Source: Thiothrix subterranea
GTDB lineage: Bacteria; Pseudomonadota; Gammaproteobacteria; Thiotrichales; Thiotrichaceae
DNA length: 64,000 bases
Reading direction: 5' to 3'
NCBI RefSeq assembly: GCF_030930995.1
Contig: NZ_CP133217.1
Coordinates: 868,001-932,000, forward strand
Position numbers and translations under genes: made by a program. Positions 1-64,000 of the stretch are shown here, piece after piece. The notes under the pieces were generated by a model. That model saw only the letters and a program-made list of their open reading frames with translations. It was not told where the DNA came from and ran no database searches. Every line of letters starts with the position of its first letter. Within the stretch, counting starts at the first letter, position 1.

Positions 1-221
<221 letters not shown>

Positions 222-327
222 ACGCGCATACCTTGACCTGTAGCAGCGCATGGCGTGTCCACGCCTGCTAGGATCAAGGCATAACAAGCCATAACCCAAA
301 AACGCACACGTAACCACAGGGTCGTCG
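222..327 (+). other. pgi-glk spacer with hairpin
   Basis: The spacer contains an inverted repeat, TAGCA (241-245) with TGCTA (266-270) enclosing GGCGTG (252-257) and CACGCC (260-265). It can form a stem with an internal bulge but has no T-run, so it is not a classical intrinsic terminator. It may protect the pgi mRNA end or mark a processing point. No strong promoter for glk was recognised. Confidence 0.3.
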
Positions 328-1326
328 ATGAATGTAATTGCTGGTGATATTGGCGGTACAAAAAGCTGGCTGGCATGGGTGCAAGCCGATGCGCAGGCTA
401 CTAGGGTGTGCTTCGAGCATGTGTATGCCAGTGGCGAATTTGTCAGCGCCGAAGCGTTGTTGCAGCAATTCCTCGCGGATGCACAGCAAACACTTGCCCC
501 GGATGCTGTCTGTTTAGCCTTGCCGGGGCCGGTGCAAGCCGATCAACCGATTCGCCTCACCAATCTGGATTGGACGCTGGAACATGCCGCGCTGCAAGCC
601 TTGCTGAATACCCCACAACTGTTTTTTATGAACGATTTCCAAGCGGCGGCGGCAGGTGTTGCCACGCTAACGGCGGACGATTATGTGGTGTTGAATGCGG
701 GGGATTCCCTTCGGCTACGCTCAGGGAACGGGGAATCGCGTGTGATTACGGGCGCGGGGACGGGTTTGGGGTTGGCGTGGATGCAAGCGGATGCGAATGG
801 GCATTACCAGAGTTTTGCGACCGAAGGCGGGCATACCGATTTTGCGCCAGCGAATGCCCAGCAAGAACGCTTGCTGGCATTTATGCGGGAACGTTTCAGC
901 CATGTGTCGTGGGAACGGGTGTTGTCTGGTCCCGGCGTGAATCAGGTCTACCAGTTTTGTTTGCACGATATGACGGGCAGTTTGCCAGATGAGTTGCGTG
1001 ACCGCGGTGGGGCGGAAGTGAATAGCGCTGCCCAAGCGGGCGACCCGATCGCGCTGGCGGCAATGGAATTGTTTACCGATATTTACGCTAACTGGGTCGG
1101 TAATGTGGCGCTGCTCTACCAACCACGCGGCGGTTTATATTTAGCGGGTGGCATTTCCGCCCGTATCCAAACTTGGTTACAGACACCCCGGTTTTTGGCG
1201 GCTTGTTTTGACAAAGGCAGGATGGCTGGCTTGGTTCAGCAAATGCCTATTTACTTAATTACCAATACGCGGCTCGGCTTACAAGGGGCGCTGGCGGCTG
1301 CGTTGCACCATAGGAAAACATCATGA
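328..1326 (+). CDS. glk: Glucokinase
   Basis: ATP-dependent glucokinase phosphorylating glucose to glucose 6-phosphate in the cytoplasm. The 332-residue length matches the bacterial Glk family (E. coli about 320). The N-terminal phosphate-binding motif DIGGTK lies at residues 7-12, FMNDFQAAAAG provides the catalytic-Asp region, and GTGLG and EGGHTDFAP are typical of Glk rather than ROK kinases. Its stop overlaps the glgC start (ATGA), indicating translational coupling. In this operon it would recover glucose released by maltodextrin breakdown. Confidence 0.93.
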   Translation: MNVIAGDIGGTKSWLAWVQADAQATRVCFEHVYASGEFVSAEALLQQFLADAQQTLAPDAVCLALPGPVQADQPIRLTNLDWTLEHAALQALLNTPQLFFMNDFQAAAAGVATLTADDYVVLNAGDSLRLRSGNGESRVITGAGTGLGLAWMQADANGHYQSFATEGGHTDFAPANAQQERLLAFMRERFSHVSWERVLSGPGVNQVYQFCLHDMTGSLPDELRDRGGAEVNSAAQAGDPIALAAMELFTDIYANWVGNVALLYQPRGGLYLAGGISARIQTWLQTPRFLAACFDKGRMAGLVQQMPIYLITNTRLGLQGALAAALHHRKTS

Positions 1327-2651
1327 CACTGGATAAAGATCAACAGGCGAAGCTGTACCGGTATTACACTGAGCCGAAGATGGTCACGGAATTGACTCGC
1401 AAAACCTTAGCGCTGGTGTTGGCGGGTGGCGAAGGGTCGCGTTTAAAAGACCTGACCATGTGGCGGGCAAAACCGGCTGTGCCATTTGGTGGCAAATACC
1501 GCATTATCGACTTTGCGCTGTCCAATTGCGTGAATTCGGGCATTCGGCGGGTTGGGGTGCTGACGCAATACAAATCGCATTCCATGATTCGCCATTTGCA
1601 ACGCGCTTGGGGGTTTATGCGGGCAGAAATCGGCGAATTCGTCGAAATTCTCCCCGCGCAACAACGCACCAGCAAAAAGGAATGGTATCAGGGGACAGCC
1701 GATGCGCTGTTCCAGAATCTCGACATTGTGCAACGCCATGACCCGGATTACGTGTTGGTATTGGGCGGCGACCATATTTATACGATGGATTATTCGCGCA
1801 TGTTGAAGCACCACTACGATAATCACGCTGATTTCACCGTGGGTTGTATTGAAGTGCCGGTCGAAGAAGCCAAGGGTTTTGGGGTGATGTCGGTCGATGA
1901 GCAATTGCGCATTACCGAATTCACGGAAAAGCCTGAGCATCCGCAAGAAATTGCGGGTAAGCCGGGCATGGCGTTGGCGTCGATGGGGATTTATATCTTT
2001 TCGCGCGATTTCCTCTACAAAGTGCTGTATGAAGATGCCGCGAAAACGCATTCGTCGCGGGATTTTGGCAAGGACATTATTCCTGCCAACATCCACAGCG
2101 CCAAGGCAATGGCCTATCCTTTCCGCAAGGAAAACGGCGACCCTGGCTACTGGCGTGACGTGGGGACACTGTATTCTTATTGGCAAGCCAATATGGAACA
2201 GTGCGCCGTCGAACCTGAACTGAATTTGTACGACCGCGACTGGCCAGTGTGGACGTATCAAGCACAATATCCACCCGCTAAATTCATTTTCGATGATGAA
2301 GGTTGCCGGGGTGAGGCTATTGATTCACTGATTTCAGCCGGTTGTATTCTTTCCGGTGCAAGGGTCAAACGCTCGCTGGTGTTTTTTGCTACCACGATTG
2401 GCAAATACAGCCATGTGCGTGATAGCGTGATTTTACCCAAAGTGAGCATTGGGGAAAATTGCCGGATTACCAAAGCCATTATCGACAAAGGCACGGTGAT
2501 CCCCGACGGTACGATTATCGGGGAAGACCTCGAACTCGACCGCAAACGTTTCCATGTCACCCCCGAAGGTATCGTGCTGGTCACAGCCGAAATGATGGGG
2601 CAGAAACTACGCACAGGCGATAAGGATGTATTATGGCGAATGGCCAGTTAA
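1323..2651 (+). CDS. glgC: Glucose-1-phosphate adenylyltransferase (ADP-glucose pyrophosphorylase)
   Basis: Makes ADP-glucose from ATP and glucose 1-phosphate, the committed step of glycogen synthesis. At 442 residues it is the usual GlgC size. The nucleotide-binding motif AGGEGSRLKDLT begins at residue 34, followed by RAKPAVPFGGKYRIIDF, and WYQGTADA and FTEKP mark the sugar-phosphate site. The C-terminal third is a left-handed beta-helix-like region carrying the regulatory domain. The family usually has GGRGSRL, and here Glu replaces the Arg in that loop. The gene overlaps glk by 4 bases and the GH57 gene by 19. Confidence 0.96.
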   Translation: MTLDKDQQAKLYRYYTEPKMVTELTRKTLALVLAGGEGSRLKDLTMWRAKPAVPFGGKYRIIDFALSNCVNSGIRRVGVLTQYKSHSMIRHLQRAWGFMRAEIGEFVEILPAQQRTSKKEWYQGTADALFQNLDIVQRHDPDYVLVLGGDHIYTMDYSRMLKHHYDNHADFTVGCIEVPVEEAKGFGVMSVDEQLRITEFTEKPEHPQEIAGKPGMALASMGIYIFSRDFLYKVLYEDAAKTHSSRDFGKDIIPANIHSAKAMAYPFRKENGDPGYWRDVGTLYSYWQANMEQCAVEPELNLYDRDWPVWTYQAQYPPAKFIFDDEGCRGEAIDSLISAGCILSGARVKRSLVFFATTIGKYSHVRDSVILPKVSIGENCRITKAIIDKGTVIPDGTIIGEDLELDRKRFHVTPEGIVLVTAEMMGQKLRTGDKDVLWRMAS

Positions 2652-4354
2652 ATGTTGTGCTCTGCTGGCACATGCACCAGCCGTGGTATCGCAACGGGTT
2701 GGACGGTGAATACCGCCTGCCGTGGGTGTATTTGCATGGCATCAAAGACTATAGCGACATGGCGGCGCATCTGGAAAAACACAGCCGGATGCGTAGCGTG
2801 GTTAACTTTGCGCCGGTTTTGCTGGAGCAAATTGACGACTATGCTCAGCAATTAAGCGCGTTCCTCAGCAAGGGTACGCCGATACAGGATAAGTTGCTGA
2901 ATCTGTTGGCAGGGGTTGAAGCCGTGCCTGCGGATACGGCGGCGCGTGCTGAATTGATTGCCGAATGCCAGCGTTGCCATGCGCCGACCATGATTCACAC
3001 ACACGCGCCATTCCAGCGCTTGTTCAAGATGATTGGTGCTACCGATGAATCGGGGGTTGGCAGTAAACACTTCCGCTGTTCCTTGGTGTATTTGAGCGAC
3101 CAGTATTTTTTGGATTTGCTGACCTGGTATCACTTGGCGTGGTTGGGGCAGTCGTTGCAAGACTTGCCGGTTATCCAGCGTTTGTTGCAACAGGGCAGCG
3201 AGTTCAGCGCGGCGGATCGGCGCGATTTGCTGGGTGTGATTCGCGATTGTCTGGCAAACCTGATTCCGCGCTATCGCAAGCTGGCGGAAGCGGGACGGGT
3301 AGAATTGTCGATGACGCCGTACATGCACCCGATTGTGCCATTGCTGAATAATTTCAATAACCTGCGCTGTTCCTTGCCGGATGCGCCCGTGCCGCAAACC
3401 ACGTATTACCCGGATGGCGAAGCGCGGTCACGCTGGCATTTGCAGCAAGGCATCGACGTTTTCCAACGCTATTTCGGCATGAAACCGCAAGGCGTGTGGC
3501 TCTCCGAAGGTGGGATTAGCGAAGACGCGGTAAGCCTGTTGGATGAGCTGGGAATTCGCTGGACGGCCTCCGGTGAGGGCGTGTGGCGCAACAGTTGCCG
3601 CTTATCCGGTTACGATGGCGAAGACGAACACAGCAAACGTAGCCTGTTCATGCCGTATCAGCAAGTGGATAGCAAGGTGCGCGTGTTTTTCCGCGATGAT
3701 GGCTTGTCGGATTTGATCGGCTTTAAGTACAGCACGTGGCACGCCCGCGATGCGGTGGCGGATTTCGTGCAACACTTGGAAAACATTGCGGTATTCCTGA
3801 ATCACAATGCATCCAATCAAGTGGTGTCGATCATTTTGGATGGCGAAAATGCGTGGGAATATTATCCGAAAAATGGCGCGTATTTCCTCGATGCGTTGTA
3901 TGCCGCTCTGAGCAGTTCCGACCAAATCAAGATGGTCACGTTTGCAGAAGCCAGTAACTTGCCGACGCGCACCTTGCCTGCGATTTGTGCGGGCAGTTGG
4001 GTGTATGGCTCGTTCTCGACGTGGATTGGTTCGCCCGATAAAAACCGTGGGTGGGATTACCTTGCTGCTGCCAAAGTCGCCTTCGACGAGGTAATGGCAG
4101 CGGGTACGCTCGATACCCAACAGCAAGCACTCGCCAGCCGTCAGTTGGGGATTTGCGAAGGGTCGGACTGGTTCTGGTGGTTCGGCGATTACAATCCGGC
4201 GGATAGCGTGCGCGATTTCGAGCGCTTGTTCCGTCAGCAATTGCACAAGCTGTATGAAATGTTGGGCGTGGATGCGCCCGCGTATTTGGATAAACCGATG
4301 TCACAAGGTGGTGCAGGCGCTGAAAATGCGGGCACGATGCGTAGGAATACTTGA
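2633..4354 (+). CDS. Glycoside hydrolase family 57 protein (alpha-glucan acting)
   Basis: A 573-residue member of the GH57 family, which contains retaining alpha-amylases, 4-alpha-glucanotransferases and branching enzymes. The N-terminal WHMHQPWYR motif is the first conserved GH57 block. GVWLSEGG places the probable nucleophile at Glu292, and LDGENAWEYY places the probable acid/base at Asp403. There is no signal peptide, so it works in the cytoplasm. It starts inside glgC and is followed by malQ with touching codons, which fits a role in trimming or rearranging glycogen or maltodextrin. The exact activity cannot be told from sequence alone. Confidence 0.85.
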   Translation: MANGQLNVVLCWHMHQPWYRNGLDGEYRLPWVYLHGIKDYSDMAAHLEKHSRMRSVVNFAPVLLEQIDDYAQQLSAFLSKGTPIQDKLLNLLAGVEAVPADTAARAELIAECQRCHAPTMIHTHAPFQRLFKMIGATDESGVGSKHFRCSLVYLSDQYFLDLLTWYHLAWLGQSLQDLPVIQRLLQQGSEFSAADRRDLLGVIRDCLANLIPRYRKLAEAGRVELSMTPYMHPIVPLLNNFNNLRCSLPDAPVPQTTYYPDGEARSRWHLQQGIDVFQRYFGMKPQGVWLSEGGISEDAVSLLDELGIRWTASGEGVWRNSCRLSGYDGEDEHSKRSLFMPYQQVDSKVRVFFRDDGLSDLIGFKYSTWHARDAVADFVQHLENIAVFLNHNASNQVVSIILDGENAWEYYPKNGAYFLDALYAALSSSDQIKMVTFAEASNLPTRTLPAICAGSWVYGSFSTWIGSPDKNRGWDYLAAAKVAFDEVMAAGTLDTQQQALASRQLGICEGSDWFWWFGDYNPADSVRDFERLFRQQLHKLYEMLGVDAPAYLDKPMSQGGAGAENAGTMRRNT

Positions 4355-5748
4355 TGGGGATACAAACGATTGGACGGGCGGCGGGGGTGTTGTTGCACCC
4401 CACTTCTTTGCCGAGCGGTAAGTTGGATGCGGATGCGTACCGCTGGGTGGATTGGCTGGCGGATGCAGGCTTTAAGGTCTGGCAAATGTTGCCGCTGGGT
4501 GTGCCGCTGGCGGGGCTGTCGCCGTATCAATGCGCGTCAGCGTTTGCCGTAAATCCGGGGTTGTTTGAAGAAACCCCTCTTAACCCCGCTGCTTCTTTCG
4601 ACGCTTGGTACGCCAACCAAAAACACTGGGTCGAAGACTACGCCCTGTTCATGGTGCTAAAACAGCAGTTCGATGGCAAGGAATGGGCTGCATGGCCCAC
4701 TGAGTTCCGTAGCCGCGATTCCAAAACGCTGTTCACGGCACGCGGCGAACACGCCGAAGCCCTCGCCGCCATTATCCACGAGCAATATTCCTGCTGGTTG
4801 CAATGGCAAGCCTTGCGCACTTATGCCACCGAGCGCGGCGTTGCCCTGTTCGGTGACATGCCCATTTTCGTCGCTTACGACAGCGCGGATGTGTGGGCAA
4901 ATCCGCAACGCTTCCTGCTGGATGATACCGGCACACCAACCTTAGTAACCGGCGTGCCGCCCGACTATTTCTCCGAAACAGGGCAGCGTTGGGGCAATCC
5001 GCACTATCATTGGGAAAATATGCAGGCGGAAAACTTCCAATGGTGGCAACAACGCTTGCTGTATCACTTTGAATTTTTCGATTTAGTGCGGCTAGATCAC
5101 TTCCGTGGTTTAGCGGCAAGCTGGATGATTCCGGCAACTGAGCCGACCGCGATCAATGGCTATTGGCAGGCCGTTCCCGGTGACGCCATGCTTGCCAGCT
5201 TGCAAGCGGCACTGGGGAATATCCCGTTAGTCGCTGAAGATTTGGGGGTGATTACGCCCGATGTGACGGAATTGCGTGATAAATACGACTTACCGGGCAT
5301 GAGCGTGCTGCAATTTGGCTTCGATCACTTTGAGGATAACCCACACAAACCCCACAATGTACGCGCTAACACGGTGTATTATACGGGAACGCACGATAAC
5401 GACACCTTGCAGGGTTGGTTTACCAGCTTAAGTGAGGAAGCCCAACAACACGTTATGCAGGTGTTGGGCATTGAGGATACCTCACAGGTAACAGATACCA
5501 TGCTGGACACGATTTTCGCCAGCAGCGCATTGTTAGCCATGATTCCATTACAAGATTTGCTGCATTTAGGTAGCGCTGCCCGCATGAATACCCCCGGTAC
5601 GGTGGAAGGTAATTGGGCATGGCGCTTCGACTGGTCAGACATACCGGATACTCTGGCATCACAATTGCATGAAAAACTACAGGGACACCAGCGAGATGAA
5701 CGAGAACTTGATTCGGATACAACAAGGCACACATCACGATCCGTTTGA
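4354..5748 (+). CDS. malQ: 4-alpha-glucanotransferase (amylomaltase)
   Basis: GH77 amylomaltase that transfers alpha-1,4-glucan segments between maltodextrins and releases glucose. At 464 residues it is the compact bacterial or plant D-enzyme form without the long N-terminal extension of E. coli MalQ. Typical blocks are GVLLHPTSLPS near the N-terminus, VRLDHFRG with the probable nucleophile Asp248, VAEDLGVIT with the acid/base Glu, and YTGTHDNDT. I chose the ATG at 4354, which overlaps the previous stop (TGATG); a TTG one codon upstream is possible. The last 53 bases overlap the chosen glgB start. Confidence 0.94.
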   Translation: MGIQTIGRAAGVLLHPTSLPSGKLDADAYRWVDWLADAGFKVWQMLPLGVPLAGLSPYQCASAFAVNPGLFEETPLNPAASFDAWYANQKHWVEDYALFMVLKQQFDGKEWAAWPTEFRSRDSKTLFTARGEHAEALAAIIHEQYSCWLQWQALRTYATERGVALFGDMPIFVAYDSADVWANPQRFLLDDTGTPTLVTGVPPDYFSETGQRWGNPHYHWENMQAENFQWWQQRLLYHFEFFDLVRLDHFRGLAASWMIPATEPTAINGYWQAVPGDAMLASLQAALGNIPLVAEDLGVITPDVTELRDKYDLPGMSVLQFGFDHFEDNPHKPHNVRANTVYYTGTHDNDTLQGWFTSLSEEAQQHVMQVLGIEDTSQVTDTMLDTIFASSALLAMIPLQDLLHLGSAARMNTPGTVEGNWAWRFDWSDIPDTLASQLHEKLQGHQRDERELDSDTTRHTSRSV

Positions 5749-7864
5749 CTGGCTGGGATGGCATCCGCTACCGGATGGCAACTGGGTGCTGCGTACTTTC
5801 ATGCCTGCCGCTGAAGCGGTTGAAGTCGTCGGGCATGGATTGATGACACGCCTAGAAGGTACTGATTGTTTTGAAGCGAAGCTATCCTCTCCGACTGACG
5901 CCGCTCCTTCGCACCCCGCCCTACGCTGGCAGGACAAACAAGCAGGCAACTGGCACGATGCCGTCTGTCCCTACACGTTTCCTCCACAGGTGGGCGACCT
6001 TGATTTGCATCTCCTTGGTCAAGGTCGCCATCACCACGCTTGGAAAGTGCTCGGGTCACACGCTATCAGCGTTGATGGTGTCGCAGGCACACTGTTCGCG
6101 GTATGGGCACCTGCTGTAAAGCGCGTCAGCGTGATCGGCGATTTCAATGCGTGGGACGGGCGCAGACACCCGATGCGGGTGCGCGGTGAAACCGGCGTGT
6201 GGGAAATTTTCATCCCGGGCATTGCGGTCGGCACCTCGTACAAATACGAAATTCTCAATCGGCATGATGCCATCGTGGTCAAAACCGACCCGTATGCGCA
6301 GCAAATGTTCATGCGTCCCGAAACCACTTCCCGCGTTCCCAATGATGTGCCGCACCCTTGGCAAGATAGCGCGTGGATTGCCACCCGCGAACAGTTCGAT
6401 TGGCAACACCAACCCATGAGCGTGTACGAATTGCACCCCGGTTCGTGGCGCAAACACCCGGATGGGCGTTTTTATTCGTGGGCGGAACTCACAGAAACAC
6501 TGATTCCTTATGTCACCGACTTGAATTACACCCACATCGAATTAATGCCGGTCGCGGAACACCCGTTGGATGAATCGTGGGGTTATCAGGTATCGGGGTA
6601 TTACGCCCCCACGGCGCGTTACGGTACGCCGGACGATTTCCGTGCCTTTGTGGATGCCTGCCACGTGGCGGGGCTTGGCGTATTGCTGGATTGGGTTCCG
6701 GCGCATTTCCCCAAAGATGATTTTGCGCTGGCAAAATTTACCGGCGAACCGCTTTACGAACACGCTGACCCACGGCGTGGCGAACATCAGGATTGGGGCA
6801 CGCTGATTTTTGATTTCGGGCGCAATGAGGTGAAGAACTTTCTGATTTCCAATGCGTTGTATTGGATTGATGAATTCCACATTGACGGTTTGCGGGTGGA
6901 TGCGGTTGCTTCAATGCTGTATCTGGATTATTCACGCAAAGCAGGCGAATGGTTGCCCAACCAATACGGCGGACGCGAAAACATTGAAGCGATTGCGTTT
7001 TTGCGCGAAATGAATACCGTGGTACATGGTTATTTCCCCGGCGTATTGACGATTGCGGAAGAATCCACCTCATGGCCTGCGGTATCGCGCCCCGTGGAAA
7101 TCGGCGGCTTGGGTTTCAGCATGAAATGGAACATGGGTTGGATGAACGACAACCTCAAGTACATTGAGCAGAACCCCGTGCATCGTAAATACCATCATAA
7201 CTTACTGACCTTTAGCCAGATTTATGCGTATTCGGAAAACTTTGTGCTGCCGCTGTCGCACGACGAAGTGGTGCATTTAAAGCACAGTATGTTGGATAAA
7301 ATGCCCGGCGATTACTGGCAAGCCTTTGCGAATTTGCGCTTGTTTTATGCGTGGCACTACGCGCACCCCGGCAAAAAGCTGCTGTTCATGGGCAGTGAGT
7401 TCGGACAATGGGCAGAGTGGAACGTGAAAAAAGAGCTGGATTGGGCGTTATGCCAATTTCCGGCGCATGACAGCATTCGCCATGTATTGCGGGACTTGAA
7501 CCGCCTGTACCGTGATTTGCCTGCGTTACACCATTACGATTTTGACGGGCGCGGCTTTCAGTGGATTGATTGCCACGATTCTGATCAGTCGGTGTTGAGC
7601 TTGATCCGGCACGGTGAAAATCCTGATGATCAGTTGATTATATTGCTAAACTTTACCCCAGTACCCCGTTACGCTTACCGTATTGGGGTTCCCACTGCTG
7701 CGAGCTACCGCGAAGTGCTGAATACCGATTCGGAATACTATGGCGGGAGCAATTGCGGCAATGCGGGCATGATTCCGGTGCAACCTCATGCATGGATGGG
7801 GTTTGAGCATTCGGTCGAAGTCACCCTGCCGCCACTGGCGGCGTTATTTTTACAAGCGTGCTGA
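5696..7864 (+). CDS. glgB: 1,4-alpha-glucan branching enzyme
   Basis: GH13 branching enzyme that introduces alpha-1,6 branches into glycogen. From the ATG at 5696 it has 722 residues, matching E. coli GlgB (728). An N-terminal CBM48-like region is followed by the TIM-barrel with DWVPAHFPKD, GLRVDAV (nucleophile Asp402), AEES (acid/base at 455-456) and LSHDEVVH. An upstream in-frame ATG at 5669 would add nine unconserved residues, and the N-terminus MNENLIRIQQG aligns better with the family. It overlaps malQ and ends three bases before glgA. Confidence 0.95.
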   Translation: MNENLIRIQQGTHHDPFDWLGWHPLPDGNWVLRTFMPAAEAVEVVGHGLMTRLEGTDCFEAKLSSPTDAAPSHPALRWQDKQAGNWHDAVCPYTFPPQVGDLDLHLLGQGRHHHAWKVLGSHAISVDGVAGTLFAVWAPAVKRVSVIGDFNAWDGRRHPMRVRGETGVWEIFIPGIAVGTSYKYEILNRHDAIVVKTDPYAQQMFMRPETTSRVPNDVPHPWQDSAWIATREQFDWQHQPMSVYELHPGSWRKHPDGRFYSWAELTETLIPYVTDLNYTHIELMPVAEHPLDESWGYQVSGYYAPTARYGTPDDFRAFVDACHVAGLGVLLDWVPAHFPKDDFALAKFTGEPLYEHADPRRGEHQDWGTLIFDFGRNEVKNFLISNALYWIDEFHIDGLRVDAVASMLYLDYSRKAGEWLPNQYGGRENIEAIAFLREMNTVVHGYFPGVLTIAEESTSWPAVSRPVEIGGLGFSMKWNMGWMNDNLKYIEQNPVHRKYHHNLLTFSQIYAYSENFVLPLSHDEVVHLKHSMLDKMPGDYWQAFANLRLFYAWHYAHPGKKLLFMGSEFGQWAEWNVKKELDWALCQFPAHDSIRHVLRDLNRLYRDLPALHHYDFDGRGFQWIDCHDSDQSVLSLIRHGENPDDQLIILLNFTPVPRYAYRIGVPTAASYREVLNTDSEYYGGSNCGNAGMIPVQPHAWMGFEHSVEVTLPPLAALFLQAC

Positions 7865-9307
7865 ATGAAACTACTGTTTGTTGCGAGTGAAGCCTACCCC
7901 TTGGTAAAAACGGGCGGGCTGGGGGATGTTGCGTACAGTTTGCCAGTGGCCTTGCACAAAGCCGAGGTGGATGTGCGGCTGTTGCTGCCCGGCTACCGCG
8001 ATTTATTGCGCAAATTGCGTGGCGTGCGGATTCTGGGCTGGCTGGAATTGCAAGGTGCAGGGCAACTACACACGGTGCGGATTCTGGAAAGCCAGCACCC
8101 CGATTACCCGTTCCCGCTGTGGATTGTGGATTGCCCCGCGTTGTTTGATCGCCCCGGTAACCCGTATTTGCAACCGAATGGCTACGATTGGGCAGATAAT
8201 GTCGAGCGCTACACCGTGTTTGCACGGGCAGGGGCGGAATTGGCACGGGATGCGCTACAATTGGACTGGACACCGGATGTGGTACACGCACACGACTGGC
8301 AAACCGGCCTAGTGCCTGCGTTTCTGGATATGCTGCCGCAACGCCCGCAACGGATTTTCACCATCCACAATCTGGCTTACGGCGGGCACTTTTCACAAGC
8401 CGATTTCACCCGTTTGCACCTACCCAGCTATTGGTGGTCGGGGGAAGGCGCGGAATTCTACGGCGGCTTTTCGATGCTGAAAGCGGGCATTGTGTATTCG
8501 GATGTTGTCACCACGGTTAGCCCCACCTATGCGCGGGAAATCTGCACGCCATCGTTTGGCTACGGCATGGATGGCTTGCTGCAATCGCGCAGTTACAAGC
8601 TGTATGGCATCCTCAATGGCATTGATAACGACATTTGGAATCCGGCGACGGATAAGTATTTGCCTGCACATTATGCTGTCGATGCCATTCAACCGGGCAA
8701 AAGTCAGAACAAAGCGGCATTGCTGCAACGTTTTGGGGTGGAAAATCCGGCGGAACACCTGCCATTCCCGTTATTGGGCATGGTCAGCCGTTTGGTGGAA
8801 CAAAAAGGCGTGGATTTGATCATCAACGCGATTCCCGATGTGCTGGCGATGACGGATGCTCGCTTTGTGCTGATTGGTGCAGGTCATGGCTATTTTGAGC
8901 AACGCTTACGCGAACTTGCTGCGCAACACCCGGAGCGTGTATTCGTCTTCATCGGCTATGATGAACAGTTGGCGCATTTGCTGGAAGCGGGCGCGGATAT
9001 GTTCCTCATGCCGTCGCGTTTTGAACCGTGCGGGCTGAACCAGATGTACAGCTTGCGCTATGGAACCCCACCGATTGTGCTGCATACCGGCGGTTTAGCG
9101 GATACGGTGACGGATGCGGTGGATGGTTTCGTCTTCCATGAGCCGCTGACCAGCGTGCTGAAAGGCACAATCTTACGGGCAATCGACTGTTTCTATCAGC
9201 CTGCTGTGTGGCAGCAATTGCAGACCAACGGCATGAAACATGCATTCGGATGGGACAACAGCGCCACCGACTATCTGGCGCTATACAACAAAGGAGCAAC
9301 CGCATGA
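7865..9307 (+). CDS. glgA: Glycogen synthase (ADP-glucose)
   Basis: GT5 glycosyltransferase that elongates alpha-1,4-glucan from ADP-glucose. The 480-residue length is typical. The N-terminal ADP-glucose loop K15-T-G-G-L is intact, HAHDWQTGL and HNLAYGG belong to the first Rossmann domain, and [28 protein letters not shown] and HTGGLADTV to the second. It starts directly after glgB and its stop overlaps the glgP start (ATGA), so it is probably translated together with both neighbours. Confidence 0.96.
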
Positions 9308-11808
9308 CAGAAAACTCTTCACACCACTACATCCCGTATGTCGCTGTGCCGCTAGATCCATTATCCAATGATGCGGAAACCTTAGGCGATGATTTCCAGC
9401 GTTACCTTTCCTACCACTTGGGGCGTTTCCAAGGTTGCCAGCCGGTGTATTTGTATCAAGCATTGGCGTACACCTTGCGCGACCGTTTAATGGTGAACTG
9501 GCGCAAAACGTGGGGCGAATACCTGCAACCCGGTCGCCGCCGCGCTTACTACATGTCACTGGAATTTTTGATTGGGCGTTCGCTCGGCAATAACCTGCTG
9601 AATCTGGACATTTGCGAACCCACCAAAAGTGCCTTGTTGAACTATTGCACCACGATGGAAGAAGTATCCTCGCAAGAGCCGGATGCGGGCTTGGGCAATG
9701 GTGGTTTGGGGCGTTTGGCTGCGTGTTTTATGGACAGTTGCGCGACGCTGGGCTTGCCGGTGGTGGGTTACGGGATTCGCTACGAATACGGCATGTTCCG
9801 CCAGCACATTGAAAAAGGCTACCAAGTTGAAGATCCCGACCATTGGTTGCGCGACCCGAATCCGTGGGAAGTGGAACGTGCTGAATACAGCCAAAAAGTG
9901 CAATTTGGCGGTTACACCGAACATTTCTTGGATCACAGCGGCAAGCAGCGCGTGCGCTGGGTCGGTACGAATGACGTGCTCGCCGTGCCGTTTGATATGC
10001 CGATTTCGGGCTACAAAAACGACACCGTGAACACCTTGCGCTTGTGGAAAGCCACCGCGACCGATGAATTCAACCTCGACGAATTCAACGCAGGCAGTTA
10101 CACCGAAGCTGTCGAAGCGAAGAATCACGCCGAACACATTTCAATGGTGCTGTACCCTAATGACAGCAGCGAAAACGGTAAGGAATTGCGCTTACGCCAG
10201 CAATATTTCCTCGCTTCTGCCAGTTTGAAAGACGCGATTCGATTGTGGGAACGGCAGGGCAATCACGATTACAGCCAGTTTGCGGCTGAACATGTGTTCC
10301 AAATGAACGACACGCACCCGACGATTGCGGTCGCGGAATTAATGCGCATTTTGATGGATGACAAAGGCTTGGGCTGGGAAGAGGCGTGGGCAATTACGTC
10401 CAACTGCATGGCGTATACCAACCACACCTTGCTGCCGGAAGCTTTGGAACGTTGGGCAGTGCATTTGTTCGCCAAATTATTGCCACGTTTGCTGGAAATT
10501 ATCTACGAGATTAATGCGCGTTTCTTGCGTCAAGTCGCGATGAAATGGCCGGGCGATACCGAACGTCAGCGCCGTATGTCGATCATTGAAGAAGGTGGTT
10601 CGCAACAAGTACGCATGGCTTGGCTGGCGATTGTGGGCAGTTTCTCGGTGAACGGCGTGGCGGCGTTGCATTCGCAATTGCTGGTGGATGGGCTGTTCCA
10701 CGATTTCTACGAACTCTGGCCGGACAAATTCAATAATAAAACCAATGGTGTCACCCCACGGCGTTGGGTGGCACACGCTAACCCCGGCATGACCGCGCTA
10801 ATCAGCGAGCACATTGGTAAAGACTGGGTACGTGATTTGAGCCAATTGGAAAAGCTCAAGCCGCTGGCAGCCCCCGAATACACCGCGTTTCATGCGCAAT
10901 GGCAGGCGGTGAAATACGCCAACAAGCAGCGCTTAGCCGCATTGGTGAAAAAGGAATGCGGGGTAGATTTCAACCCGAATGCTTTGTTCGATGTGCAAGT
11001 GAAACGGATTCACGAATACAAACGCCAGTTACTGAATCTGCTGCATGTGGTGCATTTGTATCGCCGCATCAAACTCGGCAAATTGGATAACTGGGCGGAT
11101 CGTTGTGTGCTGATTGGCGGGAAAGCCGCGCCCGGTTACGCGATGGCAAAGCGCATTATCAAGCTCATCAACAGCGTGGCGGAAGTGGTCAATAACGACC
11201 CCGATGTGGATGGGCGCTTGAAAGTTGCCTTCATCCCCAACTATCGGGTGTCGAGCATGGAGATTATTGCGCCTGCCGCGAATTTGTCCGAACAAATTTC
11301 CACCGCAGGCAAGGAAGCATCCGGCACGGGCAATATGAAGTTCATGATGAACGGCGCATTGACCATCGGTACGTATGACGGCGCGAATATCGAAATTTTG
11401 GAAGCGGTCGGTGAGCCTAACTTCTTCCTATTCGGCTTACGGGCGGATGATGTGGAGGAGTTGCGCCACTGCTACCGCCCTTGGCATTACGTCGAGCAGG
11501 ATGAGGATTTGCACGGGGTGATTGAGCTGATTCGCTGTGGTCACTTCAATATGACCGAACCGGGTATTTTCGACATGGTGCTGGATGCGATCCTCAGCCC
11601 GCACGACCCGTGGATGACACTGGCAGATTTCCGCAGCTACGTGAATGCGCAGGAACAGGTATCGGTGGCCTGGCAAGATCAGGAACATTGGACGCGCATG
11701 AGTATTCTGAATACGGCGAGCAGCGGGTTCTTCTCCACTGACCGCACGATGGCGGAATATAACCGCGAGATTTGGAAGCTGAAGCCGGGGAATGGCAACG
11801 GGGATTAA
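9304..11808 (+). CDS. glgP: Glycogen/starch/alpha-glucan phosphorylase
   Basis: GT35 phosphorylase that releases glucose 1-phosphate from glycogen ends using pyridoxal phosphate. With the ATG at 9304 it has 834 residues, close to E. coli GlgP (815). [26 protein letters not shown] and the C-terminal [20 protein letters not shown], with the PLP-binding Lys679, are all present. An earlier in-frame ATG at 9208 lies inside glgA and adds an unconserved stretch, so I rejected it. Its 3' end overlaps the convergent ATPase gene by 4 bases. Confidence 0.96.
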
Positions 11809-12941
11809 TCCTTGTTACTCCAACCCGTTTCGGCAAAGTACCGAAACGGGTTAGTCACACGAATACCATCCTTGTCATACGGCTTATCCAACGTGGCGAC
11901 AATTTGCGTCGCCCGCTTGGGTTTTAAGCGTTCAGTGAAATAACGCAGCGAGGGTGAAATGCCATCATCGCTGTACTTTACTTCAATCAACTCTTCCAAC
12001 ACCCCATCCTGCAAAATGGCAAAGTCCACCTCATGCCCCTCTTTATCGCGTATGTAGCGGAGTTCGCAGCGATAACCTTCATAATCTTCCCGATAATGCA
12101 GCCGCTTGAGCAGGGTAGTCGCGATTAGGTTTTCAAAACGTGCCCCTTGCTCATCCACCACATCCGCATTATCAAAGAAATACACTTTGGGTGGTTTCAA
12201 AATAGCCCGCGCCACATCACGCGCATAAGGCATTACCCGAAAAACGACATACATGCGTTCCAGTGATTCCAACCATGATTGGGCGGTTTGCGGGGCAACC
12301 TGAATGTCTTGTGCCAAATTCGAGATTACCACCATGCCACCGACTCGTGTGCGTAACAAATCCAGCAGCAGACGTAATGCCTGAATATTGCGGATGCTTT
12401 CGAGGTCGCGGATGTCTTCTTGCAATACTTTGTCAAAACGTTCTTTACGCCAGCGGCGGCTCTCACGCAAATCATTAGTAAGAAACGGTTCTGGGAAACC
12501 GCCCAGCGTCATCAAGCGTTGAAACCCGTCCTGTGGCGTTACACCAGCGGGCATTTCATCCAAGGTAAACGGGTGCAACCGCCAGTAATGGTAACGCCCT
12601 AACAGCGAATCGCCACCTTGCCGATACACATCCAACCGCGCTGAACCCGTAACCAGAATGTGATGCTGTTGACCTGCCACGTCATACAAGCCTTTGACCC
12701 AGCTTTTCCACTGCGGGTATTTGTGCAGTTCATCGAAAATCAATAATTGATCGTCACGACTCCACTTTTTTTGCAAGATAGCTTGCCGATCGTCGTCATA
12801 ATCCCAATTCAAATAACGCCCTGACGCACTTTCAGCGAGTATCTCACGCGCCAGCGTGGTTTTACCGACTTGTCGGGGGCCACCGATGAAGACCATCTTC
12901 TTTTGCAGGTCTTGTTGTATGGGAAGTTTGATGTAACGCAT
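11805..12941 (-). CDS. AAA ATPase with DUF4143 C-terminal domain
   Basis: A 378-residue protein of the widespread P-loop ATPase plus DUF4143 family. The Walker A is GGPRQVGKTT near residue 20, Walker B is LLIFDEL, and LVTGSARLDVYR is the sensor region. The C-terminal part carries HEVDFAI...EELIEVKY, an E-x-D...E-x-K pattern reminiscent of PD-(D/E)XK nucleases. The cellular role of the family is not established. The gene converges on glgP and has its own AT-rich promoter with repeats. A second member is at 52215-53459. An ATP-dependent DNA-related or toxin-antitoxin-like role is only a guess. Confidence 0.85.
   Translation of the reverse strand: MRYIKLPIQQDLQKKMVFIGGPRQVGKTTLAREILAESASGRYLNWDYDDDRQAILQKKWSRDDQLLIFDELHKYPQWKSWVKGLYDVAGQQHHILVTGSARLDVYRQGGDSLLGRYHYWRLHPFTLDEMPAGVTPQDGFQRLMTLGGFPEPFLTNDLRESRRWRKERFDKVLQEDIRDLESIRNIQALRLLLDLLRTRVGGMVVISNLAQDIQVAPQTAQSWLESLERMYVVFRVMPYARDVARAILKPPKVYFFDNADVVDEQGARFENLIATTLLKRLHYREDYEGYRCELRYIRDKEGHEVDFAILQDGVLEELIEVKYSDDGISPSLRYFTERLKPKRATQIVATLDKPYDKDGIRVTNPFRYFAETGWSNKD
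11822..11852. repeat. Perfect 12-bp inverted repeat at convergent gene ends
   Basis: AACCCGTTTCGG (11822-11833) and CCGAAACGGGTT (11841-11852) flank a 7-base loop. It lies 14 bases beyond the glgP stop, inside the last codons of the convergent ATPase. There is no T-run on either side, so it is not a standard intrinsic terminator, but it can form a strong hairpin in transcripts from either strand. Confidence 0.6.
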
Positions 12942-13008
12942 TCGACTATAATAGAGCCTACTTTAAAATGGTCAAGTCTATTTTTAAGTACGCTTTAAAA
13001 TAGTCAGG
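12942..13008 (-). promoter_or_regulatory. Promoter and operator-like repeats of the DUF4143 ATPase gene
   Basis: On the minus strand a -35 TTGACC (12970-12975) and a -10 TATTAT (12948-12953) are separated by 16 bases. The -10 ends only 6 bases before the ATG, so transcription may start at or next to the start codon. CTTTAAAAT occurs at 12961 and again at 12993 as direct repeats. CTATTTTTAAG (12978-12988) and CTTTAAAATAG (12993-13003) form an imperfect palindrome just upstream of the -35. The layout suggests autoregulation. Confidence 0.55.
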
Positions 13009-13014
13009 TTGTGC

Positions 13015-13953
13015 TTAATCCCGCCGCAACGCTTTCGGCAATACAAACGACACGTTTTCGGTGATGCCCGAATCCTGCACGCGCACCGTCGCCCCGTGCG
13101 CTTGCAGGTGGGCAATCACGCCTTCCACCAGTACTTCGGGGGCAGATGCGCCAGCGGTCACGCCGACGTTACGCTTGCCCTCCAGCCATTCGGCACGGAT
13201 GTCTTCCGCACCATCAATCAAGTAAGCGGGTGTGCCGCGCTTTTCGGCAATTTCACGCAAGCGGTTGGAATTAGAACTGTTGGGCGAACCGACCACTAGA
13301 ATCATATCGCTTTCATCCGCGAGCTTTTTTAGCGCATCCTGACGGTTTTGGGTGGCGTAGCAAATGTCGTCTTTTTTCGGGCCAATGATCGCCGGAAACT
13401 TGCTGCGTAAAGCATCAATGACGATGGAAGCATCATCCACGGATAGCGTGGTTTGGGTGACGAATGCTAGCTTTGCGGGGTTACTCACCACCAGTTCTGC
13501 CACTTCCTGCGGGGAATCGACGCGGTAGACTGCGCCCCCGAATGCGGTGTCGTATTGCCCCATCGTACCTTCGACTTCGGGGTGATTTTTGTGACCGATG
13601 AGAATGGTTTCACGCCCTTCGCGGCTGTAACGCATCACTTCAATATGCACTTTCGTGACCAGCGGACAGGTGGCATCGAACACTTTCAAGCCACGGCGTT
13701 TGGCTTCTTGTTGTACCGCGAGGGATACGCCGTGGGCGCTGAAAATGACGGTGGCATCATCCGGCACTTCGTCGAGTTCTTGCACGAAAATCGCGCCTTT
13801 TTCCCGTAAGTTGTTCACCACAAAGCGGTTATGCACGACTTCGTGACGCACGTAGATGGGTGCGCCGAGGATTTCCAAGGCGCGGTCGACGATTTCGATA
13901 GCGCGGTCAACACCGGCACAAAAGCCGCGTGGGTTGGCGAGAATGGCTTGCAT
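13015..13953 (-). CDS. ispH: 4-hydroxy-3-methylbut-2-enyl diphosphate reductase
   Basis: Iron-sulfur enzyme of the last step of the MEP isoprenoid pathway, giving IPP and DMAPP. It is 312 residues long, as in E. coli (316). The first cluster cysteine is C12 in [22 protein letters not shown], the second cysteine in [12 protein letters not shown] and the third in [13 protein letters not shown] are in place, and [10 protein letters not shown] is the substrate motif. It is transcribed divergently from pyrB and stands alone. Confidence 0.96.
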
Positions 13954-14069
13954 GAAGGGATTCCCTCAGTCGTTTGTTACAGGAAAACTAAGCTACGCTA
14001 TTCGCTTTACCATCGCAACCTTGTAAGATACGCGCACCTTTAGTGTTCAAAATAAAAGCGAGTGCATCC

Positions 14070-15065
14070 ATGCTCCACGCTCACCTTTCCCCAGGGCCGC
14101 TACCGTCGCGTATGCAATTGACCAAAGACGGCAAGTTGAAACACTTTCTGACTATCGAAGGTTTGCCGCCGCTATTGTTGGAAGAGATCCTTGACCGCGC
14201 CGAACAATTCGTCACATTGCCGAATAAACAGCAGAAAAAAGCCCCACTGCTGCGCGGCAAAACGGTCATGAACCTGTTTTTCGAGAACTCCACCCGTACC
14301 CGCGTGACCTTTGAAATCGCCGCGCAACGGCTGGGTGCGGATGTCACCAACCTCGATATTCGCACCTCGTCCGCCTCCAAGGGTGAAACCTTGCTGGATA
14401 CAGTGCGCAATCTGGAAGCGATGAACGCCGATATGTTCGTGGTGCGCCATGAACACGCGGGCGCGGCGCATTTCATTGCCCGTTACTGCGCCCCGCACAT
14501 CAGCGTGCTGAACGCGGGGGATGGGCGGCATTCGCACCCCACCCAAGCCATGTTGGACATGTTCACCATTCGCCAAAAAAAGGGCAGTTTCCAGCCGTTG
14601 AAAGTGGCGATTGTGGGCGATGTGCTGCATTCGCGGGTAGCACGTTCGCAAATCCACGCCCTAACCACGTTGGCAACCGGCGAAGTGCGCGTGGTTGCCC
14701 CCAAAACGCTTGTGCCTGCGGGCATTGAGAAAATGGGCGTGAACGTATTCCACCACATGGAAGAAGGCATTGAGGATGTGGATGTGGTGATTATGCTGCG
14801 CCTGCAACGCGAACGGATGCAGACCGCTTTACTGCCCTCCGAACGTGAATTTTTCAAACTCTACGGCTTGACCGAAGCCCGTCTGAAACACGCTAAGCCC
14901 GACGCGATTGTGATGCACCCCGGCCCGATTAATCGCGGCGTGGAAATTGATTCGCGGGTTGCCGATGGAATTCAGTCGGTGATTTTGGAACAAGTCACCA
15001 ACGGCATTGCGGTGCGCATGGCGGTGATGTCGATGATTATGGGGCCACAAGGGGGTGCGGCATGA
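14070..15065 (+). CDS. pyrB: Aspartate carbamoyltransferase catalytic subunit
   Basis: Condenses aspartate and carbamoyl phosphate in pyrimidine synthesis. The carbamoyl-phosphate motif [13 protein letters not shown] is intact, as are HPTQAMLD and the aspartate-loop region RLQRERM. I chose the ATG at 14070, giving 331 residues like Pseudomonas PyrB (334); a GTG at 14043 and an ATG at 14112 are alternatives. It ends in an ATGA overlap with a dihydroorotase homologue. No pyrI follows, which fits the class A ATCase type that complexes with a dihydroorotase-like partner. Confidence 0.95.
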
Positions 15066-16336
15066 GTTTGTTGATACGCAACGCACGGGTAGTTGACCCC
15101 GCCAGCGGCTTGGATGGGCAGCGCACGTTGTTGATTGACGGCGGGCGGATTGCGGCGATTGCCGAAACGTCCGCCGCGTTTGTTGCTGATGAGGAAATCA
15201 ATGCCAAGGGGTTGTGGGTATTTCCCGGTGCAATTGATTTGTCCGCGTGGCTACGTGAGCCGGGGTTGGATCAGAAAGCGACGTTGGCAAGTGAAACCTT
15301 CGCTGCTGCCACCAGTGGCATTACTACCCTGTGTTACCAGCCGGAACCGCGTGCCAGCTTTGACAATGCCGCGCAGGTGAAGCTGATTTACGATCTGAAT
15401 CGCCGTTCGCAATACGCTAATGTCGAAGTATTGGGCAATTTGACCCAAGGGCTGAAAGGCGAACAACTGAGCAATATGGCGAGTCTGAAACGCGCCGGTT
15501 GCGTGGGGGTGAGCAATGGGCTGCAACCGTTTCATAGCTTGCAAACCTTGCGGCGGGCGATGGAGTATGCCGCCACGCACGACCTCACGGTGTTCATTTA
15601 CCCCTTGGAACACGCGCTGGCAGCAGGTGGGTATATGCACGAAGGTGAAGTGTCGGCACGCTTAGGGTTGCCCGCGATTCCTTCGGCGGCGGAAACCGTG
15701 GCGGTGGCGCAAACCTTGGCACTTGCCAGCCATACGGGGGCAAAGGTGCATTTTTGCCGCTTATCGGCGCGTTTGAGCGTGCGCTTGATCCGCCAAGCCA
15801 AGGCAAGCGACCTTGAGATTACCGCCGATGTCGCCGCGCACCAGTTGTTTTTGACCGATCGCGATGTCAGCGATTTCAACCCGTTGTGCCATGTGATGCC
15901 GCCGTTACGCTCTACCCGCGATTTGGAGGCACTGCGTGAAGGGCTGGCAGACGGCACGATTGATGCGATTTGTTCCGACCATCAGCCGCACGAAGTCGAT
16001 GCCAAACTTGCGCCATTTCAGCAAACCGAACCGGGGATTTCGGCGCTGGAAACCTTGTTGCCGCTGACTTTGCGACTGGTGGAGGATGGCGTATTGAGCT
16101 TGTCGGAGGCTTTGCGCAAAGTGACGATTGCGCCCGCCAGCATTATTGGCAGCGAAGCGGGGGAAATCAGCGTGGGCGCTCCAGCGGATTTGGTGTTGTT
16201 TGACCCGGCTGCGTTGTGGGAGCTGGATTTGAACCACATGCATAGCAGCGGGCAGAATTCGCCGTTTGGGGGCTGGAATTTTAATGGTGCGGTGAAACGC
16301 ACGTTATTGGCAGGGAAGACTGTTTTTAGTGCGTAA
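15062..16336 (+). CDS. pyrC': Inactive dihydroorotase homologue (PyrC'-type ATCase partner)
   Basis: A 424-residue amidohydrolase of the dihydroorotase family. At the first metal site the expected DLHxHLREPG reads [10 protein letters not shown] (residues 59-68), so both His ligands are replaced by Ser61 and Trp63. The later CSDHQPHE motif is kept. In Pseudomonas a similar non-catalytic PyrC' is needed to assemble the PyrB dodecamer, and the ATGA overlap with pyrB supports the same structural role here. A true PyrC must be encoded elsewhere. It is often annotated simply as dihydroorotase. Confidence 0.88.
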
Positions 16337-16482
16337 GTGAATAAGCGGCATATTTTTCACAACAAATGGTCGATTTCGCACTAGAATTAAGTGATAGAAA
16401 CCTGCGCCCGTGTCTAACTTTGTAGGTAGATTTTGGTCTATCAGATAATACGACAGGCGAATAACATTTGGGGAACGACACC
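16337..16482 (+). other. Spacer upstream of the 516-residue gene
   Basis: An AT-rich 146-base gap. A possible weak promoter is TTGTAG near 16418 with GATAAT near 16443, about 18 bases apart. A clear GGGGA Shine-Dalgarno precedes the ATG at 16483. No terminator for the pyr operon was recognised. Confidence 0.3.
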
Positions 16483-18033
16483 ATGCCACAAACCACCGCT
16501 GCGGATAACCGCGCCATTGTCAAAGCCAAAATTCAGGAAATGAATAATTTGGCAAAAGACGCTGATACCAAAATGCGCGAAGCGTTGCAAGCCCGCAATC
16601 AAGCTTCCGCCAACCTGTGGCGCGAGCGGCGTGATAATTACAACGCCGAATCCAAGCGCCTCACCGATTGGCTGAATGCGCCGCCCGTTGTAGCGCCTAG
16701 CATGACGCCCGAAGAAATCCGCAAGCGCCTCAATGAGTTGCCTTATAAAATCCAATACGCCAATAAAATGCTGACGGAATACCAACGGGTTAATAATGCA
16801 GCAAAAATCAACGAATGGGCGCGAGAATTGCAAAACCTCGAAGCCGAACAAACCCGCTTGCTGGCAATGAACGTGGGGGCTGCACCCGTACCTACTACGC
16901 CAGCAAGACCTGTTCCCGCTCCAGTACCTATTCCACCTGCACCAACGCCCGCACCTACGCCACCGGCATCCAGTGGGAATGATTTCATTATCACCGTGGC
17001 AGATACGTTTAACACCAGTGGCAACCAAGATTACGCGCATAACGCCATTCTCAAAGAATTGCTGGAAGGTAAATACAGCGCTGCTAAGATTCCGGCCACT
17101 GACAGCAAAGCCGCTGCTTACAAGATTATTCGCGACAATAATAGCGCTCCATTGTATTGGATTCGCAATCAAACCCAAGCGCAAGACTTATACAACCGCT
17201 TGCCGCTGATCAGCGATGCCGAAAAACGCCGTTTCCCGCGTCTCAATTTGAATGGGCGACGCATGGGGCAGGCATTTTTTATTCGCGATTTTATGCAAAT
17301 CAACAGCCAAGGCAATTTGACGATTGGCGATTTGGTCGCGGTGGATGACACGGTATATTCCAGTTTTGCTCAAGATTTTGACAAGCTGGTGAACAATATC
17401 AATGCCTATCAGCAACAGCGCGGGCGCACGCACCGTGTCTTCCCGTTTTTACGCATGGCACACCGCGATGCGTTTCAATTGATTCCTGACCGTACAGCGG
17501 ATGGAATTGACCGTTTTGGTGGCGCAGTCATGAGCAATGTCAGCGTTTCCGGTAATCTGCTGTATTCCGATGGGGCATTGCAAGGCATCTTTGCCAGTGA
17601 TGGCGCGTTTCGCAATTTGCACATCCGCAATAATCATTTGCAGATCGGTGGGCAACACACGATTTCGATTAACGGCATGTTAAGCGGGTCTATCATGGGC
17701 AATACGGATATTCAGAACCAGCCACTGGCAGCCGACAAGATTGCGTTGTATCCTTTGCGACTCGGTGGTGGTGCTAATATTTACGTCATTGGCTTCAAGA
17801 ATAAGTCATCACTTAGCCCAACCGATGGTCGCTATTATCAGTACGACGTGATTTTAGGCGTGCCGCCCGCGTGCGATTTCCGGCGGCAGGTGCAAGCGCG
17901 GGGGCGCTGTTACCGTGAGGTGGATATGCTGGAATTGCATACCCTACTCAAGCGGCAAAACCCACAAACGCCCGCTCAATGGCAGGCGCTGATGGATACT
18001 TTGGTACAACAGGGCTTTGCGCAAGCTGCCTAA
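16483..18033 (+). CDS. Hypothetical protein: coiled coil, Pro-rich linker and possible beta-helix
   Basis: I do not recognise this 516-residue protein. The first 140 residues are charged and helical, likely coiled coil. A Pro/Ala/Val-rich linker spans roughly residues 140-165. The rest looks globular, and around residues 345-420 short Gly/Asn-rich beta segments (SVSGNLLYSDGALQG and similar) suggest a parallel beta-helix. No signal peptide or membrane span is evident. It has a good Shine-Dalgarno and is followed after 32 bases by a secreted protein gene, so the two may form a small operon. A TTG at 16468 is a less likely start. Confidence 0.6.
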   Translation: MPQTTAADNRAIVKAKIQEMNNLAKDADTKMREALQARNQASANLWRERRDNYNAESKRLTDWLNAPPVVAPSMTPEEIRKRLNELPYKIQYANKMLTEYQRVNNAAKINEWARELQNLEAEQTRLLAMNVGAAPVPTTPARPVPAPVPIPPAPTPAPTPPASSGNDFIITVADTFNTSGNQDYAHNAILKELLEGKYSAAKIPATDSKAAAYKIIRDNNSAPLYWIRNQTQAQDLYNRLPLISDAEKRRFPRLNLNGRRMGQAFFIRDFMQINSQGNLTIGDLVAVDDTVYSSFAQDFDKLVNNINAYQQQRGRTHRVFPFLRMAHRDAFQLIPDRTADGIDRFGGAVMSNVSVSGNLLYSDGALQGIFASDGAFRNLHIRNNHLQIGGQHTISINGMLSGSIMGNTDIQNQPLAADKIALYPLRLGGGANIYVIGFKNKSSLSPTDGRYYQYDVILGVPPACDFRRQVQARGRCYREVDMLELHTLLKRQNPQTPAQWQALMDTLVQQGFAQAA

Positions 18034-18065
18034 TCACAGGATTATCACGGAGGATAACCAACCCA

Positions 18066-18890
18066 ATGGTGTACAACACAACAATCTTAAGCCGCTTATT
18101 GCTTGTTATCGGCTGCTGTTTGAGCGCTGCCAGCAGCGCCGCTCCCGATGAACCGGCAGTCAAGCTGAGTAATAATTGGTACAAAGCGGCCTTTGACACC
18201 CGTTTCCCACCAGCCATGCCCGCGTTGCCTGCGGCGAATGGGTGGGTGGTGTTGTACAAAAACAAAGCCGACTTAATGGGGGAGCAATACGATGATGTGT
18301 TCCGCCCCGTAAGCTCGGCCTTGAACGCGGCTTTATCAGCCGATAGCACCGTGAACCCGTTCCGCAAGCGTTACCCGGCTTTCTATACCCCCGCCAATAA
18401 CCGCAAGCGTTTGGATTGCCCAGTGCTGGGGGTTCCCTTTGAACTGGATGATAAGCCCACCACACAGGAATGGGTGATCGCGTTTTCCGCCAGGCAATGC
18501 TTGAGTGATGACGAAAGCGCCAAGCTGCGCCAAGGCGATACCGAACCGCATCAGTGGGTGTTGCAAAAAGCCGCTAACGGTAAGTATCGCGTTTTGGCAG
18601 AAGGCGATGGCAGTTTGCACGTACTGAATCACCAAAAGGAACAAGGGTACAAAGAAATTCGCACCCGCTTAGTGCTCAAACGCGCGTTTCCCAACGATGA
18701 ATTGCAATGTGGTGGGGCAGAATTTACGTGGCGCTACCGCAATCAAGGTTATTACCTCGCGGCGACTGAAATCATGGCGCAAGATTGCCAGCCGCTGTAT
18801 TTCCCAGAACTCACCGATGAAGCTTGGCAACAGGCGTATAACGAATACGCTCGCCGCGCCAAAGTATTGGTAGACCAATGGGTGAAATAA
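18066..18890 (+). CDS. Secreted hypothetical protein
   Basis: A 274-residue protein with a clear N-terminal signal peptide: a hydrophobic core (LSRLLLVIGCCLSAA) followed by an Ala-Ser-rich cleavage region near residue 25. The mature part contains several cysteines (for example in LDCPV, ARQCLSD, LQCGGAEFTW and AQDCQPLYF) that could form disulfides in the periplasm. No known domain was recognised. GGAGG lies about a dozen bases before the ATG. It probably belongs with the preceding 516-residue gene. Confidence 0.6.
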   Translation: MVYNTTILSRLLLVIGCCLSAASSAAPDEPAVKLSNNWYKAAFDTRFPPAMPALPAANGWVVLYKNKADLMGEQYDDVFRPVSSALNAALSADSTVNPFRKRYPAFYTPANNRKRLDCPVLGVPFELDDKPTTQEWVIAFSARQCLSDDESAKLRQGDTEPHQWVLQKAANGKYRVLAEGDGSLHVLNHQKEQGYKEIRTRLVLKRAFPNDELQCGGAEFTWRYRNQGYYLAATEIMAQDCQPLYFPELTDEAWQQAYNEYARRAKVLVDQWVK

Positions 18891-18897
18891 ATTAGCG

Positions 18898-19503
18898 CTA
18901 CAAGTCAATGCCCGGTTGCGCTTTAATGCCGTCGCGGTAAGCGTGTTTCACATCGGTAATGTCCGACACGGTGTCGGCGAAATCGCGTAAGGTCTCGCTG
19001 GCGGCTCGCCCTGTAACCACTACGTGTTGCATGGGCGGGCGAGCGCCGATGGTATCCAGCACCTGATCCGCATCCAGATAGCCGTAATTGAGCAAATACG
19101 TCAGCTCATCCAATACCACCAAATCGTAACTGGCGTCGGTCAACATGGCTTGCGCCACTGCCCAGCCGCGTTCCGAGGTCGCAATGTCTTGTTCGCGGTT
19201 TTGGGTTTCCCAGGTAAAACCGTCGCCCAATACGTGCCATTCGCAGCGGGCTTGCTTGCCAAAAAACGCCTCTTCGCCGGTGTCGGTACGGCTTTTGAGG
19301 AATTGGCAGACGCCAACTTTCATGCCATGCCCCAAGGAGCGCCCCACCATGCCGAATGCGGAGCTGGATTTGCCTTTGCCATTGCCGGTCAACACCAGTA
19401 ACAAGCCTTTTTCTTGGTCAGCATTGGCGATGTTGGCGTCGATAATGGCTTTTTTGCGTGCCATGCGCAGTTGGTGGCGGGTGTTTTTATCCGTGTCAGT
19501 CAT
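18898..19503 (-). CDS. cobO: Cob(I)alamin adenosyltransferase, BtuR/CobO type
   Basis: Transfers the adenosyl group of ATP to cob(I)alamin to make coenzyme B12. The protein has 201 residues from the ATG at 19503; a TTG at 19521 would add six. The P-loop TGNGKGKSS begins at residue 39, and VVLDELTYLLNYGYL and VVTGRAASETL are family blocks. No other corrin genes are visible, so it likely serves salvage. It follows dusC and a probable cobalamin transporter on the same strand. Confidence 0.93.
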   Translation of the reverse strand: MTDTDKNTRHQLRMARKKAIIDANIANADQEKGLLLVLTGNGKGKSSSAFGMVGRSLGHGMKVGVCQFLKSRTDTGEEAFFGKQARCEWHVLGDGFTWETQNREQDIATSERGWAVAQAMLTDASYDLVVLDELTYLLNYGYLDADQVLDTIGARPPMQHVVVTGRAASETLRDFADTVSDITDVKHAYRDGIKAQPGIDL

Positions 19504-19530
19504 CGGTTCGTCTCGGTTCAAAGGGGGAAG

Positions 19531-20469
19531 CTACGCGATAATAGCCGCTTTGATCTCGCTCGGCAGTTTCATACGTTTTATGTGTTGGAACAGCGCTTCG
19601 GCTTCGGGGTATTGGCGGCGCAAATAGGTGAACCATTGCTTGATGAAACTCGCGGCGTATTGCGGGGCGCGGGCTTCTAATTCGGTAGAATAGCGCACCA
19701 CCAGGGGCAGCACTTGCGCCCATGACAGCGGCGTATACGCTTCACCGGCTAATCGCGCACGAATCGCCAGTGCCAAATCGGGGAAACTTAATGCGCCACG
19801 CCCTAGCATTAAATCCGCACAGCCGCTGTCGGTTTGGGCTTGAATGGCATCCGCCACTGACCAGATTTCACCGTTGGCAATCACCGGCAGGTGCAAATGC
19901 GGTTTGACCGTGCCGATTTCTGCCCAATACGCGGGGGGCAAATAACCGTGTTGCTTGGTACGGGCGTGGATGCACAATTCGGTTGCGCCCGCTGCTTGGA
20001 CGCCGTGCGTAATGTCTGCCAGCAAGCTGCTGTCTTTGAAGCCGAGGCGGATTTTAGCTGTGACCGGGATTTGCGGGCTGACCGCCGCCCGCACCGCTTG
20101 CACAATGTCATGCACGCGCTGCGGTTCGCGCAATAACACTGAACCGCCATCGCTTTTGTTCACGGTTTTGGAGGGGCAACCAAAATTGATGTCGATGCCG
20201 GGTGCGCCCAAACGCTCCAGCACCTGCGCATTCAACGCCATGTACAGCGGATCACCGCCGAGGAGTTGCACATACACCGGCGTTCCGGCGGGCGTTTTGC
20301 CGCCCGTGTGCAATTCGGGGCAGGCGCGGTAAAACACCCGCGTGGGCAATTGCCGATCGACCACCCGCACAAACTCGGTCACGCAACGGTCGTAACCGCC
20401 GACACGGGTAAGCAAGTCGCGCATGGTGTGATCCATCACGCCCTCCATTGGGGCGAGGATTAGGCGCAC
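19531..20469 (-). CDS. dusC: tRNA-dihydrouridine(16) synthase
   Basis: Flavin-dependent reductase making dihydrouridine in tRNA. The N-terminal LAPMEGVMDHTMRDLL, FGCPSKTVNKSDGG with the catalytic Cys, VTAKIRLG and CIHARTK are typical, and the opening LAPMEGV with 312 residues fits DusC best. It lies between the putative cobalamin transporter (4-base gap) and cobO, so it appears to be co-transcribed with the B12 genes, though its function is unrelated. Confidence 0.92.
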   Translation of the reverse strand: MRLILAPMEGVMDHTMRDLLTRVGGYDRCVTEFVRVVDRQLPTRVFYRACPELHTGGKTPAGTPVYVQLLGGDPLYMALNAQVLERLGAPGIDINFGCPSKTVNKSDGGSVLLREPQRVHDIVQAVRAAVSPQIPVTAKIRLGFKDSSLLADITHGVQAAGATELCIHARTKQHGYLPPAYWAEIGTVKPHLHLPVIANGEIWSVADAIQAQTDSGCADLMLGRGALSFPDLALAIRARLAGEAYTPLSWAQVLPLVVRYSTELEARAPQYAASFIKQWFTYLRRQYPEAEALFQHIKRMKLPSEIKAAIIA

Positions 20470-20473
20470 GCGA

Positions 20474-21034
20474 TTATACCGTGGTTTTCACACCGGTCAC
20501 TTGCTTAACCGCGATATGCAGCAAGGCCGCAACCGTCAGGTACATGCTGGTCACATACAAACCGTGCGGTGCATACTTCACCAATTGCGCTACAAATCCG
20601 TTCACACTAATGTCGGTGGATGTACCGGAAAAGGCGTAAAAACTGCCATTGGAAATGATTTCCGTCAGCGCAAACCCGACCAAGACCGCCAGCATCAACT
20701 TGCTTAGGGATACCCAGTTTTCACCGTGATACTGCCCCGTAAACCAACGCCCGGCAGCAAACATCGCGCCATAAGCCGGAATCAGTGCAATATACGCTTG
20801 CGACACACAGAAATTGCTGACGCCAAGCTGACTCGTGGCAACGTAATCAATCGCTACCGCCATTGCCATGAATACCCCAAACGCCAATAGATTGCGCAGG
20901 TAAAAGCCAGCAAGGAAAAAGACCGCCCAAGACGCATCCAGCAAGTGATCGCTCACATGAGCGCGGGTGACAAGCATGACCAGCAGCAAAATACCGCCAG
21001 CCAGCCATTGATTTTTTGTAGAAAGTGCAAACAT
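20474..21034 (-). CDS. Six-helix membrane protein, probable BtuM-type cobalamin transporter
   Basis: A 186-residue integral membrane protein with about six hydrophobic segments and short loops. A single cysteine, C76, sits in SNFCVSQAY at the start of a helix. The size, topology and lone membrane-edge cysteine resemble BtuM, a solitary ECF S-component-like B12 transporter that uses one cysteine to bind and decyanate cobalamin. Location in the same transcription unit as cobO supports this. An AGGAG Shine-Dalgarno is well placed. Without alignment the call remains an inference. Confidence 0.5.
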   Translation of the reverse strand: MFALSTKNQWLAGGILLLVMLVTRAHVSDHLLDASWAVFFLAGFYLRNLLAFGVFMAMAVAIDYVATSQLGVSNFCVSQAYIALIPAYGAMFAAGRWFTGQYHGENWVSLSKLMLAVLVGFALTEIISNGSFYAFSGTSTDISVNGFVAQLVKYAPHGLYVTSMYLTVAALLHIAVKQVTGVKTTV

Positions 21035-21060
21035 CGTCGTAGCTCCTGATAGCCCTTATA

Positions 21061-21160
21061 CCCTTTAGGGACACCTCAATAAGAGGATGGGTTTAACGCC
21101 CATTAAAATGAGCGCACCTAAACAGCGTTGCAAACTACGGGATTAACCCAGCACTGTCAA
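21061..21160 (-). promoter_or_regulatory. Promoter and stem-loop leader of the BtuM-like gene
   Basis: On the minus strand TTGACA (21155-21160, overlapping the cpdA-like stop) and a weak TAGTTT (21132-21137) are 17 bases apart. The leader then holds three successive small stems: ATGGG/CCCAT (21087-21103), CCTC/GAGG (21074-21086) and CCC/GGG (21061-21070). No cobalamin riboswitch consensus was found. Confidence 0.35.
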
Positions 21161-21981
21161 ATCGAGTTTATGGCATCCGCATGAACCGCAAAGGGCAGGT
21201 AATACACTCGCGTTTCCACGCTACCATCGGCTAATAGCGCAATATCACGCCATGCCGGTTTGGTGTGGTCGAATTCGATATTTTTGCGCACGGGTTTCAT
21301 TTGTACGCAGGTGGCGGGCGTGCCGTGAACCGCGACAATGCGTCCATCGGCATATTCGTGCTTGCCATTGAATTCTTGGTGAATATGCCCGTTGAACACC
21401 ACTTTGACTTGCGGGAAATGCTCAATCAGATTCCAAAAGTAGGTTTTCTGTTGCAAGCCCATGACATCCATCCACTCGCTGTCTATCGGTACGGGGTGGT
21501 GGTGCATGAAAATAGCGGCGAAATGATTTTCAGGAAGTGTCATCAGTTGCTGCTCAAAACGCTCGAATTGCGCTTCGGTCAAGCGCCCGTCGGGTTTGCC
21601 GTCGGCATGAGTATCCAGCAATAATAAATGCCACAACCCTACCGTAACGTGTTCCGGCATGGTGACATTGCCGTTGAGATTTTCCTGCATCATTTGCGGA
21701 ATATCGTGATTACCGGGGATGGTGTAAACCGGTAATGGAAAAGTATTAAGCAAAGCATTGACGCGCTGATAAGTGGCGGGAATTTCTTCCTGTGCCAAGT
21801 CACCCGTCAATAACAAGGCACTATAGCCTTGTGCCTCAGCGCTTAAATGTGCCAGCATTGCGCGTAACGACAAGTTGGGATAAATGGGCATGTCTGTCCA
21901 CGTCAAACGGCTGTCATCACTGGCGTAGCAGTGACTGTCTGTCACTTGAAATAGACGCACGGCATCAGGTGTTTTATTCAT
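21157..21981 (-). CDS. cpdA: Metallophosphoesterase, CpdA-like cyclic-nucleotide phosphodiesterase
   Basis: A 274-residue class III phosphodiesterase. All metal-ligand motifs are visible: D15-x-H17, GD61, GNHD (90-93), the HHH run at 160-162 and GHIH (198-201). The arrangement matches E. coli CpdA, which hydrolyses cAMP, but related enzymes act on other phosphodiesters, so the substrate is not certain. It is cytoplasmic with no signal peptide. It lies upstream of the cobalamin-linked genes with a separate likely promoter for those. Confidence 0.8.
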   Translation of the reverse strand: MNKTPDAVRLFQVTDSHCYASDDSRLTWTDMPIYPNLSLRAMLAHLSAEAQGYSALLLTGDLAQEEIPATYQRVNALLNTFPLPVYTIPGNHDIPQMMQENLNGNVTMPEHVTVGLWHLLLLDTHADGKPDGRLTEAQFERFEQQLMTLPENHFAAIFMHHHPVPIDSEWMDVMGLQQKTYFWNLIEHFPQVKVVFNGHIHQEFNGKHEYADGRIVAVHGTPATCVQMKPVRKNIEFDHTKPAWRDIALLADGSVETRVYYLPFAVHADAINSI

Positions 21982-22156
21982 CTTTATAGCCCCTCACGAG
22001 CCTGTTTCTTAGCATAACTGACCACATAACAACATCTTATAATTATTTTCAATGCGTTGGCTAGTTTCTTTTTTGGGTAACAATATTCGCTAATCGCGAT
22101 CGTTAACACTAGCCACATCCTATTCATTACATTCATTATATTGTACTTTACTGCAA
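21982..22156. other. AT-rich divergent spacer between cpdA-like and tatD-like genes
   Basis: A 175-base AT-rich gap between divergent genes. On the + strand TACTTT (22144-22149) ends 7 bases before the tatD-like ATG and no Shine-Dalgarno is visible, a weak hint of a leaderless transcript. No terminator or known RNA was recognised. Confidence 0.3.
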
Positions 22157-22942
22157 ATGAGACTAATCGACACACACTGCCACTTTGATGAGCCTGATTT
22201 TGCCGACGACCGGTCATTATTAGTAGATAAAATGAGCACGCTCGGCGTTAGCGACCTTATTTTTCCAGCCGTTAGCGCCAACCATTGGCCACGATTGCGT
22301 GATATTTGCGCTATGTCGCCGCGTTTTCATGCAACCTATGGGTTACACCCTGTGTACCTTGCCGAGCATACCCCCGCTGACAGTGTGTCATTGCGCCACT
22401 GGCTGGAGCAGGAACAACCCGTCGCGATTGGCGAATGTGGGTTGGATTTTTACCTGCCTGAGCTGGACGTAGTGCAACAAGAATCCCTATTTATCGCCCA
22501 CTTAATATTAGCCCGCGAATTCGAGCTGCCCCTCATTATCCATGCTCGTCGCTCGCTTGACTGTGTTCTCAAACACATTCGACGCTTTTCTAATAAAAAA
22601 AATTTAGGTGGGGTCATTCACAGTTTTGCAGGCAGTCAACAGCAAGCGGATACGCTCATCAAATTAGGGTTTTATTTGGGGGTGGGCGGCACAGTGACGT
22701 ATCCTCGCGCTCAGCGGCTGCGGCAGGTACTTGCGAATGTGCCGTTGGAAAGGCTCTTGCTAGAAACGGATGCGCCCGATCAGCCTGACAGTGCTTGGCG
22801 TGGCAAACGCAATGACCCCACCCGTTTGCCGGTGATTGCGGCAAGTTTGGCGGAATTGCGGGGCGAGAGCCTTGAGCACATTGCTGAAGTGACCACCGCG
22901 AATGCGTTACACTTGTTCAAACTGCAACACGAGATTTTATGA
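22157..22942 (+). CDS. TatD-family metal-dependent hydrolase
   Basis: A 261-residue amidohydrolase-fold nuclease of the TatD/YjjV group. Metal-binding DTHCHFD (H7, H9), GECGLDF, LIIHARRSLD, GVIHSFAGS and LLLETDAPD are all present. Family members are 3'-5' DNA/RNA exonucleases or D-aminoacyl-tRNA deacylase-like enzymes in the cytoplasm; which applies here is unclear. The last codon overlaps the next gene (ATGA). Confidence 0.88.
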   Translation: MRLIDTHCHFDEPDFADDRSLLVDKMSTLGVSDLIFPAVSANHWPRLRDICAMSPRFHATYGLHPVYLAEHTPADSVSLRHWLEQEQPVAIGECGLDFYLPELDVVQQESLFIAHLILAREFELPLIIHARRSLDCVLKHIRRFSNKKNLGGVIHSFAGSQQQADTLIKLGFYLGVGGTVTYPRAQRLRQVLANVPLERLLLETDAPDQPDSAWRGKRNDPTRLPVIAASLAELRGESLEHIAEVTTANALHLFKLQHEIL

Positions 22943-23433
22943 AATACTTTTTTCCAGCCCTGATGGTATTCGTCATCCTTGCCGGGGTGAGTCTGACGCT
23001 GACGCCCTATATTGCGGAACAATTTTTTCCAGCATCCAAAACCACGTTGCGGGTCGCTGACCCCGAACGCGCCAAGCAAGCGCTTGCCGATTGGTTTGGC
23101 ACCACGCCTGCTAACGTGACCGACGTGCAAGCCAGCAACCAAAGCGCCGCGCAAGGCAGTACTTCATGGTTTATGTTTGGAACGGAACGCACGGGGGTTG
23201 AATATTTCATCCGTCAGAATAATCTGAAGCAACAAAACCTCAGCCCAGAAATCCTACAAAATACCTTCATGACACAGCAACCTCCAGCCCCTTGGTGGCA
23301 ACCGGCGGCATTAGAGCGTGAAACGTGTTTTATTGGCAGCGCTGAAGGCCGTGAAATTGGTTTGATTTACCATGCAGAGTTGAAAAAAGGCTTCCTGATT
23401 GTGCGTACTCACCAGAAACCTGCCAAGTTTTGA
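22939..23433 (+). CDS. Membrane-anchored hypothetical protein
   Basis: A 164-residue protein with one N-terminal hydrophobic helix (about residues 4-26) that would anchor or export the rest. The remainder is soluble, containing DWFGTTPANVTDV and a single Cys in RETCFIGS. No known family was recognised. It overlaps the tatD-like gene by 4 bases and converges on the next cluster with 1 base between stops. Confidence 0.55.
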   Translation: MKYFFPALMVFVILAGVSLTLTPYIAEQFFPASKTTLRVADPERAKQALADWFGTTPANVTDVQASNQSAAQGSTSWFMFGTERTGVEYFIRQNNLKQQNLSPEILQNTFMTQQPPAPWWQPAALERETCFIGSAEGREIGLIYHAELKKGFLIVRTHQKPAKF

Positions 23434-23434
23434 G

Positions 23435-24088
23435 TCAGCACAAGGCACGCGCGTTCTGTACCCAGCCTTCTGGTGGCTGGTAGCGTTCGGTGCCGATAAT
23501 GCGTTGAATATGCTGCATATCATCCGTGGTAAATTCAGCCACTTGGCGGTAGGTGACAATTCCTAACGCCTTTAAGTGGCTGGCTAATTGTTGGCTAATG
23601 CCTTGAATTCGGGTCAGATCGTCGTACCTGCCTGCCAGGGGTGGTGGCATATCGGTTATTGATGCGCAAAGTGATTCCGCTGTTAAGGGGGCAGTTTGTA
23701 TTGTTACCAATGCTTGTTGATGACGCTGCCATTCACGCCGTTCATCAGCCAAGATTTTTTCTTGCTGGTGGTATTGTTCCAGCAAGACTTGGTATTCCCG
23801 CCGGGTTTTTTCCAAGGTTTTCCTGAGTTCTAGGAATTCACCGTATTCGCTTTCCGCTGGTGGTGTGCCGATTTTGCGTAAGACTTTTTCCAATTGGCGA
23901 GTTTTACTGCGCAGATACGCATTGTCGGCGGTCGCATCCTGATAGTTGCGCCGCAAGCCCGCCAATTCGGTGAGGCACTGCGCTGATTCACGTGCATAGT
24001 GCCATTTTGCCACCCAACCGCCCACCCATACGCCGATCAACAGCGCAACGCTCAGCAATAGCACCATGTGGAGAGCGAGATAAAACAT
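23435..24088 (-). CDS. Membrane coiled-coil protein with C-terminal helix-hairpin-helix domain
   Basis: A 217-residue protein: one membrane helix at residues 1-28, a long coiled coil from about 35 to 130, then a C-terminal domain (about 150-205) containing DDLTRIQGISQQLASHLKA, the HhH-like fold seen at the end of many small membrane proteins. It is the last gene of the minus-strand GTPase cluster, 5 bases after the OmpA-like gene. Its N-terminus (MFYL, Leu/Ala-rich, G-W-x-G) and the following C-x(n)-LRR region resemble the protein at 31328, so the two may be paralogues. Confidence 0.6.
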   Translation of the reverse strand: MFYLALHMVLLLSVALLIGVWVGGWVAKWHYARESAQCLTELAGLRRNYQDATADNAYLRSKTRQLEKVLRKIGTPPAESEYGEFLELRKTLEKTRREYQVLLEQYHQQEKILADERREWQRHQQALVTIQTAPLTAESLCASITDMPPPLAGRYDDLTRIQGISQQLASHLKALGIVTYRQVAEFTTDDMQHIQRIIGTERYQPPEGWVQNARALC

Positions 24089-24093
24089 CTTGG

Positions 24094-24831
24094 CTATTGC
24101 TCCAACACAGTAATGTCAATCCGCCGATTGCGCGTCGACTCGGCAGTACTTTGCTCGACGATGGGGCGGGTAGAACCGTAGCCCTTGGCACGCACTTGTT
24201 TGGCTTCAATGCCTTGCGATAATAAGTAATTGCGGATCACTTCGGCACGCGCTTGACTGACCGTCAAATTGCCTAACGCGGTGCCTTCATGGTCGGTGTG
24301 CGCGGATACTTCAATGATCATGGCAGGCTGTTGGCGCAATTCCACCAGCACTTGCTCCAAGGCGGCGACGGCGTTGTTGTTTAATTCTGCTCTGGAATAC
24401 TTGAATTGAATCGCGCTTAAGTCGATTTTCTCGATAGGGTAACGCTTCGGCGGCGTATAAAAACCGGGCATGGGTAGGGGGGGAACCTCCACATTATCCA
24501 CTTGTGCGGAAGCCGTGCTGACAGGAATCAGACGGTTTTCAACGTGACGTACCCCATAAACACTGCTGACGATTTGCGCTAAGCGTTGCCCTTCGGTTTC
24601 ACCCGCAATGGTTCCGGTTAAAACACCGTCACGCCCATTAAAATGAACCAAATGCGTAGGCAGACCCGATTCCGCTAAGGCTTGGCGGGTACGTTGCAAT
24701 AAATCCGTTTCAATTGCGGGTTGCTGTACCAGTAAACTCAACAGGGTTAAGACCGTGACCGCTACTAACGCCAATAATGCAGCAAACGGCATGACTTGCT
24801 GTTTGCTCACGGTGAACGCAGAAAAAGCCAT
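24094..24831 (-). CDS. BON and OmpA domain envelope protein
   Basis: A 245-residue protein anchored by one N-terminal helix (about residues 12-35). A BON-like region follows (GLPTHLVHFNGRDGVLTGT, then VYGVRHVENRL), and an OmpA C-terminal peptidoglycan-binding domain occupies the last 110 residues (VSAHTDHEGTALGNLTVSQAR, then AKGYGSTRPI). It probably links the inner membrane to peptidoglycan. I chose the ATG at 24831 because GGGAG lies just upstream; an ATG at 24861 is less likely. It belongs to the GTPase cluster. Confidence 0.8.
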   Translation of the reverse strand: MAFSAFTVSKQQVMPFAALLALVAVTVLTLLSLLVQQPAIETDLLQRTRQALAESGLPTHLVHFNGRDGVLTGTIAGETEGQRLAQIVSSVYGVRHVENRLIPVSTASAQVDNVEVPPLPMPGFYTPPKRYPIEKIDLSAIQFKYSRAELNNNAVAALEQVLVELRQQPAMIIEVSAHTDHEGTALGNLTVSQARAEVIRNYLLSQGIEAKQVRAKGYGSTRPIVEQSTAESTRNRRIDITVLEQ

Positions 24832-24992
24832 TCGACACTCCCAATGTATTACTCGAACCATAGAATATAGACCAATGGTTGAGCCTTGAGAGTAGAAGCA
24901 TCGCGATATATTCGCCAGTGACAGCAGGACAGAGGGGGATAAGCGGCAGACTAGCAGGATAAGCTGCTAATTTATAAAGACTAGCGGTTTAA

Positions 24993-26087
24993 TCACGTAA
25001 TGAAAGATAAAATCTCACGGGCTTCTTGGCGTTGCTGTTCACCGCCTTCGACCAAGACATCTTGCAAAATATCAGCCGCTCCGACGGAATCCCGTAAATC
25101 CAAATACGCACGGGCAATGTCAAGCTTGAGCGCCGCATCCGGGTTTTCATCCACGGCTGGCATGACACTGACCGTCGCTGGCACATCAGCCATTACGGGT
25201 GTTGATACCTCCGGCTGCTTATCAGGGGCTGTCATTACCGGCATGGCGGGTTCGACTGCTACCGCACTAGCAACGGCGGCTGGCACGGTTTCACGTTTGC
25301 GCCGTAATAACCAAAGCAGCGGCAAGGTCAACAGTGCCAATAATCCCAGTAAGATCCACGGTAAATTGCCTGAACCCTTGGCCTTGGTTTCTGCAACCGC
25401 TGCGGCTGCACGAATCTGTTGCAGATCGTTCTGCAATACTTCGTTCTCACGCTGGGTTGTCGCCAGTTGTTCTTCCAAGGTGGTATTGGCAGCTTTGCTC
25501 GCGGCTAAGGCGGTTTCGGCCTCATCTAAGCGCTGTTGCAAGGTATTATCAACAGGAACTGGAACTGGAACTGGAACTGGAACAGGAGTAGGTGCGGCGC
25601 TGGCAGCGGGAGATTTACCGGTCGCTGCGTCATTCACCATTTCCTGTAAGGCTGTATTTTCCTCTTCAAGTATGGTGATGGTTTCTTTGAGTTCCGTGAC
25701 CTGTGCTGTTAACGCTTGCAGTTTTTCTTGAAGGGCTGGGTTGACACCAGCAGCCTCGGCAGGTTTAGGCGCGGGCGGTTTTAGGTCAGGGATGTCAGCA
25801 GGGTCGGGTAACTGAAGCGTTTTGCCTACGATCAGGCTGTTAACATTTTCACTGCGAAAAGCCTGCGGATTACGCTTGAGGATTTCCCGCATAATCGCTT
25901 GATGGTTCCCGTAATCGGGGTATTTTTCCGCGACGATTTTACCCAAGCTGTTGCCGGGCTGGATTTCCCAGGTACTATCCGCCGCGAAGACTGTGCCAGA
26001 CCAACACATGCCTGCCAGTGACACAGGCAGCAACACCTGCAACAAACGGGTGCGTACCAATGCGTGAAAATGGGTCAGTTTTTTCAT
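24993..26087 (-). CDS. FimV-like LysM protein
   Basis: A 364-residue protein with a signal peptide (cleavage near residue 35), a LysM/FimV N-terminal domain (about 38-92, EIQPGNSLGKIVAEKYPDY), a coiled coil (about 110-150), a Val-Pro repeat linker, a second coiled coil, one membrane helix (about 235-255) and a short C-terminal FimV-type motif (ALKLDIARAYLDL...ADILQDVL). FimV organises polar type IV pilus and secretion machinery at the peptidoglycan. This version is much shorter than Pseudomonas FimV (over 900). It lies next to the GTPase and Roadblock genes. Confidence 0.8.
   Translation of the reverse strand: MKKLTHFHALVRTRLLQVLLPVSLAGMCWSGTVFAADSTWEIQPGNSLGKIVAEKYPDYGNHQAIMREILKRNPQAFRSENVNSLIVGKTLQLPDPADIPDLKPPAPKPAEAAGVNPALQEKLQALTAQVTELKETITILEEENTALQEMVNDAATGKSPAASAAPTPVPVPVPVPVPVDNTLQQRLDEAETALAASKAANTTLEEQLATTQRENEVLQNDLQQIRAAAAVAETKAKGSGNLPWILLGLLALLTLPLLWLLRRKRETVPAAVASAVAVEPAMPVMTAPDKQPEVSTPVMADVPATVSVMPAVDENPDAALKLDIARAYLDLRDSVGAADILQDVLVEGGEQQRQEAREILSFIT
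25555..25584. repeat. Hexanucleotide tandem repeat (GGAACT)n in the FimV-like gene
   Basis: Four perfect copies of GGAACT (25555-25578) plus one imperfect copy encode a Val-Pro ladder on the minus strand. Six-base units keep the frame, so copy-number change would only lengthen or shorten the linker. Confidence 0.75.
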
Positions 26088-26089
26088 GG

Positions 26090-26839
26090 TTAGTTAACCA
26101 GTGTATCCATCAGGTCAATCATAAATTCGGTATCTTCCTGTTCCTGTATTTCCCAGCCTTGCAAACCCATGCTGGCTAGGACACCTTGGCCTTTAAGGTC
26201 AGTATTCATGGCGGGCAACAGGCGGCGTAACTGTTGATGCTGTTCCTGCAAACGCGGGCTTGCCAACAATACATGGCGAATCACGTGTATTTCGCTGCGA
26301 ATCAATTCACGCAACTGGCGCTGAATCATGCCGGAAAGTGTTTGAAATGCATCCCGCAGAAAAAATCCAACGTCTGCCTGACCTTGCAATAAGCGTTTAG
26401 CCACTAACACATAGGTATCCACCGTGTGCGTCTGGACATTTTGAGCCGACAAATCCGCAGGCTCTAACATAATCATCGCAATCAGGTTCACATCTGGGTC
26501 ATCGGTTGCTGCAATCCGAATACCGGGCGTTAAATCTTCAATACGTTGCACAGGCGAATCAACCGCCACCGCAATAATCGCCTCATCCGACTTGTGCAAC
26601 GGTGTCGCAATGGCCGTAAAGCCTTTTTCGCGTACCAACATTGCTGCATCAAAGGGGTTGGCGTAAATTAGGTCGATGCCATCGTTCTGAATCACTGCCC
26701 GTTGGCTGGCGAAATCATCAAACAAACTCACGTGGATCGGCACACCCAATTGGCGTTGCAACCACGTATTAAAAATATACCAACCGGCAATCTGAGCGGG
26801 TGGAAAGTCGGGGCTGACGGTCATGACATAAGGCTGCAT
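26090..26839 (-). CDS. PhnD-like binding protein without signal peptide
   Basis: A 249-residue protein with the fold of phosphate/phosphonate-binding proteins: VSPDFPPAQIAGWYIF, DLIYANPFDAAML, TPGIRIAATDDPD and LLQGQADVGFFLRDAF match PhnD-type blocks. There is no signal peptide, so it should be cytoplasmic and not a transport protein. In sensor kinases similar domains sense ligands, and here a regulatory role in the GTPase cluster is an inference. It starts 1 base after the PAS gene and ends 2 bases before the FimV-like gene. Confidence 0.7.
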   Translation of the reverse strand: MQPYVMTVSPDFPPAQIAGWYIFNTWLQRQLGVPIHVSLFDDFASQRAVIQNDGIDLIYANPFDAAMLVREKGFTAIATPLHKSDEAIIAVAVDSPVQRIEDLTPGIRIAATDDPDVNLIAMIMLEPADLSAQNVQTHTVDTYVLVAKRLLQGQADVGFFLRDAFQTLSGMIQRQLRELIRSEIHVIRHVLLASPRLQEQHQQLRRLLPAMNTDLKGQGVLASMGLQGWEIQEQEDTEFMIDLMDTLVN

Positions 26840-26840
26840 T

Positions 26841-27326
26841 TCAGACCTCCGCTTGCTTTAATTGAGCGTAATACGCAATGCAGGCATCAACTTGGGTACG
26901 CGAAGGCTTACGCCTTACCGAGGTACAACTGACTGCATTCCCCGCTCGCACATTGAGGATAATGGTGGCATACACCCAATAATAACGCCCATCTTTGCAT
27001 AAATTTTTAACATAGCCATGCCATTTTTCGCCTCGCGCTACGGTTTCCCATGCATCCTTAAAAATGGCTTTCGGCATATCAGGATGTCGCAAAATGTAAT
27101 GTGGCTGCCCAATCAACTCCGCTTCGGTATACCCAGACATTTCCACAAATGCCTGATTACAATGGGTAATAATGCCACGCAGATCCGTGCGCGAAACAAT
27201 CAGCTTACCTTCTGGAAAAGGCGTTTCCTCATCTTTAACCAAAACACAACGCGAATTGCCATCGTAATAGCATAGCCGATGTTCTGTATAAGGTTCCCTC
27301 ACGTCCTTGTTTGTCATATCTTCCAT
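26841..27326 (-). CDS. Single PAS-domain protein
   Basis: A 161-residue soluble protein consisting mainly of one PAS domain (about 40-140). LIVSRTDLRGIITHCNQAFVEMSGY, GQPHYILRHPDMP and WHGYVKNLCKDGRYYWVYA follow the Aer-type PAS pattern, which often binds FAD to sense redox or oxygen. No output domain is fused, so it must signal through a partner, most likely a neighbour in this operon. A GGAG Shine-Dalgarno supports the ATG at 27326. Confidence 0.82.
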   Translation of the reverse strand: MEDMTNKDVREPYTEHRLCYYDGNSRCVLVKDEETPFPEGKLIVSRTDLRGIITHCNQAFVEMSGYTEAELIGQPHYILRHPDMPKAIFKDAWETVARGEKWHGYVKNLCKDGRYYWVYATIILNVRAGNAVSCTSVRRKPSRTQVDACIAYYAQLKQAEV

Positions 27327-27428
27327 CGCATCACTCCGTGTTGGCTTCCCGCAGTCTGAGACGGCACTGTGATAGACCGCCTTGCATTGATTGAGACAAC
27401 TTTATTATTGTGACATTGAGCGTAGCTA

Positions 27429-27791
27429 CTAGATGATTTTGCCGATGTTTTCAGCGGCACGCTTCACATCCAGGAAAATCAAGCCAAGGCGGGCATTCGG
27501 TTTTGCCAATACCGTCACCACCGCTTCATTACCCGCGTGTGTCATCAGAATATAGCCTCTCGCACCTTTGATCAGCACTTGTTCCAATGCACCACGTGCT
27601 AATTCTTCCGCCGTCCGGTCGCCCAGTGACAACATGGCGGCACTCATCGCACCCACCCGGTCTTCATCCATACCACCAGGCAACATAGAAGCCATCATCA
27701 AGCCATCCGTCGACAAAACCGCAGACGCTTCGATGTCCGCAGACGAACCGTTCAGGTCACTAAGAATGGAGTTCAGCATTTCAGAGCGCAT
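27429..27791 (-). CDS. Roadblock/LC7-domain protein (MglB-like)
   Basis: A 120-residue Roadblock/LC7 protein. SADIEASAVLSTDGLMMASMLP and LEQVLIKGARGYILMTHAGNEAVVTVLA are characteristic. Such proteins dimerise and act as GTPase-activating or scaffolding partners of small Ras-like GTPases, as MglB does for MglA. A GTPase gene is encoded two genes upstream in the same operon. An AAGGAG Shine-Dalgarno precedes the ATG. Confidence 0.85.
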   Translation of the reverse strand: MRSEMLNSILSDLNGSSADIEASAVLSTDGLMMASMLPGGMDEDRVGAMSAAMLSLGDRTAEELARGALEQVLIKGARGYILMTHAGNEAVVTVLAKPNARLGLIFLDVKRAAENIGKII

Positions 27792-27829
27792 GTCGTTTTT
27801 TCTCCTTGGTTATCAATAGTTAATTCAAT

Positions 27830-28477
27830 TTATACAGGTATTTCAGTATTGCCGTAACGCATTTCCAGCGCCCACACCAACCGTTTAAAATGCGGCTGGT
27901 TGAATTGGGGAATGCCACCAATAATCAGGGTAAACCGGTTCTGACCAATATACAGCGGCCAAAAACCGACTTCACTGTTACCACTCGCATCCACCAGACC
28001 CCACGCCCGTTGGCGATAGCCCAGATTGCCGTGCAACAATTCTTTGTGGCGGGCATACACCGCCGTCAAGTTAGCACTCAATGCTGCCAGCTCTTCCGCT
28101 GCTTCATGGGTAAAACCGGCACTGCCTAAATACAGCCCCCGGCTTTCTGCCAAAATTGCTTTACCTTCGTCAGACAGGGTACGCAACAACTTGGGCAATA
28201 AACGCTCTAAGGTTTCGTCTGGCGCAGATTCACGTTGTTCCTGCCCCACAATCATCCCCGCTTCCTGCATCCAGTGGACAAACTCCAAGGCACGCTTTTT
28301 CTTGTAGCCACTTAGCTCACAGGCAACATCAACCGTAAACAGCGGGGTAACAGCTTCCTGAAACAAGCGGTGCAAAAACAACCGCCCTGATTCGGCGGCA
28401 TTGTCCTGTACCGCATAGTAAGTACCCGCTGGGGTAACACCCAGATGCAAGTTTTCTGTGAGTATGTACTCGCTCAT
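27830..28477 (-). CDS. Hypothetical protein of the GTPase cluster
   Basis: A 215-residue soluble protein that I cannot assign. The middle contains a winged-helix-like stretch (FTVDVACELSGYKKKRALEFVHWMQEAGM), and the C-terminal half (WPLYIGQNRFTLIIGGIP) has the alternating pattern of a Roadblock-like sheet. Its start overlaps the GTPase stop, so it is very likely a GTPase partner. Function is unknown. Confidence 0.55.
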   Translation of the reverse strand: MSEYILTENLHLGVTPAGTYYAVQDNAAESGRLFLHRLFQEAVTPLFTVDVACELSGYKKKRALEFVHWMQEAGMIVGQEQRESAPDETLERLLPKLLRTLSDEGKAILAESRGLYLGSAGFTHEAAEELAALSANLTAVYARHKELLHGNLGYRQRAWGLVDASGNSEVGFWPLYIGQNRFTLIIGGIPQFNQPHFKRLVWALEMRYGNTEIPV

Positions 28478-29022
28478 CAGTTAGTCACTCCCGGATCCAA
28501 TGAGAACAACAGCGCCTGAATTAGCATGGTGACATCTTTGTGACTACGCGCATCCACCTCAAAGACTGGCGCTTGCAATGACAGCGATTCCAGATAGCGC
28601 CGGTATTCGGGCAACCCCGGCTGGCGGTGTAAATCCATGCGCGTTACCCCCACCACCATTTGCTGCTTTTCGATAAAATCACGGAAAGCATTGGTGTAAA
28701 AACGGATGTCTTGAAACGGATCCTTACGGGTATTATCCAATAACAAGATCAAGCCGATCCCGCCCTTGGTGAGAATATCCCACATGAAATCAAAGCGTTC
28801 CTGACCGGGTGTGCCATACAAATGCACGCGCTCGTTGTCACTTAAACGAATCAAACCATAATCCATTGCCACGGTGGTTTGTGGCTTGCGACTTTTGGTC
28901 ATGTCCGAAGCATATTCGTCGGTCGCGACCGGTTTTATATCACTGATAGCAGCAATCGCAGTGGTTTTGCCTGCACCAACCGGGCCGGTAAAAATAATTT
29001 TGCGGTTAATCATTTTGCTCAT
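28477..29022 (-). CDS. Small Ras-like GTPase (MglA/SofG-like)
   Basis: A 181-residue GTPase. The P-loop GPVGAGKT is at residues 13-20, the switch I threonine is in TVAMDYG (50-56), switch II is GTPGQERF (70-77), and the base-recognition motif is TRMD (127-130) instead of NKxD. This set matches the bacterial small GTPases of the MglA/Rab-like group, which control polarity and motility. The neighbours are a Roadblock protein, a FimV-like protein and, divergently, a bactofilin. It is cytoplasmic. The effector is unknown. Confidence 0.87.
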   Translation of the reverse strand: MSKMINRKIIFTGPVGAGKTTAIAAISDIKPVATDEYASDMTKSRKPQTTVAMDYGLIRLSDNERVHLYGTPGQERFDFMWDILTKGGIGLILLLDNTRKDPFQDIRFYTNAFRDFIEKQQMVVGVTRMDLHRQPGLPEYRRYLESLSLQAPVFEVDARSHKDVTMLIQALLFSLDPGVTN

Positions 29023-29026
29023 AAAG

Positions 29027-30394
29027 CTACTTCGTCCCCCCTCCCAACAAACGCTTCAATAAGCGCGAGAAGAAGCCCCGGTTTTCTTGCTTCGGCTGCT
29101 CTTTTTCCCGACTTTTGAGTTTGTTCTGATCCATTTCAAACAGGTTAAGTGCATTGGCTGCCGTGTGGAATGCAAACACATAGCGTTGCGGGATAGCCAA
29201 GGCGTTAGCAATATCCAGTGAGCTTGCCGGGCGTTGGTTCCACAAAGCCGCGATGCGCATAATGTGGGGGAACTGCTCAAGGCGCGTCAGGTTGGGCCAG
29301 TATTTCAAAGAAATGGTCTGCTCAATCTCAACACCACGTCCTAAGCGGCCTCGTGCCGTCAGCAAACTGCTTACCCACACAAAGGCTTCCAGATCCAACA
29401 AGGCATCAGCATTCTGCATAGCGTGCTGTTCCAAGCCTTCAAGTTCTGCACTGTTGGGTATATGTAGCGCAATTTGACCCGTTTGTACGGGATTATTGCA
29501 CAAGACGCGGAATTCTTCTGACCGGGTGTCCAATGTGCAGTAGGCAAGCCCCTGTTGCGGCATCAATAATGCGTAATCTTGTGGTGATAACTTGAGATAA
29601 ACGGTTTGTTGCGTGTCTCTGGCGACGCGAATCGCTTCTAAAATCGTACTCAATACGTAATTTTCAGGGGTAAACAATGCCACGTCAGCCGCTGACTGCA
29701 CATCGTCCTGTTCACCGCACAGCGCTTTCCAGCGATTTTCTGCCTCTTCTTGCGACAGCGAATCATCAACGGGGCGGTCAACCTCTTCCAAGGGGATATC
29801 CGCTTCCGCCGGGTCAAACACGGTAATAGGAATATCCGCCTCCGGCATGGCAGGTGCGGCTTCCTCTTCAGGCTCTTCTTCGTCGGGTAAATTAATTATC
29901 AGCGAACGTGATTTTCTGTCCGAGCGCTCCGTGTGCGTCGGTATCCCAAACGGTTGTGGCAGGTCGCGAAAATGCACTTCCGCCTGCTTCACTGCGGGTT
30001 TTTCCGCTGCAACTTGGGTTGTGGAATTGACGGAAGGGCGCTGTGCCTTGTCGCTCTCTGGCGTTAAATTAGCCGCCAGTTCTTGCACCCTGTCAGCCGC
30101 ATCGGTTAAGGCGCGTGATGTTAAGGGTTTGGGAATCCAGATGCAGTTTGGCAATTCAGCCGGGTGTACCGACAAAATAATGCCGGGTTTGCGTAGCGCT
30201 GCCCGTTGTTGCCAATCTTCCTTGGCATCAGGGTGATCGTGATCCAGAATAAAAGCTTCTGCCTCTGCTTCTGGCACGACGCGAAATAAATTACGCCCCG
30301 CACCTGAGAAAAAAAACTCAAGTATCGCTCGGTTGTGCGGGCTAATTGCCAATAGCGCAACTTTCAAGGGGCCTGTTTTAGAATGTTTCAGCAT
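29027..30394 (-). CDS. Hypothetical regulator-like protein of the GTPase cluster
   Basis: A 455-residue soluble protein. Residues 10-100 (LKVALLAISPHNRAILEFFF... then GIILSVHPAELPNCIWIPKPL) resemble a degenerate receiver domain with the terminal KP motif. A long acidic low-complexity stretch (about 170-215) follows, then a globular C-terminal domain including LARLYW-like helices and a basic tail (FFSRLLKRLLGG). No catalytic motif is seen. It is 4 bases upstream of the GTPase gene, so it is probably an effector or scaffold. A confident family name is not possible. Confidence 0.5.
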   Translation of the reverse strand: MLKHSKTGPLKVALLAISPHNRAILEFFFSGAGRNLFRVVPEAEAEAFILDHDHPDAKEDWQQRAALRKPGIILSVHPAELPNCIWIPKPLTSRALTDAADRVQELAANLTPESDKAQRPSVNSTTQVAAEKPAVKQAEVHFRDLPQPFGIPTHTERSDRKSRSLIINLPDEEEPEEEAAPAMPEADIPITVFDPAEADIPLEEVDRPVDDSLSQEEAENRWKALCGEQDDVQSAADVALFTPENYVLSTILEAIRVARDTQQTVYLKLSPQDYALLMPQQGLAYCTLDTRSEEFRVLCNNPVQTGQIALHIPNSAELEGLEQHAMQNADALLDLEAFVWVSSLLTARGRLGRGVEIEQTISLKYWPNLTRLEQFPHIMRIAALWNQRPASSLDIANALAIPQRYVFAFHTAANALNLFEMDQNKLKSREKEQPKQENRGFFSRLLKRLLGGGTK

Positions 30395-30421
30395 AAATCC
30401 AGCCTGCTTATCGTTATTTTT

Positions 30422-31141
30422 TTACCATTGTTCGGATTCCTGCTGCTTCTCTAGCCACAGGGCAGAAACCTCACGCCCCGCCTCCTGCATCTGGTTTACC
30501 ATCGTATTCAGCCCATCCTTGCTGCGCGTGTACTGATAAATGTTCACAAGCTCCTGCTCCATTGCCTCGTCGGTGTTGCCTGCGAGAACCTCGGCTTCTA
30601 ACAACTCGCGGGCGGTATCAATCTGACCATACTCCAAACAGGCGAAAACTTCTTCCATCACGTTAGAATATTGGGCGATTTCTTGCACACGTTCCTGTTT
30701 CAACAGTTTGATCACGGAGGCTTCCTGCCCCGTAGACAAAACAGAACCTTCTCGCCATTGTTGGTGTTCGCTGTGGTGAGTTGCGGAATCTTCCAACCAT
30801 TGCTGGAAAAATAGCTCATCTGATCGGCTTAAATCATCTTTCACCAAGTGAAATAAGCGTTCACGTAACAGCGAACCGGCGTTGTCTAAGGCTAGAAATA
30901 GATCCTGAAGGCTGCCTGCCAGACGGCTGCGTAGCGATTCGTGCTGTGCCAACAGGATGCGTTGCGTGTGTGCGCGTAAATCGTGCGGGTAACGGCGAAT
31001 GTGGTGAGATAAAAAACGCCACACACCCAAAAAATCGTGGTGCTGATGCAACCGGAGCTGACGCTCAGACGCAATACTAAAGACCAAGGGCAATTCCGGC
31101 GGGGGCTGGGTTTTCCCGCTGCGCAACAATTTTCCTAACAT
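30422..31141 (-). CDS. Hypothetical protein with FimV/TPR-like C-terminus
   Basis: A 239-residue soluble helical protein, first gene of the minus-strand cluster. The C-terminal region (DTARELLEAEVLAGNTDEAMEQELVNIY) resembles the tetratrico-like C-terminal part of FimV proteins. The N-terminal two thirds, rich in His, Arg and Leu, is not recognised. I chose the ATG at 31141; an upstream TTG at 31168 is possible, and neither has a good Shine-Dalgarno. Its promoter lies in the AT-rich divergent spacer. Confidence 0.5.
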   Translation of the reverse strand: MLGKLLRSGKTQPPPELPLVFSIASERQLRLHQHHDFLGVWRFLSHHIRRYPHDLRAHTQRILLAQHESLRSRLAGSLQDLFLALDNAGSLLRERLFHLVKDDLSRSDELFFQQWLEDSATHHSEHQQWREGSVLSTGQEASVIKLLKQERVQEIAQYSNVMEEVFACLEYGQIDTARELLEAEVLAGNTDEAMEQELVNIYQYTRSKDGLNTMVNQMQEAGREVSALWLEKQQESEQW

Positions 31142-31327
31142 AATTTCAGAGTCACACCAAACACTCAACAGTGGTTTATAGTATATTCTATCAGGATACT
31201 AGAAGACATTTTAATCATAGTCTATAAGCAGCGCGGAAAAATGTTTTTCTGATGAAAGGTGAAGCTCTCTAGTAGCATGATGCTGCTACAATAGGGCAGT
31301 CTGGTGATTTAAGGCAAGAGGACGCCG
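31142..31327. promoter_or_regulatory. Divergent promoter region with operator-like palindrome
   Basis: An AT-rich spacer between the GTPase cluster and the bactofilin pair. On the + strand TACAAT (31287-31292) is a good -10, and the near-palindrome TAGTAGCAT-G-ATGCTGCTA (31270-31288) overlaps its start, as expected of an operator. On the minus strand TATACT near 31175 could be the -10 for the cluster. One regulator could control both directions. Confidence 0.4.
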
Positions 31328-31723
31328 ATGTTTTACCTAACAATACAAATTGCTTTTTTGTTGGCTCTAGCTATTGCGAGCGGATTAGCGATTGGGTGGT
31401 GGGCTGGCAATAAAACGGCTCAATCACACACATTAACTCAGGAAACGGCCGATAATCCTTTTGATGCGCGGTTTCGCTTGGAACAGTGTCACCGTGACAA
31501 TGCCACGTTGCGCCGCGATCTGAAAGAAGCGGAGGAACGTGCTGAAAAATTAACGGCACGCTTGGAAAACAGCACGCAACAGGACGATGACGTCTTGGAG
31601 CGCTTGGAAACCTATGAAATCCGCATACAAGCCTTGTTAGAGGACTTGCAAATGCGGGATGACACCATTGCCGTGTTGGAAAGTGAGCTGGAACAAATGC
31701 GGGCGCGTAGTAATAACACATGA
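31328..31723 (+). CDS. Membrane-anchored coiled-coil protein
   Basis: A 131-residue protein with one N-terminal membrane helix (about residues 3-25) and a long charged coiled coil (about 50-128). An AGAGG Shine-Dalgarno precedes the ATG. The N-terminal pattern resembles the protein at 23435-24088 at the far end of the cluster, but here the HhH domain is missing. It sits 75 bases before the bactofilin gene and could anchor bactofilin polymers to the membrane. Confidence 0.6.
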   Translation: MFYLTIQIAFLLALAIASGLAIGWWAGNKTAQSHTLTQETADNPFDARFRLEQCHRDNATLRRDLKEAEERAEKLTARLENSTQQDDDVLERLETYEIRIQALLEDLQMRDDTIAVLESELEQMRARSNNT

Positions 31724-31798
31724 TGTTTCGCTAGACACCTGCTAGTATCCTTGACCTAATTACTTTGTTTTGATGAACTCAATAAATAAGACAAATAC

Positions 31799-32158
31799 AT
31801 GACAACCAGAAACACCTCTTCAGCTTCGTTGCTTGAAAAAGACCTGGAAATTATTGGCAACATTGCCTTTCAGAATAATTTGTACATTCACGGAAAAGTG
31901 AGTGGCAATATTGCTGCCCCTATGGATTCGCGTGCAGCCCTGTATATTCAGGGGGATAGCGAAGTGAACGGGGAAATACGTGCGCCACTCATTATTGTTT
32001 CGGGCGCTATATCCGGCGATATATTTGCTTCACGCCGTATTTCCCTGAAATCCACCGCCAAGATTAATGGCAATATTCACTACGTGGAAATACAGATGGA
32101 TGAAGGTGCTGAAGTTAATGGCGTACTTACCAGCATGAACAGTATTTCTGATGCTTAA
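31799..32158 (+). CDS. Bactofilin (polymer-forming cytoskeletal protein)
   Basis: A 119-residue bactofilin. The short N-terminal tail, followed by the repetitive beta-helix core (DLEIIGNIAFQNNLYIHGKV, then ALYIQGDSEVNGEIRAP and KINGNIHYVEIQMDEGAEVNG), is diagnostic. Bactofilins form nucleotide-free filaments that set cell shape or polar assemblies. In Myxococcus one bactofilin (BacP) acts with the small GTPase SofG to place pilus motors, and a small GTPase is encoded 2.8 kb away on the opposite strand here. Confidence 0.9.
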   Translation: MTTRNTSSASLLEKDLEIIGNIAFQNNLYIHGKVSGNIAAPMDSRAALYIQGDSEVNGEIRAPLIIVSGAISGDIFASRRISLKSTAKINGNIHYVEIQMDEGAEVNGVLTSMNSISDA

Positions 32159-32210
32159 TAAGCAAACATTACTATTTTATTAAAAGCTTATACAGAAAGT
32201 TTAAAACAGT

Positions 32211-32330
32211 GCTACGCTTAGCATCGTAGGAATACCCGTAAAGGGAAGCAAGGATTGCTCGTATAGACCAGTAGCTTTCAAGGAAACATGAAGGCTACGA
32301 GTGTTAGGTTTGCATCTTAATGCAACCGTC
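32211..32330 (+). ncRNA. Candidate structured leader RNA of a lipoprotein gene
   Basis: The 213-base gap before the lipoprotein gene can form several stems: CTACG/CGTAG (212-229), AGCAA/TTGCT (247-259), a 10-bp stem 271-280 with 289-298 (one G-U), and an 8-bp stem 307-315 with 320-327 (one bulge, CTTA loop). CTCGTA (258-263) can alternatively pair with TACGAG (296-301), and TCGTAG (224-229) with CTACGA (295-300), which would exclude some of these stems. No known riboswitch motif was recognised. Confidence 0.45.
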
Positions 32331-32371
32331 ACTTACTATTTTTCAAAGTCAACTTTTGTGGAGATAAAACA

Positions 32372-32578
32372 ATGACTCAATATCGTCTGCTGATTGCTGC
32401 GCTGCTGGCTGCTTTCGCTCTGACCGCTTGTGGTGAAAAAGCTGCTGAAGCCCCTAAAGCTGATGCTGCTCAAACTGCACCTGCCGCTGAGCAAGCTGCA
32501 CCTGCTGCTCCTGCTGCCGAGCAAGCTGCACCTGCTGCTCCTGTTACTGACCCGGCTGCACCTGCTGCACCAAAGTGA
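32372..32578 (+). CDS. Small Ala/Pro-rich lipoprotein
   Basis: A 68-residue lipoprotein. The signal peptide ends in the lipobox LTAC with Cys20, followed by CGEKAAEAPKAD and a flexible Ala-Pro-Glu tail built from ten-residue repeats. It has no globular domain. GGAG lies before the ATG, a long structured leader precedes it and a strong terminator follows, so it is a single-gene unit. Codon use is strongly biased (GCT, CTG), hinting at high expression. Possible roles are envelope spacing or peptidoglycan tethering, but this is not shown. Confidence 0.75.
   Translation: MTQYRLLIAALLAAFALTACGEKAAEAPKADAAQTAPAAEQAAPAAPAAEQAAPAAPVTDPAAPAAPK
32486..32545 (+). repeat. Two 30-bp direct repeats in the lipoprotein gene
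   Basis: 32486-32515 and 32516-32545 differ at two positions and each encode AEQAAPAAPA-type decapeptides. They look like a recent tandem duplication. Confidence 0.8.
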
Positions 32579-32606
32579 TCACTAGCCGTTAGGCTGTTGA
32601 ATACGA

Positions 32607-32640
32607 AACAGGGTGGATTTTTCCACCCTGTTTTATTTTG
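32607..32640 (+). terminator. Intrinsic terminator after the lipoprotein gene
   Basis: Perfect 11-bp stem AACAGGGTGGA (32607-32617) and TCCACCCTGTT (32622-32632) with a TTTT loop, followed by TTATTTT. Confidence 0.9.
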
Positions 32641-32696
32641 TGGGTATCCTGTCATCTGGCATAATCGGCTTCTGTTCTTTAGGCAAGCCACTACCC

Positions 32697-33014
32697 ATGA
32701 GTTACTACCAACACCACGTCTTTTTCTGCACCAATCAACGCGCCGCTGGCGAGTCCTGTTGTGCGCAATTTGATGCCCAAGCCATGCGTGACTACGCCAA
32801 GCAACGCACCAAAGACTTGGGCTTGCACAAAGACGGCAAATCCCGCATCAACTCTGCTGGTTGTTTAAACCGTTGCGCCGAAGGGCCGGTGATCGTCGTT
32901 TACCCTGAAGCTATCTGGTACACCTACGTCGATAAAGACGATATTGATGAAATCATTGAAAGCCATTTGCAGCAAGGCAAACCTGTTGAACGTTTAATGC
33001 TCGACCCGCAATGA
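32697..33014 (+). CDS. [2Fe-2S] ferredoxin, thioredoxin-like type
   Basis: A 105-residue protein of the thioredoxin-like 2Fe-2S family. HVFFCTNQR and the following CC supply N-terminal cysteines, and [18 protein letters not shown] is the classic C-terminal cluster motif. An upstream in-frame ATG-like start at 32613 lies in the terminator, so the ATG at 32697 is used. The stop overlaps the ubiA start. It may serve electron transfer or Fe-S sensing. Confidence 0.88.
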
Positions 33015-33868
33015 TGAGTAAATGGCGGCATTATGCCCACTTGATACGCCTTGACCGTCCGATTGGTATTTATTTGTTGCTATGGCCGACGTTGTGGGCG
33101 CTGTGGATAGCGGCTGAAGGTGTACCCAATCTGTTGGTGTTGCTGGTATTTATGGCTGGCGTGGTGCTGATGCGTTCAGCGGGTTGTGCCATCAATGATT
33201 ATGCAGATCGTGACGTTGACCCACACGTTGCTCGCACCAAAACGCGCCCATTAGCGGCTGGACACATTACCCCGCGTGAAGCGTTGGGAGTGTTTGCGGT
33301 GTTGGGGTTAAGCGCTTTCGCCCTGGTCTTGTTGCTGAACGGTTTGACCATTGCGCTGTCGGTGGTGGCGGTGTTATTGGCGGCGACTTACCCGTTTATG
33401 AAGCGCTTTCACCATTTGCCACAAGTGCATTTGGGGGCAGCGTTCGCGTGGGCAATTCCGATGGCGTTTACGGCGGTGACGGGTACGTTGCCACCGTTAG
33501 TGGCGTGGCTTTTGTTTCTAGCAGCCGTGTTGTGGACAACGGCTTACGACACCATGTATGCGATGTGTGACCGTGAGGATGATGTGAAAATCGGCGTCAA
33601 ATCCAGCGCGATTTTGTTCGGGCAGCACGACCGTTTGATCATTGGATTTTTGCAAATCCTCACGTTACTGTTGCTGGTCGCGGTGGGGATTCTGAGTGAA
33701 CGCGGGTTGTGGTATTGGCTGGGGTTGTTAGTGGCGGCGCTATTCTCGGTTTACCAGCAATGGTTGATTCGTGCGCGTGAACCGCAACCCAGTTTGCAGG
33801 CTTTTCTGAATAACCATTGGTTAGGCATGGCGGTATTCGCCGGAATTGCAGCCGATTATGCTTTCTGA
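33011..33868 (+). CDS. ubiA: 4-hydroxybenzoate octaprenyltransferase
   Basis: Membrane prenyltransferase attaching the polyprenyl chain to 4-hydroxybenzoate in ubiquinone synthesis. The 285-residue protein has about eight membrane spans. The Asp-rich motifs [14 protein letters not shown] and [13 protein letters not shown] bind Mg-prenyl diphosphate. It starts inside the ferredoxin stop region (ATGATGA). No ubiC precedes it. Confidence 0.94.
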
Positions 33869-33918
33869 CGCAAATTCCGCTACAATTGGCGGCTTTATGA
33901 CACCCTTGAGCTTGCATT

Positions 33919-34434
33919 ATGTCCAGACAATCCAGTTTTACCCGTGAAGAACTCCTGCAATGTGGTCGTGGCGAGATGTTCGGCCCCGGCAATGCGCAAT
34001 TGCCAACCCCGAATATGCTGATGATGGATCGCGTTGTTGAAATCAGCGCTGACGGTGGAGCAGCAGGCAAAGGCCACATTTTAGCAGAACTGGATATTAC
34101 CCCCGATTTGTGGTTTTTTGATTGCCATTTCCCCGGCGATCCGGTGATGCCCGGCTGTTTGGGTTTGGATGCGATGTGGCAAATCATCGGTTTTTACCTT
34201 GCATGGCTGGGCAACCCCGGTCACGGACGCGCATTAGGCGTGGGTGAAGTCAAATTCTTCGGTCAAGTACTGCCAAAAGCCAAGAAAGTGACGTATAAAA
34301 TTGAATTGACGCGCGTCATTACCCGCAAACTGGTGATGGGGATCGGCAATGGCACAATGGAAGTCGACGGGCGCGAAATTTACAGCGCGAAAGATTTGCG
34401 GGTGGGCTTGTTCACCTCAACCGACAATTTCTAA
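33919..34434 (+). CDS. fabA: 3-hydroxydecanoyl-ACP dehydratase/isomerase
   Basis: Dehydrates 3-hydroxyacyl-ACP and isomerises trans-2- to cis-3-decenoyl-ACP to start anaerobic unsaturated fatty acid synthesis. 171 residues as in E. coli. The active-site His70 in [16 protein letters not shown] and Asp84 are conserved. The usual partner fabB is not adjacent here, which is unlike Pseudomonas fabAB. Confidence 0.96.
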
Positions 34435-34538
34435 TACAATCATTGCCGTGAATCTGTAAGCCGCGATTGAACTTTGGATTCAATAGCGCTAAGATGTTGC
34501 GCTTTTCGCATATACCCGAATAACTTGAGGATTTCAAC

Positions 34539-34790
34539 ATGAAGCCCGGCATTCACCCTAACTACAGAGAAGTCGTCTTTCAAGACATGACTAGCGGCTT
34601 CGCGTTTTTGACCCGCTCCACGGTCAACACCAGAGAAAACATTGCTTGGGAAGATGGCAAAGAATACCCATTAGTCAAAGTGGAAATTTCTAGCCAATCT
34701 CACCCTTTCTACACCGGTAAGCAAGCGGTTAGCACGACTGCTGGTCGTGTAGACAAGTTCAAGAGCCGTTATGCACGTGGCGCTAAGTAA
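34539..34790 (+). CDS. rpmE2: 50S ribosomal protein L31, type B (zinc-free)
   Basis: An 83-residue L31 paralogue. [16 protein letters not shown] and SHPFYTGKQ are typical, and the sequence has no cysteines, so it is the zinc-independent form. In many bacteria type B L31 replaces the zinc form under zinc starvation under Zur control. GAGG precedes the ATG and a strong terminator follows, so it is monocistronic. A Fur-family gene is encoded 7 kb away. Confidence 0.95.
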
Positions 34791-34825
34791 GCCCTAGCAG
34801 ACTGTTCCAGAATCATGCATCATTG

Positions 34826-34856
34826 AAAGGCGCTCATTAGAGCGCCTTTTTTGTTT
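34826..34856 (+). terminator. Intrinsic terminator after rpmE2
   Basis: Perfect 10-bp stem AAAGGCGCTC (34826-34835) and GAGCGCCTTT (34840-34849) with loop ATTA, then a T-rich tract running into the next leader. Confidence 0.9.
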
Positions 34857-34874
34857 TTGATGGAGAATGATAAT

Positions 34875-35858
34875 ATGCGGCTAACCACTCTTATTTCCAG
34901 CATCCTGCTCAGCAGCACCGCTTTGCTTGCCGGGTGTTCGGTCAGCCCGGTGACGGGTGAAAAACAACTGGCGTTGATGTCCGAAGCGGAGGAAATTCAA
35001 ACGGGGCAACAAGCTCACCGTGAAATTCTTGCAAAAACCCCGCCGTATCAAGATGCTGGCGTACAAGCCTACGTCAGCCGCATCGGGCAACTCATGGCCT
35101 CACAAAGCCATCGTAACAACCTGCGTTTCACGTTTACCGTATTGGATGACCCCGCTGTCAATGCGTTTGCCTTGCCCGGTGGCTATGTCTACATCACGAC
35201 CGGATTAATGGCGTACTTGAATTCCGAAGCCGAACTTGCCGGGGTGTTAGGGCATGAAATTGGTCATGTCGCTGACCGTCACAATGTTCAACAAGCCTCT
35301 TGGAATGCGGTAGGCGGTCTTGCTGCCAGTGTTATTGGTGAAAAAATCGGCAATAAAGAGCTAATCAACACGATAGGTGAGTTTGGTTTGAGCAATTATA
35401 GCCGCACTCAAGAACTCGAAGCCGATGGTTTGGGTGCGGAATACCTCGCCCGTGCGGGATACGACCCCGCTAATATGGCGAATGTGATTGCGACCCTGCA
35501 AGCTTACGACCAATTCAAAGGCGGCAGTTCCGATCCTTACCGCGACTTATTCGCCACACACCCCAACAATGACGTGCGTTTGCAACAATTGATTGGGCAA
35601 GCCCGCCGTTACGGTAGCGGCACGCGCGATGCTGGGCGTGATACATATTTGCGCCAAATCGACGGCTTGCGCTTGCCACTGGGCAATGGGCAAACCGTAC
35701 AGGTACGCCTGCTTACCGTGCGCCCCGGCGATAATTTCAATGGCTTGGCGGCATCCAGTCGCTTGAGCAATAACGCCGCGATGCACCTGCGGGTACTGAA
35801 CGGGCTGTTCCCGAATGGTGAACCCGTTCCCGGTCAATTACTAAAGACGATACAATAA
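34875..35858 (+). CDS. M48-family metalloprotease lipoprotein
   Basis: A 327-residue zinc protease. The signal peptide ends in lipobox LLAGC (Cys21), and the zinc motif HEIGH is at residues 127-131, with ELEADGLGAEYL supplying the third ligand. It resembles the periplasmic LoiP/BepA group that helps outer-membrane protein quality control. The last 60 residues (VRLLTVRPGDNFNGLAASS) look LysM-like. I chose the ATG at 34875 because GGAG is well placed; upstream starts at 34851 (TTG) and 34860 (ATG) lack one. Confidence 0.87.
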   Translation: MRLTTLISSILLSSTALLAGCSVSPVTGEKQLALMSEAEEIQTGQQAHREILAKTPPYQDAGVQAYVSRIGQLMASQSHRNNLRFTFTVLDDPAVNAFALPGGYVYITTGLMAYLNSEAELAGVLGHEIGHVADRHNVQQASWNAVGGLAASVIGEKIGNKELINTIGEFGLSNYSRTQELEADGLGAEYLARAGYDPANMANVIATLQAYDQFKGGSSDPYRDLFATHPNNDVRLQQLIGQARRYGSGTRDAGRDTYLRQIDGLRLPLGNGQTVQVRLLTVRPGDNFNGLAASSRLSNNAAMHLRVLNGLFPNGEPVPGQLLKTIQ

Positions 35859-35916
35859 ATAATCAGTGCACTACAGTTAGCCAACCTGTTGAGTCAAACA
35901 AAACGGCGGAGGAGCC

Positions 35917-37134
35917 ATGTCCAATTTAAAAGAAGATGCGCTGAAATATCACGCTGAACCACGTCCCGGCAAAATTGCCACTCACATTACCAAGCCCACC
36001 GCGACGCAACGCGATTTGGCGTTGGCGTATTCACCGGGGGTTGCTGAACCCGTGCGTGAAATCCACAAAGACCCGGAAGCGGCGTACCTGTACACTGGCA
36101 AGGGCAATCTGGTCGCCGTCATTTCCGACGGTTCCGCCGTACTGGGTTTGGGCAATGTCGGCGCACTCGCCGGTAAACCGGTGATGGAAGGCAAAGGTTT
36201 GTTGTTCAAACGCTTTGCGGATATTGACGTGTTTGACATCGAAGTGGCTACTCAAGACGTGGAAGAGTTCATCACCGTGGTGAAGAACATCGCAGGTACA
36301 TTCGGCGGGATTAATCTGGAAGACATTTCCGCACCGCGTTGTTTTGAGATTGAAAAACGCCTGCAAGCGATGCTCGACATTCCGGTATTCCATGACGATC
36401 AACACGGCACGGCGGTGATTATTGCTTCCGGCTTGATGAATGCACTGGAAATTCAGGGCAAAAAAATCGGCGACGTGAACATTGTGTGCGTTGGCGCGGG
36501 TGCGGCGGGAATTGCTTCAATGAACCTGCTGGGTGCATTGGGTGCGGATAAGCAAAAGCTGTTAATGGTCGACAGCAAAGGCGTATTGCACACCGGGCGT
36601 ACCGATTTGAATGCTTTCAAACGTGATTACGCGGTGGAAACCGACAAGCATACCTTGGCGGATGCGTGTCAGGGTGCGGATGTATTCATTGGTTTGTCCG
36701 GTCCGGACATTATGACAGTGGATATGCTCAACAGCATGGCGGCAAACCCGATTGTGTTCGCGTTGTCGAATCCTGACCCGGAAATTAATCCGGCGGTGGC
36801 GTTAGCGGCACGCAGTGATTTGATTATGGCGACGGGGCGTAGCGATCAGCCTAACCAAATCAACAATGTGTTGGGCTTCCCATTCTTGTTCCGTGGTGCA
36901 TTGGATGTGCGGGCGCGTTGCATCAATATCGAGATGCTCAAAGCGGCAGTGTACACGCTGGCGGAATTAGCCCGTGAACCCGTGCCGCAAGACGTGCTGG
37001 ATGCTTACGGCTTGGACGCACTGGTATTTGGGAAGGAATATATCATTCCCAAACCGTTTGATTTGCGTTTGCGTGAGCGTGTGCCTGCGGCAGTGTCTAA
37101 AGCGGCGCGTGACAGTGGTGTCGCCCGCCTCTAA
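35917..37134 (+). CDS. NADP-type malic enzyme, short form
   Basis: Oxidative decarboxylation of malate to pyruvate. The 405-residue protein contains both malic-enzyme domains ([51 protein letters not shown], then a Rossmann GAGAAGIA). It lacks the phosphotransacetylase-like C-terminal half of MaeB (about 760 residues), ending right after the catalytic part. GGAGGA precedes the ATG. It could supply NADPH or pyruvate from the C4 pool. NAD versus NADP preference cannot be read safely. Confidence 0.9.
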
Positions 37135-37146
37135 GTGATAACCAAG

Positions 37147-38424
37147 TTACAGGCCGTTATACGGCGTTAACGCTGGCGGCGTCTGTGGGTTAACCTGCGG
37201 GCGCTGCGTTGGCGTGAGGTTCAGTTTCTCGCCATCGGTGCGGATGCAATAGCGCAAGCCCATGCGGTAGCAGCGTTGCGCGTTCTCCGGTTCTTTCATG
37301 GTTTCCAGCAATTCTGCCAGTTCCAGATAGCCTTCGGTATTGGGCGCTTGGTTGAGGCTGGCTTCGTAATAGCTTTTAGCCATGCCCCAGAGTTTTTGCT
37401 GGTTATATAAACGCGCCAGTAATAACAGCAACGCTGGATTATTCGCGGGTTGGCTGAGCTGCCATTTTTCCGCTTGCTGGATGGTATTACCGAGGCTGTG
37501 GTGTTGAATCCGCCCGTACAAATCCGCCAAGCTATCATCCCAACGCTTGTTGAGGATATTGCTGATGAGACCATTACACGCCACCTCATCCCCGGCGGTG
37601 TGCAAGGCTTTGGCATACAATACAATCGCTTCGTGATTGTCACGAATCAGGGTGGGTAATTTTTTCCACATGGCCTGTAGCTTGTCGGTCTGCCCAGCTT
37701 TGGCGTAATGCTGGAACATGGCTTTCAAGGTCGCACCCTGTACTTTGCTCATGTCATCGTTTTTCAAGAGATTTTGCTTGGCTAAATCCGGCAATAATCC
37801 CAACAATGCGTCCCAGTTTTCTTGGCGGTACAACACTTTTGCCAGCAACTTCAATACATAAGGGTGTTTGGGGGACAGTTCGCGTAACCGTATCAAGGTG
37901 GCGTGTGCTTGCTCCAATTGACCGCTGCCGAACTGCATTTCGGCTTGCGACACCCCAACAGCGACATTGGCTTTGCTATCGCTTTCAATTGCCTGCTTGA
38001 GTAATTCGTCACGACGCTCATAGGCTTCGCGCATGTGGGCAGCCCGTGCAGCAGCAAGATAATTAAGCAGTGGTGTGTCGCTGTAAGGCGCATGATCCAC
38101 CAACAGTTTTTCAGCTTTATCCCAATGGCCTTCGGTTAATTGGATCAAGCCTTGCGTCAAGGCACGGTTGGCTTTGCTGCCTAAACGTGCGGCACGAAAA
38201 CGGCTGAAACTGCGGCGCATCCCAAAACCATGACGCAACAAGCTAACCAGTAAATAAAACCCCACACACGCCAGCAACACCAATGCAGCAAGCGTGGCGG
38301 TCTTCATTTCCAGACTCCATACGCCCCACGTAATGGTGGCAATGCCGGGATGCGCTAACACCAATTGCCCTAACCACACGATCAGTGCGATCAAAATCAG
38401 CAACACGACTAGGTAAAACATCAT
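37147..38424 (-). CDS. hemY: HemY-type tetratricopeptide membrane protein
   Basis: A 425-residue protein with two N-terminal membrane helices (about 1-20 and 42-62) and a tetratricopeptide-rich cytoplasmic or periplasmic part. RAARLGSKANRALTQGLIQLTEGHWDKAEKLL is the HemY signature. In enterobacteria hemY is the last gene of the hemCDXY operon and may assist heme biosynthesis, though its biochemical role is unresolved. It overlaps hemX by 4 bases. Confidence 0.9.
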   Translation of the reverse strand: MMFYLVVLLILIALIVWLGQLVLAHPGIATITWGVWSLEMKTATLAALVLLACVGFYLLVSLLRHGFGMRRSFSRFRAARLGSKANRALTQGLIQLTEGHWDKAEKLLVDHAPYSDTPLLNYLAAARAAHMREAYERRDELLKQAIESDSKANVAVGVSQAEMQFGSGQLEQAHATLIRLRELSPKHPYVLKLLAKVLYRQENWDALLGLLPDLAKQNLLKNDDMSKVQGATLKAMFQHYAKAGQTDKLQAMWKKLPTLIRDNHEAIVLYAKALHTAGDEVACNGLISNILNKRWDDSLADLYGRIQHHSLGNTIQQAEKWQLSQPANNPALLLLLARLYNQQKLWGMAKSYYEASLNQAPNTEGYLELAELLETMKEPENAQRCYRMGLRYCIRTDGEKLNLTPTQRPQVNPQTPPALTPYNGL

Positions 38425-39764
38425 TCGCGTTTGCCTCCTTCTGAGTCCGCTTTATCCGGTGTTTTGGCAGGTTTTTTGGTGGAATTGGCTTTGGTTTCCT
38501 CAGGTTTCTCTGCTACTGCATCAGCCGCTTCCGTGGAGGGGGGGCTGTCAGTAGCGCTGTCTTGTGTGGATTGTTCTTGCAGCACTCTGGCGGTTTCAGC
38601 CTGACGCGCACTGTCTAACTGCTTAAGACTGGCTGAAATATCGGGAATAACCGGCTGCAATTCCACTTTGCCAATATCATCCAATTCTGCCAGCAAGGGC
38701 TTGGCCTGATCAGGCGGGTAATAACTGTTCAGCGTTTCTCGAATCAAATTCAATTGCGCCGCAAACCCAGTCGCGTCCTCTTGAAGCACCAATAAACGCA
38801 AATTTTCCAGCCGCAACTGCAACAATTGGAACAAATGCAAACGCGCATCCGCATCCAATTGCATTTGCAAAGGCTTATCGTATTGGCGGATAACCACCGC
38901 ATCATTCAAGGTATCCAAAGCTTTACGCTTGTAATCTGCCCACAAGGAATTGCCTTCTATGCCCGCAGTGGCATCCTCCGCTGCTGAGGTGGATGCTTCT
39001 GCTTCCGGGGTCGCCGTCAGCGCCGGTAAGGGTTTTAACCCCAACATCATCGCGTTAATGCGTTGCGACACGCCCACCAGATCCGGTACCGGTACAGCGT
39101 CTAAGCTCGATACATCCCGTGCAATTTGTTGGCGCACTGGCAAATAATTCACTGAACCAACCTTTGCTAACAACACATCCGCTTCTTTCAGCGCGGTCAT
39201 CGCTGTGCGTACATCTTTTGCCAAATGTAATTGCCGTGAAGCCAGTTTTAGCAGAAATTCCACTTCGGCAATTTGCCATTCAGCCGCACTCGCCGGGGTT
39301 GCGCTTTGCTGCATTTTCGCTTGTAAAAACGTGACTTGCTCGACTTGCGAGGCGACCGTATCGGCGAATTGGCGGGTTTGATGTTGTAAACGCGCCATTT
39401 CTTGCAAGGCTTGCTCATTATTGCTGAGCGATTTAGCCGTTTTAGCCTCTAAATCTTGGCGCAGGGTATTCAAGGCATCACTGGTTGGCACCGTGTTGAG
39501 CTGTTCACGTAAGGTGGCAATTTCAGCGGCATTATCCCGCGCTTTGTCGTTCATGCGCTGCCAATGCTTGTAACCCGCCGCAATGCCAACAGCGGTGAAT
39601 GACACCGCCAAAATGGATATAAACACCGCAAAACGGGCGCTGGCTGATTTTTGAGGAGGAGGGTTATTCCCAAACGTTGTATCCGACCCCATCGGCTCAA
39701 TCGCATCCACTGCTGTGTGCAAAGTATCGTTATCAGCTTCGTGTGTCGCTGGTTTATCAATCAT
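38421..39764 (-). CDS. hemX: HemX-type membrane protein
   Basis: A 447-residue protein with one membrane helix near residues 40-62, a long coiled coil and a C-terminal HemX domain (WQIAEVEFLLKLASRQLHLAKDVRTA, then LFQLLQLRLENLRLL). It has been called uroporphyrinogen-III C-methyltransferase, but HemX lacks a clear methyltransferase fold. The acidic Thr/Ala-rich tail is low complexity. The ATG at 39764 overlaps the hemD stop (ATGA). Confidence 0.9.
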   Translation of the reverse strand: MIDKPATHEADNDTLHTAVDAIEPMGSDTTFGNNPPPQKSASARFAVFISILAVSFTAVGIAAGYKHWQRMNDKARDNAAEIATLREQLNTVPTSDALNTLRQDLEAKTAKSLSNNEQALQEMARLQHQTRQFADTVASQVEQVTFLQAKMQQSATPASAAEWQIAEVEFLLKLASRQLHLAKDVRTAMTALKEADVLLAKVGSVNYLPVRQQIARDVSSLDAVPVPDLVGVSQRINAMMLGLKPLPALTATPEAEASTSAAEDATAGIEGNSLWADYKRKALDTLNDAVVIRQYDKPLQMQLDADARLHLFQLLQLRLENLRLLVLQEDATGFAAQLNLIRETLNSYYPPDQAKPLLAELDDIGKVELQPVIPDISASLKQLDSARQAETARVLQEQSTQDSATDSPPSTEAADAVAEKPEETKANSTKKPAKTPDKADSEGGKRE

Positions 39765-40540
39765 GCTTGGAATTCCTGTGCCCAATGAATCAGTGCCTGC
39801 AACATGGCTTCATCACCGGGATTGTCTGCAATGCGAATGGTTCCAATGAATCCAGCGCTGCGTGCCGTGGCTAACATGCGTTGGCTACCGACCAACAAGG
39901 GAACCGTTTTTATCCAGTCGGGATTTTCCAGCAGGGTGAGCAAATTCAACAATCCCTCGCTGCTGGTGATGGTGATTATATCAAGCTGGCGCTGTTCATG
40001 AAGGTATTTCAGGTGATTGGCGTCGATTTGTGGGCAAACCCGTTGATACACATCCAAATAAGTGACCTGTGCACCGCGTTCCCGCAAGGTATCAGCGAGT
40101 AATTCCCGCCCACCTTGCCCGCGAAAGATGAGGATATGCCGACCGGCTAAGTGCTGTGTTTGCGGCAAGGCCAGAAAATCTTCGCTGGTAAAACCTTGTG
40201 CGGGAACCCAGTTTGCAGTGAAACCGTGCTGTTGCAATGCCTTCGCGGTTTGCTTGCCAATCGCACCCAGCGTCATCTGGTGTAAAACGGTTTGCTGCGC
40301 CGGATTCAGCGCTGGCAAACCGTATTCCACCGCATTCGCGCTAATAAAGATGGCGGTGTCATGACGCGATAACTGTGCCAGCGTGAGCGGGATTGCAGCT
40401 TGATTATCCAGCGGGCGAATCTCAACCAATGGTAACAGCAATACTTCCGCGCCAGCTTGCTGCAACGCTTGCCGAAACCCTGCGGCTTGATGCGCGGGGC
40501 GGGTAACGGCAATGTGCAAGCCCTGCAATGCTTTAGGCAT
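39761..40540 (-). CDS. hemD: Uroporphyrinogen-III synthase
   Basis: Cyclises hydroxymethylbilane to uroporphyrinogen III. 259 residues from the ATG at 40540, which sits inside the end of hem[20 protein letters not shown], the [11 protein letters not shown] region and [13 protein letters not shown] are family blocks. The family is poorly conserved, so position in the hem operon carries much of the weight. A further upstream start would overlap hemC by 65 bases and is unlikely. Confidence 0.9.
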
Positions 40541-41462
40541 GAATGCCCAGCAACGCCAGCACTTTATCCCCACCTTGTGCCAGCAAATCTTCCGCAATCG
40601 CTATACCCAAGGCATCCGGGTCAACGGTGCAGCCACGTTGTTCACAGGTGTACAGCGCCGAACCATCGGGGAAGCCAATCAACCCGCGCATCCGTAATGC
40701 GCCGTCTTGCAATTCCGCAAACCCTGCCACCGGCACTTGACAGCCACCGTTGAGGCGCTGATTCATGGCGCGTTCGGCACGCACGCACACCGTGGTTTCA
40801 GCATGGCGCAAGGGAGCGAGCAGGTTTTCCACCCGTGGATCATTGCGGCGGCATTCAATCCCGACTGCGCCTTGCCCAATCGCAGGCAAGCTTTGTTCGG
40901 TGGATAAAAAGGCGGTAATCCGTGCTTGGAATTCAAGTCGAATCAACCCTGCTGCCGCCAGAATAATCGCATCGTATTCGCCGTTATCCAGTTTCGCCAG
41001 CCGCGTATTGACGTTGCCGCGCAAATCCTTGATCTGCAAATGCGGGTAACGGGCGCGAATTTGGGTTTGACGGCGCAAACTCGACGTTCCCACGATAGCG
41101 CCATGCGGCAAGGCATCCAAATTCTGGTAATGGTTGGAAACAAACGCATCACGCGGGTCTTCACGCTGCAAGATTACCGGCAGGTGCAAACCTTCGGGGA
41201 ATTCCATCGGCACGTCTTTCATGGAATGCACCGCAATATCTGCAATGCCTTCCAGCATCCCCAGCTCCAGTTCCTTGACGAACAAGCCTTTGCCACCGAT
41301 TTTAGACAGCGGGCTATCGAGAATTTTATCGCCACGAGTCACCATTCCCACCATTTCAATTTGGAGGTCAGGGTGAAGTGCTTGTAAACGGCGAGCGACG
41401 TGTTCAGCTTGCCACATGGCAAGCGGGCTGGTGCGGGTAGCGATACGAATAATCTCGGACAT
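40533..41462 (-). CDS. hemC: Porphobilinogen deaminase (hydroxymethylbilane synthase)
   Basis: Polymerises four porphobilinogens to hydroxymethylbilane. 309 residues. [29 protein letters not shown] and HSMKDVP are conserved, and NGGCQVPVA carries the dipyrromethane-binding Cys241. It is the first gene of the hemC-hemD-hemX-hemY operon, and its end overlaps hemD by 8 bases. Confidence 0.96.
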
Positions 41463-41796
41463 GATTCCTGCGCGTGTCTGATTGAATAAAGGAATAATAG
41501 CCTAGCACTTTACGGCAAAGCCGGGTTAACTTCCATCCTCTGCCAATATTTGCGACTAAACTTCAAGCAAAACCCTTGCTTTTTTCTCCATTCAGGTTAC
41601 ATTAAGCATACGACCAACGGAATGAAAAAATAACACGGAAGTTATACCCATTTCTTCCTCTTAACGTGGTTGTTCAAGGACGGGCGAGATGATCAGCCCC
41701 CATATGTTTCGCTTGTAACGTGTCGGATCTTTAGCCCGGATCCGGCACTTCCTTGATTACTTAACTTTTCGTTGCGCTAAGGTTTATACTGAACCC
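41463..41796 (+). other. Divergent hemC-fur spacer with promoter and hairpin
   Basis: A 334-base gap. On the + strand TTGCTT (41576-41581) and TACATT (41598-41603) are 16 bases apart and could start a transcript. Further on, GTGTCGGATC (41720-41729) and GATCCGGCAC (41739-41748) form a 10-bp stem with one G-U pair, without a long T-run. A small RNA or leader ending here is conceivable. A second promoter for the Fur-family gene follows. No gene was seen. Confidence 0.35.
41761..41796 (+). promoter_or_regulatory. Promoter of the Fur-family gene, possibly leaderless
   Basis: TATACT (41785-41790) ends 6 bases before the ATG at 41797, and TTAACT (41761-41766) lies 18 bases upstream of it. No Shine-Dalgarno is visible between. 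The expected transcription start is therefore at or within a base of the ATG. Confidence 0.45.
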
Positions 41797-42234
41797 ATGA
41801 GCACATCCCCTTACGAACAAACCGCCCGCACCTTATTACAGCAAGCCAGTGGGCGCGTCACGCCTGCTAGAATTGGCGTATTGGGCATACTACTCGCCGC
41901 CACTGCTGCGCTCACGCATCAAGAAATCGAACACCTCGCCCAACAACAAGGTTTCAGCTTTGACCGTGTAACCCTGTACCGTGCGCTCGATTGGCTAGTC
42001 GAACACCACATGGCACACAAAATTGCCGGAACCGACCGCACTTGGCGCTACAATGCGCAAATGGGCATTCCCCACCAACACGCTCACTTCCATTGCAAAC
42101 GTTGCGAACAAGTATTTTGCTTAGAAAATCTGCAACCGGCTTGGCTCTTTACCTTGCCTACCGGCTATCAAGTGGAAGAAGTTGAATTAAATCTGCAAGG
42201 CTGTTGCCCGGATTGTGCTATTAATTCCCATTAA
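41797..42234 (+). CDS. Fur-family metalloregulator (possibly Zur)
   Basis: A 145-residue repressor of the Fur superfamily. The N-terminal winged helix includes LTHQEIEHLAQQQGFSFDRVTLYRALDWL. The C-terminal half has HQHAHFHCKRC, an FCLE segment and CCPDC, giving the two CxxC structural zinc pairs and the regulatory His cluster. Whether it senses zinc or iron is not decided by sequence. Nearby rpmE2 (zinc-free L31) and a zinc-binding CZB gene make Zur attractive. Confidence 0.85.
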   Translation: MSTSPYEQTARTLLQQASGRVTPARIGVLGILLAATAALTHQEIEHLAQQQGFSFDRVTLYRALDWLVEHHMAHKIAGTDRTWRYNAQMGIPHQHAHFHCKRCEQVFCLENLQPAWLFTLPTGYQVEEVELNLQGCCPDCAINSH

Positions 42235-42249
42235 AAATTGTAATAAAAT

Positions 42250-42279
42250 TTGTCAATTGCCTTAATTTTGTGCTATTTT
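42250..42279 (+). promoter_or_regulatory. Probable promoter of the CZB gene
   Basis: TTGTCA (42250-42255) and TATTTT (42274-42279) are 18 bases apart in an AT-rich spacer 33 bases before the ATG. Confidence 0.4.
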
Positions 42280-42312
42280 GCGCGGTCAATTTAACAACAT
42301 CACGGGGCTACC

Positions 42313-42708
42313 ATGCAAAAACGGGCATTTTTTCTGAAACGCTTGAATGATCACGTTCAATACTTAAACAAGATGAAGGGACGATTGGCAGGGGCAAATA
42401 CCTTTGAACCGACAACGTGCCGCATCTGCACGCTGGGGCAATGGCTGCATGGCGAAGGCACAAAGGAAGCGGGTGAATACGGCGATACCATGCTCACCTT
42501 ATTCCGCGCCCTGTTTGAGCCACACGAGCGTTTCCATCAAGCCAGTGCTGAAGCGTTACATTGTCAGCAAACCGGTGATGAACTGGGAATGCACCGCGCA
42601 TTGACTGAAATGCATACACTTTCTTCGCAATTGGTGGGTATTCTGCTGAAAATGGACGCGGTTCCTGCGCCTGATGTTTCCAATCGTCACCTGAGCCAAC
42701 ACGGTTAA
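42313..42708 (+). CDS. Stand-alone CZB (chemoreceptor zinc-binding) domain protein
   Basis: A 131-residue helical-bundle protein with the CZB pattern: H14, the C-x-LGxW motif with C39 (RICTLGQWLHGEG), and H71-x(3)-H75. CZB domains bind zinc very tightly and respond to hypochlorite by Cys oxidation, and normally they regulate chemoreceptors or diguanylate cyclases. Here no output domain is fused. A diffusible zinc or oxidant sensor is possible. It follows the Fur-family gene. Confidence 0.85.
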   Translation: MQKRAFFLKRLNDHVQYLNKMKGRLAGANTFEPTTCRICTLGQWLHGEGTKEAGEYGDTMLTLFRALFEPHERFHQASAEALHCQQTGDELGMHRALTEMHTLSSQLVGILLKMDAVPAPDVSNRHLSQHG

Positions 42709-42719
42709 CTGCGTTGCCT

Positions 42720-43520
42720 TCACAATACTGAGTGCAACATTTTCGCACTCAGTAGCATCAACAATACCGCAAACACTTTTTTCAACGCCGCCACCGGCAA
42801 GGTATGCGCCAAATTTGCCCCAAGGCGCGTGGTGAAAAAACTCGTTAACGCAATCAGCAACACCGCAGGCCAATACACAAAGCCGATGGTGTAATCCGGC
42901 AAACCCACTTGCCCCCAACCATTGACGAGATAGCCAACTGTCCCCGCAATCGCAATTGGCAAACCAATCCCCGCAGACGTTGCAATCGCCTTGCGCACGT
43001 CAATATTGCACCACATCATGTAAGGTACCGACAACGAACCGCCGCCAATTGCCACCAGCGCTGACACTCCACCAATGACCAAGCCCGCGACGGATAAACC
43101 CGCCATCCCCGGTAATTCTCGATGTGGTTTTGGTTTGATATTTAGCCACATTTGTACCGCGACATAGGCCATAAATGCCGCAAAAAACCACGCTAAAGCA
43201 TGAGTGGATAACACGGCTGCTAAAAACGTTGCAGCAAACGTTCCCAGCAAAATCCCTGGCGTAATGCGTTGCACCACCGCCCATTGCACCGCTTGCTTGG
43301 CATGATGCGCTCGCATACTCGAAAACGCCGTGGGTACAATTGCCGCCATCGAGGTTGCCAGCGCAATGTGTACCACATGTTCAGTGGAAAATCCTTGCGC
43401 CACAAATAACGCCGTCAGCACCGGTACCATAATGCCACCACCGCCAATCCCCAGCAGCCCCGCCGCAAACCCCACCACCAAACCCAATGCCAGAAAAGAA
43501 ACCAGTAAATACCATTCCAA
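42720..43520 (-). CDS. TauE/SafE-family sulfite exporter
   Basis: A 266-residue integral membrane protein with about eight spans and the duplicated TauE motif (GLLGIGGGGIMVPVL and VSALVAIGGGSLSVPYMMW). These transporters export sulfite or related organic anions, useful to a sulfur-oxidising cell. It is convergent with the CZB gene and divergent from the MBL hydrolase gene, with which it may share sulfur-linked regulation; this is inference. Confidence 0.9.
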   Translation of the reverse strand: MEWYLLVSFLALGLVVGFAAGLLGIGGGGIMVPVLTALFVAQGFSTEHVVHIALATSMAAIVPTAFSSMRAHHAKQAVQWAVVQRITPGILLGTFAATFLAAVLSTHALAWFFAAFMAYVAVQMWLNIKPKPHRELPGMAGLSVAGLVIGGVSALVAIGGGSLSVPYMMWCNIDVRKAIATSAGIGLPIAIAGTVGYLVNGWGQVGLPDYTIGFVYWPAVLLIALTSFFTTRLGANLAHTLPVAALKKVFAVLLMLLSAKMLHSVL

Positions 43521-43574
43521 GCTATAATCCCCCGCTTAAATTCGTATGCAAACCTTCAGACTTAGGGCAACGTT

Positions 43575-44204
43575 ATGCAATATCTGACCATTCCTGTCAC
43601 GGCCTTTCAGCAAAATTGCAGCATTATTTGGTGTGAAACCACCTTGGAATGCGCCTTTGTCGACCCCGGTGGCGATACCGATAAACTGATTGCGGTCGTC
43701 AAGCAACACGGTTTGCAACCCATTGGTGTATTTCTGACTCACGCCCATCTGGATCATGTGGGAGGAACGGTAGCGTTAGCCAAGCATTACCACATGCCGA
43801 TCATCGGGCCGCACGCGGCTGATAAGTATTGGCTGGATGCGCTGCCGGTGCAAGCGAAGCAATTTGGCTTACCGCATTGCGATGCATTTGTGCCGGATAC
43901 TTGGTTGCAGGAAGGCGATAGTTTAACGCTGGGGCAACAAACGCTAGAAATTATTCACACGCCCGGTCATACCCCCGGTCACGTCGTCTTATTCCACCGC
44001 GAGCAGGGCATTGCGTTTGTGGGGGATGTGTTGTTCAACGGTTCAATCGGGCGCAGCGACTTTCCCGGCGGGAACCATCAGCAACTGCTCCAGTCTATAA
44101 AGGCTAAGTTGTGGTCACTGGGTGATGATGTTATCGTCATTCCGGGGCATGGGCCGAATACAACCATCGGTCACGAACGCCTCCACAACCCCTTTATCCC
44201 ATAA
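43575..44204 (+). CDS. MBL-fold metallo-hydrolase (GloB/YcbL-like)
   Basis: A 209-residue metallo-beta-lactamase-fold protein. THAHLDHVGG gives H56, H58, D60 and H61; HTPGHTPGHV and the second-site FVGDVLFNGSIGRSDFPGG, and the final PGHGPNTTIGHE, complete two metal sites. It is close to the YcbL type II glyoxalase group. Adjacent to a sulfite exporter, a persulfide- or thioester-related role is also possible. Confidence 0.88.
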   Translation: MQYLTIPVTAFQQNCSIIWCETTLECAFVDPGGDTDKLIAVVKQHGLQPIGVFLTHAHLDHVGGTVALAKHYHMPIIGPHAADKYWLDALPVQAKQFGLPHCDAFVPDTWLQEGDSLTLGQQTLEIIHTPGHTPGHVVLFHREQGIAFVGDVLFNGSIGRSDFPGGNHQQLLQSIKAKLWSLGDDVIVIPGHGPNTTIGHERLHNPFIP

Positions 44205-44219
44205 TGCGAGGACGATAAA

Positions 44220-44783
44220 GTGCGTAATCTACTAGCCATTCTTGGCGTAACCCTGCTGAGCGCGTGTGGCGGCGGCGGTTCAGCATCTACTCCCATTTCC
44301 CCCGCTTCAGAACCGATCAGCATGGATGGAATGCTGGAAACCCATAACCAAGTACGGGCAGCGGTCGCGGTCATGCCGCTTACATGGTCAAGTCAAATGA
44401 CCAATTACGCGCAGGAATGGGCAACCTACCTTGCGACTAACAACAACTGTGTGATGAAACACCGCTCCGTTGCTGGCATTAATCCCTTAAATGTTGGCGA
44501 AAATCTTTTCTGGGGCAGTGCGGTGAAATTCAGTGACGGGCGTACCGAAATACAAGCTATCACCCCAACTGAAGTTGCCACCGAGTGGGCAGATGAAAAA
44601 GTCGACTACGATTACGCCAGCAATAGCTGTGCGCCAGGCAAAGCCTGTGGGCATTACACGCAAATGGTGTGGAATACCACCACCGAAGTAGGGTGTGCGA
44701 TGGCGATTTGCCCCGATAAAGGCCAGATTTGGGTGTGCAATTACAATCCACCCGGTAATTACATCGGGTTAAAACCGTATTAG
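44220..44783 (+). CDS. CAP/SCP-domain lipoprotein
   Basis: A 187-residue secreted lipoprotein with a CAP (PR-1/SCP) domain. It starts with GTG after a GAGGAC Shine-Dalgarno. The lipobox LLSAC precedes a Gly-rich run, and LETHNQVRAAV, HYTQMVWNTTTEVGCAMA and IWVCNYNPPGNYIG are the CAP signatures. CAP proteins in bacteria are poorly understood. It may act in the periplasm or outside the cell. Confidence 0.9.
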   Translation: MRNLLAILGVTLLSACGGGGSASTPISPASEPISMDGMLETHNQVRAAVAVMPLTWSSQMTNYAQEWATYLATNNNCVMKHRSVAGINPLNVGENLFWGSAVKFSDGRTEIQAITPTEVATEWADEKVDYDYASNSCAPGKACGHYTQMVWNTTTEVGCAMAICPDKGQIWVCNYNPPGNYIGLKPY

Positions 44784-44811
44784 AGCCACGCGCCATTTCC
44801 CGCTACAATAG

Positions 44812-45759
<948 letters not shown>

Positions 45760-45767
45760 ACGACATC

Positions 45768-45914
45768 TCACCAGCTTTTTTCACCCGGCATTGGCTTGTG
45801 ACCAGACAGTTTGTAGAATTTCCAAGCCAGATAGCCCAAAAAGCCGAAAATGAAAATAATAGTCGAGACCGACATAAAAATAATGCCTTCAAAACTGGTG
45901 AAGAAATTCAACAT
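45768..45914 (-). CDS. Small single-span membrane protein
   Basis: A 48-residue protein with one hydrophobic helix (about residues 9-32) and a basic C-terminus with HKPMPGEKSW. GGGAG lies just upstream of the ATG at 45914; an ATG at 45950 gives 12 extra residues but no good Shine-Dalgarno. It resembles DUF3149-type or respiratory-complex accessory small proteins in size, but no assignment is safe. Confidence 0.6.
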   Translation of the reverse strand: MLNFFTSFEGIIFMSVSTIIFIFGFLGYLAWKFYKLSGHKPMPGEKSW

Positions 45915-46048
45915 GGTGTTCACTCCCTTACGGTAACTTGATGCAGTCATCGTAAGGGCTGAGGCACAAGGCGACGTTGAGCAAAATCAAATAGCGCTAG
46001 GCCAACGTGATGTTTTCTTGCTGTAAATCAAGTTTTGGCAAGGTTTCA

Positions 46049-47275
46049 TTATTGCGCTGCCAACGCCCGCTCGACGTTGATCAAGCCATGCCCATAGTCT
46101 TGGTCAAGACCCGGTGGCCCTAAATCGGTAGCCGTGTGTTTCAGCGATTCTGGGTTGAAGTTTGGATTGAGTGCTTTCAATAAAGCGATAGCGCCGGTCA
46201 CGTGCGCCGTTGCCAGCGATGTACCGCTGGATACCTGAAAGGAACTGCGCGGCGCGGTGGTCAAAATGCCCACGCCGGGTGCAGACAGGTCAATGTAATT
46301 GCCACGATTGGCGTGATTAAATACCTGTTCGTTCTTATCAACCGCTGTCACGGCAATCACGCCCGGTAATGCTGCCGGGTAAGCAGGCGGCGCTCCCGGT
46401 CCACCATTACCCGCCGAAGCCACCACCACAATGCCTTTTTGAATAGCCGCTTCGACCAATTTGTCGACTATTGGGTCGGCATTGCCAGCAAAACTGAGGT
46501 TGAGGACTTGCACCCCTTCCAACATGGCTCGCTCCAAAGCGCGTGCCACTAAGCTGGAATTGCTGCGACGCTCGTCCGGGTTCGCAGGATTCGTGCTAAA
46601 CGCGCTGATCGCAATCAATTTGGTATCGGGCGCAATGCCAATGCGGGCATTTTGGCTGATAATCACACCGGCTACTTCCGTGCCGTGCAAGCGGTTACGT
46701 TCATCGCCTTGCGGAATCAATTCCACCCGGTCAATGGTGGAACGAAAGGAATCGTGGTTAATGTCAATCGGGGTGTCGATCATTCCCACCACCACGCCGC
46801 GCCCGGTGGTACGTTGGCGCATCGCATCCGCCCCGGTTAACCCTAATGGATACTCACCGATTGGCGCACCGTTAAGGCTGGCGGAGACGTAGAAATTGCT
46901 GGTTGCTGCATCCACATCGATTTCATTGGCTTTAATTGACTTGACCAGATCATAAGGATCTTGCCCATTGGTCGCTGCCGTGATCATGGTTGTGCCGATG
47001 GAATCTAAGCTGTCAGTGCGTTTCGCTTGTAATTTATACTTTTTCAGTACCGCATCCGCGATTTCGGTGGGCTTTTGTTGATCATAAACAATCAACATTT
47101 CATCTTTTTCGTAATCCACGCGCCGAAATACCGGCGTTTCCACACAAATGCTGCTGCTTAGATGGCACGCAGGGGAATCGCTGGCTTTGCCAATTACTTT
47201 GTATTCTGCGGGGCTGCAAGCGCTGAGGAATCCGATGATGGAAATGAAAGCAAGGGGGCGTAACACGGCTGGCAT
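46049..47275 (-). CDS. S8 subtilisin-like serine protease, lipoprotein
   Basis: A 408-residue secreted protease. Lipobox FLSAC gives Cys20, a propeptide-like region spans about 50-155, and the catalytic triad is Asp167 (GMIDTPID), His198 (LHGTEVAG) and Ser353 (SGTSLATAHVTGA), with oxyanion Asn290 in SAGNGG. It is the last gene of the ECF sigma/anti-sigma operon, 5 bases after the anti-sigma stop. It may act on envelope proteins or on the anti-sigma factor itself. Confidence 0.9.
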   Translation of the reverse strand: MPAVLRPLAFISIIGFLSACSPAEYKVIGKASDSPACHLSSSICVETPVFRRVDYEKDEMLIVYDQQKPTEIADAVLKKYKLQAKRTDSLDSIGTTMITAATNGQDPYDLVKSIKANEIDVDAATSNFYVSASLNGAPIGEYPLGLTGADAMRQRTTGRGVVVGMIDTPIDINHDSFRSTIDRVELIPQGDERNRLHGTEVAGVIISQNARIGIAPDTKLIAISAFSTNPANPDERRSNSSLVARALERAMLEGVQVLNLSFAGNADPIVDKLVEAAIQKGIVVVASAGNGGPGAPPAYPAALPGVIAVTAVDKNEQVFNHANRGNYIDLSAPGVGILTTAPRSSFQVSSGTSLATAHVTGAIALLKALNPNFNPESLKHTATDLGPPGLDQDYGHGLINVERALAAQ

Positions 47276-47280
47276 GACAC

Positions 47281-48027
47281 TCAGTATTCTCGTCCGATAA
47301 AAGCAATTACAGCATTATCTTGCTGCATTTGCTGTAAAATAGTACCCGCTTGCGGGTCGGATGAGAGAACATCCTTCATTTCAATTTTGAAATAACCGGT
47401 ATCGTTTGGCCCATCCAAGATGCGAGCATTCCAATGCAGCAAAAATTCTTTAACTTGCTGTATTCGTGCATCGCCATTGAAGTCTACCAGCAATACCATG
47501 CCTTTAACTACCGGAACCGCGCTGGCATCACCTGCGACCGTAGCGCTGACATAAATGCCTTCGGGTTTACTATCCGTAGAGTGTGCAAACCACCCTAAAA
47601 AGCCTGCCTGAATCAGCAGTAATAAGGCAAATATGGCATTGGCAGGGGTTAAACCTTCCCATTTTGGGATCAACAAATGCCGCAGCCATTGTTTGGCTTC
47701 GCCCAGCCAATTACGCTGTGGTGCAAGTGCGGGGGCAGCGGTTGGTGACACCACCGAATTGTCCCGCTCTTCGCGCCCGATACGCTTCATCAGTTTCTCT
47801 AAACGCTGTTGGGTCGTATCCACGGCAGATAATTCCAACAGCGCCGTATTAGCGCGGATCATATCCACCAACTTCAGTTCACGCTGGTATTCAGCCGCCA
47901 ACTCAGGGTGAATTTCCAGTATCCGCTCTACCAATTTGCGCTCGGATTCCGTTAATTTGCCCGTGATATACCAAGGCAATAATAACCGTGCTTCTTCAAC
48001 TGGATCGCCATGTGGGTACAGGCTCAT
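47281..48027 (-). CDS. Membrane anti-sigma factor
   Basis: A 248-residue protein with a soluble N-terminal helical domain (about 1-100, LLLPWYITGKLTESERKLVERIL), one membrane helix (about 128-148) and a periplasmic C-terminal domain (about 155-248) with ARIQQVKEFLLHWNARILDGP. The N-terminal domain resembles other anti-sigma domains but lacks the zinc-binding HC2 cysteines. It sits between the sigma factor and a protease gene, so the role is inferred mainly from context. The periplasmic domain has the look of a subtilisin-propeptide-like fold. Confidence 0.75.
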   Translation of the reverse strand: MSLYPHGDPVEEARLLLPWYITGKLTESERKLVERILEIHPELAAEYQRELKLVDMIRANTALLELSAVDTTQQRLEKLMKRIGREERDNSVVSPTAAPALAPQRNWLGEAKQWLRHLLIPKWEGLTPANAIFALLLLIQAGFLGWFAHSTDSKPEGIYVSATVAGDASAVPVVKGMVLLVDFNGDARIQQVKEFLLHWNARILDGPNDTGYFKIEMKDVLSSDPQAGTILQQMQQDNAVIAFIGREY

Positions 48028-48061
48028 ATCGCAATAGTCTCAACTGCCATTTAAAAATCAA

Positions 48062-48670
48062 CTAAAAATCAACACCAACGATACCGGCTTTTTCCAGTAA
48101 CTGTGCCAAACGCTTACGCGCATAAAACATCCTTGTTTTGACGGTGTTTTCCGAAATATCCAGAACAATCGCCACTTCTTTGACGGACTTGTCTTCAAAA
48201 TACGTTAGTCTGATCACTTCACGGTGTTCTTCCGTTAGCTGATCCATCAGACGTAACAACTGCTGTTTCATGTCATCCAATGCCAATTCCTCGTGAGGGC
48301 TGGCGGCTGGGTCAATCATGGCATCGAGTATCGACTCATCTTCCAACGTCATTTCCGAGGTTTTGCGCAACCACGACACCATTTTGTTGCGGGTAATGGA
48401 ATAAATCCAGGTCGACACCTTTGACCTGCCTGCAGAATTTTCCGCTGACCGCCAAACATCAAACATAGCCTCGTCTACTAAATCAGCAGCCTGAGCCATA
48501 TCATCACGCAATACGCGCGAACAATACTTTACCAATTTGGGCTGGTATCTCAGGTATAACTGACTGAATGCTTGCTGATCGCCCTGACTGATGCGTTCCA
48601 TCAGAGCTTCATCACTGAGCTTGCTTACCAGTTCAGTCTGTTGTTTGCTGCCTTGTGAGTGGCCTTCCAT
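48062..48670 (-). CDS. ECF-type RNA polymerase sigma factor
   Basis: A 202-residue sigma-70 family member of the extracytoplasmic-function type. Region 2 (QAFSQLYLRYQPKLVKYCSRVL, then WRSAENSAGRSKVSTWIYSITRNKMVSWLR) and region 4 (LTEEHREVIRLTYFEDKSVKEVAIVLDISENTVKTRMFYARKRL) are complete. It heads an operon with the anti-sigma and S8 protease genes. Its targets are not evident from the window. Confidence 0.93.
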   Translation of the reverse strand: MEGHSQGSKQQTELVSKLSDEALMERISQGDQQAFSQLYLRYQPKLVKYCSRVLRDDMAQAADLVDEAMFDVWRSAENSAGRSKVSTWIYSITRNKMVSWLRKTSEMTLEDESILDAMIDPAASPHEELALDDMKQQLLRLMDQLTEEHREVIRLTYFEDKSVKEVAIVLDISENTVKTRMFYARKRLAQLLEKAGIVGVDF

Positions 48671-48952
48671 TTCTATGTCGCTCTCATTACGGGTTTGGTT
48701 CTAATTAATTTGAGCCAATACTCAAAAAAATAATAAATACACTTTTTTTTCAACTTTTCTTGAACCACTCGGCGAGCAGCAACGACTAAGCGTTAACACT
48801 ACACACTCAACTAGTAATCCTTAAAAGTTATAATACTCCCTCGCAAGTCTGGCGGGTCTTCGGATCCGCCTTTTTTTTGTTTACAATCCATCTATTAGCA
48901 TATCATAATCCACTGATACACGATTTTTTCTTTCTAACCTTGGAAGCTGGGT
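48671..48952 (+). other. Spacer with orphan promoter-like sequence before fbp
   Basis: A 282-base AT-rich divergent gap between the sigma factor and fbp. TATAAT (48829-48834) is a perfect -10, though the -35 position (about 48806-48811, CTCAAC) is poor. An intrinsic terminator follows within 20-40 bases. Beyond it lies an AT-rich leader of about 75 bases before the fbp ATG. Confidence 0.4.
48851..48878 (+). terminator. Intrinsic terminator with UUCG loop upstream of fbp
   Basis: Stem GGCGGGTC (48851-48858) and GATCCGCC (48863-48870) with a TTCG tetraloop and one G-U pair, followed by eight T. It is oriented on the + strand but no + strand gene lies upstream for about 3 kb. Confidence 0.8.
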
Positions 48953-49963
48953 ATGTATCAAATTGGCACCACACTGACACAATTTATCCTCGAAGAACAA
49001 CGTAAACATGCAGGCGCAACCGGCGAATTTAGCTGCGTACTGAATGACATCGCACTCGCGTGCAAAAAAATTGCTGCATTAACCAGCAAAGGCGACCTCA
49101 TCGGCGTGCTGGGTTCTGCTGGCTCTGAAAACGTTCAGGGCGAAGAGCAGAAAAAAATGGACATTATCACCAATGACGTGATGATCGAAGCCCTTTCCCG
49201 TGGTCACGCGGCGGCCTTAGCCTCTGAAGAAATGGATGAGGTCTATAACCTGCCCAGCAATGTGCCACGCGGTCACTATCTGGTGACATTCGACCCGCTG
49301 GATGGCTCCTCTAATATGGATGTGAATGTATCGGTTGGTACGATTTTCTCCATCATCAAAGCCCCCGAAGGTGTGGAAAACCCGACCGCTGCCGATTTCA
49401 TGCAGCCGGGCATGAAGCAAGTCGCAGCAGGCTACTGCCTGTACGGGCCTTCTGCCATTATGGTATTGACCACTGGCAAAGGCGTGAATATGTTCACGCT
49501 GGATAAGGATTGCGGCGAATTCTTGCTGACCCGCGAAGACGTAAAAATTCCTGCTGACACCAAGGAATTTGCGATCAACGTGTCTAACCAGCGTTACTGG
49601 GAACCACCGATGCAGCGTTACATCAGCGAATGTTTGTTGGGAGTTGAAGGGCCGCGTGGCAAAGACTTCAATATGCGTTGGGTCGCGTCAATGGTGGCTG
49701 AAATTCACCGCATTTTGACTCGCGGCGGGATTTTCATCTATCCGATGGATAGCAAGATGAAAGCAGCGGGCAAAACCGGTAAGTTGCGTTTGTTGTACGA
49801 AGCTAACCCAATGGGCTTCATCGTTGAACAAGCGGGCGGCATGGCGACCACGGCTTATTCACGCATTATGGAACTTCAGCCGACTGATTTGCACCAGCGT
49901 GTGCCGGTGGTAATGGGGTCACGTAATGAGGTGGAATTAGTCACGGGTTATCATAACGCTTAA
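48953..49963 (+). CDS. fbp: Fructose-1,6-bisphosphatase class I
   Basis: Gluconeogenic and Calvin-cycle phosphatase. 336 residues, as in E. coli (332). Metal-binding [10 protein letters not shown] and [17 protein letters not shown] are conserved, and [11 protein letters not shown] and [19 protein letters not shown] are substrate and regulatory blocks. It suits an autotrophic or mixotrophic sulfur oxidiser. An attenuator-like terminator lies before it. Confidence 0.96.
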
Positions 49964-49984
49964 CAGCGATTCCCCGATGTCCCC

Positions 49985-50059
49985 GTAGAGACGCAAAATC
50001 TTGCGTCTCTACCCACCCCGCCAACCTCTTAAAGAAGGCGCAAAATTTTGCGTCTCTAC
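49985..50059. repeat. Palindromic repeat GTAGAGACGCAA, one complete and one partial copy
   Basis: 49985-50012 is a perfect inverted repeat (GTAGAGACGCAA, loop AATC, then TTGCGTCTCTAC). A second copy at 50039-50059 keeps the right arm and core but has a degraded left arm. The second copy supplies the TAG stop of the convergent methyltransferase gene. This resembles small interspersed palindromes found in multiple copies in some genomes. Confidence 0.8.
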
Positions 50060-50646
50060 TGTTTTTCGGCATACGACACGGTGTACGACTGCCCTTGTTT
50101 GAGCTTGTCGAAATTGCCGAACACTTCTTTCAGATTGCGTTTCATGTATTCGCGCAAGCCGTTGATCGTCACGATATACACGCGCCCGCCCGGTTTGAGG
50201 TGGTGTTTCATGTCGTGCAATAAAATGCTCATCATTTCCTTGCCCACTTTCGCGGGTAGGTTGGATGCAATCACATCAAACCGCGCATCCTTATCGAGGT
50301 GCTGGAAACCGTTGCTCAACATGGCACGGGCATTCGCCAGCTTGTTCACGCCTGCATTGCGGTTGGCGTATTCCACTGCCATGAAATCCTTATCCACCAT
50401 CAGGGTTTGACCTTGTGGAGCGAGTTTTGCCATCACCAAACCGACGGGGCCATAGCCGCAACCGAGGTCAAAGCAATCATCGGTTGGGTTGATTTTCAGG
50501 TATTTCAACAACAAATCCGTGCCGTCATCAATTTCACGCGGGGAAAAAATTCCCCATGTCGACAGGAAAGTGAATGGTTGTCCGCAGAGTTCCGTATCAA
50601 AACGGATGTCGTCACGCAGGCTTTTGGTGTAAGGAATATCAGCCAT
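50056..50646 (-). CDS. RsmC-like SAM-dependent methyltransferase
   Basis: A 196-residue class I methyltransferase with MTS-type features: FDLGCGYGPVGLVMAK binds SAM, and SNLPAKVGKEM stands at the position of the NPPF motif. It resembles rRNA guanine-N2 methyltransferases of the RsmC/RlmG group, but only the catalytic domain is present. The ATG at 50646 overlaps the SirB2 stop (TAATG); an upstream start would run into the SirB2 gene. The stop codon lies within the palindromic repeat. Confidence 0.82.
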   Translation of the reverse strand: MADIPYTKSLRDDIRFDTELCGQPFTFLSTWGIFSPREIDDGTDLLLKYLKINPTDDCFDLGCGYGPVGLVMAKLAPQGQTLMVDKDFMAVEYANRNAGVNKLANARAMLSNGFQHLDKDARFDVIASNLPAKVGKEMMSILLHDMKHHLKPGGRVYIVTINGLREYMKRNLKEVFGNFDKLKQGQSYTVSYAEKQ

Positions 50647-51023
50647 TAGAGGATCGCCGGTGCAAGATTTTTCGCATACAGGAAGGTGTAGGCAAACGTC
50701 GCCGCACCCGCCAACCATAAGATGACCGCTGCTGCTTTGCCCAAGCCCGGTTTCAGCGCAATTACGCCCAATACCACGTACACAATCAAGCCAACGGCTT
50801 TAATGATGACAAAATTATCCACACCGTGTGCGGTGGTAACGAACGCCAGCCACAAGCCCGTTCCCAGCAAAATTAACATGGTCAAGGAAGCGCTCGCCAA
50901 CGCTGCCTTACCGGTAACAGCGGGGTTGTTGGTCAACATCCATATTCCCCGAATGAGGTAAATAACCACGGAAAGCAGGGCGATAATCGCGTGTACTTTC
51001 AAAATTAAGGTGTTCATATCCAT
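50646..51023 (-). CDS. SirB2-family membrane protein
   Basis: A 125-residue protein with four hydrophobic helices and the SirB2-type pattern (LKVHAIIALLSVVIYLIRGIWM, then FVIIKAVGLIVYVVLGVIALKPG). SirB proteins are poorly characterised inner-membrane proteins. It overlaps the methyltransferase start. Confidence 0.8.
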   Translation of the reverse strand: MDMNTLILKVHAIIALLSVVIYLIRGIWMLTNNPAVTGKAALASASLTMLILLGTGLWLAFVTTAHGVDNFVIIKAVGLIVYVVLGVIALKPGLGKAAAVILWLAGAATFAYTFLYAKNLAPAIL

Positions 51024-51034
51024 GTGGTGTGTCC

Positions 51035-52162
51035 TTATTGCAATTGTTGGAAAATATGTGCCGCTTCAGTTAATGCATCGTCAAGCTGCGGCGTTAGTGT
51101 GCAGTAATGCCCCATTTTACGACCGGGGCGGGCTTCGTGTTTGCCGTACAAGTGTAGCTTGGTATTGGTACTTTGCAGCAACGCCAACCAGTTAGGTTGC
51201 GCATCGTGCCATAAATCGCCCAACATATTGACCATGACCACGGGGGATAACAGGTCGGTTGCGCCGAAGGGTAGTTCACATACCATGCGCACTTGCTGCT
51301 CAAATTGCGAGGTGATGCACGCATCGAGGGTGTAATGCCCGCTATTGTGGGTACGCGGAGCCATTTCATTGATGAGCAATTCGCCTTGGCGGGTGACGAA
51401 GAATTCCACCGCCATCACGCCGACGAACTCTAGCTTATCCGCCATGCGCGTGGCGGCGGCTTGTGCGGCGGCGGCGAGGGCGGCATCAATGCGGGCGGGT
51501 ACAATGCTTTGGTGCAGAATGCCATTGTGGTGTTCGTTTTCGGCAACGGGAAAACAGCGTACTTCACCGCCGACACTGCGGGCGAGGATGACGGAAATCT
51601 CACGTTCCAATTCCATCCGCTGTTCCAGCACACACGCGACACCGTGCAATTGGGCAAACGCGGCTTGCGCTTCGGCAACCGAATGCACCGTGACTTGCCC
51701 TTTGCCATCGTAACCCATGCGGGCAGTTTTGAGAATAGCGGGAAATTGGATGCTGTGAGGTGCAGCCGCAATGTCCGCTGCGGTGTGAATCGCCGCAAAC
51801 GGCACAGGCTGCAAGCCACACGCCCGCACGAATTCTTTTTCCACGATGCGATCTTGCGCCATTTTCACGGCATGAGCAGACGGACGGACTGGGCAGAACT
51901 GCGCGAGGAATTCCAGCGTTTGCGCGGGAATATTCTCGAATTCAGTGGTGATCACATCGCAGCGTTGCCCGAAAGCGGTGAGTGCGACCTCATCATCGTA
52001 AGCGGCAATAATGTGGTCGTCAGAGAGTTGCGCGGCGGGGCTGTGAAAATCCGGTTCGAGGATAAGCACGCGGTAGCCGAGGGTGCGGGCGGCGACGGTA
52101 AACATGCGTCCGAGTTGCCCGCCGCCGAGCATTCCGATGGTTGATCCGGGGAGTAGTGTCAT
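51035..52162 (-). CDS. purK: N5-carboxyaminoimidazole ribonucleotide synthase
   Basis: ATP-grasp enzyme converting AIR and bicarbonate to N5-CAIR in purine synthesis. 375 residues. The N-terminal GMLGGGQLGRMF, LKTARMGYDGKGQVTV and EFFVTRQGELLINEMAPRTHNSGHYT are typical. It lies on the same strand as purE but 3.7 kb away, with two unrelated genes between them. Confidence 0.95.
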   Translation of the reverse strand: MTLLPGSTIGMLGGGQLGRMFTVAARTLGYRVLILEPDFHSPAAQLSDDHIIAAYDDEVALTAFGQRCDVITTEFENIPAQTLEFLAQFCPVRPSAHAVKMAQDRIVEKEFVRACGLQPVPFAAIHTAADIAAAPHSIQFPAILKTARMGYDGKGQVTVHSVAEAQAAFAQLHGVACVLEQRMELEREISVILARSVGGEVRCFPVAENEHHNGILHQSIVPARIDAALAAAAQAAATRMADKLEFVGVMAVEFFVTRQGELLINEMAPRTHNSGHYTLDACITSQFEQQVRMVCELPFGATDLLSPVVMVNMLGDLWHDAQPNWLALLQSTNTKLHLYGKHEARPGRKMGHYCTLTPQLDDALTEAAHIFQQLQ

Positions 52163-52214
52163 AAAGTGTCGAGTAAGCTGGGGTTACGAAATAACAGATA
52201 AGGATACAGGAAAT

Positions 52215-53459
52215 TCACGCTTTCTCCACTCCCCACCACAGCGACAACGGCACGGCGAAGAGCCGTTCACCAAACGGCACGACTTCGCGCCCGCTATACA
52301 GCACGATGCCGCGTTGAAAAAGCGTGGGTTCGGTTTCTTGCAAATGTCGCAAGCCTTTGAAATCTTTAGCATCTATGGTCGCGCTGGCTTTAACTTCAAT
52401 GCCCGTGAGTTTGCCCGCCCGATTTTCCAGCACGAAATCGACTTCTATATCGCTTTGAGTGCGGTAATGCCATAACAACAAACGCTGCGCCGAAAACGTC
52501 AGGTGTTTGAGTAATTCACTGAGGACGAAGGTTTCGACTAACCCACCCAGTACATTGGGTTCGTGCTCGATGCGCTCCAAAGAGGTGTGGGTAAGATGCG
52601 CCAGCAAGCCGCTATCTGGCAAAAAGATTTTCGGGGCTTTGACCATGCGTTTGCCGAGATTGCGTTCCCATGCGGGGAGGCGATACACCAAAAACAGGGT
52701 TTCCAGCAAGGTGAAGTAACGCTTGAGCGTGGATTGTGCCAAGCCGCTGGTGCGGGAAAGTTCGGCAAAATTCAGCAGTTTGGCACTGCGCGTTGCCAGT
52801 AATTGTAACAGGTGAGGAATCTCGCTGAGTTGCTCGACGCGGGCTAACTCGCGCACATCACGGTACAAAATGGCTTGCAGGTAGTTGTCAAACCACGCCG
52901 CCCGCCGCCGGGTTTGCGTGCGCCCCACGGCTTCGGGGAAACCGCCCGTCAGCAGGCGTTCCAGCAATACACTGCGTTCACACGGGGCGATAGTCACGCT
53001 ATCGAGTGCGCCATCGAACAGCCAATCTGCCCAGTTAAAGGTGGGGGAATGCGTGATTTCAGCGCTGGAGAGTGGCAATAACGACAGCACTTCCATGCGC
53101 CCCGCCAGTGAATCCGCCAGCGTTGGCAATAACATGACATTCGCCGAACCCGTTAGCAGGAAGCGTCCGGCTTGGCGGTCACGGTCAACCGCTGCTTTGA
53201 TGGCAAGAAATAACGCGGGGGCGCGTTGCACTTCATCCAATGCCACTTTGCCTTGCAGACCTGCGATAAATCCTGCCGGATCACTCTGTGCCGCTGCTAA
53301 CACGGCATGATCATCCAGCGTCAGGTAGCGGCGCTGCTGTGTTTTTGCCAGTGTTTGCGCCAAAGTGCTTTTACCCGTTTGGCGTGCGCCATTGAGCAAT
53401 ACCACGGGGGTATCGGTGAGCGCTTCGTGCAGCAGTGGGGTAATGTGGCGTGTATACAT
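52215..53459 (-). CDS. AAA ATPase with DUF4143 C-terminal domain (second copy)
   Basis: A 414-residue member of the same family as the gene at 11805. Walker A is NGARQTGKSTLAQ, and KVALDEVQRAP and FLLTGSANVMLLP follow. The C-terminal part has DIEVDFVLENRAGKLTGIEVKAS, again an E-x-D...E-x-K pattern. It is inserted between a sensor kinase and purK. The role of the family is unknown. A promoter with the same close spacing to the ATG precedes it. Confidence 0.85.
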   Translation of the reverse strand: MYTRHITPLLHEALTDTPVVLLNGARQTGKSTLAQTLAKTQQRRYLTLDDHAVLAAAQSDPAGFIAGLQGKVALDEVQRAPALFLAIKAAVDRDRQAGRFLLTGSANVMLLPTLADSLAGRMEVLSLLPLSSAEITHSPTFNWADWLFDGALDSVTIAPCERSVLLERLLTGGFPEAVGRTQTRRRAAWFDNYLQAILYRDVRELARVEQLSEIPHLLQLLATRSAKLLNFAELSRTSGLAQSTLKRYFTLLETLFLVYRLPAWERNLGKRMVKAPKIFLPDSGLLAHLTHTSLERIEHEPNVLGGLVETFVLSELLKHLTFSAQRLLLWHYRTQSDIEVDFVLENRAGKLTGIEVKASATIDAKDFKGLRHLQETEPTLFQRGIVLYSGREVVPFGERLFAVPLSLWWGVEKA

Positions 53460-53495
53460 AACCGTGAGTATAGCTCAGGAAAATCAGCCAGTGAA
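53460..53495 (-). promoter_or_regulatory. Promoter of the second DUF4143 ATPase, possibly leaderless
   Basis: On the minus strand TTCACT (53490-53495) and TATACT (53467-53472) are 17 bases apart. Seven bases separate the -10 from the ATG and no Shine-Dalgarno is visible, which parallels the first DUF4143 gene. Confidence 0.5.
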
Positions 53496-53513
53496 TGGTT
53501 GATTTTCAGCGCA

Positions 53514-55829
53514 TCAACGCAACCACCGCTGCATAATGGTTTGTAAATCCTTCATCTCGAACGGCTTCACCAGAAAATCATTCATCCCCGCTGCAAGACA
53601 GCGCTCGCGTTCCCCCGCCAAGGCGTGTGCTGTCAGTGCAATAATCGGTAATTCTGCCGCTGACTTGAAGCAACGAATTCGCCGCGTTGTTTCATAACCA
53701 TCCATCTCCGGCATACTCACATCCATAAGCACCAATGCGAACGTTTGCTGTTGCACTTGTGCAATTGCGTGTTGTCCGCTACCCACGACCGTGACGGTCA
53801 GTGACAACGTATTCAGCAATTTTGGCAGAAAAAATTGATTCAATTCATCATCATCCACCAGCAAAACATGCGCAGGCATCTCAGGTTTGGGAGTATCCGG
53901 CATCAGCGATGCAGGGGCAGCGACTGCCAAGGGAAACGTCAGGGTAAACTGGAAACAACTGCCCTTACCCAGCGTACTTTCCAGCAACAAGTTTCCACCC
54001 ATTTGTGCTACCAAGCGCTGGCTGATGGCCAAGCCCATGCCGCTGCCGCCGTAACGACGCGCCGTGCCACGCTCCGCTTGGGAAAACGGCTGAAACAACT
54101 TGGCTTGCTGCTCTGGAGTCAAGCCAATGCCGGTATCGGTCACGCTAAAATGCAAACTGATCGAATGCGTATCTGCGGGCGGCGTGTTCACCGGCTGGAT
54201 TGCCAAGCGCACACTGCCGCGATGGGTAAACTTAATGGCATTGCCGACTAGATTAAATAACACCTGCTTCAAACGGGTGGGGTCGCCTTGCAACTGCGTG
54301 GGAAAATCCAGCGACTGCGGCACGCTTAAGTGAAGCTGTTGCGCCCGTGCTGATTCGGTAAACAAGGTGTGTAGCTCATCCAGGATCTTCGCAAGGTCAA
54401 ACGGAATCTGTTCCAGCACCATCTGGCGTTGTTCAATTTGGGATAAATCCAAGACATTGTTCAGCAAAGCCAGCATGTGTTTGGCAGCAATTTCCAGTTT
54501 CTCCACATAACTTTGCTGAGGTGGGGTCAGCGCCGTCTGGCGCAACAACACCCCCGTCCCCACAACCGCATTCATGGGGGTACGCAACTCGTGGCTCATG
54601 GTGATCAAAAACTCACTTTTCGCCTGATTCGCGGCTTGGGCGCTCGCCGTTTGTTCACGCAAAAGCCGCGTCTGATCCGCTTGCGCCAACGACAATAACA
54701 AGGAAAACAACGCGATACCCGTCAGCGCCAGCAAAATATCTTCCGATAAACGCGGCATAATCGCCAAATCCGCCAAAATCGTCGGCAATAAACCCAACAG
54801 CAAAATGACAAACGCGCCGATCAATTTACCCGCTACCGGCTGCTTTACCCGGAATGCCTGCCAAAACACCAAGAGCGTTAAGCACGTTGCTCCCAATGCC
54901 ACACTACTCATCCAGAAGGCGCGGTAGGGCAACCAAACACTATTCAGCGCAATGATCAAAGCTACCCAGAAGAAGCCCCGCAGTACCTGATCCAGCGTCT
55001 GTAACGGGTAAGTCGGCACGATATGCCGAAAAAAGGCGACAAATCCCACCACCGCCAAATGCCCGAAGACATTGTGAAACTGCGGATATTGCGACCAGCT
55101 TCCCGCGTATTGCTCAAAAATCCCCGTGTGGCGGTTCAATTCAAACAGCGTCGCTAAAATGAACAGGCTTAACCAAGCGTAACTGCTATCCCGCAGGCTG
55201 GTAAACAACAACAAGTTGTACAGCCCCAACGCCAATAACCCCCCCGTGATAATCGCTTCCACCACGAGCACAGGCAAATTGACTCGCGCCTCCGCGTTTA
55301 CCAAGCGGAAATCGACCGGCATAAAATCATTCACACGGGGCAAATAAACATACAACTCATGCACCCCTTGCGTGGGTAAGGCGAGTTGATAAGTGTGATG
55401 GTGAAAATACGGCGTGTGCGGCAACATTACTGGCGTATTGCCAGATGCTGAATCGTTGGCGGTTAGGTAAAGCTGTGTGTGTGGCACCGCGATTCCCCAA
55501 CACTGCACGTAACCTTGCCAAGCAGCGCCGGTTTGGTTATCAATCAGTATCCTGAGCCAATAGGGGTGGCTGCGCCGGTCTGCTAGGAATGCCATCTGTC
55601 CAGTGTTGCGAAATTGCGCGGAATACACGGGCGAGATCACGTCATTCACGCCCAGTGTTCCGGTGGGGTCAGGTAAAAAATCCAAGGAATGGTCAATCAC
55701 TAGCGGGGTTTGGGCATGACGCAATACGTGAGAACCTTCCGCTGCCCATCCATTCGCAGGCGCGAACAAGCATCCCAGACTCAGCAGCAACACGAGTCGA
55801 ATGCTGACACCCCACCCCCAATGCCACAT
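53514..55829 (-). CDS. Hybrid sensor histidine kinase with 7TMR-DISM input
   Basis: A 771-residue membrane kinase. Signal peptide (about 1-29), periplasmic 7TMR-DISMED2-like domain (about 40-165), seven membrane helices (about 185-390), HisKA with His413 in SHELRTPMNAVV, HATPase_c with NLVGNAIKFTHRG and DTGIGL, then a receiver domain (about 650-771) with phospho-acceptor Asp703 in LVLMDVSMPEMDGYE. DISMED2 domains are predicted to bind carbohydrate-like ligands. No separate response regulator is adjacent. It begins 10 bases after purE. Confidence 0.92.
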   Translation of the reverse strand: MWHWGWGVSIRLVLLLSLGCLFAPANGWAAEGSHVLRHAQTPLVIDHSLDFLPDPTGTLGVNDVISPVYSAQFRNTGQMAFLADRRSHPYWLRILIDNQTGAAWQGYVQCWGIAVPHTQLYLTANDSASGNTPVMLPHTPYFHHHTYQLALPTQGVHELYVYLPRVNDFMPVDFRLVNAEARVNLPVLVVEAIITGGLLALGLYNLLLFTSLRDSSYAWLSLFILATLFELNRHTGIFEQYAGSWSQYPQFHNVFGHLAVVGFVAFFRHIVPTYPLQTLDQVLRGFFWVALIIALNSVWLPYRAFWMSSVALGATCLTLLVFWQAFRVKQPVAGKLIGAFVILLLGLLPTILADLAIMPRLSEDILLALTGIALFSLLLSLAQADQTRLLREQTASAQAANQAKSEFLITMSHELRTPMNAVVGTGVLLRQTALTPPQQSYVEKLEIAAKHMLALLNNVLDLSQIEQRQMVLEQIPFDLAKILDELHTLFTESARAQQLHLSVPQSLDFPTQLQGDPTRLKQVLFNLVGNAIKFTHRGSVRLAIQPVNTPPADTHSISLHFSVTDTGIGLTPEQQAKLFQPFSQAERGTARRYGGSGMGLAISQRLVAQMGGNLLLESTLGKGSCFQFTLTFPLAVAAPASLMPDTPKPEMPAHVLLVDDDELNQFFLPKLLNTLSLTVTVVGSGQHAIAQVQQQTFALVLMDVSMPEMDGYETTRRIRCFKSAAELPIIALTAHALAGERERCLAAGMNDFLVKPFEMKDLQTIMQRWLR

Positions 55830-55838
55830 GGTTAAGGC

Positions 55839-56342
55839 TTAAGCTGGGGGTAAAGGCATATTCATCGCACACTGGCGTTGTTCTTCACGGAATTGCGCCA
55901 ACTTTTCCGCCAACACAGGGTCGTTATTCGCCAACATTGCCACGGCGAACAATGCCGCATTCGCTGCACCCGCTTCGCCAATCGCAAACGTGGCAACGGG
56001 AACACCTTTCGGCATTTGCACAATCGAATACAGCGAATCAATGCCGTTCAAGGCACGGCTGGTGACAGGTACGCCTAAAATCGGCAAGGTGGTTTTTGCC
56101 GCTAACATGCCGGGCAAGTGCGCTGCGCCGCCAGCACCCGCGATAATGCACTTTAGACCGCGCTCGCGAGCGGTTTCGGCGTATTCAAACAGTAAATCGG
56201 GTGTGCGATGGGCGGAAACGACGCGGTATTCGTGTGCGATACCGAATTTTTCCAGTTGTTCAACGGCTTTGGACATCACGTTCCAATCGCTGTTGCTACC
56301 CATGACAACCCCTACCACTACCGCCGAATTGGGTTGAGTCAT
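55839..56342 (-). CDS. purE: N5-carboxyaminoimidazole ribonucleotide mutase
   Basis: Class I PurE that rearranges N5-CAIR to CAIR. With the ATG at 56342 it has 167 residues and a GGGGAG Shine-Dalgarno. [33 protein letters not shown] and [13 protein letters not shown]-like (here [18 protein letters not shown]) are conserved. It is divergent from purC; a TATAAT on the minus strand (56375-56380) is a likely -10. Confidence 0.95.
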
Positions 56343-56419
56343 GAAGCTCCCCTTATTTCTCTGCAAAATCTGATATTATAACGTGATGTACCTTTTACGC
56401 ACTAACTAACCGCAAGCGA

Positions 56420-57319
56420 ATGAATACAAACAGTCACCCAAGCAGCGTTCTTGAGACGCACATCACCTCCCTGCCGTTGATTGCACGGGGTAAAGTCCGC
56501 GATATTTACGCCGTCGATGATCAGCATATGCTGATCGTGACCACGGATCGTTTATCGGCATTCGATGTGATCATGCCGACCCCGATTCCACAGAAGGGCG
56601 TTATCCTCACCCAAGTGGCGAATTTCTGGTTTGGCTTGCTGCATGACGTGATTCCGAATCACTTGAGCGACAAAACGCTGGATGATCTGCCGCTGACGGC
56701 GGATGAAAAAGCGCAATTGCAAGGACGTAGCATTATTGTCAAACGCCTCAAGCCCTTGCCGGTGGAAGCGATTGTGCGCGGTTACTTGATCGGTTCGGGC
56801 TGGAAGGATTACCAGCAAACCGGCGCGGTATGCGGCATCGAATTGCCCGCCGGTTTGCAGATGGCAGACCGTTTGCCTGAGCCGATTTTCACGCCTTCCA
56901 GCAAAGCCGACGTGGGCGATCACGACATCAATATCAGCTTTGCGGACATGCAGGTGCGGATTGGCGCAGACCTCGCCGAGCAAGTGCGCAGCGTGAGTTT
57001 GGAGCTGTATCGCCAAGCGGCAGAATACGCGCTCAAACGCGGCATTATTATCGCTGACACCAAGTTTGAATTCGGGCTGGATGCGGAGGGTAAGCTGGTG
57101 TTGATCGACGAAATCCTCACGCCGGATTCTTCACGTTTCTGGCCTGCTGATCAGTACAAACCCGGCATTAGTCCGCCATCGTTTGACAAACAATTTGTGC
57201 GGGATTATTTAGAAACGCTGGATTGGGGCAAGGTCGCGCCGGGGCCGGAATTGCCTGCGGAGATTATGGAAAAGACAGCGGCTAAGTATCGGGAAGTTGC
57301 CGACTTACTCACGAAATAA
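56420..57319 (+). CDS. purC: Phosphoribosylaminoimidazole-succinocarboxamide synthase (SAICAR synthetase)
   Basis: Joins CAIR and aspartate in purine synthesis. The 299-residue size is the longer, yeast-like form rather than the E. coli 237-residue form. [41 protein letters not shown] and [10 protein letters not shown] with [14 protein letters not shown] are diagnostic. It is divergent from purE, so three purine genes are grouped here. Confidence 0.95.
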
Positions 57320-57348
57320 CCAAAAAACTAACAACACAGGAATAAGCC

Positions 57349-58365
57349 ATGCGCGTATTGATCACAGGGGTTGCGGGATTCATCGGGATGCACCTCGCCT
57401 TGCAATTATTGCAACGCGGCGATGAAGTCGTCGGTATCGACAATTTCAACGATTACTACGATGTGACCTTGAAAGAACGCCGTTTGCAACGGGTGATCGA
57501 CGCGGATGCCTCAGGTAAATTCAAGTTCATTCGCCTCGATCTGGCTGACCGCGCGGGCATGGCAAAGCTGTTTGCGGAAGAAGGCTTGGATGCGGTGGTC
57601 AACCTTGCCGCGCAAGCGGGTGTGCGTTATTCCATTGAAAACCCGCTGGCTTACATCGACAGTAATCTGGTGGGGTTTGGGCATATTCTGGAAGGTTGCC
57701 GTCATAATGGGGTGAAGCATCTGGTGTATGCATCGTCCAGTTCGGTGTATGGCGCGAACGAATCCATGCCGTTTTCGGTGCATGACAATGTGGATCATCC
57801 GCTGTCGTTGTACGCCGCATCCAAGAAAGCCAATGAGTTGATGGCGCACACGTATTCGCATTTGTACGGTTTGCCAACCACGGGTTTACGCTTTTTCACG
57901 GTGTATGGCCCTTGGAGTCGCCCCGATATGGCGATGTTCAAATTTACCAAGGCGATTTTGGCAGGCAAGCCGATTGATGTGTTCAACTACGGCAAACACC
58001 GCCGCGATTTCACCTACATTGACGACATTGTGGAAGGCGTAATTCGCACGCTGGATCATACCGCCACTGGCAATGCGGCATGGAGTGGGATGCAGCCTGA
58101 CCCCGGTACGAGCAAAGCCCCGTGGCGTGTTTACAATATCGGCAATCAGAATCCGGTGGAATTGATGGATTATATTCGTGCCATTGAAGATGCACTGGGG
58201 ATGAAAGCAGAGTTGAATTTATTGCCGCTGCAACCGGGCGACGTGCCGGATACTTATGCCGATGTGGATGCATTGGTGCAAGATGTGGGCTATCGTCCCA
58301 GTATGTCGGTTGACGAAGGGACGCGCCGCTTTGTGCAGTGGTATCGTGATTATTATCAGGTTTGA
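57349..58365 (+). CDS. NAD-dependent epimerase, UDP-glucuronate 4-epimerase type
   Basis: A 338-residue short-chain dehydrogenase. [33 protein letters not shown] is the UDP-glucuronate epimerase N-terminus, and Y155-x(3)-K159 (YAASK) the catalytic pair. [15 protein letters not shown] and the C-terminal Asp/Gly-rich part fit. It likely makes UDP-galacturonate for surface polysaccharide. It lies between purC and the GspC-like gene without other sugar genes nearby. Confidence 0.9.
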
Positions 58366-58399
58366 GCCATTAACGGCCATTAACGAATGAGGCTTTCCC

Positions 58400-59392
58400 A
58401 TGCAAGGTACGCAACGTGCGCGTTTCGTTGAGCAACTGCTAAGCCGCGCCCCGGACTACGCCAGTTTTGTGTTGGTGATTTTGGCGGGTTTTTTGCTGGC
58501 ACGCTTGGCGTGGATGCTATTTCCCACCGCGCCGCGCCCCTTACTCACCAGCAATGATAGCGGTGTGGTAAACAGCGCCACCCAAGCGCAACCCAATCTG
58601 GGCGATACCTTGGCAGGCTACCATTTGTTTGGGGTGTATCAAGCGGATAGCGGTAAACCCGCGCCGACGAATATTCAAAATACCCAATTGGCGCTCAAAC
58701 TTCAGGGGGTTTACGCCCCGCCCAATGACAGCGGTTACGCAGTGATTGAGGAAAATGCGCAGCAAAAAATCTACGCAGCGGGTAGCACCATTGGGAATTC
58801 CGGGGCAGTATTAGAACAGATTTTAGGCGATCATGTGTTATTACGGCGCAATGGTTTGCTGGAGAAATTGCCATTGCCCAAGGCAGAGTTAAGCGGTGGC
58901 AGCAATGCAGCGGCGGCAGGTTTTGCCGATAACGCGCCGATGGATATGCCGCCAACCGACTACACCCAGCCTCCCCCTGAGATGATGCCCCCGCCAGAAA
59001 TGTTTACCCCTAGCGAAGGCGCGGTGCCGCCGCCATTACCGGAAGAAGCGCCCCAGCCAGAACCGGTGGCAGCAGAACCCCAGGCTAATTTGGGTGAATT
59101 TCGCCAGTCGGTGATGAACAATAATATGCGTCTGCTGGAAGTCGCCAGCCCTCAGCCTTACGAACGTGACGGCAAATTTTTAGGGTTTCAATTAAGCCCC
59201 GGCAGCAATGTGGCAATGTTTAACCAATTGGGCTTGCAACCGGGCGATATTGTGACGGCGGTGAATGGCACTGTGTTGGAAAACCCTGCGATTGCGATGC
59301 GCTTATTACAGGAAGCTGCAACGGCTTCACAGGTGAATTTAAACATCACCCGTAATGGTCAAGAAGTCTCCTTACCCATCAATTTCCAATAA
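58400..59392 (+). CDS. GspC-like type II secretion protein
   Basis: A 330-residue bitopic protein with one membrane helix (about 21-41), a GspC homology region (TLAGYHLFGVY, then LKLQGVYAPPNDSGYAVIEE), a Pro-rich linker (about 190-230) and a C-terminal PDZ-like domain (about 255-330, LGLQPGDIVTAVNGTVLENP). GspC links the inner-membrane platform and the secretin. No gspD-M genes are in the flanks, so it is either separated from its operon or a stand-alone relative. Confidence 0.85.
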   Translation: MQGTQRARFVEQLLSRAPDYASFVLVILAGFLLARLAWMLFPTAPRPLLTSNDSGVVNSATQAQPNLGDTLAGYHLFGVYQADSGKPAPTNIQNTQLALKLQGVYAPPNDSGYAVIEENAQQKIYAAGSTIGNSGAVLEQILGDHVLLRRNGLLEKLPLPKAELSGGSNAAAAGFADNAPMDMPPTDYTQPPPEMMPPPEMFTPSEGAVPPPLPEEAPQPEPVAAEPQANLGEFRQSVMNNNMRLLEVASPQPYERDGKFLGFQLSPGSNVAMFNQLGLQPGDIVTAVNGTVLENPAIAMRLLQEAATASQVNLNITRNGQEVSLPINFQ

Positions 59393-59473
59393 CCTCTATC
59401 CCTCCGACTTTTTGCTAACCTGTTTCCGCTAGGATATGCTGCACTGCAATATCCTTAATGGTGAGAAGTTGTT

Positions 59474-60814
59474 ATGCAAATTCATATCCCCGATGGCGAA
59501 GGTATGCACCGCATTGTGATTGTCGGCGGCGGTGCTGGTGGGCTGGAACTGGCAACCTTGCTGGGCGATAGCTTAGGTAAAAAGCAACACGCCCACATTA
59601 CCCTGATCGACAAAAGCCGTACCCATATCTGGAAACCGATGCTGCACGAGATTGCCTCCGGTAGCATGGATTACAGCCTGCACGAAATCGACTACCTTGC
59701 CCAAGCGCATTGGCACCACTTCCGCTACCGCATTGGCGCAATGACTGGCATTGACCGTGCGCAACGACTGGTGCATGTCGCCTCCCACCAAGATGAGGAT
59801 GGCAAATCCGTCACCCAAGAACGCAGTTTCCCTTACGACACGCTGGTGATTGCGGTTGGCAGCCGTACCAACGATTTCAAAATTCCGGGCGTGGCGGAAC
59901 ACGCGATTCAATTGGATACCCCTGAACAGGCGCAACGTTTCCACCGTAAGTTGGTGAATGCTTGCATTCGCGCTCATGCTCAACCCGAACCCTTATTCCC
60001 GAATCAGTTGCAAGTCGCGATTATCGGCGCAGGCGCTACCGGCGTGGAACTCTCGGCTGAATTGTACCGCAGCATTCGCACCTTGGTGTCGTATGGCTTG
60101 GAACGCATCGAAGCCGATCAAGACGTTACCCTCACCCTGATCGAAGCCGCACCGCGCATTTTGCCGGTATTGCCCGACCGCATTGCCAGTGAAGCGACCC
60201 GCATCTTGGAAAAGCTGGATGTGAAAATCCGCACCAATGCTCGCGTCTCCGGCGTAACGCCGTTTGGGGTGCAATTGGCAACGGGTGAATTTTTGCCTGC
60301 CGAATTGGTAGTGTGGGCGGCGGGAATTCGCGCTCCAGCGTGCTTGCACGATCTGGATGGCTTGGAAAGCAATAGTATCAACCAATTGCTCGTCAAACCG
60401 ACCTTGCAAACGACGCGCGATGATAATGTGTTTGCGTTCGGCGATTGTGCCGCTGCACCTTGGCTGGACGCAGCCGCCGAAACCATGATTCCACCTCGCG
60501 CCCAAGCCGCGCATCAGCAAGCGGTACACCTCGCTAAGCAGTTACGCCAACGCATAAACGGCAAACCGCTGGCCGACTTTCACTACCAGGATTTCGGTTC
60601 ATTGGTGTCGTTGGGGGAAAACTTGGCCGTTGGCGGTTTGATGGGCAATCTTGCCAAGGGAACGTTGTTTGTGGAAGGCTATATTGCGCGTTTTATGTAT
60701 AATATGCTCTACAAAAAGCACCAAGTGGGGTTACATGGCGTTTGGAAAGTCGCCTTGAATTCATTGTCAGCGCTGATTCACCGCAGTACCACGCCGCGTA
60801 TTAAACTGCACTAG
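59474..60814 (+). CDS. NADH dehydrogenase type II-like NAD(P)/FAD oxidoreductase
   Basis: A 446-residue flavoprotein with two Rossmann motifs: IVIVGGGAGGLELATLLG near the N-terminus and VAIIGAGATGVELSAEL for NADH. DNVFAFGDCAAAP and the C-terminal membrane-binding helix (MGNLAKGTLFVEGYIARFMY) fit NDH-2, which oxidises NADH to quinone at the inner membrane without pumping. A sulfide:quinone reductase role is less likely because its Cys motif is not seen. It overlaps priA tail to tail. Confidence 0.9.
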   Translation: MQIHIPDGEGMHRIVIVGGGAGGLELATLLGDSLGKKQHAHITLIDKSRTHIWKPMLHEIASGSMDYSLHEIDYLAQAHWHHFRYRIGAMTGIDRAQRLVHVASHQDEDGKSVTQERSFPYDTLVIAVGSRTNDFKIPGVAEHAIQLDTPEQAQRFHRKLVNACIRAHAQPEPLFPNQLQVAIIGAGATGVELSAELYRSIRTLVSYGLERIEADQDVTLTLIEAAPRILPVLPDRIASEATRILEKLDVKIRTNARVSGVTPFGVQLATGEFLPAELVVWAAGIRAPACLHDLDGLESNSINQLLVKPTLQTTRDDNVFAFGDCAAAPWLDAAAETMIPPRAQAAHQQAVHLAKQLRQRINGKPLADFHYQDFGSLVSLGENLAVGGLMGNLAKGTLFVEGYIARFMYNMLYKKHQVGLHGVWKVALNSLSALIHRSTTPRIKLH

Positions 60815-62850
60815 CTAAACTCAATCGGATCAATATCAATCGACCAGCGCACGCTCGAACGCCCCGGCAAGTTTGCGGCGTGTTGCAGCAATTGGTGCAA
60901 AGCGTTGTGCAATGCGGCGCGTTGCTGACTCCCCAACAGCAATTGCGCCCGGTAACGGTTGGCGCGTTTTTCCAGCGGCGCGGGAATCGGCCCCAAACGC
61001 TGAATCCCCGCGCCATCCGCTGCCAGCAAGCGTTGACTGACGTGTTCCAGAAAGTCCAAAGCTTTCTCCATGCTCGCGGTGCTGCTGGCACGAATCAAGG
61101 CTTGGTAGCCGAAGGGCGGTAAATGCCAGCGTTTGCGATCTTCCAGCAATTGCCGCGCAAACGGGGTATAGCCATGCCCGACCAGTTGGTGCAATAAGGG
61201 GTGATCCGGCTGGCTGGTTTGCAAAATTACCCGCCCCGGTTTGTCAGCCCGCCCCGCCCGCCCCGCGACTTGCACCAGCAATTGCCCCAAGCGTTCCAAA
61301 GCGCGGTAATCGGTGCTGAGCAGCGATTGGTCAATGTCAATAATCACCACCAAGGTGAGATTGGGGAAATCGTGACCTTTCGCCAGCATTTGCGTGCCGA
61401 CCAGAATCAGCGGGTCATTGCTACGCACCGTGCTGAGCTTGTCTTCGAGCTGCCCTTTGCGGCTGGTGCTGTCGCGGTCAATGCGCACCACGAGGGCGTC
61501 GGGAAACGTGGTTTGCAGGGTGAGTTCCAGCCGTTCCGTGCCTTGGCCTTGGGTGGTGAGTTGGGGATTTTTGCACACCGGGCAGTGCAGTGGCGTGGTT
61601 TGTTCAGCGCCGCAATGGTGGCAAACCAAGCGGTTACGCCGTGCGTGCCAAGTCATTTTCACGCTGCAATGGTCGCAATTGGCGTGCCAGCCGCAGGAAG
61701 GGCAGAACAGGGTGGGCGCAAACCCGCGCCGATTCAGGAATACCATGATTTGTTCGCCCCGCGCTAAGGTCGCACGAATGGCTTGCAAACTTTGCGGCGT
61801 TAAACCGGCTTGCAATTCAAACGGGCGGGTATCCTGAATCTGTAAATCGGGTTTGCGTGTGGTGCCGGGGCGACGTTCGAGGCGGGCGTAATGAAAGCGT
61901 GACGTTTGGGCATTGTACAGCGCTTCCAACGACGGCGTGGCGGTTCCCATGAGGATGGGAATATCCAACATTTGGGCGCGTTTAATCGCCAGATCACGGG
62001 CGTGATAGCGAAAACCTTCCTGTTGTTTGAGGGAAGCATCGTGTTCTTCGTCAATCACAATCAGCGCGAGGTGGGGTGCAGGGGTGAAAATCGCCGAGCG
62101 CGTGCCAATAATGATTTGCGCCGCGCCGCTGCGGGCTTGCAACCACGCTTTGAGGCGGTCGCCATCACTCAAGCCGGAGTGCAAACATGCCATCGGGGTA
62201 TCGCCAAAAAAATGGGCAAAACGTAACAGCAATTGTGGAGTCAAGCCGATTTCGGGAACGATGACCAGCACTTGTTTTCCCGCTGCAAACAGTGGCGCAA
62301 TCAGGCGCAGGTAAATTTCGGTTTTGCCGCTGCCAGTAATGCCGTGCAATAAGATCGGGCGACGCGGGATTTGTGCATTCCATTGCTGGATGTAGTGCAG
62401 GCATTGTTGTTGTTCGTCCGTCAATTGCAAGCGGGCGGGGTTGGGTGATGTTGCAGCGGTCGGGGTCGACGACACCAGCAATTTTTGCAGGCGCGTGGAA
62501 AGTGGTTTTGGTTTGCGCAACGCAACGGGCAAGGCGGAAAAAATCACTTCGCCCACCGGGTGGTGGTAATAACGCGCCGCCCATTGCAACAATTCCAGCA
62601 AATGCGCATCGGGCAGTGGCATCGCATCAAGCACGGCATCCACGGGCTTGATGGTAAACGGCGCATCGGGGTTGTCAGTCTCTGGCGCACGTTCGGCACT
62701 GATCACCAAACCGACGGACTGTTGCTTGCCAAACGGCACGAGAACGCGCGTCCCGACCGGTAGCGCGGCATCGGCATAATGGGAGTAACTGAGCAAGGTG
62801 CGCAGTGGGCGTGGCACTGCAATTTGGAGGGTGTAGGCGGTTTGACTCAT
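60811..62850 (-). CDS. priA: Primosomal protein N' (replication restart helicase)
   Basis: DEAH-type 3'-5' helicase that reloads the replisome at stalled forks. 679 residues from the ATG at 62850; the ATG at 62889 adds 13 unconserved residues. Walker A is GITGSGKTEIYLR, VIDEEHDASLK is Walker B, and the zinc module is CPSCGWHANCDHC, then CHHCGAEQTTPLHCPVC. GTQMLAKGHDFPNLTLV and QVAGRAGR complete the helicase. The region upstream contains DnaA-box-like sequences. Confidence 0.96.
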   Translation of the reverse strand: MSQTAYTLQIAVPRPLRTLLSYSHYADAALPVGTRVLVPFGKQQSVGLVISAERAPETDNPDAPFTIKPVDAVLDAMPLPDAHLLELLQWAARYYHHPVGEVIFSALPVALRKPKPLSTRLQKLLVSSTPTAATSPNPARLQLTDEQQQCLHYIQQWNAQIPRRPILLHGITGSGKTEIYLRLIAPLFAAGKQVLVIVPEIGLTPQLLLRFAHFFGDTPMACLHSGLSDGDRLKAWLQARSGAAQIIIGTRSAIFTPAPHLALIVIDEEHDASLKQQEGFRYHARDLAIKRAQMLDIPILMGTATPSLEALYNAQTSRFHYARLERRPGTTRKPDLQIQDTRPFELQAGLTPQSLQAIRATLARGEQIMVFLNRRGFAPTLFCPSCGWHANCDHCSVKMTWHARRNRLVCHHCGAEQTTPLHCPVCKNPQLTTQGQGTERLELTLQTTFPDALVVRIDRDSTSRKGQLEDKLSTVRSNDPLILVGTQMLAKGHDFPNLTLVVIIDIDQSLLSTDYRALERLGQLLVQVAGRAGRADKPGRVILQTSQPDHPLLHQLVGHGYTPFARQLLEDRKRWHLPPFGYQALIRASSTASMEKALDFLEHVSQRLLAADGAGIQRLGPIPAPLEKRANRYRAQLLLGSQQRAALHNALHQLLQHAANLPGRSSVRWSIDIDPIEFS

Positions 62851-62889
62851 GCGGGCAAGTTTAGCGGAAGCTTGCCCAAACCTTAACAA

Positions 62890-63323
62890 CTACTTGCTAC
62901 ATAAGCGGAAATTCGGGTTATGCACAGAACCTGTGGATAACTCTGTGGATGAACGGCAAAAAGTGGCGGCTACGCCTTGTCAAATAAGCACTTATGCACT
63001 TTGAATAAAAATTAACCCACATTGCTTTAGTATATAAATATCAGTAACTTAAATTATTTTTTCACGCAGTTCTTGACAAACTAAGCGTAAATATGAAAGT
63101 AAGGTTACAGTGTGGACAACTCTTAAAACCGTGCCGTGAAACTAAACGCTAAGGCAGCGCATCAAGCATGGTTCAGAAATCCAGAAAATGCTAAAGTAAC
63201 GCTTCGTTTTATGGTGAAGAATTGATTACGACCATTTGACCTCTACAAGTGCCTGATTTCTCAATTTTAGCTGCGAACCACGCTCTCATATGCTGTGAAT
63301 GTTATATCCCATGCGAGCAAACC
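62890..63323 (+). other. Gene-free region with DnaA-box cluster and AT-rich tract
   Basis: Five sequences match or nearly match the DnaA box: TTATGCACA (62918-62926), TGTGGATAA (62932-62940, perfect on the minus strand), TGTGGATGA (62944-62952), TTATGCACT (62992-63000) and TGTGGACAA (63111-63119). An AT-rich tract (63001-63060) lies among them, and TTGACA occurs at 63074. This is the look of a replication origin or DnaA-controlled promoter. No gene was found in it. Confidence 0.45.
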
Positions 63324-64000
63324 ATGAATAGCTTGGATTTTACCGAACTCGATGCACTCAAAGCTCGGCTAGACACCTATCGTCCACTGCCGCAATCCCT
63401 GCTGCGCAACCTGCAAGAGGACTTAGTGTTGCGTTGGACATACCATTCCAACGCTATCGAAGGCAACACGCTGACTCTGTTGGAAACCAAAGTGGTGCTG
63501 GAAGGCATTACTATTGGTGGCAAGCTATTACGCGAACATTTTGAGGCGATCAATCATCGGGATGCGATTGAATACGTCATGGCAATCGTCGCCAATGCCG
63601 AGCCATTTTCCGAATGGCAAATCCGCAATATTCACCGCTTGGTGCTCAAAAATATCGACGACGACAACGCCGGACGTTATCGCAGTTTGAATGTGATTAT
63701 CAGCGGCGCACGCCACACCCCACCCGATTGCTTGCAAGTCCCCGAACAGATGCAGGCATTGATCCATTGGTATGAAACGGCGGCAACGACCCTACACCCC
63801 GTCGAACGCGCGGCACGTTTGCACGGCGATTTTGTAAAAATTCACCCATTTGTTGACGGTAACGGGCGCACCGCACGTCTCTTGATGAACCTTGAGCTGA
63901 TGAAGTCCGGTTTTCCACCTGCCATCTTACCCGTCGAAAAACGCTTGGCGTACTACGAAGCCCTTGATCAGGCGCACGTTGACCACGATTACAGCCGCTT
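63324..64000 (+). CDS. Fic-domain protein (partial, runs off the window)
   Basis: The first 225 residues of a Fic-family protein, which usually transfers AMP to target proteins. The catalytic motif HPFVDGNGRTAR is at residues 174-185, with His174. An N-terminal inhibitory motif SNAIEGN (42-48), with Glu46, precedes the Fic core, marking the class II self-inhibited type. The frame is open to the window end. The enzyme may be regulatory or toxin-like; no antitoxin gene is seen immediately upstream. Confidence 0.9.
   Translation, partial: MNSLDFTELDALKARLDTYRPLPQSLLRNLQEDLVLRWTYHSNAIEGNTLTLLETKVVLEGITIGGKLLREHFEAINHRDAIEYVMAIVANAEPFSEWQIRNIHRLVLKNIDDDNAGRYRSLNVIISGARHTPPDCLQVPEQMQALIHWYETAATTLHPVERAARLHGDFVKIHPFVDGNGRTARLLMNLELMKSGFPPAILPVEKRLAYYEALDQAHVDHDYSR

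Follow-up and report, generated by a model that had tools for sequence, protein, structure and literature searches.

Little is understood of how the cells of a bacterial chain distinguish the base from the tip or one wall from the next. A locus of Thiothrix subterranea raises the question of whether a small GTPase and its neighbors could make such a distinction. It lies in the window, the 64,000-nucleotide stretch of contig NZ_CP133217.1 that was analyzed, and is a compact candidate that combines a switch with two regulators, a pair of sensors, and scaffolds anchored in the wall. Ten open reading frames run along the minus strand from position 31168 down to 23435, separated by 27, 4, −1, 38, 102, 1, 2, 131, and 5 bases, and two lie on the plus strand (31328–31723 and 31799–32158). 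This layout bears out the tightly packed minus-strand genes and the divergent bactofilin and coiled-coil genes of a preliminary description of this DNA (Table 1). Its GTPase, Roadblock, PAS, PhnD-like, OmpA/BON, and FimV-like assignments are confirmed by profile matches, those to BON and FimV_core falling under the cut-offs. The start of gene A is probably downstream of the listed one, since in several relatives the reading frame opens with the corresponding methionine. No Rfam match was found in the window.

Table 1. Genes of the locus, with positions in the window.
Gene	Product	Position	Strand	Remarks
A	TPR-like protein	30422..31141	-	Listed ORF from TTG 31168; probable start ATG 31141
R	Pseudo-receiver protein (by prediction): disordered linker, C-terminal domain, basic amphipathic tail	29027..30394	-
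G	MglA-family (Group 3 type) small GTPase	28477..29022	-
2	N-terminal helical domain (putatively winged-helix-like) and Roadblock domain	27830..28477	-
b	Roadblock/LC7 (MglB-like) protein	27429..27791	-	PF03259 5.7e-16
P	Single PAS-domain protein	26841..27326	-	PAS_3 8.5e-18
N	PhnD-like solute-binding fold, no recognizable signal peptide	26090..26839	-	PF12974 5.7e-41
F	Short FimV/HubP-like protein, 364 aa	24993..26087	-	FimV_Cterm 45.8 bits
O	BON and OmpA-domain protein	24094..24861	-	OmpA 2.7e-18
h	Coiled-coil protein, hydrophobic N terminus	23435..24088	-	BLASTP kinship with gene c
c	Coiled-coil protein, hydrophobic N terminus	31328..31723	+ (divergent)
K	Bactofilin	31799..32158	+ (divergent)	PF04519 1.9e-24

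The gene G product matches the ATP_bind_1 (1.1e-11) and Ras (4.4e-7) profiles. Its P-loop (GPVGAGKTT), G2 (KPQTT, with threonine and no arginine), and G3 (YGTPGQ) are features common to MglA Groups 2–5, and VTRMD in G4, lacking the lysine, and DAR in G5 are shared with Group 2. The place of the G4 lysine is taken by arginine (14), glutamine (12), or histidine (1) in 27 aligned relatives, and D-x-R is found in 27/27. These relatives were chosen by GTPGQ, so its count among them is circular and gives no independent support; the relative L005 reads GTSGQ. The Group 1 signature, an arginine beside the G2 threonine together with TVPGQ, is absent, the window GTPase having T49-T50 and GTPGQ. Separation from Group 2 comes from the neighborhood, in which a receiver/winged-helix-type protein and two Roadblock proteins adjoin the GTPase in beta- and gammaproteobacteria. 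The available text of PMC4316618 gives the Group 3 neighborhood as the GTPase, one or two MglB proteins, and a receiver/winged-helix protein. Among the tblastn matches listed (best 30 of 128), gene G is 57.6% identical to a copy in Neisseria, a Group 3 genus, and less than 50% identical to the Streptomyces, Thermus, and Deinococcus copies. By motifs and neighbors, the operon fits the Group 3 MglA type as set out in the available text of PMC4316618, not the Myxococcus type. The Myxococcus analogy of the preliminary description is consequently looser than stated: the parts of the locus are compatible with a function in polarity or spatial control, yet its GTPase carries the motifs of Groups 2–3 and not of Group 1.

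Gene R encodes 455 residues with a predicted receiver fold (VIA rows cover residues 5–116). D53 and K89-P90 are present in 27/27 aligned sequences and D51 in 25/27, but the acidic pair at strand 1 is not conserved, with Asp at position 16 in 5/27 and none at 17. Gene R is therefore read as a pseudo-receiver, having the predicted receiver fold but not the full residue set of a response regulator. The C-terminal domain is predicted to be mixed alpha/beta, ending in helices, and a Foldseek search with the whole model gave no match at 0.001 or better. An amphipathic spacing pattern, picked after inspection of the tails, ends 71/74 of these proteins against 1.2 expected, and only 17/74 tails have a helical moment above that of shuffled sequences of equal composition (p 0.05 or less). 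The conserved tail pattern suggests membrane binding. The 215-residue gene 2 product has a Roadblock fold by structure prediction, which would make it the second Roadblock protein of the locus. Two proteins previously listed as unknowns, those of 455 and 215 residues, therefore now carry predicted identities. A second locus in the same genome encodes a 121-residue partner that looks Roadblock-like by eye; it has no match in Pfam, NCBIfam, or our own Roadblock profile. Gene A has no Pfam match from its own sequence. Kinship with FimV was considered, and FimV_Cterm was found in 5 of 28 aligned relatives and FimV (4mal) in the PDB at 0.0043. General TPR models do better (TPR_19 in 12 of the 28; a designed TPR protein heads the PDB matches at 4.3e-7), so gene A is called TPR-like only.

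The receiver/winged-helix protein of Group 3 may act on transcription, as proposed in the available text of PMC4316618. Applied to this locus, the GTPase and Roadblock proteins would control a DNA-binding gene R product. The predicted receiver fold and C-terminal domain of gene R, a Phyre2 winged-helix prediction in the same source, and the sensor-like PAS and PhnD proteins are consistent with such a pathway. We consider it unlikely, since the receiver lacks the conserved acidic pair, the tail pattern points to the membrane, and the membrane and wall proteins of the extended operon described below make little sense for a plain regulator.

The gene order is conserved in relatives, contrary to one half of the refuting condition named in the preliminary description. 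Among 53 related loci whose flanks are long enough on either side, A-R-G-2-b is kept in 51 and all seven genes A-R-G-2-b-P-N in 42; the two lacking the five-gene core (L005 and L060) are script artefacts in which the reading frames are present. Gene A is found in 66/68 loci with enough upstream DNA and gene b in 58/58 with enough downstream DNA, the latter at 72–100% identity across the loci giving a tblastn match. A less biased class sample has all five core genes at 26/40 gene-2 loci and no adjoining GTPase at 9/40, so the core is not indivisible. Genes P and N are both present in 46 and both absent in 12 of 58 related loci, and 6/6 independent pairs on the tree are concordant (p 0.031). These data show that the PAS and PhnD-like genes are retained as a pair or lost as a pair. 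The gene N product has the phosphonate-binding fold (PF12974, 140.9 bits) and does not reach the PhnD equivalog model (12.6 versus 261.1 bits). Its N-terminal hydropathy is at most 1.17 in 54 related reading frames, fragments and over-long frames included, compared to 1.35–3.07 in 26 FimV-like controls, and the window copy starts like L002 by eye. Judged by hydropathy alone, it has no export signal and is probably cytosolic. The core is an ordered operon of beta- and gammaproteobacteria comprising A, R, G, 2, and b, usually with P and N.

What is new is the extension of this core by a bactofilin and a short FimV in one clade. The bactofilin domain of gene K scores 86.2 bits against a cut-off of 27.9, and bactofilins of six extended loci score 74.6–91.6 bits. 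Gene F exceeds the FimV_Cterm cut-off (4.4e-12; 45.8 versus 30.65 bits) and is under that of FimV_core (4.1e-7; 29.7 versus 43.45 bits); by eye it has a signal peptide, a LysM-like core, a coiled coil, and a transmembrane segment, besides the FimV C-terminal domain. Among the FimV-like proteins from seven beta-clade loci, 6/7 pass the FimV_core cut-off and 3/7 that of FimV_Cterm. In the extended operon the bactofilin lies upstream of the core, co-directional in the beta clade and divergent in Thiotrichales, and the short FimV lies downstream. The tree places the extended loci in a single clade of 27 rows (support 99), of which 25 carry the extension and 2 do not. This clade brings together Thiotrichales (Thiothrix and kin) and the Sphaerotilus-Leptothrix lineage and, given a midpoint root, is nested among extension-free loci. 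Bactofilin and FimV-like genes belong to the conserved order in two distant lineages. Gene O, found in 19/80 related loci, all of the Thiotrichales group, has a BON match under the Pfam cut-off of 27 (1.4e-4, 22.5 bits), and its OmpA domain suggests that the product binds peptidoglycan. The N terminus of gene h is homologous to gene c (BLASTP E 5e-8).

The bactofilin and FimV-like genes might be neighbors by inheritance only, functionally unconnected to the GTPase operon. A single recruitment is enough to account for the tree, and the extension shows 3 changes with only 2 independent bactofilin–FimV pairs, so the statistics do not set co-function of the two apart from shared inheritance. We nevertheless hold this explanation to be quite improbable, because the pairing survives the change of bactofilin orientation, in both lineages, and because the two genes are present or absent together: 27 of the 53 loci have both, 24 neither, and 2 are discordant, one a script artefact (L005) and one the sole true exception (L010).

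Bactofilins act in wall growth in other bacteria, and Leucothrix-type relatives are filamentous and unsheathed. Bactofilin and the short FimV could organize local wall, septum, or sheath synthesis, the GTPase only gating it, with no polarity readout. In these samples the extended form is limited to Thiotrichales, the Sphaerotilus-Leptothrix lineage, and a small number of MAGs whose shape is unknown; it is absent from the flanks of all 38 gene-2 loci taken from other parts of the class, 24 of which hold the complete five-gene core (19 of the 24 uncut), and 100 genomes of Sphaerotilus' family had a full-scoring gene 2 in two, both Sphaerotilus by nearest sequence. This distribution and the wall-growth role of bactofilins in the available text of PMC13393453 favor morphogenesis. 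The unsheathed relatives count against it, as does the fact that no wall or sheath synthesis gene was recognized by eye among the frequent, unannotated neighbor clusters, and we rate it as possible but rather unlikely.

Pilus placement, in which the GTPase would position type IV pili at the pole via FimV and bactofilin as in Myxococcus, had been suggested for this locus. The genome has eight PilT-family matches, four over the cut-off, and a full-length FimV (1026-aa frame) besides the short one, which would allow such a role; 0/8 of the PilT-family matches are in the window. Co-occurrence was compared in 369 genomes of the class, 40 with gene 2 and 329 without, ignoring relatedness. PilM is found in 38/40 gene-2 genomes and 243/329 others (p 0.0015; odds ratio 6.7), and bactofilin anywhere in the genome in 32/40 and 201/329 (p 0.023). 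FlhA is found in 35/40 and 161/329 (p 2.5e-6; odds ratio 7.3), counted at E 1e-100 in 196 genomes, of which 186 reach the curated cut-off, with low-scoring matches included, among them the three from the family of this genome. The association of the core with FlhA is thus no weaker than that with PilM, and a pilus-specific role is unsupported. In favor of pilus placement, an orphan mglB mutation in a Group 3 system of Snodgrassella alters spreading in soft agar, an effect that the authors attribute to pili in the available text of PMC11112851. Against pilus placement, no pilus gene was recognized by eye among the 40 most frequent unannotated neighbor clusters, and 24/53 named loci and 24/38 class-sample loci outside the family have the core but neither FimV nor bactofilin. 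We regard it as improbable.

In our reading, the locus is a spatial switch, anchored to the wall, that serves attached growth as filaments; we give a probability of about one half to a GTPase switch of the Group 3 MglA type held on a scaffold anchored in the cell wall. The two Roadblock proteins would set the nucleotide state of the GTPase, the PAS and cytosolic PhnD-like proteins would supply a signal of redox state, energy, or a small molecule, and the pseudo-receiver, tethered to the membrane by its tail, would serve as scaffold or as effector. Where the extension is present, polymers of bactofilin together with the wall-binding FimV-like protein may confine the switch to a pole, septum, or filament base, where it would recruit or permit an envelope machine such as pili or the synthesis of holdfast, sheath, or wall. 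Nearly the same gene set occurs in distantly related sheathed filamentous bacteria and may therefore help filaments distinguish one cell site from another. A more specific and doubtful version has the extended operon assembled a single time and transferred horizontally between Thiotrichales and the Sphaerotilus-Leptothrix lineage as a polarity module for multicellular filaments. It would mark one end of a chain of cells, the attached base where the holdfast forms, or else the cross-walls, and so let filament, sheath, and dispersal cells arise in the right place. The locus is common to sheathed filament formers of two distant lineages, of which Sphaerotilus and Leptothrix are culturable, and Group 3 MglA, almost without known function, gains a set of partners to test.

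The preliminary description held the combination to be new. This is only partly right: the set of GTPase, MglB, and receiver/winged-helix protein was already known for Group 3. The main text of PMC4316618 has no mention of PAS or phosphonate and names bactofilin once, in a reference. Our literature search, with most subscription journals outside its scope, found no experiments on this locus, no account joining MglA, bactofilin, and FimV or joining Roadblock, GTPase, FimV, and a PAS domain, and, apart from the accounts of Group 3 in the available text of PMC4316618 and PMC11112851, no paper describing the extended operon.

Among known systems, gene F resembles FimV/HubP polar landmarks in its C-terminal domain and, by eye, in its signal peptide, LysM-like core, and transmembrane segment, but it is short, its core score is under the cut-off, and the same genome encodes a long FimV. 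DUF742 proteins are winged-helix-like, and the actinobacterial conservon CvnA-D similarly has a Roadblock protein, a small DUF742 protein, and a DAR-bearing GTPase side by side (L093). The present locus has PAS and PhnD-like proteins instead of a histidine kinase, and its second Roadblock is fused to a helical domain. Myxococcus has MglA/MglB with SofG and the bactofilin BacP, and shares with this locus an MglA-family GTPase, a Roadblock partner, and a bactofilin, a resemblance in how the parts may work. It differs in the Group 1 arginine and TVPGQ, and the parts here are in one locus with a short FimV, pseudo-receiver, PAS, and PhnD-like protein. SofG and a bactofilin paper are cited in the available text of PMC4316618. 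The same text describes the closest relatives, the Group 3 systems of beta- and gammaproteobacteria, which share GTPGQ in G3, the missing G2 arginine and G4 lysine, DAR in G5, and a receiver/winged-helix protein, GTPase, and two Roadblock neighbors. Unlike those accounts, this locus adds a conserved TPR-like first gene, PAS, and PhnD-like proteins and, in one clade, a bactofilin and a short FimV.

The locus belongs to a 4.4 Mb genome of two contigs. The preliminary description placed ten minus-strand genes and two divergent genes here; an ORF listing found all of them at those positions, and domain searches bore out the parts it had named. The closest named relative is Thiothrix caldifontis, with a 97% identical GTPase. 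A contig scan confirmed at least 492 GTPase relatives, and the best 80 loci, a set biased to near relatives, were retained. Profile searches were run over these 80, and the core was counted in the 53 with at least 4.5 kb upstream and at least 6.5 kb downstream. The genes for the TPR-like protein, the pseudo-receiver, gene 2 (the second Roadblock protein, with a helical and a Roadblock domain by prediction), and the Roadblock/LC7 protein b flank the GTPase gene in 51 of the 53, a gene order conserved among relatives. PAS and PhnD-like genes are additionally present in 42. The two loci that miss the core (L005 and L060) are a script artefact, and the nine others without the full seven-gene set lack PAS and PhnD. 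In the 58 loci whose sequence reaches far enough downstream, the PAS and PhnD genes are jointly present in 46 and jointly missing in 12; on the tree, 6/6 independent pairs are concordant (sign test, p = 0.031). Protein b is 72–100% identical across the loci with a match. The locus is real, conserved, and richer than could be seen at first. The table collects features with coordinates. Among the related loci, L030–L032, from the Halothiobacillus group, carry an additional PhnD-like gene between the two Roadblock genes. A record labeled Neisseria gonorrhoeae (L091) has pseudo-receiver, GTPase, and gene 2 homologues split over several frames beside an open Roadblock gene, and is probably a decayed homologous locus.

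Features with coordinates in the window and in related loci
Feature	Location	Strand	Observation
tRNA	window 11510-11608		ARAGORN; one, unknown type, four-base anticodon
Two coiled-coil proteins	window 23435-24088 and 31328-31723		opposite locus ends; N termini homologous (BLASTP 5e-8)
Gene 2	window 27830..28477	-	
Second MglA-like GTPase, own genome	L084:8413-9681 (G000:C2, ~3.55 Mb)		294 aa
OmpA/BON paralogue, own genome	L084:16981-17868		~7 kb from second GTPase
Fused ORF, Candidatus Thiothrix singaporensis	L005:8540-10528		pseudo-receiver + GTPase; ambiguous residues, GTSGQ; perhaps an assembly error
Protein between two Roadblock genes, Halothiobacillus	L039:11261-11731		157 aa; no Pfam match

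Gene 2 was found in 40 of 369 genomes of the class and in all 40 drawn from the order (seven genera, one family). The class sample comprised 40 loci from 39 genomes, with the window's own genome left out. All five core genes are present in 26 of these loci, and a GTPase match is absent beside gene 2 in nine (L126–L130, L132, L109, L115, and L118). Bactofilin and FimV-like genes adjoin the core in both own-family loci and in 0/38 outside the family, of which 24 have the full core (19 of them uncut) and 13 are cut by contig ends; a FimV-like match in L114 (25 bits) and a distant bactofilin in L108 (42 bits) were left uncounted as weak. The family of Sphaerotilus natans gave gene 2 matches in 8 of 100 genomes, with full scores only in S. 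natans and G432, a genome that has the whole nine-gene form. Among named loci, that of G432 comes closest to L057, from a Sphaerotilus MAG, with 85.8% identity over a summed 12.7 kb, versus 76–84% for other Sphaerotilus loci. Four of the six weak-match loci of this family were examined, and none of the four has a bactofilin or FimV-like gene; in three, Roadblock, PAS, and PhnD precede the remaining genes, and the fourth, L139, shows the TPR-like gene and gene 2 only. Some Burkholderiaceae (L136, L137, and L138) carry a divergent operon form with permuted order.

Of the 53 loci, 27 carry both an upstream bactofilin and a downstream FimV-like gene, and 24 carry neither. In L010 bactofilin occurs without the FimV-like gene, and L005 was scored FimV-only, yet has bactofilin; the script had lost its GTPase. 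Bactofilin is divergent in Thiotrichales. The beta-clade loci, those of Sphaerotilus, Leptothrix, and relatives, begin in line with bactofilin and end with the FimV-like gene. The FimV-like gene of a gamma MAG (L034) is oriented toward the operon. The FimV_core cut-off is reached in six and FimV_Cterm in three of seven beta-clade loci, and two gamma proteins reach FimV_Cterm. Six scanned bactofilins scored 74.6–91.6 bits. OmpA/BON (19/80 loci) and the two coiled-coil proteins (28/80) occur in the Thiotrichales group only.

The GTPase, gene 2, and gene b were combined in one tree of 69 rows (quick method, midpoint root), in which the deepest split separates two divergent Burkholderiaceae loci from the other rows. 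On this root, the extended loci fall into a single 27-row clade (support 99) that sits within loci lacking the extension, which makes a single acquisition of the extension probable. The clade is made up of the beta-clade loci (8 rows, support 100), the Thiotrichales (18 rows, support 99), and a gamma MAG; among its members, L058 has neither of the extension genes and L010 has only one. Since the extension is rare in the family of Sphaerotilus, its transfer between this lineage and Thiotrichales appears likely. The named clade members outside Thiotrichales are Sphaerotilus and Leptothrix. Leptothrix forms sheathed filaments. Sheathed filaments are also described for Sphaerotilus microaerophilus (PMC11087309), and a sheath, rosettes, and gliding gonidia for Thiothrix nivea (PMC3368414). 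The joint presence of bactofilin and a short FimV, and its appearance in two sheathed-filament lineages, is worth following. The link with filaments is a lead and not a result, because the clade includes several MAGs without a known cell shape and amounts to about two lineages in all.

The component set suggests a spatial landmark system, whose expected parts it resembles. The GTPase and two Roadblock proteins would form the switch, PAS and PhnD-like proteins would be its paired inputs, and the pseudo-receiver would be tethered at the membrane. The extended form would have two anchors, bactofilin and the wall-binding FimV-like protein. A pilus, holdfast, sheath, or wall synthesis would each fit as what it positions. 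The initial reading as a polarity or pilus-placement system is plausible for polarity and unproven for pili, which genome co-occurrence does not favor: over the 369 genomes, 38 of the 40 with gene 2 have PilM and 35 have FlhA. The own genome has PilT-family genes and a long FimV outside the locus. It also encodes an FlhA-like export apparatus protein (E 3e-177), which, judged from the E-value, is probably under the flagellar cut-off.

The motifs of the GTPase, its neighbors, and its taxon together fit MglA Group 3 as delimited in PMC4316618, motifs alone being unable to separate Groups 2 and 3; Group 1 features are missing from the GTPase. The N-terminal extension of the second GTPase in this genome is receiver-like by eye, and the 121-aa protein after it is Roadblock-like by eye with no Pfam or NCBIfam match. 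The sole experimental pointer to function is indirect and comes from the Group 3 system of Snodgrassella, where an orphan mglB mutation reportedly changed soft-agar spreading, which its authors link to type IV pili (PMC11112851).
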